DNA of 35,331 nt. Origin: Candidatus Ruminococcus equi. GTDB taxonomy: Bacteria; Bacillota; Clostridia; Oscillospirales; Acutalibacteraceae. Under the pieces are notes generated by a model. It ran no database searches, was not told the origin of the DNA, and worked only from the letters and a program-made list of their open reading frames with translations. The position numbers were made by a program, and so were the translations under genes. The DNA lies in contig JAGHTC010000004.1 of assembly GCA_018065465.1 (NCBI GenBank), positions 1 through 35,331 of the forward strand, given 5' to 3'. Positions 1-35,331 of the stretch are shown here, piece after piece (positions within the stretch are counted from its first letter, which is position 1; the number at the start of each line of letters is the position of its first letter).

Positions 1-93
1 TGATATGTTTCAAAACGCCGATAGGCACATCACTTGACGAAGTCAAACATCACGCTGAAAAGCACATCACGTTCCGCTTGCGGAACACATCGT
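1..93. repeat. Tandem mini-hairpin array 1 (runs off the left edge): GCC-gata-GGC, TTGAC-gaa-GTCAA, GCT-gaaa-AGC, GTTCCG-cttg-CGGAAC, separated by 7-nt linkers ACATCAC x3 then ACATCGT
   Basis: Read directly: hairpins at 17-26, 34-46, 54-63, 71-86; linkers 27-33, 47-53, 64-70 identical (acatcac), 87-93 acatcgt. Confidence 0.8.
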
Positions 94-95
94 TC

Positions 96-135
96 AAAAA
101 ATCCCCTTTTGTCGTATGACAAAAGGGGATTTTTT
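96..135 (-). terminator. Strong intrinsic terminator downstream of tRNA-Arg, U-rich on both strands
   Basis: AAAAATCCCCTTTTGTC-gtat-GACAAAAGGGGATTTTT. Confidence 0.85.
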
Positions 136-137
136 GT

Positions 138-214
138 TGGCCCGCCCGAAGAGATTTGAACTCCCGTTCTCCGGAATCGGAATCCGTTGCGTTATCCAGC
201 TGCGCCACGGGCGG
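138..214 (-). tRNA. tRNA-Arg (anticodon CCG), CCA encoded
   Basis: Cloverleaf folded by hand on the minus strand: acceptor CCGCCCG/CGGGCGG, anticodon loop TTCCGAT, T-loop TTCAAAT, 3' G-CCA. Confidence 0.93.
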
Positions 215-224
215 ATACAGATGT

Positions 225-253
225 ATTATACACCAAATTATTACCCCTTGCAA
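225..253 (-). promoter_or_regulatory. Sigma-A-type promoter of tRNA-Arg (TTGCAA-N17-TATAAT)
   Basis: Minus-strand -35 TTGCAA at 253-248, -10 TATAAT at 230-225, 17-nt spacer. Confidence 0.8.
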
Positions 254-276
254 TAATCAGTTTTTTGTTTTATAAT
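248..276 (+). promoter_or_regulatory. Sigma-A-type promoter of lipoprotein gene (TTGCAA-N17-TATAAT)
   Basis: -35 TTGCAA 248-253, -10 TATAAT 271-276, 17-nt spacer. Confidence 0.75.
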
Positions 277-311
277 ATATATGAGATAATTTGTCGAATT
301 TTGGTGATAAT

Positions 312-773
312 ATGAAAAAGATTATTTTATTACTTTTTGTGTGCCTTTTGGTACTTTCTCTTTGCTCCTGCGGTGGCAGTAATACTCCGACTGAATCAAA
401 GGAAACCGTGCTTCATACCGTTGCACCCACCGATGCCGTAACTCTTGAATGGTGCCCTGTTGACTGTCCGATTTCTCTTGCTGATGAAAACGGAAGCACT
501 ATTCTTTCCAAAGAAGATTTTTTGACTTTTGCTATGGATAGTACAAGCAACTCTACACCCACATTGAGATTTAAAATATCCGAACTTGCACGCGATTTGT
601 TATCTACATATATCAAAAGTTCTCCCGATAAAAAATATATTTTGAAAATAAATTCCGATGATGTTGCCGAAGTAAGCGACACCTCGAAACTTGCTACATC
701 TTGTGAATTTTCCGTAAGCATTTCGTCTTACGAAAAATGTTGTGAACTTGCTACCAAAATTCGCGGACTTTAA
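312..773 (+). CDS. Small putative lipoprotein of unknown function
   Basis: Start at M8 of the listed ORF (MKKIILLLFVCLLVLSLCSCGG): signal peptide plus lipobox LSLC/SC. Confidence 0.7.
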   Translation: MKKIILLLFVCLLVLSLCSCGGSNTPTESKETVLHTVAPTDAVTLEWCPVDCPISLADENGSTILSKEDFLTFAMDSTSNSTPTLRFKISELARDLLSTYIKSSPDKKYILKINSDDVAEVSDTSKLATSCEFSVSISSYEKCCELATKIRGL

Positions 774-834
774 CAAGGAGTAATTGATAAATTAGGAAAA
801 ATTAAAAATGTCGGGAATGTTCGACTTTTTTATA

Positions 835-863
835 TTGATTTTATATAAATTTTGTGATATATT
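835..863 (+). promoter_or_regulatory. Promoter of SRP RNA (TTGATT-N17-TATATT)
   Basis: Hexamers read directly with 17-nt spacer just upstream of the SRP RNA. Confidence 0.6.
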
Positions 864-870
864 TATTAGG

Positions 871-1037
871 ATGTAAGCCGTATTCGTATGAATAAGCGAG
901 CGACAGGCCCTGTACGATTTTGAACTGTGAATCATGTCAGGCGGGGAACCGAGCAGCATTAAGCGGATTTCGAGATGCGATGCAGTAAGTCTGCCGTTCA
1001 CTTATTCATACGGTTTGCCGTGCAGGGCGGCTTACAT
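871..1037 (+). ncRNA. ffs: Signal recognition particle RNA, large bacterial type
   Basis: Apical-loop hallmark GTCAGGcggGGAACcGAGCAGC (936-957); terminal stem ATGTAAGCCG/CGGCTTACAT; located directly upstream of dnaX as is common in Firmicutes. Confidence 0.88.
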
Positions 1038-1075
1038 TTCTTTATATGGGAATATATTAACAGGGAAGTGAGAAA

Positions 1076-2857
1076 ATGTATCAAGTTCTTTATCGAAAGT
1101 ACAGACCGAAGGTTTTTGAAGATGTTGTCGGTCAGGAGCAGGTAACAAAAACTCTGCAAAATGAATTGAAACTAAATCGAATTAACCATGCCTATCTGTT
1201 CACGGGTACCCGCGGAACAGGTAAAACAACCTGCGCAAAGATTTTTGCCAAAGCGGTAAACTGCCTCTCACTTTCCGATAACGGTGACCCCTGCTGTGAA
1301 TGTGAAATATGCAAAGGGATTGATTCGGGCGAAGTTTTGGATGTTGTCGAAATGGATGCTGCATCAAACCGCGGTATCGAAGATATCAGAAGCATAATCG
1401 ACGAGGTTACTTTTTCTCCTCAAAAAGCAAAATACCGTGTCTATATCATAGACGAGGTACATATGCTGACGAAAGAAGCGTTCAACGCTTTGCTGAAAAC
1501 TTTGGAAGAGCCGCCGTCACATGTTATTTTTATTCTTGCTACCACCGAAGTTCACAAACTTTTGCCTACGATTATTTCCCGTTGTCAGCGTTTTGATTTT
1601 CACCGAATTTCTCCAAACGATATCTGCAAAAGATTAAAATTCATCGCTGATAAAGAAGGCATTTCTTTATCCGATGAAGCAGCCACGCTTATCTCCGTTA
1701 TCTGTGACGGTGCTATGCGTGATGCTATCTCACTTTTGGACAGATGTATTGCGATATCCGATGATGTAACCGCATCTACGGTACAAACTGCCGCAGGCCT
1801 TGCATCAAAAAATCACCTTTTTGAACTTTGCAACTGCACGATTAACAAAAACCCCGCAAAGGCTCTTTCGATTATCGACAAACTCTATTCGCAGTCAAAA
1901 GATATGTCGAAACTTTGTGAAGAACTTATTTCACATTTTCGTGCTTTGATGATGATTAAAACCGTGTCGGATGCCCGTTCCCTACTTGCCTTTTCCGACA
2001 AAGAATTTGACGCCGCAGTATCGCAGAGTGACTATCTTTCATTGGCTGATATAATCTACTGTATGGATGTTTTGTCCCGTTCTTTTGAGAGAATGGGAAA
2101 AGGTATCAGCGACCGTACCGAACTCGAAACCGCTATGGTCAAATTGTGCGCACCCGAACTTGATTCAACAAACGAAGCACTTGTTGCCCGCGTTGCATCT
2201 CTTGAAAAAGCAGTCCGTGCCCTTTCTGCGGGCGTAGTTGAAAGTAAATCTCAACCGCAGACAACACCCATAATTGATGATGAAGATGAAGAAGACATCG
2301 TTTCGGATGCAGTTGAAGAAGAGCTAAAGGATAATACTGTTTCCGATATCGAAACAGCTGACGATGCTGACGAGGAACAGGAAGAAGAGTTCACAGCAGA
2401 ACCTGAAAATAATTCTTTTGAAGAACAAAAACAAGAAGAAATTCAAGAAGATACCGAAGAAAAGAAACCTGTTGAAACCACTGCCGTAAAAGAAAAAGCA
2501 AAAGTTGATACCGATTCGCTGTACGACAACGCCGAGCCGTTTTTGCAGTGGCCGGAGGTACTTAGCAATTTGCGCCAGTATTCCCGCGCTATTTCCGCGG
2601 CATTTGAAGGCACAAAAGCGTATGTAAGCGGTGGCTATATTTTAATAGACACAGACCAGGAAATAGCCTTCAGGCTCTTAAAACAGCCGATGCGCCGAGA
2701 CGATATCCGCAAGGCTATTCTCGAAACAACGGGAAAAACTTACAAATTAGGTCCCTACAGACCGAAAAAACAAGAAGAGAAAAAAGACGATGTAATGTCT
2801 GATTTTATACAAAAATTAAAGGATTCGGGAATAAGCGTTTCCGAAGAAGAGGAGTAG
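1076..2857 (+). CDS. dnaX: DNA polymerase III subunit gamma/tau
   Basis: MYQVLYRKYRPKVFEDVVGQEQVTKTLQN, Walker A GTRGTGKTT, CX8CX2CX2C-type zinc motif, IIDEVHMLT. Confidence 0.97.
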   Translation: MYQVLYRKYRPKVFEDVVGQEQVTKTLQNELKLNRINHAYLFTGTRGTGKTTCAKIFAKAVNCLSLSDNGDPCCECEICKGIDSGEVLDVVEMDAASNRGIEDIRSIIDEVTFSPQKAKYRVYIIDEVHMLTKEAFNALLKTLEEPPSHVIFILATTEVHKLLPTIISRCQRFDFHRISPNDICKRLKFIADKEGISLSDEAATLISVICDGAMRDAISLLDRCIAISDDVTASTVQTAAGLASKNHLFELCNCTINKNPAKALSIIDKLYSQSKDMSKLCEELISHFRALMMIKTVSDARSLLAFSDKEFDAAVSQSDYLSLADIIYCMDVLSRSFERMGKGISDRTELETAMVKLCAPELDSTNEALVARVASLEKAVRALSAGVVESKSQPQTTPIIDDEDEEDIVSDAVEEELKDNTVSDIETADDADEEQEEEFTAEPENNSFEEQKQEEIQEDTEEKKPVETTAVKEKAKVDTDSLYDNAEPFLQWPEVLSNLRQYSRAISAAFEGTKAYVSGGYILIDTDQEIAFRLLKQPMRRDDIRKAILETTGKTYKLGPYRPKKQEEKKDDVMSDFIQKLKDSGISVSEEEE

Positions 2858-2860
2858 AAT

Positions 2861-3226
2861 ATGAAAGCAAGATTACCACAAGGCTACGGCGGCTCAGGTG
2901 CGGGAAACCTACAGCAACTTGCCCGTCAGGCACAGAAAATGCAGGATGATATGGCACAAGCTACCGAAGAACTCAACGCAAAAGAGTATTCGGCAACAGC
3001 GGGTGGCGGTGCAGTAAAAGTTACCGTAACAGGCGAACTTTTGATAAAAAATATTGAAATTTCTCCCGAGGTCGTTGACCCCGAAGATGTTGAAATGCTT
3101 TCCGATTTGGTTATGGCTTCCGTTAATGAAGCCTTGCGTATGGCTAATACCGACAAAGAGGAAACTATGGAGAAAATCTCCGGCGGTCTTAACTTAGGCT
3201 CAATGGGCATGGGCGGTTTGTTCTGA
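2861..3226 (+). CDS. YbaB/EbfC family nucleoid-associated protein
   Basis: [41 protein letters not shown]...; position between dnaX and recR. Confidence 0.95.
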
Positions 3227-3828
3227 TGTCAGCATATAATGTAGTACCGCTCCAAAAGTTGGTTGAGCAGTTTGAACGCTTGCCCGGTATCGGAAGCAAA
3301 ACTGCCCAAAGGCTTGCGTATTTTGTCTTGAATTTGCCGAAAGAACAGGCACAGGAATTTGCAAACGCCATTGTTGATGCTCACGAAAAAGTACGATACT
3401 GTGATGTTTGCTGTAATTTTTCAGATAGTGATAAATGTCCTGTTTGTCGCAGTGAAACAAGGGATAAGACAACTATCTGTGTTGTCGAAACTCCCCGTGA
3501 TGCAATAGCACTTGAATCAACGGGAGAGTATAACGGAACCTACCATGTTCTCCACGGTGCGATTTCACCGCTTGACGGTAAAGGTCCCGACCAACTGCGT
3601 ATTAAAGAACTTTTATCAAGGCTCAACGATAATTCGGTGTGCGAGGTTATTATGGCGACCAATCCGACAGTAGAGGGAGAGGCAACGGCTATGTATCTTT
3701 CGCGTTTGCTCAAACCCCTCGGCGTAAAGATAACCCGACTTGCCTACGGTATTCCTGTCGGAGGCGACCTTGAATATGCCGACGAAGTAACGCTTGCCCG
3801 CGCATTAGAAGGCAGGAGTGAACTCTGA
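3226..3828 (+). CDS. recR: Recombination protein RecR
   Basis: [38 protein letters not shown] zinc finger; TOPRIM region. Confidence 0.97.
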
Positions 3829-4286
3829 TGAGTGAAAATATAAAGATTATTGCGAATAACAAAAAAGCGTACCACGAGTATTTTGTCGAAGAAAAGTATG
3901 AAGCAGGTATCGAACTTTGCGGTACAGAGGTAAAGTCCTTGCGACAAGGCAAAGTGAATTTGAAAGATTCCTGGTGCAATATTGTCGACGGCGAGATTTT
4001 TGTAAACGGTATGCATATAAGCCCCTATGAAATGGGAAACATTTTTAACAAAGACCCGATGAGAGTAAGACGACTTCTGATGCACAAACGAGAGATAAAC
4101 CGTCTTTTCTCAAAAGTAAAACTTGACGGCTATGCTCTTATTCCGCTTTCGCTGTATTTCAAAAACAGTATGGTGAAAGTTGAGTTAGGACTTTGCAAAG
4201 GTAAGAAACTCTACGACAAGCGTGAAACAGAAGCCAAAAAGTCTGCAAAACGCGATATAGAGCGAGCCATAAAAGCCGACAGATAA
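3828..4286 (+). CDS. smpB: SsrA-binding protein SmpB
   Basis: [39 protein letters not shown]...; directly upstream of tmRNA. Confidence 0.97.
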
Positions 4287-4311
4287 GCACGACTTTTCGT
4301 GCATATCATAT

Positions 4312-4662
4312 GGGGATGTAAAGGTTTCGACGGGGATGCAGAACTACGATAAGCGAGTAGCGGCGGGACACCGCTATAAAAGTTCCACCTTAAAATAAAC
4401 GACAAAAAATTTGCTCCAGTAGCACAATTAGCTGCTTAATGCGGCTCGTCTGCCTGCCTTAACCGCGAAGGCAGGATAAGGCGTCGATTAGCGGTAAATG
4501 TGAACAACCCACGCCTTTAAGTTGTCACAGATAAAAGGCTACCAAAACACAAAACCTGTTATTGGGTGTTGTGCAGAGGGAATGTCAATACAATAACTGC
4601 ACTCGGAGAAAGTCGTGGGGAAACATTTTCGGACGCGAGTTCGATTCTCGCCATCTCCACCA
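4312..4662 (+). ncRNA. ssrA: Transfer-messenger RNA
   Basis: 5' GGGGATGTAAAGGTTTCGACGGGGATGCAG; 3' ACGCGAGTTCGATTCTCGCCATCTCCACCA; acceptor GGGGATG/CATCTCC; tag ORF ...NDKKFAPVAQLAA* at 4398-4439. Confidence 0.95.
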
Positions 4663-4697
4663 AAAAAAACAGCATCGCATCGCGATGCTGTTTTTTT
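4663..4697 (+). terminator. tmRNA terminator
   Basis: AACAGCATCG-catcg-CGATGCTGTTTTTTT. Confidence 0.88.
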
Positions 4698-4699
4698 AT

Positions 4700-4894
4700 C
4701 CAAGCCGCAGGCTTGGTATATCATCCGCCGTAGGTGGTATATCACCAAAAACGGCAAAGCCATTTTTGTATCTCATCACGCCATAGGCGTGTATAAAATC
4801 TTTCTGTGGCTTGATGATATGCAACACTTCGTGTTGATGAAATACAATTCCTTACGGAATTGATGATATACAGCCCTTGCCGGCTGATAAGATA
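4700..4894. repeat. Tandem mini-hairpin array 2: 7 intact short hairpins plus one mismatched one, separated by eight 8-nt linkers (TATATCAT family; reverse complement ATGATATA in second half)
   Basis: Hairpins 4700-4716, 4725-4737, 4746-4768, 4777-4791, (4800-4813 mismatched), 4822-4836, 4845-4862, 4871-4886; linkers tatatcat, tatatcac, tatctcat, tataaaat | atgatatg, atgaaata, atgatata, ataagata. Confidence 0.88.
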
Positions 4895-4933
4895 CGAGTC
4901 CTTTACTTTATAATATGAGATTTTGTATAAATA

Positions 4934-4963
4934 TTGACAATGGCGCTTATTTCAATATATAAT
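4934..4963 (+). promoter_or_regulatory. Promoter TTGACA-N18-TATAAT
   Basis: Hexamers read directly, upstream of the CDS at 5002. Confidence 0.7.
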
Positions 4964-5001
4964 ACATTAGATATCAGCATATCTTTTTTGGAGGGTTTAT
5001 T

Positions 5002-5550
5002 ATGGAAAACAAAAAACTTTTAGCTGTTCGAATAGTCAACATTGTGCTTATTCTCGGCGTTTTGGCATTGGGTATTATCAGAATTTCCAATCCGGTTTTT
5101 TCAAGCACTTTCGAAAAAGTCAACATCGCTGTTGCTTTTGTTGCTTTGGCTTTCGGTTTTGCTTATTTGCTCAGAGGATATAAAAAGGAATCTGCTATCT
5201 TCTACAAAGGTTTTATGATACTCTTTGTTCTGTCCTCGCTGTTTTCTTGCATTACCGATATTATTGCTCAGACAATCAAAGGTTCAAGTTATCTTACATC
5301 TATCTTTTTGACTTTCGTATTCTTTGGTGTTCTCGTTCTTGCTTTTATTCAAGATTTGGGAAGCAATGTTTCGTTTGTTATAGTAGGCGTTATTATTGCT
5401 ATTGACCTGTTTTTGCTTATATACACTTTGATCGCTATGAATGACATAAACTACATTGCATTTTCCGCCGGCAACTTTGTAACAGCATGCACAGCGGCTA
5501 CAATGATTTTTGCAAAATATATTGACAAAGCAAAACGCGGTACAGACTGA
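5002..5550 (+). CDS. Multi-pass membrane protein of unknown function
   Basis: Several hydrophobic segments; RBS-like GGAGGG upstream; own promoter and terminator. Confidence 0.8.
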   Translation: MENKKLLAVRIVNIVLILGVLALGIIRISNPVFSSTFEKVNIAVAFVALAFGFAYLLRGYKKESAIFYKGFMILFVLSSLFSCITDIIAQTIKGSSYLTSIFLTFVFFGVLVLAFIQDLGSNVSFVIVGVIIAIDLFLLIYTLIAMNDINYIAFSAGNFVTACTAATMIFAKYIDKAKRGTD

Positions 5551-5570
5551 TTTACTCTAAATATAATTTT

Positions 5571-5600
5571 CGGCAGGACTCTGTCCTGCCGTTATTTATT
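5571..5600 (+). terminator. Intrinsic terminator
   Basis: CGGCAGGAC-tct-GTCCTGCCG followed by TTATTTATT. Confidence 0.75.
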
Positions 5601-5605
5601 GTACT

Positions 5606-5650
5606 GCCCCTTTGTCGTGCACTGCACGACATCTCTCCTCACAAGGGGAG
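5606..5650. repeat. Compound palindromic (REP-like) element
   Basis: CCCCTT ... GTCGTGC-act-GCACGAC ... AAGGGG: hairpin nested in outer inverted repeat, alternative CTCTCC/GGGGAG pairing. Confidence 0.6.
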
Positions 5651-5677
5651 ATTATTAGGACAAACTTTATGTTTTAC

Positions 5678-5706
5678 TTGACTTTACCACTTTACTATGG
5701 TAATAT
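5678..5706 (+). promoter_or_regulatory. Promoter of yerC-his operon (TTGACT-N17-TAATAT) overlapped by inverted repeats TTACCA-N8-TGGTAA and ACTATG-N12-CATAGT
   Basis: Read directly: 5678-5683, 5701-5706; inverted repeats 5684-5703 and 5694-5717. Confidence 0.7.
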
Positions 5707-5737
5707 GGTAGCATAGTTTAACAAAGGAGTGGAAATT

Positions 5738-6043
5738 TTGCACAGCTTACATAATAAATCTGTCGATAATCTCTTCAACACTATCTTAAATCTTTCATCA
5801 CTTGATGAGTGCTACGATTTCTTTGAAGACCTCTGCACGGTCAAAGAAATCTTTGATATGGCTTCGCGATTTGATGCCGCAATTATGCTTGATAACGGAA
5901 AGAGTTATCAGCAGATTGTTAATGCAGTCGGTATCAGCACCGCTACAATCAGCCGAGTAAATCGTGCTCTTTCATACGGAAGCGGCGGATATAAAAATGC
6001 CATTTCGAAACTTAGCGACAAGGAGAGCAAAAATGATAATTAA
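5738..6043 (+). CDS. TrpR/YerC-YecD family helix-turn-helix regulator
   Basis: NLSSLDECYDFFEDLCTVKEIFDMASRFDAAIMLDNGKSYQQIVNAVGISTATISRVNRALSYGSGGY matches the YerC family; TTG start at 5738 has AAAGGAG 8 nt upstream (listed GTG at 5729 overlaps the RBS). Confidence 0.88.
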   Translation: MHSLHNKSVDNLFNTILNLSSLDECYDFFEDLCTVKEIFDMASRFDAAIMLDNGKSYQQIVNAVGISTATISRVNRALSYGSGGYKNAISKLSDKESKNDN

Positions 6044-7607
6044 CGATTCAGTACTACAAAACAGCGAAAAAATCATTTTCGAACTTCGCCAACTGTACTC
6101 AGAGTTTTCTTACAAACCATACAGAATGAGCAAATTTGAGGAATACGACCTCTACGCTCAAAACAAAGATTTTCTTGTATCCGACAATGTTATCACCTTT
6201 ACCGATACGAACGGAAAACTTTTAGCGTTAAAGCCCGATGTGACGCTCTCGATTATCAAAAACAGCGACGACACACCCGATGTTACAAGCAAGGTTTATT
6301 ATAACGAAAATGTCTACCGTGTTTCAAAGGACAACGGCTCGTACAAAGAAATTATGCAGGCGGGTGTTGAGTGTTTCGGCAAGGTAGGCAGTGACTCTGT
6401 TATCGAAGTTTTGACTTTGGCAATAAAAAGCCTTTTACTTTTGTCAAACGACTGTGTACTTGCTGTATCAAACCTCGATATACTTGAAAACATTGCGTCA
6501 AAACTTTCGCTGTCATTTTCAAAGAAAAAGAAACTTTTCCTTGCTATCAGCGAAAAAAGCACACAGCAAATTGATGCTGTCTGCGGTAAGAATGAAACAA
6601 GCGAACTCATCAAAGATCTTATCGCCTTGCACGGAAAAATCAATGATGTTTTGCCCGATGTTGACAAACTTCTCTCCCCTCTTTGTGACGAATACAAAGA
6701 TTTCAAAGAAATTCTCTCAACTCTTTCGGAAAGTGAATTTGCCGACAAAATCGTGCTTGACTTTTCTGTTACCGATGACATAAATTACTACAACGGTATT
6801 GTGTTCAAAGGCTTTGTAAAAAATGTTCCCGGGGCTGTTCTTTCGGGCGGTCAATACGACAACCTGATGAAAAAACTATACAGAAAATCGAGGGCAATCG
6901 GCTTTGCCGTATATACAGATGAACTTTTGTATCTCGACCTTGCTACTTGTGAAGACAGCGACGGCAAAGATAATTTTGTAAATATCGCTTTGCCGAAAGG
7001 CAGACTCGGCGAAAAGATATACGACCTTTTTGACAAGGCAGGTTTTGACTGTCCTTCTATCAAAGAGCCAAACCGCAAACTGATATTCGAAAACCCCGAA
7101 AACGGTGTCAGATATTTCTGGGTAAAGCCGTCGGATGTTGCTATCTATGTTGAACGCGGTGCCGCTGATATCGGAGTTGCCGGCAAAGATATACTTACCG
7201 AATATGAACCCGATGTGTATGAACTTCTTGACCTCAAAAAAGGCAGATGCAGAATGGCTGTCGCATCAAAAGAAGACTTCAAAGACGACTTGTCCCGTAC
7301 TTTGAGAGTTGCTACAAAATTTGCAAAAACCGCACAGAAATTCTACCAATCACAGGGACGCGACATCGACATCATCCACTTAAACGGTTCTATCGAAATT
7401 GCGCCGATACTCGGGCTTTCGGATGTAATCGTTGACATCGTAGAAACAGGAACAACACTCAAAGAGAACAATCTCGTTGTCTTTGATGAAGTTGAAAAAA
7501 TAAGTGCAAGACTTATTTCGAATAAAGCTTCCTACAAATTCAAGTCCGAAAAAATCGAACTTATCAAAGAAAATTTAGCACGCGTTGTGGAGGAAAATAA
7601 TGATTAA
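6033..7607 (+). CDS. hisZ-hisG: Fused HisZ (ATP phosphoribosyltransferase regulatory subunit) - HisG (short-form catalytic subunit)
   Basis: N-terminal class II aaRS-like HisZ (KPDVTLSIIKN, VYYNENVYRVS); from about 6972 NFVNIALPKGRLGEKIYDLFDKAG... HisG; ATG 6033 preceded by AGGAGAG. Confidence 0.9.
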   Translation: MIINDSVLQNSEKIIFELRQLYSEFSYKPYRMSKFEEYDLYAQNKDFLVSDNVITFTDTNGKLLALKPDVTLSIIKNSDDTPDVTSKVYYNENVYRVSKDNGSYKEIMQAGVECFGKVGSDSVIEVLTLAIKSLLLLSNDCVLAVSNLDILENIASKLSLSFSKKKKLFLAISEKSTQQIDAVCGKNETSELIKDLIALHGKINDVLPDVDKLLSPLCDEYKDFKEILSTLSESEFADKIVLDFSVTDDINYYNGIVFKGFVKNVPGAVLSGGQYDNLMKKLYRKSRAIGFAVYTDELLYLDLATCEDSDGKDNFVNIALPKGRLGEKIYDLFDKAGFDCPSIKEPNRKLIFENPENGVRYFWVKPSDVAIYVERGAADIGVAGKDILTEYEPDVYELLDLKKGRCRMAVASKEDFKDDLSRTLRVATKFAKTAQKFYQSQGRDIDIIHLNGSIEIAPILGLSDVIVDIVETGTTLKENNLVVFDEVEKISARLISNKASYKFKSEKIELIKENLARVVEENND

Positions 7608-8874
7608 GATACTCAAATACGGCGAAGTTAAAAACGAAGAAATTTTCGCCCGCAGTGAAGCAAAATTCGATGTGGAAAAAATCGTTTTCGACATCATCGA
7701 AAATGTTAAGGCAAACGGCGACAAAGCACTTTTTGAATACACAAAAAAGTTTGACAAAGCTGAACTTTCGTCTTTGCTCGTAACAGAAGAAGAAATCAAA
7801 GAGGCGTTGTCCCTCGTTGACGAAAAGTTTATAAAAATTCTTGAAAAAGCAGCGGAAAACATCAGAAAATTCCACGAAAAGCAAAAGAGAAATTCTTTCA
7901 TCATTAACGATGAAGACGGAATAGTAATCGGGCAAAAAGTTATTCCCGTTGACAAAGCGGGGCTTTATGTACCGGGTGGTACTGCTGCCTATCCTTCTAC
8001 CGTTTTGATGGACTCAATCCCCGCAAAAATCGCAGGTTGCAAAGAGGTTGTTATTGTAACACCTCCAAACTCTAATGGCAAAATCAATCCTGTTATCCTT
8101 GCCGCTGCATCCGTTGCAGGCGTTGATAAGATATTCAAAGTAGGCGGTGCGCAGGCTATCGCTGCTCTTGCCTACGGTACAGAAAGCATTCCGAAAGTTG
8201 ACAAAATTGTCGGTCCCGGAAACGCCTTTGTAGCCGAAGCGAAAAAACAGGTTTTCGGAAAAGTTTCCATTGATATGATAGCAGGACCGAGTGAAATACT
8301 CATCGTAGCAGACGGTAAATCAAACGCAAGGCATCTTGCGGCAGACCTGCTGTCCCAGGCTGAACACGACAAAATGGCAAGCGCCGTGTTAGTTACCGAC
8401 GACATCACTCTCGCGAGTAAAGTCAGCGACGAACTTGAAACACAAATACCCCTGCTTTCCAGATGCGAAATAGCAAGAGAGTCTATCGACAACAACGGAA
8501 AAATCATTGTTGCTCCCGACCTTATGAAAGCGATTGATATTGCAAACGAAATTGCCCCCGAGCACCTTGAACTTTGCGTCGATGACCCGTTCTCATATCT
8601 TTCATACATTCGTCATGCAGGCTCAATATTTATGGGTAGAAATTGTCCCGAAGCACTCGGCGACTACTTTGCAGGACCTAACCACACTTTGCCGACAAGC
8701 GGTACAGCAAAATTTTCAAGCCCACTTTCGGTTGACGATTTCGTAAAGAAAACTCAGTACACCTACTATACAAAAGAAGCATTGGAAAAAGTTGCAGATG
8801 ATGTTGCCTACTTTGCAACACAGGAAGGCCTAACGGCTCACGCAAAAAGTGCAGTAATCAGAACGGAGGAATAA
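7600..8874 (+). CDS. hisD: Histidinol dehydrogenase
   Basis: VPGGTAAYPSTVLMDSIPAKIAG, KIVGPGNAFVAEAKKQVFGKVSIDMIAGPSEI, GPNHTLPTSGTAKF. Confidence 0.97.
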   Translation: MIKILKYGEVKNEEIFARSEAKFDVEKIVFDIIENVKANGDKALFEYTKKFDKAELSSLLVTEEEIKEALSLVDEKFIKILEKAAENIRKFHEKQKRNSFIINDEDGIVIGQKVIPVDKAGLYVPGGTAAYPSTVLMDSIPAKIAGCKEVVIVTPPNSNGKINPVILAAASVAGVDKIFKVGGAQAIAALAYGTESIPKVDKIVGPGNAFVAEAKKQVFGKVSIDMIAGPSEILIVADGKSNARHLAADLLSQAEHDKMASAVLVTDDITLASKVSDELETQIPLLSRCEIARESIDNNGKIIVAPDLMKAIDIANEIAPEHLELCVDDPFSYLSYIRHAGSIFMGRNCPEALGDYFAGPNHTLPTSGTAKFSSPLSVDDFVKKTQYTYYTKEALEKVADDVAYFATQEGLTAHAKSAVIRTEE

Positions 8875-8875
8875 T

Positions 8876-9928
8876 ATGAGCAGGTTTTTCAGCAAAAAAT
8901 ACGATATGCCGACACCATACACCCCGGGTGAACAACCAAGGGATAAATCATATATAAAACTCAATACAAACGAATCGCCTTTTCCCCCCTCGCCGTATGC
9001 AATGAGGCTTTCCCGTCAGGCAGCCGCTAACCTTCAACTTTACAGCGACCCGACCTGTACAAAACTTGTCGAAATTGCTTGTGAAAAATACGGCGTAGAA
9101 AAGGATGAAATCATCTTTACAAACGGCTCGGATGAAATTTTGAATTTTGCATTTATGGCTTTTTGTGATGAAGAAAGGCCTGTAACATTTCCCGATATCA
9201 CCTACGGATTTTATCCCGTTTTTGCAAAACTCAACAATGTGCCTTTTGAAGAAATTCCGCTTGATGATGATTTTTCGATAAGAGTTAGTGATTATATAGG
9301 AATAAATAAAAATATTTTTATTGCCAATCCGAATGCACCGACGGGTATGACCTTGCCCCTTTGTGACATTGAAAAAATCGTAGAGAGCAACCCCGACAAC
9401 ATTGTTGTTATTGATGAAGCATACATCGACTTCGGCGGTGAAAGTGCAATACCGCTTACTAAAATTTACGACAACATTCTTGTTACAAGGACTTTCTCAA
9501 AGTCTTACTCGTTAGCGGGCGCAAGACTCGGTTTCGGTATCGGTTCAAAGAAACTTATCGCCGATATCAACACGATAAAATATTCTACAAATCCGTACAA
9601 TGTTAACACGCTTACTATGTATGCGGGTATCGGTGCTTTGGCAGACGAAAGTTACTTTGAAAAATGTATAAAAACTATTCAGGATAACAGAGCATTTGTC
9701 ACAGAAGAACTTAAGAAGTTGTCTTTCACCGTGCTTGATTCAAAGTCAAACTTTCTCTTTGCAAAGACAGAGAAAATGAGCGGAAAAGAACTCTACCTTG
9801 CGCTGAAAGAAAAAGGCATACTCGTCAGACATTTTGACAAAGAGAGAATAAAAGACTACATAAGAATAACAATCGGTGACATAGAAGATATGAAAACTCT
9901 CCTTTCCGTTTTGGAGGAAATATTATGA
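8876..9928 (+). CDS. hisC: Histidinol-phosphate aminotransferase
   Basis: KLNTNESPFPPSP, NPNAPTGMTLP, TRTFSKSYSLAGARLGFGI. Confidence 0.96.
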   Translation: MSRFFSKKYDMPTPYTPGEQPRDKSYIKLNTNESPFPPSPYAMRLSRQAAANLQLYSDPTCTKLVEIACEKYGVEKDEIIFTNGSDEILNFAFMAFCDEERPVTFPDITYGFYPVFAKLNNVPFEEIPLDDDFSIRVSDYIGINKNIFIANPNAPTGMTLPLCDIEKIVESNPDNIVVIDEAYIDFGGESAIPLTKIYDNILVTRTFSKSYSLAGARLGFGIGSKKLIADINTIKYSTNPYNVNTLTMYAGIGALADESYFEKCIKTIQDNRAFVTEELKKLSFTVLDSKSNFLFAKTEKMSGKELYLALKEKGILVRHFDKERIKDYIRITIGDIEDMKTLLSVLEEIL

Positions 9929-10512
9929 GAAAAGCAGAAATAAAAAGAAAAACTGCCGAGACCGATATAACATTATCGCTCAATTTAGACGGCAGTGGTC
10001 AATCGAATATCGACACAGGATGTGGCTTTTTAGACCATATGCTGACGCTCTTTGCCTCTCACGGCAGATTTGACCTTGATGTATACTGCAAAGGTGACAC
10101 TTATGTGGACTTCCACCACACGGTAGAAGATATCGGCATTTCGCTTGGTCAGGCGTTTTATGATACGCTATCCGACAAGCGTGGTATCTTCCGCTACGGT
10201 GACACAATTTTGCCGATGGATGAGTCACTCATCCTTTCTGCAGTTGACTTTTCGGGCAGAAGTTTTCTTTATATCGACCTTGATATTCCGACAGAAAAAG
10301 TCGGTGACTTTGACACCGAACTTGTCGAAGAATTTTTCCTCGGTTTCGTCAGAAAAGCAGAATGTTCTCTGCACATCAGAAAACTTGCGGGCAAGAACTC
10401 GCACCACATTATCGAGGGTGCTTTCAAGTCCGTTGCAAGAAGTATGAAACACGCTGTGAAAATCGACAGCGAATACAAGGATGAAATCCCGTCTACAAAA
10501 GGAGTTCTGTAA
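9925..10512 (+). CDS. hisB: Imidazoleglycerol-phosphate dehydratase
   Basis: IDTGCGFLDHMLTLFASHGRFDL, DFHHTVEDIGISLGQA, GKNSHHIIEGAFKSVARSM. Confidence 0.97.
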   Translation: MRKAEIKRKTAETDITLSLNLDGSGQSNIDTGCGFLDHMLTLFASHGRFDLDVYCKGDTYVDFHHTVEDIGISLGQAFYDTLSDKRGIFRYGDTILPMDESLILSAVDFSGRSFLYIDLDIPTEKVGDFDTELVEEFFLGFVRKAECSLHIRKLAGKNSHHIIEGAFKSVARSMKHAVKIDSEYKDEIPSTKGVL

Positions 10513-11141
10513 TGATTGCTATTATTGACTACGGTGTTGGAAATCTTTTTTCGCTTAAGAGTTCTTTCTCTCATATCGGCGCCGATATTGTTGTTACATC
10601 CGACAAAAAGGTGATTGACAACGCTGAAAAAATCATCCTCCCCGGTGTAGGTGCTTTCAGTGATGCGGCACAAAAACTTCGCGATATGGAACTCGAAAAA
10701 TTCTTGAAAGAACAGGCAGAAAAAGGCAAATACATTATGGGAATTTGTCTTGGAATGCAACTGCTTTTTGACAAAAGTTTCGAGTACGGAGAACACAAGG
10801 GACTATCTTTGATAGAAGGTGAAATCCGCCCTATCTCCGATGTAATTCCGAAAGAATACAAAATCCCGCATATGGGTTGGAATCCGCTTGTTTTTGAAAA
10901 CGGAAAGCACCCGCTTTTTAAATACATAAATGAGGGTGACTGTGTATATTTTGTTCACTCATACTATGGGGCAAATTGCAGTAAGTCTGTTATCGCCACT
11001 GCTGAATATGGAGAAAAACTTACTGCGGCTGTCGCAAGAGAAAATGTCCTCGGTTGCCAGTTCCACCCCGAAAAAAGCGGTGAAGTCGGTATGAACATAC
11101 TTAAAGCGTTTTGTGAATTGAAAGAAGGTACATTATGCTGA
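10512..11141 (+). CDS. hisH: Imidazole glycerol phosphate synthase glutamine amidotransferase subunit
   Basis: MIAIIDYGVGNLFSLKSSF, GICLGMQLLFDKS, CQFHPEKSGEVG. Confidence 0.97.
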   Translation: MIAIIDYGVGNLFSLKSSFSHIGADIVVTSDKKVIDNAEKIILPGVGAFSDAAQKLRDMELEKFLKEQAEKGKYIMGICLGMQLLFDKSFEYGEHKGLSLIEGEIRPISDVIPKEYKIPHMGWNPLVFENGKHPLFKYINEGDCVYFVHSYYGANCSKSVIATAEYGEKLTAAVARENVLGCQFHPEKSGEVGMNILKAFCELKEGTLC

Positions 11142-11848
11142 TATTTCCTGCTATCGACCTGTATTCTGCACAGGCGGTAAGGCTTTACAAAGGTGACTAT
11201 AACCAAAAGACAGTTTACAGCGACAATCCCGTATCGGTAGCCCTTGATTTCAAAAACTGCGGAGCAACTCATATTCATCTTGTTGATTTAGAAGGCGCAA
11301 AAACAGGCGAAACTAAGAATTTCGATACAATCGTAAAAATAAAAAAAGAAAGCGGACTTTTTTGTGAAGTCGGCGGCGGAATACGCTCACTTGATGTAAT
11401 AGACAAATACATAGGTGCAGGCATTGACCGCGTTATCCTCGGTACTGCGGCAGTACAGCAAAAAGGCTTTGTAGAACAGGCTGTCAAAAAATTCGGCGAC
11501 AAAATCGCTGTCGGGATAGACATAAAAGACGGCTTTGTTGCAATAAAAGGCTGGACGGAAAAGTCCGAATTCGACGCCTTTGAGTTCTGCGAAGAAATGC
11601 AAAATTGCGGTGTAAGAACCATTATCTGTACTGATATTTCAAAAGACGGTGCTATGGTAGGCACTAACAGAGAGTTGTACAAAACCCTCTCACAAAAACT
11701 CAACATCCAAATTATTGCTTCCGGCGGTGTATCAACAATTGACGATGTAAAGGCACTTAGAAAACTTAACCTCTACGGTGCTATTATCGGCAAAGCATAC
11801 TACACAAAAGCAATAGATTTATCCGATGCAATCGAGGTGGCAAAATGA
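11135..11848 (+). CDS. hisA: ProFAR isomerase
   Basis: IFPAIDLYSAQAVRLYKGDY, EVGGGIRSLD, ASGGVSTIDD. Confidence 0.96.
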   Translation: MLIFPAIDLYSAQAVRLYKGDYNQKTVYSDNPVSVALDFKNCGATHIHLVDLEGAKTGETKNFDTIVKIKKESGLFCEVGGGIRSLDVIDKYIGAGIDRVILGTAAVQQKGFVEQAVKKFGDKIAVGIDIKDGFVAIKGWTEKSEFDAFEFCEEMQNCGVRTIICTDISKDGAMVGTNRELYKTLSQKLNIQIIASGGVSTIDDVKALRKLNLYGAIIGKAYYTKAIDLSDAIEVAK

Positions 11849-12603
11849 TAACAAAAAGAATTATCCCCTGTCTTGATGTAAGAGACGGGCGTGTTGTCAA
11901 GGGAATCAACTTTGAGGGACTCAAAGATGTTTCTTCCCCTGTTGAACTTGCAAAGTATTACAGCGCAAACGGTGCGGACGAACTTGTTTTCTACGATATC
12001 ACGGCATCGTCAGACGGCAGAAAAATCTTTACAGAGATTTTGACCGAAACAGCAAAGAATGTTTTTATCCCGATGACAGTCGGCGGCGGTATCAACACGA
12101 TAGACGATTTTGACAGAGTGCTAAACTGCGGTGCTGACAAGGTAAGCGTAAACTCGGGCGCGATAAGAAATCCCGACCTCATAGGAGAGGCTGCGAAACT
12201 CTACGGCGATCAGTGTGTTGTACTCTCGGTTGACATAAAGCGTGTTGACGGTGTTTTTCGTGTATTTGCAAAAGGTGGCAGAGAAGACACGGGACTTGAA
12301 GCGATAGAATGGATAAAACGCTGTGTAGGTAACGGTGCAGGCGAAGTTGTAGTAAACTCGATTGATACAGACGGAGTAAAGGGCGGTTTCGACATCGAGA
12401 TGCTCGACAAAGTTTGTAATGCTGTTTCTGTTCCTGTTATTGCGTCGGGCGGTGCAGGAAAAATCTCGGACTTCATCACCCTATTTAACACCCTGCCGAA
12501 AGTTGACGCAGGACTTGCGGCATCTATCTTCCACTTTGGTGAAGTCAAGATATCCGACCTGAAAAACGAAATGAAGAAAAACAATATTCCTACAAGAATG
12601 TGA
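11845..12603 (+). CDS. hisF: Imidazole glycerol phosphate synthase cyclase subunit
   Basis: KRIIPCLDVRDGRVVKGINFEGLKD, TVGGGINTIDDFDRVLNCGADKVSVNS, IASGGAGKISDF. Confidence 0.97.
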   Translation: MITKRIIPCLDVRDGRVVKGINFEGLKDVSSPVELAKYYSANGADELVFYDITASSDGRKIFTEILTETAKNVFIPMTVGGGINTIDDFDRVLNCGADKVSVNSGAIRNPDLIGEAAKLYGDQCVVLSVDIKRVDGVFRVFAKGGREDTGLEAIEWIKRCVGNGAGEVVVNSIDTDGVKGGFDIEMLDKVCNAVSVPVIASGGAGKISDFITLFNTLPKVDAGLAASIFHFGEVKISDLKNEMKKNNIPTRM

Positions 12604-12612
12604 GGTAACATT

Positions 12613-13260
12613 ATGATAGACACAAGCAAACTTATATTTGACGAAAAAGGGCTTATCCCCGCGATAGTCGTTGACGCTGATACAAAGAAAGTTCTTACAC
12701 TTGCATATATGAACGAAGAAAGCCTGAAAATTTCCATTGAGAAAAAACTCACCTGCTTTTTCTCAAGGTCAAGAGGGGAACTTTGGCTCAAAGGTGAAAC
12801 AAGCGGAAACTACCAGCATATTGTTTCAATAACATCAGACTGTGACAACGACGCTCTTGTTGTTATGGTCAAGCCCGACGGTCCTGCCTGCCATAAGGGC
12901 ACTACCTCTTGTTTTGAAAACCTTTTGTTTGAAAATGACGAACTCGCAGAATTTTCATACGAAGGACTTTACGACCTCATTATGGGCAGAAAGACAGAGA
13001 AAAAAGAAGGTTCATACACAACCTATCTTTTTGAAAAAGGCCTTGACAAAATCCTCAAAAAGGTTGGTGAAGAAAGCACCGAAGTCATCATCGCCGCAAA
13101 GGCAGAGGACAAAAAAGAAACGATATACGAAATCGCAGACCTTGCATACCATGTTATGGTGCTGATGATTGAAAGCGGAATAAGTCTTGACGATATCACA
13201 AAGGAACTTGCGTCCCGCCATGTTATCGACAAAAAGGTTAAACAGGAGAAAATGACCTGA
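12613..13260 (+). CDS. hisIE: Bifunctional phosphoribosyl-AMP cyclohydrolase / phosphoribosyl-ATP pyrophosphatase
   Basis: [41 protein letters not shown]-terminal [15 protein letters not shown]. Confidence 0.96.
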
Positions 13261-14003
13261 TGTTACTACTTGATTATCACATTCACACTAATTTTTCAGA
13301 CGGCAACAATTCGCCCGAAGAAATGGTGCAAAAGGCTATAGAAATGGGACTAAAGCAAATTGGAATTTGCGACCATTCCTACACCTTCTTTGACGAAAGT
13401 TACTGTATAAAAAAGGATAAAATCAAAGAGTATATTAACACTGTAAATGAGCTCAAAGAAAAGTATAAGGACAAAATCTCGATACTTTTGGGTATAGAGC
13501 AGGACTACTACTCAGCCGAGCCAACCGATGAATACGACTATGTTATCGGCAGTGTTCACTATGTAAAAAAAGACGGTAAGTACATCCCCGTTGATGAGAA
13601 TATCGAGATATTGAAAAATTCTGCAAAAGAATTATTTGGCGATGATATGTACGCACTTGTTGAGTTGTACTATGAAACAGTGGCAGATGTAGTAGCCAAA
13701 ACGAATGCAGATATAATCGGGCATTTTGACCTTATCACAAAGTTTCTTGAAAAAGAAAAACTCTTCGACGAAAATGATAAGAGATACGTAAACGCCTATA
13801 AATCTGCCGTTGATAATCTCATAAAATACGATATTCCCTTTGAAATCAACACGGGTGCTATATCAAGAGGATACAGAACTACTCCATATCCATCTGCAAA
13901 AATAAGGGAATATATAACGAAAAAGGGCGGTCGGTTTATCCTCTCAAGCGACGCACACGATAAAAAGGATATTTGTTTCGATTTTGACAAAATCGAGAAC
14001 TGA
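13260..14003 (+). CDS. PHP-family histidinol phosphatase
   Basis: LDYHIHTNFSDGNNSPEEMVQKAIEMGLKQIGICDHS; IGSVHY; LSSDAHDKKDI; last gene of his operon. Confidence 0.88.
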   Translation: MLLLDYHIHTNFSDGNNSPEEMVQKAIEMGLKQIGICDHSYTFFDESYCIKKDKIKEYINTVNELKEKYKDKISILLGIEQDYYSAEPTDEYDYVIGSVHYVKKDGKYIPVDENIEILKNSAKELFGDDMYALVELYYETVADVVAKTNADIIGHFDLITKFLEKEKLFDENDKRYVNAYKSAVDNLIKYDIPFEINTGAISRGYRTTPYPSAKIREYITKKGGRFILSSDAHDKKDICFDFDKIEN

Positions 14004-14016
14004 CACTATATTACAG

Positions 14017-14045
14017 TTGACATATAAAACTTTTTGTGCTATGAT
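14017..14045 (+). promoter_or_regulatory. Promoter TTGACA-N17-TATGAT driving T-box/trpB
   Basis: Hexamers read directly. Confidence 0.8.
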
Positions 14046-14049
14046 TTTC

Positions 14050-14307
14050 TAAACCGTTGAGAAAGAGTAGTAGGTTTCATCAAATTTCCAAAGAGAGCCG
14101 TTGACGGTGGAAATACGGCGAAAAATATGAAACTGAATGGACTTTTGAGGGCAATCACAAAGGCTATGCCGAGTATGAAAGACGGGTGACTTCCGTAACA
14201 AAGTCAGCATATATCAATGTATGCGTGAGTGGATGCTTTTGCATCAAGCCGGGTGGCACCGCAGGTTCTTCCTGTCCCAGCAAGGTTGGGACAGGATTTT
14301 TTTATTT
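14050..14307 (+). promoter_or_regulatory. T-box leader, tryptophan specifier (TGG)
   Basis: T-box core GGGTGGCACCGCAGG (14251-14265); specifier candidate gaaTGGac at 14138-14140; TGGC of the T-box complements a GCCA 3' end, as expected for tRNA-Trp; terminator TCCTGTCCCA-gcaaggt-TGGGACAGGATTTTTTT. Confidence 0.9.
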
Positions 14308-14413
14308 TTTCGGGTGATACTATGAGAAACTATATTTTATCAAAACGATGGCGATTTTCCTTTTATCGCAATCAATACATAAAACTATAAAATTTTTAAA
14401 AGGAGTTATTACT

Positions 14414-15637
14414 ATGGAATTTAACAATGTAAATTTTGACACATATTTTAAAAACTATCCGAACGAGGAAGGTTACTTCGGAAAATACGGCGGAGCGTAC
14501 ATCACGCCCGAACTCAAAAAGGCTATGGACGAAATCACAGAAGCCTACTTCACTATCTGCAAAAGCAGAAAGTTTATTGATGAACTTCGAAGAATCCGCA
14601 GAGAATTTCAGGGCAGACCTACTCCGATTTCTCATCTTGAAAGACTTTCTAACTACATCGGCGATGTTCAACTTTACGCTAAGCGTGAGGATTTAAACCA
14701 CACAGGCGCTCACAAACTCAACCACTGTATGGGCGAGGCACTCCTTGCTAAATATATGGGCAAGAAGAAAATCATTGCCGAAACAGGTGCAGGTCAACAC
14801 GGTGTTGCTCTTGCAACAGCCGCCGCATACTTTGGTATGGAATGTGACATCTATATGGGCTCTGTTGATATCAAAAAGCAGGCTCCGAATGTTGCAAGGA
14901 TGAAAATACTCGGTGCAAATGTTGTTGAGGTTACTCACGGACTTGCTACGCTGAAAGAAGCGGTTGACGCCGCTTTTGAAGCATATTCAAGAGAATACAA
15001 AGACTGCATCTACTGTATCGGCTCGGTTGTCGGCCCTCACCCCTTCCCGATGATGGTAAGGGATTTTCAGAGTGTTGTCGGCTTCGAAGCAAACGAGCAA
15101 TTTGTCAGGATGACAGGCGAACTTCCCGATGCTGTTACCGCCTGTGTCGGCGGTGGCTCAAACTCGGCAGGATTTTTCGCAGGATTTTTGAACTATCCTG
15201 TTGACATCTACGGCGTTGAACCTCTCGGCAGAGGTACAAAGTTGGGCGACCACGCTGCAAGTTTGCAGTACGGTGAAGAAGGCGTTATGCACGGATTTAA
15301 CTCCGTTATGCTCAAAGACGAAAACGGCGAGCCTGCTCCCGTTTACTCCGTTGCAAGCGGACTTGACTATCCTTCTTCCGGTCCCGAACACGCGTTCCTT
15401 CGTGACCTTGGCAGAGTAAAATACGACACAGTAAGCGACGACGAAGCGATTGACGCTTTCTTCCTGCTTTCGAGAATGGAAGGTATCATCCCCGCTATCG
15501 AGTCAAGCCACGCCGTTGCCCATGCAATCAGACTTGCAAAGCAAATGAAGCACGGCTCAATCCTCATCAACCTTTCAGGTCGCGGCGACAAGGATATGGA
15601 CTACATCATCGAACACTATGCAGATAGATTAAAATAA
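14414..15637 (+). CDS. trpB: Tryptophan synthase beta chain (stand-alone)
   Basis: [69 protein letters not shown] 14414 with AGGAG upstream. Confidence 0.95.
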
Positions 15638-15649
15638 TTCAATATTAGA

Positions 15650-15681
15650 AAAAAGTGCTACCGAATTGGTAGCACTTTTTT
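15650..15681. terminator. Bidirectional terminator between trpB(+) and addA(-)
   Basis: AAAAAGTGCTACC-gaatt-GGTAGCACTTTTT. Confidence 0.85.
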
Positions 15682-15691
15682 GCGTTTATTT

Positions 15692-18600
15692 TCAGCAGAC
15701 TTTTATTTCTTTGCCTAAATGAATGGAATAAATAAGGCATTCTTTGACTTTGTACTCGGTGCATTCTTCCATCGCGTCTTTGTAGAGCAGGAGTTGACCT
15801 TCGTACATATCGAGCAAGGATGATGCATCCTTTACCCTATCGGTTTTGTAGTCGATAATGACAAGTTCGCCGTCTTCGACAAAAGCCAAATCCACAGCAC
15901 CTTGCAGGATAACTTTTTCGTCTTTGAACTTTTCGTCTATTTCGTGATTTATCGCGCTTGCACTGATATAGGTTGAAAAACGATATTCACGAAAGACCTT
16001 TTCGCTTTTTAGCACTCTTTCTACAACATCGCTTTCGATAAACGCCTTTGCCTTTTCCTTGTCGATATTTTCGGCTTGGAGTTCGGTAAGGTAGCCTTTC
16101 TCCTTAAGTTTTTGAAGTTCGCCGCCAAAATCTTTTCGCGCGGATTCAAAATCAGAAAACTGCAAAAAGGCGTGCAGGGCTGTACCTTTTTCTGCTCCGC
16201 TTAACTTTTTATCGTTCACAAAGGCGGGGGTTCTCAAAATTCTGTCAAAGGCTTTGTCGCTCATTTTGTGAGAAAGTTCGGAAGCAGATACTTTACTCGG
16301 CAAATTCAGCATTCCCGCATAAGGATAGACAAAGGATTTGCGCTTTTCGAGAATCAATTTGAGGTCGTTCTCGGTAGACTCGGCTGTTGAAATTTGCTGT
16401 TCTTGTTCTTCCTCTTCTTCGTCGTGATTACAGAAAATGCACTCTGTCACGGTTTTGATATCCATATTAAAATCGGTATCAAGCGGGGTAAGGACGGTTT
16501 CGCTTTTTGCTCGCAGTTCAATGCCGTCTTTGTGAAGTAAAGAACACATCGCTATCCAATCGGAAAATTTGTCAACCGTGCGAACTATGTAGGGCGAAAT
16601 TTCTTTTCCGCCGACAAGTTTCAATGCCATTTTTTGCAGATATTTTCCTACATCTTTGTGAGATGAAACGAGGATGAGTTTTTGCTTTGCTCTTGTCATT
16701 GCGACATAGAGAATACGCAGTTCCTCGCTCATTTCGTTTTGTTTCATTCGTAGTGCCAACGCCTTTCGCAAAGCGGTGTCGTAAACTGCACCTGTTTCTG
16801 TGTCTTTTCGCTTTACGGCAAAACCTGTTTTTGAATCGAGCAAAACGCTGTCGGATGTATCGGTGACTAATTTCCGGGAAGTGTTAGCAACAAAGCAGAC
16901 GGGAAATTCAAGCCCCTTTGAGGCGTGAATACTCATAACGCGAACGGCATTTTGTTCGGCACGGCTTAATTCGACGGCACCTTTCATCTCGCTTTTTGAC
17001 TCATTTATTTTGTCAAGATGCAAAACAAAAGACGAAAGTCCTTTGTGCGTATTTTGCTCAAAATCGCGGGCATAGGACATCAACAAAAGCAGGTTGTTTT
17101 TCTTTACATCAGTGTAGTCGGTTGCACTGTAAATTGAAAGGATGCCTGTTTTTTCATATATTGTATTGATTAGTTTTGAGAGAGAAAGCGTTGAAGCAAG
17201 GCGGCGAAAATATGCTAATTCTTCTACAAATTCTTTGCTCTTTTCGTTACCGTTTTCGGCATCAAACAAAACAGCATTATACAAGGTTGTATGCCTGTTA
17301 TCAAGGCGTATTCGCACCAAATCATCGGGAGTAAAACCGTACAAGGGACTGAGCATAACGGAAAGAAGTTCGATATCGAGCATCGGGTTGTCGATTACTC
17401 TCAACAGGTTTGTTGCTATCATAATTTCTTTGGTAGTTGTAAACTCTGCTGTATTGTCGCAGTAGGCGGGAATCGCACATTCTGTGAGAGTTTTAACATA
17501 AATATCGGAAACTTTTTTACTCCTCATTAATACGGCAAAATCCGAAAATTCAATCGGTCTGTAAGTATCGCCGTCTTTTACGGGATATTTTTTCGATACA
17601 AGCTCGAGTATCCTTTCGGCAATTACCTTTGCCTCCGCAACAGCCAAATCTTCTTCGGACAGTGCCGTTAAGTCGAGGATATCCACTTCTGTCTGCGGTA
17701 GAGTATCGGAGTCGTACTCCGCCTGATATACAAGTTCTTCGTCAGAATTGTATTCGATATCTCCGACAGATTCGCTCATTAAATTTCTAAAAAAGAAATT
17801 TACTGCATTAGTGATATCTTTTGCACTTCTAAAATTCTTTTCGAGAATTATTTTTGTCGGGAAAGTCGGATTTTCTTTGTCATATTTGTCGGCACGCTCT
17901 TTCCTGCCGATAAAAATTTCGGGCATAGCCTGACGAAAGCCGTAGATACTCTGCTTTACATCACCGACGACAAAAAGATTTTCTTCATCGTTACTAATTG
18001 CCTTGAAAATTGTGTCTTGTACCTCGTTTGCGTCCTGGTATTCGTCGACCATAATTCGGTCAAATCGTTTGCGAATATCGAAGGCAATATCGGTACAAGA
18101 AAGCGTTTCTTCATCAACGAGGAGCGACAGCGCAAAATGTTCCAAGTCGGCATAGTCGGCAATCTTCTTTGACGCTTTCAGCATAGCAAAGTTTTCGGAG
18201 AAAAGGCGCACACAACGAAACATTTCTTCGGCAACGCCTTTTTGAAGTTTGATATCATTTTTGAATTCTTCTTCTGTTGAAGAAAACAGTTCTTTGAGTT
18301 TATCTACGATTTTTTTGAAATTATCTCGATTTTCTTTTGCTAAAATCTTTTTCGGATTGTTTGTTGCGTTTTTGACGGTCGGAAATCTTTTCGGTGAAAA
18401 GTCGCAAAGGATATCGTGCATTTCGTCCCAAGCTTTGCTTTTTTCACACTCGATAAGTTTTTCCAAAAAGTTGTTGTCATCTTCGACAACGCGAAGGATA
18501 GACAAAAGATTTTCGTCGTCCGAAATCACTTCTTTTGTGTGAGCGATAAGACTCTTGAGATACTCTGTCGCGTCGTGGGTGTAGTCGAAAATAATCTTGC

Positions 18601-19231
18601 CCCAAGGGGACAAAGCGACATTTGAAAAATCGTCATACATCTTGAGTTTTTCGTTCATCCACTTTTTCTCGAAAGGATGAGAACGCAGAAACTCGTGAAT
18701 TTTCAATATGCATTTTTGAAGTTTCACATCGTCGCGGTGAGACGCAAATGCCTCGACAAGTTCAAAAAACGACTCTTCTCCCTCTGTGTACAAAGTGTCG
18801 AGAGTAAGTTTCATTGCGTCGGCTTTGATAGAATCAAGTTCGCTGTCGTCGGCAATACGGAAGTTCCTGTCTATATCAAGTTTGTAGAAATACTCTTTTA
18901 CTATTGACGAACAAAAAGAGTCTATTGTGCTGATATTTGCCTTTGGCAAAAGTGCTTTTTGACGCAATAAATTGGCATCGGTGGGATTCTTTTTCAGCAA
19001 CTCATTTAAGGCTATAGTCAGTCTTTCTTTCAGTTGCGCGGCTGCGTCACGGGTATAGGTAACGATAAGAATTCTGTCAACTGGGATGGGATTTTCGACA
19101 TCGGTAATCATCCTGATTGCTCGCTCGACAAGTACGGCTGTTTTTCCCGAGCCAGCCGCAGCGGACACGACAACAGAACCTCCGCTGACTTCTATCGCAT
19201 TTTTCTGTGCAGGAGTCCATTCTCTACTCAT
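15692..19231 (-). CDS. addA: ATP-dependent helicase/nuclease subunit A
   Basis: EWTPAQKNAIEVSGGSVVVSAAAGSGKTAVLVERAIR; UvrD motifs (MVDEYQDANEVQD, RVMSIHASKGLEFPVCF, ILYVAMTRAKQKL); C-terminal nuclease IIDYKTDR. Confidence 0.96.
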   Translation of the reverse strand: MSREWTPAQKNAIEVSGGSVVVSAAAGSGKTAVLVERAIRMITDVENPIPVDRILIVTYTRDAAAQLKERLTIALNELLKKNPTDANLLRQKALLPKANISTIDSFCSSIVKEYFYKLDIDRNFRIADDSELDSIKADAMKLTLDTLYTEGEESFFELVEAFASHRDDVKLQKCILKIHEFLRSHPFEKKWMNEKLKMYDDFSNVALSPWGKIIFDYTHDATEYLKSLIAHTKEVISDDENLLSILRVVEDDNNFLEKLIECEKSKAWDEMHDILCDFSPKRFPTVKNATNNPKKILAKENRDNFKKIVDKLKELFSSTEEEFKNDIKLQKGVAEEMFRCVRLFSENFAMLKASKKIADYADLEHFALSLLVDEETLSCTDIAFDIRKRFDRIMVDEYQDANEVQDTIFKAISNDEENLFVVGDVKQSIYGFRQAMPEIFIGRKERADKYDKENPTFPTKIILEKNFRSAKDITNAVNFFFRNLMSESVGDIEYNSDEELVYQAEYDSDTLPQTEVDILDLTALSEEDLAVAEAKVIAERILELVSKKYPVKDGDTYRPIEFSDFAVLMRSKKVSDIYVKTLTECAIPAYCDNTAEFTTTKEIMIATNLLRVIDNPMLDIELLSVMLSPLYGFTPDDLVRIRLDNRHTTLYNAVLFDAENGNEKSKEFVEELAYFRRLASTLSLSKLINTIYEKTGILSIYSATDYTDVKKNNLLLLMSYARDFEQNTHKGLSSFVLHLDKINESKSEMKGAVELSRAEQNAVRVMSIHASKGLEFPVCFVANTSRKLVTDTSDSVLLDSKTGFAVKRKDTETGAVYDTALRKALALRMKQNEMSEELRILYVAMTRAKQKLILVSSHKDVGKYLQKMALKLVGGKEISPYIVRTVDKFSDWIAMCSLLHKDGIELRAKSETVLTPLDTDFNMDIKTVTECIFCNHDEEEEEQEQQISTAESTENDLKLILEKRKSFVYPYAGMLNLPSKVSASELSHKMSDKAFDRILRTPAFVNDKKLSGAEKGTALHAFLQFSDFESARKDFGGELQKLKEKGYLTELQAENIDKEKAKAFIESDVVERVLKSEKVFREYRFSTYISASAINHEIDEKFKDEKVILQGAVDLAFVEDGELVIIDYKTDRVKDASSLLDMYEGQLLLYKDAMEECTEYKVKECLIYSIHLGKEIKVC

Positions 19232-22200
19232 CTTCGCCCACCTCCTCGAAAATCTTTTCGAACACTTCGTCCTTTTTCAACTTCTTTATCTCTCTGTATT
19301 CGTCATCTTCGGTGTGTGAGCAAACACTTTTATATGCGCACCAATCGCAGGCGTTGTGGGTAGTGTCTTTTCGAGTCGGATTTTCTTCTATTTCGCCGTT
19401 TGCAAGCGTTTGTGCCATATCGGTAATGAGCAAATCTATCTTTTTGAACAACGCCCCCATCTCGGACAAGGTTGCAAGACAGTTTCCGCCTTTTTTTACA
19501 ACATCATCGGAAAGCACAACGGGAATATATACACCCTGTGCTTCTTTTTCCATTGACTTTATGACATCTATATCATCAAGCAAAATGCCCTGCATACGAT
19601 ATTTTTCGTTGTTCTTTCTTTCTATATCATCTTTTGTGTCGCCCTGCTCTACATTAAATGACGGTGACACAGCGGGCATATACAAAACACCGGCAGGAGT
19701 CATCTTCTTTTTGAAATACTCTTCTCCGTTTTTCTGTATTGCCGACATATAAATAAGCATTTGTAAATTTATTCCGTACACTATATCGGACAGGGAAAAT
19801 TCTTTTGTTCCCGTCTTGTAGTCGACAATGCGGACATAGTCTTTTCCGTCGATATTCAAAACATCTACCCTGTCGATGCTTCCCTTTACAGATACTGAAA
19901 AATCATCGTTGACTTTCAATGTATAAAGCGGGATATCCTCGCCTATCGAAAGTTCAAAGTCAGTTGGAGTGAATTTGCACTGGGCAAGTTCTTCGCAGAT
20001 ATGTTTTATCAGCTTTTCGGCGGTTGTTATCATTCGGCTGTAAAGATACATAAAGCGTTTTGTCTTGTCACTTTCATCACCGAAATGATTTGAAAAATAT
20101 CCGCCCAATATTTCGTTTACATCGTCTTTTATTTCTTTTTCGGAAATATTAGAGAAATCACTTTCTTTGTGCTTTTCAAAGAAATGCTGTAAAAGATAAT
20201 GCATCATTGTGCCATATTCGAGGGCATCCATTGATGCTTTTTTTCGCTCTTTTACATTGAGCCCGTAGTAGCAAAAATACTGGAATTTGCAGGCATAGTA
20301 TTTTTCTATCTGCGATGCAGAAAGTTTTGTATCATTCGCAAAAAGTCTAAAAGACAGTTTTTTATCTTTTATGCTTGTTTTTTCATCACACAGTTCATTA
20401 TTAATGATACTTAGAATATGAGAATACTTTTCTTCATCTTTGAAACAGTCGTAAAGTTTCTTTATATCTCCGCCGTCTTTTGAATAATAGCGGTCGCAAA
20501 GATATTCAAATGCAGATTCTTCACTGTAGAGTCTTTCTTCAATCAGAATTTGATCATCTCGCAACACTTCCATATTCGAAAAGATATCGGAAATTTCTGC
20601 TGTTATCTCCGAAGGAGAAACACGCTGTCCCGAAATTGTTGAAATATAATGCGATACAAAAAGTTTTTCTCTTGCGCTTGTCAGTGCTTTATACGCAAGG
20701 AATTTCTCTGTTTTTGAGAGTTCTTCAATAGAGTCAGAAACGGACAAATCGAGCGACATAAGTGTTTTTCGCTCGGTGTCGGTGAACACTCCCGACTCAA
20801 CGGGAGTACGGGGGAATTCACTGTCGTTACAGCCGATTACGAACACGGCTTTTTTGCTGCCTAAATTTGCTCTGTCGGCACCTGCAACATCTACTTCATC
20901 TATGCCTCGAGGAATGAATGATATTTCTGAATTAGAAAAATAAGTGTATAATAACTCGCTGTATCTTTTTGGACTTATGCTGTAATCTCCTATTACATTT
21001 ACCATTTTGTCAAGGATATCGCAAAGAAGATTATACATTCGCACTAATTCCTGCGAAATGCCTATATCCTCGTTTTTCTCGTAAAAATCACAGAGCTTTT
21101 CAATATTTTCTTTGCATTTAAAATCGTACAGCAAATTCATTAAAGCCCTGCTGATACCTTTGCCGTCTGTGTTCTTTACAGACACAGAGAATTTTTGCAA
21201 AGCCTTTACAATATCGCCGCGCATATTCTCAACTCTTTTGAGAATCGCTGTATCGGATTTTGTAAATTCATCGGCGAAACCACGGGGATTGCCCTTGAAT
21301 TCTTCAAAGAACATTTTGCCCGTTACATCCCATACAAAAAGATAGTTTTCAAACTCGGCTATTTCTTCGAAAGAATATGAAGTAAGACCTGTTTTGAGCA
21401 AAGAGAGAACATCATCTTTATCAAAACCACCGTTTACTATATCAAAGGCACAATTACAAAAACGCACGATTGGTTTTGAGTCAATTTCCTGCGGTTTGTC
21501 CATAAAGTAATTTATGTTGTATTTGTCAAAAGCGGTGTCAAGAATACCGATATATTTATCGGGTTCACGCGATACAACGGCTATATCGCGATATCTGTAT
21601 CCCTCGTCCATAACAAGTTTTGAAATAGTGCGCGCGACAAAATCCGCCTCGTCAAAAATACTGCGGGCGTTGTATACTTTAATATTTTCACATTTTGAAG
21701 TAGTCTTTTCTATTCTGAAAACATTTTGTTCAAGAGACAGTAAATCATCCGACAAAAATCTATGGCTGTCCTTTAGATGTTCATAGGGCTTTATTGTAAC
21801 GCCGAGTTTTTTTGCAATATTCGAAAGCCTTTTTCTTGTTCTGTCACAAACGAAAAACAAATCTCCGTTTTTGCCATTCAGGCAGTCGCTCTCTAATGCG
21901 AAAAAGATGTCTTTGCTTTGACCTATCAGGCATTCGAGTACATCGTATTCTTGGTGTGTAAAGCCGTAGAAAGAATCAACGGCTACGGTGTAGCCACTAA
22001 ACAAATTGTTGTCGCTTAGTATTTTTGCTGTCTTTGAAAGAGAGTCAAGCGGGTCGATATAACTTTTCTCAATCAACGCTGTATATGTTTCGTAAATAAG
22101 TGCGGTTTCGTAGAGCTTTTGCGACAAAATCTCGTCGGTACAACGCTCGCTTGCCTCGTAAAGCATAGCGGTACTGATTGAGCATTTTTTGTATTCCTTT

Positions 22201-22571
22201 ACCGCGTTAAGCATAAGTTCTGCCAAATCATATGATGACGCCCTTTTTGAAAACAAAGAAAGCGAGTCGTACACCTCGTCAAGTGCAAGGCTCATTATGA
22301 CATGGCGAAGCCCCTCATCGGCAAACGATGAGTAAAGCATACCCATATTTTCAAAAACATAGTCACAAAGACGCGAAAAACCAAACACCTTTACATTCTG
22401 ACAAAGCATTGGTCCGAGTCGGTCGAGAAAGACTTTCTCGGTTTCAAAGGAGCATTGGTCGGGGACAATAAACAAAAGTTTATTATCCCCTTTCTTTGCT
22501 TCTTCACAGAATTTGTTGTAAAGGTATTCGGTTTTTCCTGTTCCGGATTGTCCTAAAACAAATGAAAGCAT
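19224..22571 (-). CDS. addB: ATP-dependent helicase/nuclease subunit B
   Basis: MLSFVLGQSGTGKTEYLYNKF; nuclease RIVDYKTG; C-terminal Fe-S cysteines CDWCAYKSVC; ATG at 22571 with AGGAGG upstream. Confidence 0.94.
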   Translation of the reverse strand: MLSFVLGQSGTGKTEYLYNKFCEEAKKGDNKLLFIVPDQCSFETEKVFLDRLGPMLCQNVKVFGFSRLCDYVFENMGMLYSSFADEGLRHVIMSLALDEVYDSLSLFSKRASSYDLAELMLNAVKEYKKCSISTAMLYEASERCTDEILSQKLYETALIYETYTALIEKSYIDPLDSLSKTAKILSDNNLFSGYTVAVDSFYGFTHQEYDVLECLIGQSKDIFFALESDCLNGKNGDLFFVCDRTRKRLSNIAKKLGVTIKPYEHLKDSHRFLSDDLLSLEQNVFRIEKTTSKCENIKVYNARSIFDEADFVARTISKLVMDEGYRYRDIAVVSREPDKYIGILDTAFDKYNINYFMDKPQEIDSKPIVRFCNCAFDIVNGGFDKDDVLSLLKTGLTSYSFEEIAEFENYLFVWDVTGKMFFEEFKGNPRGFADEFTKSDTAILKRVENMRGDIVKALQKFSVSVKNTDGKGISRALMNLLYDFKCKENIEKLCDFYEKNEDIGISQELVRMYNLLCDILDKMVNVIGDYSISPKRYSELLYTYFSNSEISFIPRGIDEVDVAGADRANLGSKKAVFVIGCNDSEFPRTPVESGVFTDTERKTLMSLDLSVSDSIEELSKTEKFLAYKALTSAREKLFVSHYISTISGQRVSPSEITAEISDIFSNMEVLRDDQILIEERLYSEESAFEYLCDRYYSKDGGDIKKLYDCFKDEEKYSHILSIINNELCDEKTSIKDKKLSFRLFANDTKLSASQIEKYYACKFQYFCYYGLNVKERKKASMDALEYGTMMHYLLQHFFEKHKESDFSNISEKEIKDDVNEILGGYFSNHFGDESDKTKRFMYLYSRMITTAEKLIKHICEELAQCKFTPTDFELSIGEDIPLYTLKVNDDFSVSVKGSIDRVDVLNIDGKDYVRIVDYKTGTKEFSLSDIVYGINLQMLIYMSAIQKNGEEYFKKKMTPAGVLYMPAVSPSFNVEQGDTKDDIERKNNEKYRMQGILLDDIDVIKSMEKEAQGVYIPVVLSDDVVKKGGNCLATLSEMGALFKKIDLLITDMAQTLANGEIEENPTRKDTTHNACDWCAYKSVCSHTEDDEYREIKKLKKDEVFEKIFEEVGEDE

Positions 22572-22631
22572 ATTATTCCTCCTAACCTCATACAAAAATA
22601 ATAACACATGATGTGTCCCATAAACAGTACA

Positions 22632-24503
22632 TTAAATTATCTTTGTAAGGGTAAGGATATTACATCCGTTTTCAAAAGAGTATGTAAGGTCGTCCATGGT
22701 TTTCTTTACCATAAGAATACCGAGCCCGCCGATAGGTCTGTCTTCGGCACTTTGAGTAATATCGGGGTCGACTTTTTTCAACGGGTCAAAAGGTTTTCCT
22801 CTGTCGATAAAACTCAAAACAAACCTGCGTTCATCCTCGACAAACTCAATATTTATGTCTATCGTACCCATATCGGTATCGTAGGCATAATTTACGATAT
22901 TTACGAAAACTTCTTCTGCCGCTACGGATATCTCCGCTTGAGGCTTCATCGGACAGTCAAATTTTTCGAGTTGTCTTTCAAGGTAATGAATAAAGGATGA
23001 AAACTCTTTATGGTTTGCTTCAAAACGCTTTTTGAATATGATTTTCTTTTTCGCGCATTTCTTGAATTCGAGTTCAAGCATTGTAATATCATCAAACTGC
23101 TCGGCATCACCGACAAACTCGTCTATATCTTTCTTAACTCCTGTAAGCGTTTGCGTTACGCTGTCGTTTGTATGCTCATTAAGATAGTCTTTCAATCTGT
23201 CATTGCCGTACAGTCTGTCTTCAGAATCAGTTGCTTCCGTTACACCGTCGGTATATAAAAACAGTTTGTCGCCGACTTCGAGTTTCATTTTTGCCTGTTT
23301 GTATGCAATTCCTTCCATACCGGCAAGAACAAGTCCCGAGCGACCTTTAAGATAGGTAAATTCTCCGCCTTTTGTCCTGACAAGCGGTGGGTTATGTCCT
23401 GCGTTTACATAGACTAAATCGCCTCTTGCTATATCAAGAATACCCATCCACGCGGTTACGAAAAGCCCTGCTTCATTAGACTCGCAAAGCAAATTGTTTA
23501 CCGTTGTGAAAACTTCTTCGGGTGATAATCCCGACACGGTATGGTTTTTGATAAGAGTTTTTGCAATAGCCATAAACAAAGCCGCGGGCACACCTTTGCC
23601 CGAAACATCGGCAATTACTACGGCAATATGATTTTCGTCGAGCATAAACATATCATAAAAATCGCCGCCGACCTCTTTTGCGGGAGTCATTGTTGCATAT
23701 ATGTCAAACTCATCATGCTCGGGAAACGGTGGAAAAACAGACGGGAGCATACTTGCCTGAATATCGGTAGCAAGAGAAAGTTCGGAATTTATCCTTGCAT
23801 TTTTTGAGAGTGTTTGTGCTTGATGTAGAACCATTCTTTTTCCGCTTTCGGCTACATTGGCACAAGCAATAGACAGAATGGCAAAAAGTAGAAGTCGCGG
23901 AATATACGATAACTTCAGCGTATCTGTCAGCCAGTGAACAAGGCTGATATTCATTTCTTCAAGTGCTTCCTCTATGTCGGTTGTTACTGTGATAACTGTT
24001 CCGGAAGGTAATGTAAGCATATTTACATCTTTCCAGCCGACAAAGACACTCGCCGATGTCGAAACAAGGAAAACCAACGCAGTTATTATCGCTACCATTA
24101 TCGTAAACTTTCGTGAATAATAGCGGCAACTCAAAAGCGGAGGTAATATCATAATAAGCACAATAGCATAACTTACCTGTGCATCGATATTTGCCACTAC
24201 TATTATGGAAACAAACATAAGAAGATACTTCATCCAAGTTTGCGTACCTTTGAATATATAGCAGACAATTACACTCGGCACAATAAATACCGTTGCCGTT
24301 ACGAGTATCGGGAGCATTACCTCGATACCAATACCAAAAAGTCCGATTACATCAAGCAAACATATAAGTATTGTTACAAAATAAGTAATCAGCAAAATAC
24401 CCGAAACAAAAATATTTGCTTCTATCTCGTTCTTTTTGAAAACTTCGTCGCTGACAAAAACGCTTTTAAATTTTGACCATATTTTATTATTTTTAATTTC
24501 CAT
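22632..24503 (-). CDS. Membrane-anchored RsbU/SpoIIE-type PP2C phosphatase fused to C-terminal RsbW-like HATPase
   Basis: N-terminal hydrophobic segments; EVGGDFYDMFMLDENHIAVVIADVSGKGVPAALFMA, VYVNAGHNPPLV, LFLYTDGVTEATD; C-terminal AAEEVFVNIVNYAY ... DRGKPFDPLKK ... IGGLGILMVKKTMD. Confidence 0.9.
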   Translation of the reverse strand: MEIKNNKIWSKFKSVFVSDEVFKKNEIEANIFVSGILLITYFVTILICLLDVIGLFGIGIEVMLPILVTATVFIVPSVIVCYIFKGTQTWMKYLLMFVSIIVVANIDAQVSYAIVLIMILPPLLSCRYYSRKFTIMVAIITALVFLVSTSASVFVGWKDVNMLTLPSGTVITVTTDIEEALEEMNISLVHWLTDTLKLSYIPRLLLFAILSIACANVAESGKRMVLHQAQTLSKNARINSELSLATDIQASMLPSVFPPFPEHDEFDIYATMTPAKEVGGDFYDMFMLDENHIAVVIADVSGKGVPAALFMAIAKTLIKNHTVSGLSPEEVFTTVNNLLCESNEAGLFVTAWMGILDIARGDLVYVNAGHNPPLVRTKGGEFTYLKGRSGLVLAGMEGIAYKQAKMKLEVGDKLFLYTDGVTEATDSEDRLYGNDRLKDYLNEHTNDSVTQTLTGVKKDIDEFVGDAEQFDDITMLELEFKKCAKKKIIFKKRFEANHKEFSSFIHYLERQLEKFDCPMKPQAEISVAAEEVFVNIVNYAYDTDMGTIDINIEFVEDERRFVLSFIDRGKPFDPLKKVDPDITQSAEDRPIGGLGILMVKKTMDDLTYSFENGCNILTLTKII

Positions 24504-24519
24504 AGTATCAAACTCAACT

Positions 24520-26196
24520 TTACATTTCTTTTAGCAGTTCTGTTGTTCTTCTGTACATACGCTTTTCGGTTCGGTATGTAACAAACGCACAGAGGGCAAC
24601 AAGCAATACGCAGAAAACGATAATCAAAACAGCCGACATATTAAGCACGAAAAACGCCAGCAATCCGATTATTGCGCCACATATTACTGTTCCTATAAGA
24701 GCAATACCGACATACACACCGGTAAGCACACCGCCTTTTGTGATTTCGGTTTCGTTTTCCCAACTGATATTTGCTCTCTTTACGGAAGAAATAATCGAAA
24801 AATCGGTGCAAATTATCAGCAAGAGGAAATTCAGTACCGTACCGAAAATTATCGACAACCAAGACACGCAGCCCAAAATACACATAACAGTCAAAATGAT
24901 GAATGTATAAACTGTGCTTGTGATAAACACAACAGACAAAGAGGCATTTCGTTTTGCCTTTATCTGGTCTTTGTACGACATCGGCAGGTTCTTCATATAT
25001 ACAAATGATTTGCCCTCACGGGAAATTGATGAAAAGGCAATGATGTTGATACCCGAAACGAAAAACGCCGAAAACATTGCAACAACAAAAGGCACAATCA
25101 TACTGTACAGAAGATGCACGGGAGAATCGGTATTCCTCATCGCATCAATAAATGAATTGTCGGCAGAAACTCCGTTTTGTAAAATCATCGGCAAGAACAT
25201 CAGCACCGGCCACAAAAACGGAATAACAAAACCGTTAATCAAATAGGCGGGTGTACGCCTTACCATTATCAAATCTTTCTTTGCATAACTCTTTACTGCC
25301 GAATTTCTTTTTGATACAGACTGCACATCGCTGTCGGAAAGTTTCTTTGCACTTGATGATGTAGCAACTATCGACAAAGCACTTTTCAGGTATAAAAACT
25401 TTGCTACTATGTAATACAGTAAAAAAGAAGCGCTGGAAATCAGTATGGCAATAAGAAGGGACAAAACATCGAAGTTCTCTGAGAATTTTATCAAAAACGG
25501 AATAACGGGTATAATTGAAACAACTTTCATTATTGCGTTTATAATTGTTTCAAGTGAGTTTTTCAGTTCGTCGGTTGAAGTTGAATTGAGAAACATTACA
25601 AGTATCATAAAAGCAAATGATATGCCCATACCGATAAAGGTAATCAAATCCTTGTTGCGTGCAAAACGGAAAATCGAAAAGAAAATGATAATCAAAGTTC
25701 CGGCAATACCGAGCGAAAACAACGGCACAATAACAAACGCAATAAGTGATGTAAGATAAAAACTAATCGGTGCATTTGACGCTATACCGTAGCCGACACA
25801 AAAAGGTACGATAATAAAGCCTGCAACGATATACAAAAAGCCGGCTGTGTTGATAAACTTTACCGTTGCAAGTTGTGACGATGAAAACGGCATTGTTGTA
25901 AGCACAGATAAATCCGACGACATAAAAAGTCGGTTTACAAAGCGTATCAGCGACCACATAAAAACCGTAGTACCCGCAAGAAAGTAAACGAAAGAGCACA
26001 CAAGACTTCTACTAAATTCAAAACCAAAAGGTGCAGACGCGAAATACTTTCCGAGAAGATACATTCCCAAAATCAAAGCGATTGCAAGAGTTATCAAAAC
26101 AGGAAGTTGCGCATCGCCGTTTTGATTGTTGTTGCCGGCGTTGTCGCCTTTCTCGCATTTTCGCAAAACCTTAGTGAGTAATAAAATCTTATTCAT
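24520..26196 (-). CDS. ABC transporter permease (large exporter-type membrane protein)
   Basis: Many hydrophobic segments; overlaps 3' end of ABC ATPase gene; start placed at internal M (MNKILLLTKVLRK). Confidence 0.85.
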   Translation of the reverse strand: MNKILLLTKVLRKCEKGDNAGNNNQNGDAQLPVLITLAIALILGMYLLGKYFASAPFGFEFSRSLVCSFVYFLAGTTVFMWSLIRFVNRLFMSSDLSVLTTMPFSSSQLATVKFINTAGFLYIVAGFIIVPFCVGYGIASNAPISFYLTSLIAFVIVPLFSLGIAGTLIIIFFSIFRFARNKDLITFIGMGISFAFMILVMFLNSTSTDELKNSLETIINAIMKVVSIIPVIPFLIKFSENFDVLSLLIAILISSASFLLYYIVAKFLYLKSALSIVATSSSAKKLSDSDVQSVSKRNSAVKSYAKKDLIMVRRTPAYLINGFVIPFLWPVLMFLPMILQNGVSADNSFIDAMRNTDSPVHLLYSMIVPFVVAMFSAFFVSGINIIAFSSISREGKSFVYMKNLPMSYKDQIKAKRNASLSVVFITSTVYTFIILTVMCILGCVSWLSIIFGTVLNFLLLIICTDFSIISSVKRANISWENETEITKGGVLTGVYVGIALIGTVICGAIIGLLAFFVLNMSAVLIIVFCVLLVALCAFVTYRTEKRMYRRTTELLKEM

Positions 26197-26917
26197 TGTT
26201 ATCACCCGTAATTTTCAGGAAGATGTTTTCCAGGTCTTCGCCGGGATATTGGTCTTTGAGTTCGGTAAGCGTTCCCGTAAACTGAATTACCCCGTGCTTT
26301 ATGATGATTATTCTGTCACAGAGTTTTTCGGCAACTTCGAGAACATGGGTAGAAAACAAAACGCTGTTTCCTTTGTCGCAATGTTCACGCATCATTTGCT
26401 TTAACTCAAAAGCAGACTGGGGGTCAAGTCCTAAAAGCGGCTCATCCAAAAGCCAGATTTTCGGGTTATGGATAAGACAGCCCAAAACCATCATTTTCTG
26501 TCGCATACCGTGTGAGTAGGACAGGATAGTATTGTTGAGTGCATCAAAGAGTCCGAAACGCTTTGAATAATTCTCGATAAAATCGGTTCTAGTCTTTGTA
26601 TCAACGCCATAGACATCTGCCATAAAATTCAAATATTCTATTCCCTTGAGCCTTAAAAAGTGGTCGGGAGAATCAGATACAAAACCAAACTGCATTTTTG
26701 CTTCAATCGGTTTTTTCATTATGTCAATACCGTTTAGCAAAATTTCGCCGTTGTCGGGTTTTAGAGAACCTGTTATCATACTCAGCGTGGTAGTTTTTCC
26801 TGCGCCGTTAGGTCCGATAAATCCCGTAATTGCTCCGTCGGGTGCTACCCACGAGGTATCATTTACGGCGATAAAGTTTTTTGAAAACTTTTTTGTCAGA
26901 TTTTTTACTTCAATCAT
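26189..26917 (-). CDS. ABC transporter ATP-binding protein
   Basis: GFIGPNGAGKTTTLSMITG, LSYSHGMRQKMMVLG, IWLLDEPLLGLDP. Confidence 0.96.
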   Translation of the reverse strand: MIEVKNLTKKFSKNFIAVNDTSWVAPDGAITGFIGPNGAGKTTTLSMITGSLKPDNGEILLNGIDIMKKPIEAKMQFGFVSDSPDHFLRLKGIEYLNFMADVYGVDTKTRTDFIENYSKRFGLFDALNNTILSYSHGMRQKMMVLGCLIHNPKIWLLDEPLLGLDPQSAFELKQMMREHCDKGNSVLFSTHVLEVAEKLCDRIIIIKHGVIQFTGTLTELKDQYPGEDLENIFLKITGDNNE

Positions 26918-26985
26918 TTATATCACCTAATTTCTGTTTTAGAATAATAAATCCTATTACCCCAAAATAAATTTTCGCATTATAA

Positions 26986-27014
26986 AGTATACCACAACAA
27001 ATAGGAAAAATCAA
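26986..27014 (-). promoter_or_regulatory. Promoter TTGATT-N17-TATACT upstream of ABC genes
   Basis: Minus-strand hexamers read directly (27014-27009, 26991-26986). Confidence 0.6.
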
Positions 27015-27022
27015 CGAAAATC

Positions 27023-27055
27023 ACAAAAAGTGCAGAGTCAAAATCGACTCTGCAC
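27023..27055 (-). terminator. Terminator of cotJ operon
   Basis: GTGCAGAGTC-gatttt-GACTCTGCAC-TTTTT on minus strand. Confidence 0.8.
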
Positions 27056-27077
27056 ATAAAGAAAATTTTTCATATTT

Positions 27078-27707
27078 TCAGAGTTTTCTGTTCCTTGCTT
27101 TTTTAAAGCACGCCTTGTCAAATGACGGGTTGAAAGCGTAGAAATTCTTTGAATCAAGTTTGTCGGTTAAAAGTCTGAGATTCTCGCCGAAACGCTGGTA
27201 GTGAACTACTTCTCTTTCTCGCAAAAATCTTATCGGGTCGAGTACATCGGGGTCGTCACAGAACCTTATAATATTATCATAGGTCGTTCGAGCCTTTTGC
27301 TCTGCAGCAAGGTCTTCATGGAGGTCGGTTATCGGGTCGCCTTTCGACTCAATATAGGCTGCTGTAAACGGCACTCCCGCAGCGGATGACGGATAAATTC
27401 CCGCTGTGTGGTCTACAAAATACTGGTCAAAGCCCGCTTCTTTTATCTGCTTTTCATTCAGGTCCTTTGTCAGTTGATAAACGATTGCACCTATCATTTC
27501 AAGGTGCCCGAGTTCTTCGGTGCCGATATCTGTAAGCGTTGCCTTGAGTTCAGGCAACGGCATTGAAAATCGCTGGGATAAATAGCGAAGCGAAGCACCC
27601 AGCTCGCCGTCAGGTCCGCCGTACTGGCTGATTATCAACTTTGCAAGTGCGGGGTTAGTTATCTTTATCTTTACCGGATATTGAAGTTGTTTTTCGTATA
27701 CAAACAT
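27078..27707 (-). CDS. cotJC: Spore coat protein CotJC (manganese-catalase-like)
   Basis: QYGGPDGELGASLRYLSQRF, DIGTEELGHLEMIGAIVYQL, DLHEDLAAEQKARTTYDNIIR. Confidence 0.95.
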   Translation of the reverse strand: MFVYEKQLQYPVKIKITNPALAKLIISQYGGPDGELGASLRYLSQRFSMPLPELKATLTDIGTEELGHLEMIGAIVYQLTKDLNEKQIKEAGFDQYFVDHTAGIYPSSAAGVPFTAAYIESKGDPITDLHEDLAAEQKARTTYDNIIRFCDDPDVLDPIRFLREREVVHYQRFGENLRLLTDKLDSKNFYAFNPSFDKACFKKARNRKL

Positions 27708-27961
27708 TATTTTTCATCCTCCGTATCCCAAGGCCACGGGTTCTTCACCCAAAGCCATGTGTTATTGTTTTCATCAGATTTTTTCAGAGGACCGAATTTT
27801 GTTTCGTATTCCCTGACAAGAGGGGTTACTGTTTTCTTATATTCATTCAACTTGTTGAGCATGCTTTTGTCATCGGGATGAGTATCCAAAAAAAGTTGAA
27901 TGTCAATTATAGCAAACTTATAGGTTGATATTTTTTTCAGCAGGATTTCTCGCTCGGTCAT
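27707..27961 (-). CDS. cotJB: Spore coat protein CotJB
   Basis: KKISTYKFAIIDIQLFLDTHPDD...YETKFGPLK....WLWVKNPWPWD. Confidence 0.9.
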   Translation of the reverse strand: MTEREILLKKISTYKFAIIDIQLFLDTHPDDKSMLNKLNEYKKTVTPLVREYETKFGPLKKSDENNNTWLWVKNPWPWDTEDEK

Positions 27962-28155
27962 ACTGTATCACCATCACAATCTTTGCCGAAAAACGGTTTG
28001 TTCAAACTTTTGAACATTGTACCGTTTTCAAATCCCTGTATGGGATGATAGGTCGCAGGAGAATGTGACTGGAAAGGCACATAAGCCATACCGTCTACCG
28101 TATCTTTCGGAAGCGGTGAGATACCGTACTCCTGCATTACATCAGAATTTATCAA
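27958..28155 (-). CDS. cotJA: Spore coat associated protein CotJA
   Basis: AYVPFQSHSPATYHPIQGFENGTMFKSLNKPFFGKDC; probable TTG start at 28155 with AAGGAG 8 nt upstream. Confidence 0.85.
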   Translation of the reverse strand: MINSDVMQEYGISPLPKDTVDGMAYVPFQSHSPATYHPIQGFENGTMFKSLNKPFFGKDCDGDTV

Positions 28156-28258
28156 GAAAATTACTCCTTTTTGTCGGTTCTTGCCGACAATACATAATAT
28201 GCTGAAAACTGCGCTTTGTTCGATAAAAGAGTGCACTTTTGAAAAGTGTTGCACTTGC

Positions 28259-28286
28259 TTGACAATCCTTCGTTTTGTGATATTAT
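28259..28286 (+). promoter_or_regulatory. Promoter TTGACA-N16-TATTAT with extended -10 TG
   Basis: TTGACA 28259-28264; TGaTATTAT 28278-28286. Confidence 0.65.
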
Positions 28287-28352
28287 GAAAATCGGTAACC
28301 GTTGTGCCATATACATATAGGAATGTGAGATTAAAAGCGAGGCGGCACCATT

Positions 28353-29249
28353 ATGGAAGTAAGCTATAAAAATAACTGTAAAGTCAATATTAATGATGTG
28401 CGATTTGGTGCAGAACTTGCTACCAGATCTTTATTGTATGAAGTTTGCATAACTCCAAAACCCGGTTTGGTTGATTGTGCAAATAGCGGTATACATAATG
28501 ATATGGATATTTTCACATTTGTCAGCAGTTCATGTGCGCTTTTTTCTTGTTTTGAAGACTTTATAAAATGCGGAAGAAGCACTGCAACTTCTACTCCAAA
28601 AACAACAATGTCGAAATTGCGCAAGATTGGAATTAAGGCAGAAAAAAAGATGTTTAAAGCCACAAATGGTATAAACACACATAAAGGTGCAATTTTTTCT
28701 TTGGGCCTTGTTTGTGGTGCCTTAGGAAGACTTCCCAGAACGCAGTGGAATAATCCCAAGAAAATTTTAAATGAATGCAAAAAAATGACAAAAGGTATAG
28801 TTAAAGAGGAATTGGAGAATATTTCAAAAAGCCAAGCCACAATGACTAACGGAGAAAAACTATATAAAGAATATGGGATTACAGGGATTAGAGGTCAAGC
28901 AGAATCCGGTTTTCCAATAGTTATTTCTGTCGGTTTGCCAATTTTGCACGATGCATTAAAAAAAGGATATTCTTTAAACGAAGCAGGATATTCAGTATTG
29001 TTAAATTTTATTACAATATTAGATGATACTTGTATTGTTTCAAAACAAAATCATGCAATGAGAAAAAAACTAATAGCAGAAATTTCCGATGAATTAAAAA
29101 AAGCAGATGTGGTATCTGCAGATAAAGTCAATCAATTTAATGAAAAATTTATAGATAACAGTTTTTCCCCCGGAGGATGCGCAGATATGCTTGCGCTTAC
29201 TCTATTTTTATATTTTTTAGAAACAGAAAGTGGAAATCAATGTATTTAG
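28353..29249 (+). CDS. citG: CitG-like triphosphoribosyl-dephospho-CoA synthase family protein
   Basis: Family motifs: EVCITPKPGLVD, INTHKGAIFSLGLVCGALG, GITGIRGQAESGFP, SFSPGGCADMLAL. Confidence 0.88.
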   Translation: MEVSYKNNCKVNINDVRFGAELATRSLLYEVCITPKPGLVDCANSGIHNDMDIFTFVSSSCALFSCFEDFIKCGRSTATSTPKTTMSKLRKIGIKAEKKMFKATNGINTHKGAIFSLGLVCGALGRLPRTQWNNPKKILNECKKMTKGIVKEELENISKSQATMTNGEKLYKEYGITGIRGQAESGFPIVISVGLPILHDALKKGYSLNEAGYSVLLNFITILDDTCIVSKQNHAMRKKLIAEISDELKKADVVSADKVNQFNEKFIDNSFSPGGCADMLALTLFLYFLETESGNQCI

Positions 29250-31045
29250 GAATTTTGGCGAAAAATAAAAAGAATAAAGACATTTGGAAAGGCGTTATTT
29301 CCAATATATACAGCAGATTATTTATTGTGTTTTTAGCCAATGAATTTGCAATTGTTGTTGCCTCCTTCGTTGATGGTGTGTTAGTAGGAGAATTTTTAGG
29401 CGAAAACGCACTTGCTGCTCAATCTCTTGTGTCTCCTTTTTGGAACATAGCATCTCTATTTGCTTTTATAGTTGTAGGTTTTCGGATTCAATGTAGTGCT
29501 GCTTTTGGAAAAGGAAGCCTAAAAGAAGCAAAGAATCTGTTTTCACAAACTTTATTTGTTATGATAATTTTAGGCACAATATTCATGTTTGCTTCTTATA
29601 CATATTCTGATAAACTTACAGTATTAATGGGCGCAAAAGACAATCTGGGGAATATTCACCCCGAGGCTTCGGAGTATCTAAGAGGATTATCTTTTGCTAC
29701 TTTACCATATATGATAAATCCTTTACTAATCTCTTTACTTAGTTTAACAGGTGATGAAAAGCGAACAATTGTCGCAATAGCAATATGTGCTGTTTTGAAT
29801 ATTATTCTTGATATAGTTGCTTTAAGTTTGGATATGGGCATATTTGGTATCGGCTTAGCCTCTTCGGTTTCTTATTTTTGTGTTACACTTATTCTTTTAA
29901 CTCATTTTCTGTCAAAACATAAAATGATACCTTTAAGGTTGTCTATGGTTTCTAAAGAAATGATAGGCGTTGCTTCGGCGGGTATTAATTCTATAGTAAA
30001 AAAGATTTGCGCCGTAACTACATCACTGTTTTTAAATTATCTTATATTATTTTTTGGCTCTGTAGATGTAATGGCTGCTTTATCCATTAGATCACAATCC
30101 GGAATGTTGGCAGGATTTATTATAGCAGCATCCGGTGATTTGGTTTTATTGATTTCCGGAGCTTTTCACGGAGAAAAAAACAGCGAAGGATGCTATTCGG
30201 CACTTAAATATTCCTTAAAATTTATTTTAATATTATCTTCAATTGCATCTATAATAATGATTTTGCTTTCTCCTTTTTTGGTATATTTATTTTTGCCTGA
30301 ATCCAAGGGAGAGAGTGTTTATGAAGTTGCTTTACGGGCAGTTATTATATTAGGCATTAGCGTGCCGATTCACGCGATTGAAAACACATTATCAAAGTTT
30401 TATCAAAGCGGACCGAACAAGCGTATTCCGATGTTAAGCAATATTTTTTGTCAGTTTTTATTTTTCATAATATCTTTATTAACATTAGTATGGCTTTTCG
30501 GAGATATAGGATTGTGGTTTGCTTATATTGCTACAGATGTTTTTTCTATATTATTTATGATTTGTTATGCAATGCGTATAAACAAACGGCCTTTACGTTC
30601 ATTTAAAGACATAATGGCATTACCAAAGAGTTTTATAGTAGAGAAAGAAGATATAATAGAAGAAAAGATTGATAACATCGATCAACAGAAACAACTATTT
30701 GAACAAGTTAACGATTTTTGCAAACAACACAATTTTTCTAAAGAAAAAAGTGATTCAATTAACATTTGCATTAAAGAAGCAACAGAAAATTATTTCGAGC
30801 ACTCTCATAAACCCAAAAAGAAAGCTTTTCTGATTGTCAGAATAATCGCAGAAAAAAATAAGAATGTTACGATAACTTTAAAAGACAATGGTCGTTTGTT
30901 TGATCCTGTAGATTACCATAATCAACACTCTTCGGATAAATCATACGAAAATCATGGCATATATAAAATTATGAAGTATTCTTCAGATGTTAATTATGTA
31001 AATATCTATGGTATCAACAATTTGTTTATACATATAAATAAATAG
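29240..31045 (+). CDS. MATE-type multidrug/antimicrobial-extrusion-like transporter fused to C-terminal RsbW-like HATPase
   Basis: Hydrophobic transporter part (VASFVDGVLVGEFLGENALAAQSLVSPFWNI... MATE-like); C-terminal NICIKEATENYFEHSH ... DNGRLFDPVDY ... NHGIYKIMKY; ATG 29240 overlaps end of citG. Confidence 0.85.
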   Translation: MYLGILAKNKKNKDIWKGVISNIYSRLFIVFLANEFAIVVASFVDGVLVGEFLGENALAAQSLVSPFWNIASLFAFIVVGFRIQCSAAFGKGSLKEAKNLFSQTLFVMIILGTIFMFASYTYSDKLTVLMGAKDNLGNIHPEASEYLRGLSFATLPYMINPLLISLLSLTGDEKRTIVAIAICAVLNIILDIVALSLDMGIFGIGLASSVSYFCVTLILLTHFLSKHKMIPLRLSMVSKEMIGVASAGINSIVKKICAVTTSLFLNYLILFFGSVDVMAALSIRSQSGMLAGFIIAASGDLVLLISGAFHGEKNSEGCYSALKYSLKFILILSSIASIIMILLSPFLVYLFLPESKGESVYEVALRAVIILGISVPIHAIENTLSKFYQSGPNKRIPMLSNIFCQFLFFIISLLTLVWLFGDIGLWFAYIATDVFSILFMICYAMRINKRPLRSFKDIMALPKSFIVEKEDIIEEKIDNIDQQKQLFEQVNDFCKQHNFSKEKSDSINICIKEATENYFEHSHKPKKKAFLIVRIIAEKNKNVTITLKDNGRLFDPVDYHNQHSSDKSYENHGIYKIMKYSSDVNYVNIYGINNLFIHINK

Positions 31046-31079
31046 TGTCAATAAGGATAGTTTAGGTTGATAGAATAGC

Positions 31080-31115
31080 AAAATGCTGAGACGATTTCTC
31101 GCCTCAGCATTTTTA
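31080..31115. terminator. Bidirectional terminator between convergent genes
   Basis: AAATGCTGAG-acgatttctcgc-CTCAGCATTTTT. Confidence 0.82.
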
Positions 31116-31143
31116 GTTATTAGTATTTAGTTTTCAGAAACCG

Positions 31144-34100
31144 TTAGTCCCAATATCCGGGTGAATTACCGCCCATATCGCCCCAATCGGTGATATGGTA
31201 TGTACCATCCTGTACAGACAGGTCATCGGTCTGGTTCCATTTGTTCTCCCATGTATTCTCGGTTGTTGCACCGTTCATACGGCAGAAGATAACGCTTGAA
31301 TATCCATCGGGAACATCTGCTGAATATCTTCCGCTCGAAACAAATTTCATACTTACCCAAACAGGATCGCCTGCTCCATTGAAGAAATACGCAGAGAATC
31401 TTGCACCGTCAACATTCCAGATAGACGGTTCAAGATAAACGGTACCGCTGTATACCGGAGGAATTGTCGGGTCTTCACCGCCACCTGAGTAATCGTAGAA
31501 GCCGACTTCATAACCGCCGTCTTCTGCTTGTATATCGGTACAGTAAATACCGTTTTGCATTGATGGTGTGAGTGGGATGTCAACAGTCTTTCCTGAATCG
31601 CCGTCATTGAAGATAATGTAATCGGCATTTGCAAAGTCAACATATACAGAGTAGATGCCTTCGCCGTAGTCGTTATCACCTACATAAGTAAGCGGTTCAC
31701 CCGGCCATGTACCTTCTGAGCCATCTTTCCACATATAGCCGTAAACATTTGACCAATGCTTGTTATTTGTAAAGTAGAGTGTGATACTTCCACCCTGTGT
31801 CGGGTCTGTCGGGTCGTAAGGCTCTAAGTTACTAAGTCCTTTAATAGCGTTATCACAGTCGGTGTAGCCCTTGTCGATTTCCTCAGGTGTTGCACCGGGG
31901 TTCATTGTCAATGCTTTGTATGTATCAACAGCGTTCTTGGCTGCGATATAATACTCATTATCACCATATACGGATTCGGGATACTTCTTCATTTCTTCGG
32001 TAAGTTCGTTGTACTTTTCAACAAACTCTGCGAATGTATGCTCACCGCTGGGCTCGTCAACATATTTGCCAACCCTTGAACCGGGAGTTTCAATCTGTGC
32101 AAGATAACGCTGGATAAAGGTTGCATCTACGATGGTAACCTTTCCGTCGTTATCACAATCGGAAACGGTCATCGCATCTTCGGAGAATTCACGAATTCCG
32201 GCAAGTTTCTGCTGAACATAAGTAGCATCAACGATAGTTACATGTGTATCGAGGTCGGAGTCACCGTAGAGCAGTCTGTCGGGGCCTTCTCTCTCGGTGT
32301 AGAGATAAACAACATTTGTAACACCGGCTTTATAGAAGCCCGATGCATTTGACGGAGTAACATAGTCGCCCAAATCTCTTCTCGGAGAGGTTGTGTAGAT
32401 AGCACTTGAGCTTACATTTGTGTAGTTCTTGACTTCGTCTTTTGCAAGTTGTTTACCTGTTTTTAAGTCAATATGGCTTGTTACGATAGAACAGTTAAAT
32501 GTAACTATTCTGTCTTTAATCCATGCTTCGCCGGATACGGGATAACCCTGTTCACCTGCGCCCGGGTCTTGACCTGTACCGTTAGCCGGGTGGAACATTA
32601 CATAGAAACTTGTTGACGGAACTGTGTATGTAAACCAGCCGTCTCCAAGTTTTGCATCTCTTGTCATACGAGTATTCTTTGTCCACGGACCGACAGGCTC
32701 GACAATACCGTCGGCAGTTGAGTAGTAAGCATAGATACAAACTGCACCCCAGCCCCTGGAGTTATAGTAGTGAACAATAGTGCTGTCGTTTGTCAGCGGT
32801 TTGTAGTAGTAGTTAAATGAGAGTTCCTTACTGGCATCGAATGTACCGATGGAACCGCCGGGATATTTAGACGCATCAAGCTCATAACCTTGAACTTCTG
32901 TAACCGGAATTGAGAACGGTGCGCCGTCTTTGAGTCTAAATTTAAGTCTGTATTTTACAGGTGCACTTGTCGAAGAATCGAGGAAGTTTACAGTCAGGTA
33001 ATTCGACTTGATATTTCTTGTGTAGTAGAATTTTACTGTGATGTTATCGCCCTGTTTTGCAATACCGGAGATAGCACCTGTTGTTGAATCAAACTTGTCA
33101 AAATCGTGGTCGAAAAGAATAGAGATATCTTTTGATGCTCTGTATGTCTGACCGTCACGATATTTTGCAGTCTGAGTTTTAACTTTCGAATATGAACCGT
33201 CTTTGCTGTCACGGGTGTAGTGTTCTACTGTGAGTGATGCTGTGCCGTATTTCGGCTGAATATAATTGTTGAATGAAGTAGAATCAACAAGAACAACTCC
33301 CGAGTAAGCGGGAACGGAATACGAACCTGATGCTGTACCCAAGCTTGCTGTGCCTGCTTTCTTGCCGTTTGCAACAACAACCCAGTTACCTGAACAGCTG
33401 ATAGTTTTTGCAGATGAAGTGTTATTCAAAGCAACAATCAAAGTGTTCCACTTGCCTGTTGCGGATTTTGTAATCTTGTATGCTGTGCAACCGGAAATGG
33501 TTGAAATAGAAGTTGCTGTTGAACCTGTGAATCCTGCGAAAGCCTTACGGATAGCGGCAAGACCTGCATAATAATCGGATACTTCGGAATAAGTCTGTGC
33601 TCTTGTCCAATCGATAGCGTTCATATTATCGGGGGTACGATAGGAGTTTCCGTCACCGTATTTTGTACGGCAGAACTCTGTACCTGCAAGAGTAAAGGGT
33701 ATACCCTGAGTTGTCAAAGCAGATGTAAGACCGAGTTTCATCTGACTTAAGGAAGGCTCACCGGGGTTATTAACGCCTGCTTTATTCTTAGTATATAAGT
33801 CCTTGCTGTCTTCGCCGGCTGTAATCTTGCCGTTTACTGCAAGAATTTTATCAAACATACAGAGGTTGTCGTGGTTGTCGGTGTAGTTTACAAGCTGAGT
33901 AACCGCACCGGAAAGCTTTGAAGACTTACCGCTTGCTGCGTTAAGAACTTCCGAATCAGTACCGCCACCGACAAAGCCTGCTTTTTTAGCACTGCCGTGG
34001 TCGCCCTTCATTCCGTCGGAATAAGCCTCGTTAAATCCGCCTATTCTGGAATTAAGCTGTGAGAAGTTAGCGGTTGTTGAACCGTTTGAAATACCATTGT

Positions 34101-35322
34101 TGCTGCCGCCTATCCAAGGCTCGCCGTACATGAGAATCTTTGTGCTGATTTTGTCGAGTTCGGAACGGATGTTGTTCATTGTCGGAACATCGATACAGCC
34201 CATAAGGTCAAAACGGAAACCATCAACATGATATTCATTTGCCCAGTATTTTATGGATTCAAGGATATATTTTCTTGTCATTGTTTTCTCTGTTGACAAA
34301 ACATTTCCGAGACCTGAACCGTCACAGTAGTCGGTATTGTTCGACATTCTGTAGTAATACTTCGGAACGGTCATCGAAAGAGCAGAGCCTTCGAGAACGA
34401 ATGTATGGTTGTAAACAACGTCCATTACAACGGAAATGCCTCTGTCGTGCAGAGCTTGAATGAGCATTTTGTACTCTTTGATTCTTACATTACCGTCATA
34501 TGGGTCGGAAGCGTACGCACCGTCGGGAACGTTGAAGTTCTTTGAGTCGTAGCCCCAGTTACGAGCATTTTCTGCCTTGTCGGTTTCATCAATAGATGCA
34601 AAGTCGGCAATAGGCATAAGTTGTACGCAGTTTACACCGTGTTCAACAAGATAGTCAACACAGGTAGCAACTTTACCTTTTCCGTCTACGGTAGTGTTGC
34701 CTTCTGTAAACGCAAGGTATTTACCTCTGTTTTCTTCGCTGACGCCTGATGATACATCAATAGAAAAGTCACGAACATGAACTTCCCATACTACTGCTTC
34801 GCCGGGGTTGTCAAAGAGAACGTGCTTGTCGTTTTCCCAACCGTCGGGGTTAGTAGACTGAAGGTCACAGACCATTGAGCGGTCGCCGTTTGCGCCGACT
34901 GCCTTTGAATACGGGTCTTGTGTTTCCTTTGTTTCGCCGTCAATCGTCAAAACATAGGTGTAGTATTTGTTTTTGTAGTCACCTGACATTGTAAGTGACC
35001 AAACGCCTGTGCTTGCGTCCTTTTTCATAGCAAATGCTCCTGCACTGCCCGCACCGGATTCGATATCTGTACCGGTGTTGTAGAGTTTGAGCATTACATT
35101 TGTCGCTACAGGCGACCAAACCTTCCAAGTTGTGGAGTCTTTCGAATATGTGCAGCCAAGGTCATTAACGCCCTTTGCCTTTGCGGCAACATCTTCGAGA
35201 TAATCCTGATTGTAGTAGGATGTTTGTGCCAAATCATCATCATACGCTGCTGCCGCAAAGCTTACACAGGAAGCAAGCATTACGAGTACCATAACGAATG
35301 ACAATAATCTTCGTAATTTCAT
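31144..35322 (-). CDS. Secreted multimodular type I pullulanase (GH13) with starch-binding-type and MucBP-like modules and an internal dockerin
   Basis: Signal peptide MKLRRLLSFVMVLVMLASCVSFAAAA; NWGYDSKNFNVPDGAYASDP, DVVYNH, DGFRFDLMG, YGEPW, YTDNHD; dockerin YGDSDLDTHVTIVDATYVQQKLAG...DCDNDGKVTIVDATFIQRYLAQ; aromatic-rich C-terminal modules (ITLYFTNNKHWSNVYGYMW). Confidence 0.93.
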   Translation of the reverse strand: MKLRRLLSFVMVLVMLASCVSFAAAAYDDDLAQTSYYNQDYLEDVAAKAKGVNDLGCTYSKDSTTWKVWSPVATNVMLKLYNTGTDIESGAGSAGAFAMKKDASTGVWSLTMSGDYKNKYYTYVLTIDGETKETQDPYSKAVGANGDRSMVCDLQSTNPDGWENDKHVLFDNPGEAVVWEVHVRDFSIDVSSGVSEENRGKYLAFTEGNTTVDGKGKVATCVDYLVEHGVNCVQLMPIADFASIDETDKAENARNWGYDSKNFNVPDGAYASDPYDGNVRIKEYKMLIQALHDRGISVVMDVVYNHTFVLEGSALSMTVPKYYYRMSNNTDYCDGSGLGNVLSTEKTMTRKYILESIKYWANEYHVDGFRFDLMGCIDVPTMNNIRSELDKISTKILMYGEPWIGGSNNGISNGSTTANFSQLNSRIGGFNEAYSDGMKGDHGSAKKAGFVGGGTDSEVLNAASGKSSKLSGAVTQLVNYTDNHDNLCMFDKILAVNGKITAGEDSKDLYTKNKAGVNNPGEPSLSQMKLGLTSALTTQGIPFTLAGTEFCRTKYGDGNSYRTPDNMNAIDWTRAQTYSEVSDYYAGLAAIRKAFAGFTGSTATSISTISGCTAYKITKSATGKWNTLIVALNNTSSAKTISCSGNWVVVANGKKAGTASLGTASGSYSVPAYSGVVLVDSTSFNNYIQPKYGTASLTVEHYTRDSKDGSYSKVKTQTAKYRDGQTYRASKDISILFDHDFDKFDSTTGAISGIAKQGDNITVKFYYTRNIKSNYLTVNFLDSSTSAPVKYRLKFRLKDGAPFSIPVTEVQGYELDASKYPGGSIGTFDASKELSFNYYYKPLTNDSTIVHYYNSRGWGAVCIYAYYSTADGIVEPVGPWTKNTRMTRDAKLGDGWFTYTVPSTSFYVMFHPANGTGQDPGAGEQGYPVSGEAWIKDRIVTFNCSIVTSHIDLKTGKQLAKDEVKNYTNVSSSAIYTTSPRRDLGDYVTPSNASGFYKAGVTNVVYLYTEREGPDRLLYGDSDLDTHVTIVDATYVQQKLAGIREFSEDAMTVSDCDNDGKVTIVDATFIQRYLAQIETPGSRVGKYVDEPSGEHTFAEFVEKYNELTEEMKKYPESVYGDNEYYIAAKNAVDTYKALTMNPGATPEEIDKGYTDCDNAIKGLSNLEPYDPTDPTQGGSITLYFTNNKHWSNVYGYMWKDGSEGTWPGEPLTYVGDNDYGEGIYSVYVDFANADYIIFNDGDSGKTVDIPLTPSMQNGIYCTDIQAEDGGYEVGFYDYSGGGEDPTIPPVYSGTVYLEPSIWNVDGARFSAYFFNGAGDPVWVSMKFVSSGRYSADVPDGYSSVIFCRMNGATTENTWENKWNQTDDLSVQDGTYHITDWGDMGGNSPGYWD

Positions 35323-35331
35323 AAAAATCCA

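Follow-up and report, generated by a model that had tools for sequence, protein, structure and literature searches.

Tagged mini-hairpin arrays behind tRNA and tmRNA genes of gut Clostridia: a probably mobile family of DNA elements linked to PF05635 proteins

Among described systems, the REP/REPIN sequences with their RAYT (TnpA-REP) proteins resemble the arrays described here in being short tagged palindromes, intergenic and dispersed, and in being paired with the gene for a family-specific protein. The REP/RAYT tag is GTAG/CGTC and its partner is a transposase, whereas the arrays are tagged by an 8-nt linker that differs according to the protein, and their partner is a four-helix bundle; in addition, the stems are free within one array, and the array has an inverted two-half structure. 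Integron attC sites are similarly single-stranded hairpin DNA with variable parts, and arrays can, as with integrons, stand between successive accessory genes (loci L104, L142 and L148), but the arrays have many short hairpins and no attC core boxes. Group IIC introns share with the arrays the habit of settling directly behind intrinsic terminators; the arrays differ in having no association with a reverse transcriptase, a length of about 200 bp and no Rfam intron match.

The PF05635 family occurs widely. It has no agreed function, and what is known of it is mainly its name, through rRNA intervening sequences and its relationship to Avd. In the 23S rRNA intervening sequences (23S_rRNA_IVP), as in the array units of relatives, a PF05635 protein belongs to an insertion at a stable-RNA gene. 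However, the intervening sequences sit inside the rRNA, whereas the array units are 3' of tRNA or tmRNA genes and carry mini-hairpin arrays, a terminator, a promoter and cargo. PF05635 genes are found in rRNA insertions (PMC11270868) and in cas loci (PMC3936711), and the protein resembles Avd of diversity-generating retroelements (PMC10053308). The target hairpin of these retroelements also has a free stem and a G..A loop in a defined orientation; varied GC-rich stems are tolerated there, and a GRNA loop is needed (PMC3240598). It is one hairpin of 7-10 bp, compared with about seven on linkers in the arrays, and the reverse transcriptase that the retroelements require is not associated with the arrays. 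The parallel is a functional one and not one of membership.

The window analysed here is a stretch of 35,331 nt from Candidatus Ruminococcus equi (contig JAGHTC010000004.1). At 4700-4894 it contains seven mini-hairpins (hp1 to hp7) in two halves of opposite orientation flanking a 22-nt centre, with three TATATCAT-type linkers in the left half and three ATGATATA-type linkers in the right half. With this change of linker direction the array forms an inverted repeat. Upstream of it is the tmRNA terminator and downstream a perfect TTGACA-18-TATAAT promoter, which belongs to the next gene. The features, with the basis of each in brackets, are as follows.

4312..4662, + strand: tmRNA gene, with the array 3' of it (ARAGORN; Rfam RF00023, 153.9 bits)
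4662..4697, + strand: A-run, terminator hairpin AACAGCATCG..CGATGCTGTT, T-run (sequence)
4700..4716, no strand: hp1, CCAAGCC-gca-GGCTTGG, terminator-proximal (sequence)
4717..4724, - strand: left-half linker 1, TATATCAT (sequence, linker-match count)
4725..4737, no strand: hp2, CCGCC-gta-GGTGG, with a GNA loop and one G.T pair on the + strand (sequence)
4738..4745, - strand: left-half linker 2, TATATCAC (sequence, linker-match count)
4746..4768, no strand: hp3, CAAAAACGGC-aaa-GCCATTTTTG, with one A.C mismatch (sequence)
4769..4776, - strand: left-half linker 3, TATCTCAT, a variant that recurs at the linker-3 position in relatives (sequence)
4777..4791, no strand: hp4, CACGCC-ata-GGCGTG, adjoining the centre (sequence)
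4792..4813, no strand: centre, containing CTGTGGCTTG at 4804-4813 (sequence)
4814..4821, + strand: right-half linker 1, ATGATATG (sequence, linker-match count)
4822..4836, no strand: hp5, CAACAC-ttc-GTGTTG, with a GAA loop on the - strand (sequence)
4837..4844, + strand: right-half linker 2, ATGAAATA (sequence, linker-match count)
4845..4862, no strand: hp6, CAATTCC-ttac-GGAATTG, with a GTAA loop on the - strand (sequence)
4863..4870, + strand: right-half linker 3, ATGATATA (sequence, linker-match count)
4871..4886, no strand: hp7, CAGCC-cttgcc-GGCTG, the last hairpin, followed by trailing ATAAGATA (sequence)
4934..4963, + strand: promoter TTGACA-18-TATAAT of the downstream gene (12/12 consensus positions)
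5002..5550, + strand: downstream gene for a 182-aa membrane protein, family unassigned (sequence)

The seven hairpins had been described at these positions in an earlier note on this DNA, and all of them were recovered. The statement there that every linker is 8 nt is right for six linkers but fails for the gap between hp4 and hp5, which is 30 nt and consists of the centre plus linker ATGATATG; the arms, described as nearly perfectly self-complementary, are so overall, apart from the single G.T of hp2 and the single A.C of hp3. The note did not mention that the array is built of two inverted halves, that hp1 is complementary to the centre, or that most copies lie between a terminator and a promoter. 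In the window array the complementarity is between CAAGCCGCAG of hp1 (4701-4710; 5' arm plus loop) and CTGTGGCTTG of the centre. Linker matches with at most one mismatch number 19 in the window against 6.5 expected, and 0 of 100 shuffles reach 19. A search of the window against Rfam 15 at gathering score returned only tmRNA, T-box, SRP RNA and tRNA, with no family matching the array; the T-box leader at 14048-14282, which precedes a TrpB-like gene, and the small SRP RNA at 901-999, adjoining dnaX, are ordinary matches.

The genome has four arrays in all, each 3' of a tRNA or tmRNA gene. The three further arrays are behind tRNA-Met and tRNA-Leu (both type A, the type of the window array) and behind another tRNA-Leu (type B, of opposite polarity). 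Within the family, the strict two-linker pattern occurs in 58 of 201 genomes and in 51 of 136 genera, compared with 7 genomes for the reversed control, and a three-linker pattern matches at least 119 stretches in GTDB species genomes, almost all of which are from Clostridia/Oscillospiraceae MAGs of animal-gut origin. Most of the data are MAGs, for which mis-binning is possible, though array, tRNA and protein gene share the same contigs. Perfect hairpins, of at least 4 bp and spanning the whole segment between linkers, make up 69.4% of 683 inter-linker segments and 1.8% of shuffled ones, and 474 hairpins have 122 distinct 5' arms. The earlier note had argued for selection on structure with free stem sequence and against simple tandem duplication, and had made this depend on further genomic copies; these exist, and across them the linkers are conserved while the stems vary, which bears out both points. 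Plain tandem repeats of CCCTAAAGGGCATGATATAC are also present in the loci examined (L066 970-1214, L128 1-180), but their stems are all identical, where those of the arrays vary.

The type A arrays have a common order: the end of a tRNA or other gene, an A-run, the terminator, a T-run, AT, hp1, usually three TATATCAT linkers, the centre, usually three ATGATATA linkers, a last hairpin ending in TTGAT, and the next gene. In 54 of 102 type A arrays the first linker has the end of a same-strand tRNA or tmRNA gene no more than 110 nt upstream, and these genes comprise 14 kinds of tRNA and one tmRNA. At the other end, 36 of 100 copies have a TATAAT-like box 18 nt (34 copies) or 17/19 nt away from TTGAT; with shuffled flanks the share is 4%. 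For the most part, the elements sit immediately downstream of tRNA/tmRNA genes and other terminators. Of 98 arrays, 69 have complementarity of at least 9 nt between hp1 (5' arm plus loop) and the end of the centre, as against none of 490 shuffles and 23 of 200 mismatched array pairs; the difference between own and mismatched pairs implies that the match follows each array and is not only a shared motif. A ladder model, in which the left linkers pair with the right linkers, is not supported, given that TATCTCAT recurs at linker 3 without a compensating partner.

Several loci (L139 1-694, L347, L104, L142 and L148) have arrays in a row, or chains of array, gene or genes, terminator and array. 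These chains suggest serial gain of cargo units at one site. In a congener (L222) the region downstream of the tmRNA has an array on the - strand at about 1841-2100 with the linker GTGAAAT/ATTTCAC, and no ATGATATAC array. A comparison with the tmRNA regions of 30 congeners gave no clean empty site, these regions being too diverged to align, and no clear target-site duplication was found.

The two halves of the arrays favour opposite strands. Mismatches in unique stems, read on the + strand, are 39 G.T against 4 A.C in the left half and 2 G.T against 13 A.C in the right half. GNA or GNNA loops with a C-G closing pair, N being free, lie on the TATATCAT strand in 231 of 474 hairpins; loops of these types are known to form exceptionally stable DNA mini-hairpins (PMC4686876). 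In the other linker families the loop type is likewise tied to the strand of the linker, with the polarity reversed relative to the gene: TNC/TNNC outnumber GNA/GNNA by 22 to 3 in the left half, and GNA/GNNA outnumber TNC/TNNC by 14 to 1 in the right half. Stems shared by descent inflate these wobble and loop counts, some of which are not independent. Folding energies with DNA parameters follow the strand rule in the left half (68 against 29, p = 1e-7), and show no strand difference in the right half, so that the strand argument rests on the wobble and loop counts. Pairing on opposite strands in the two halves brings no gain to one continuous RNA, whereas two single strands can profit from it. 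Judged by these strand preferences, single-stranded DNA fits better than one RNA, in line with the earlier suggestion of single-stranded DNA as a candidate substrate.

The genes directly following type A arrays are varied, but many encode a four-helix-bundle protein of PF05635/TIGR02436 (E = 3e-19, 5e-21), after which comes a cargo gene that often overlaps the PF05635 stop codon. The layout in relatives is tRNA, terminator, array, promoter, PF05635 gene (Avd/IVP-like) and cargo. The closest solved structure by sequence to the array-linked protein is 2RLD (E = 5e-16). One array-adjacent PF05635 protein has 12 homologues of 85-90% identity in 12 different genera; the twelfth is cut by a contig end, and all 11 that could be tested have an array directly upstream, which in 10 cases follows a tRNA gene. 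PF05635 occurs in 38 of 43 genomes with hairpin-like arrays and in 58 of 158 without (p = 8e-10), where the 43 were picked by eye from the strict-pattern genomes and the unselected set gives p = 4e-7. The earlier remark that no acting protein is visible is correct for the window, where no PF05635 remnant is present; it does not extend to the relatives, in which a dedicated PF05635 gene adjoins the array. In the window this place is taken by the gene at 5002..5550, whose 182-aa product has no Pfam or NCBIfam match; in relatives PF05635 plus cargo or another cargo gene stands here. The window copy is a solo array without its protein gene, and the next gene is an unrelated membrane protein.

It is worth adding that the link does not hold for the whole of PF05635. 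Many generic PF05635 genes have no such array, among them the YKDLxVWQKSMDL type, and none of the PF05635 genes examined in the genome itself has a ATGATATAC array. In L155 (upstream of the PF05635 gene) and L162, YKDLxVWQKSMDL-type genes are flanked by short repeats of simple sequence, for example GGTTTTCAG or TAGTTTTTAG, and not by hairpin arrays.

More distant PF05635 subfamilies have the same two-half array design upstream, with other linkers (ATTCCATA, ATTACATA, ATATAAC, ATATCGC, ATTTCAC, ATTTAGC, TCATAAC and AATGAAG). Taking a score above the shuffled maximum as the threshold for an array at the 74 PF05635 loci, a two-halved linker array was found upstream of 47, with at least eight types of linker. 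The distances between linkers and between proteins are correlated (Mantel r = 0.57, 0/5000), and the correlation is similar for 10 representatives of less than 60% identity (r = 0.53, 56/5000). Co-inheritance of a compact unit could be a partial cause both of this correlation and of the high protein identity. The type B arrays (left ATGATAT, right ATATCAT) pair with a different PF05635 subfamily (MSDNKLLDLSFEFAV); they are found at L005 1420-1600, at L189-L191 and in L367 upstream of the PF05635 gene, and one of them has a tmRNA-like 3' end before it. Of the PF05635 loci with other linkers, two (L363 and L367) lie behind a tmRNA-like 3' end.

The identity of the array-linked protein between genera is exceptional: it is higher than that of RecR in all 66 genus pairs, with means of 87% and 61%, and the elements appear to pass from genus to genus. 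Near-identical copies also occur at different sites. In the MAG SIG656 (L043/L093; SVRZ01000020 and SVRZ01000022) two different tRNA genes are each followed by a copy of the terminator and most of the array, with 98% identity between the copies. The near-identical blocks in L043/L093 and in L024/L038 begin at the terminator A-run; as a rule, the sequence that loci share starts either there or with hp1 and stops where the last hairpin ends. In two congeners, the terminator plus array is 98.6% identical over 214 nt and the neighbouring gene 83%. This pair differs totally from the last linker on, one having promoter, PF05635 gene and cargo and the other not, which in this one species pair shows at the sequence level that what lies downstream has been exchanged at the last linker.

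Comparison of these sequences indicates that the arrays are a family of dispersed DNA elements that are probably mobile. On balance we think it somewhat more likely than not that the window array is a solo, non-autonomous copy of such an element, with a full form of terminator, array, promoter, PF05635 gene and cargo, and that the element works as follows. The array is most likely the recognition site of the cognate Avd-like four-helix-bundle protein, and we infer that mobility would be the function, the centre the active site and single-stranded DNA the substrate. The linker would act as a sequence tag read by the protein, while the palindromes would keep the array foldable into stable DNA mini-hairpins once one strand is exposed. 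For the type of the window array, exposure would concern the + strand on the left and the - strand on the right, as would be the case for the two 3' strands flanking a central break or nick, and by pairing with the centre hp1 could turn the left half into a closed, multi-branched structure. The array-bound protein might then guide strand exchange, together with host enzymes or a nuclease, and this exchange would spread the unit or swap whatever follows the last linker.

An origin from known element classes agrees poorly with the data. Membership of REP/RAYT was rejected, the linkers being of the TATATCAT/ATGATATA types with no GTAG/CGTC tag, and the genome having no Y1 transposase (PF01797). 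Non-autonomous IS200/IS605 elements have their end hairpins on the same strand, whereas here the wobble and loop bias switches strand between the halves. Free-stem hairpins beside a fixed tag do recall TnpA recognition, the earlier note had named IS200/IS605-type recognition, and Y1_Tnp is present in 98 of 201 family genomes; nevertheless it does not co-occur with the arrays in these genomes (p = 0.5-1.0), and IS200/IS605 ends act on one strand. An IS200/IS605 or RAYT element mobilised in trans by a Y1 transposase is accordingly the reading to which we give the least weight of all. The attC sites named in the same note also do not apply, as the GTTRRRY/RYYYAAC boxes are absent and neither the window nor the type A linkers have GTT/AAC boxes. 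A 23S rRNA intervening sequence was rejected on position, the window copy being 3' of the tmRNA and its relatives 3' of tRNA genes; the PF05635 protein is encoded by the array units in relatives and absent beside the window copy. A CRISPR array has identical repeats, and its spacers are unique and non-palindromic; here the repeats are 8-9 nt and the variable parts are palindromes. For a phage or plasmid origin, blastn gave only weak chance matches, and a viral contig scan gave 106 scattered stretches, judged as a group to be background. No reverse transcriptase (RVT_1) is present in the genome, and none is associated with the arrays in the 201 genomes (p = 0.2-0.5).

Three further explanations take the arrays to be something other than mobile units. 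They could be REP/BIME-like devices, cruciform-prone insulators that take up supercoils or serve as binding sites for gyrase or a nucleoid protein, with PF05635 as a host factor or passenger; this accords with the palindromes, with the place between a terminator and the next promoter, and with the persistence of solo copies such as that of the window without a protein gene. However, cruciforms on both strands would yield no strand asymmetry, the linker varies with the protein subfamily, and the PF05635 protein is far more alike between genera than RecR, and we regard this explanation as unlikely, though one to be taken seriously. A structured RNA seems to us more improbable again. It would make the array a 3' trailer of the tRNA/tmRNA transcript or a small RNA from it, serving for instance as decoy, processing signal or stabiliser, and in its favour are the very stable predicted RNA fold of the window array (z = -5.9), the tolerance of G.T wobble, and the location behind tRNA/tmRNA genes. 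But the array lies downstream of an intrinsic terminator and stops short of the following promoter, no Rfam family matches it, and no single RNA profits from wobble pairs and GNA loops that change strand between the halves. The arrays might, lastly, have no function, their palindromes being kept by template-switch quasi-palindrome correction and the arrays shuffled by homologous recombination. Close copies do gain and lose whole units of hairpin plus linker, but a mutational by-product leaves unexplained the single conserved linker, the dedicated neighbouring gene, the two fixed halves with usually three linkers each, and the strand-specific wobble and loops, and we consider it very improbable.

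Judged against Rfam, Pfam, NCBIfam and open-access PMC papers, the array family is undescribed. Returning to the reading as mobile elements, we tentatively propose, at something short of an even chance, that gut Clostridia contain a new class of mobile gene unit, in which proteins of the Avd/IVP type would read the linkers of their own single-stranded arrays, and would, without their own transposase, integrase or reverse transcriptase, move or exchange units of terminator, array, promoter and cargo behind tRNA/tmRNA genes. At a minimum, the arrays are a large, strand-asymmetric family of structured DNA that is absent from current annotation. The pairing of PF05635 with arrays of subfamily-specific linkers constitutes a testable recognition code, which would explain the purpose of the hairpins. 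If the view of linker-reading mobile units is true, it would provide the first molecular role for the orphan family PF05635 outside retroelements; and if the units move, the 3' ends of tRNA and tmRNA genes in gut Clostridia hold an unrecognised system of gene exchange.
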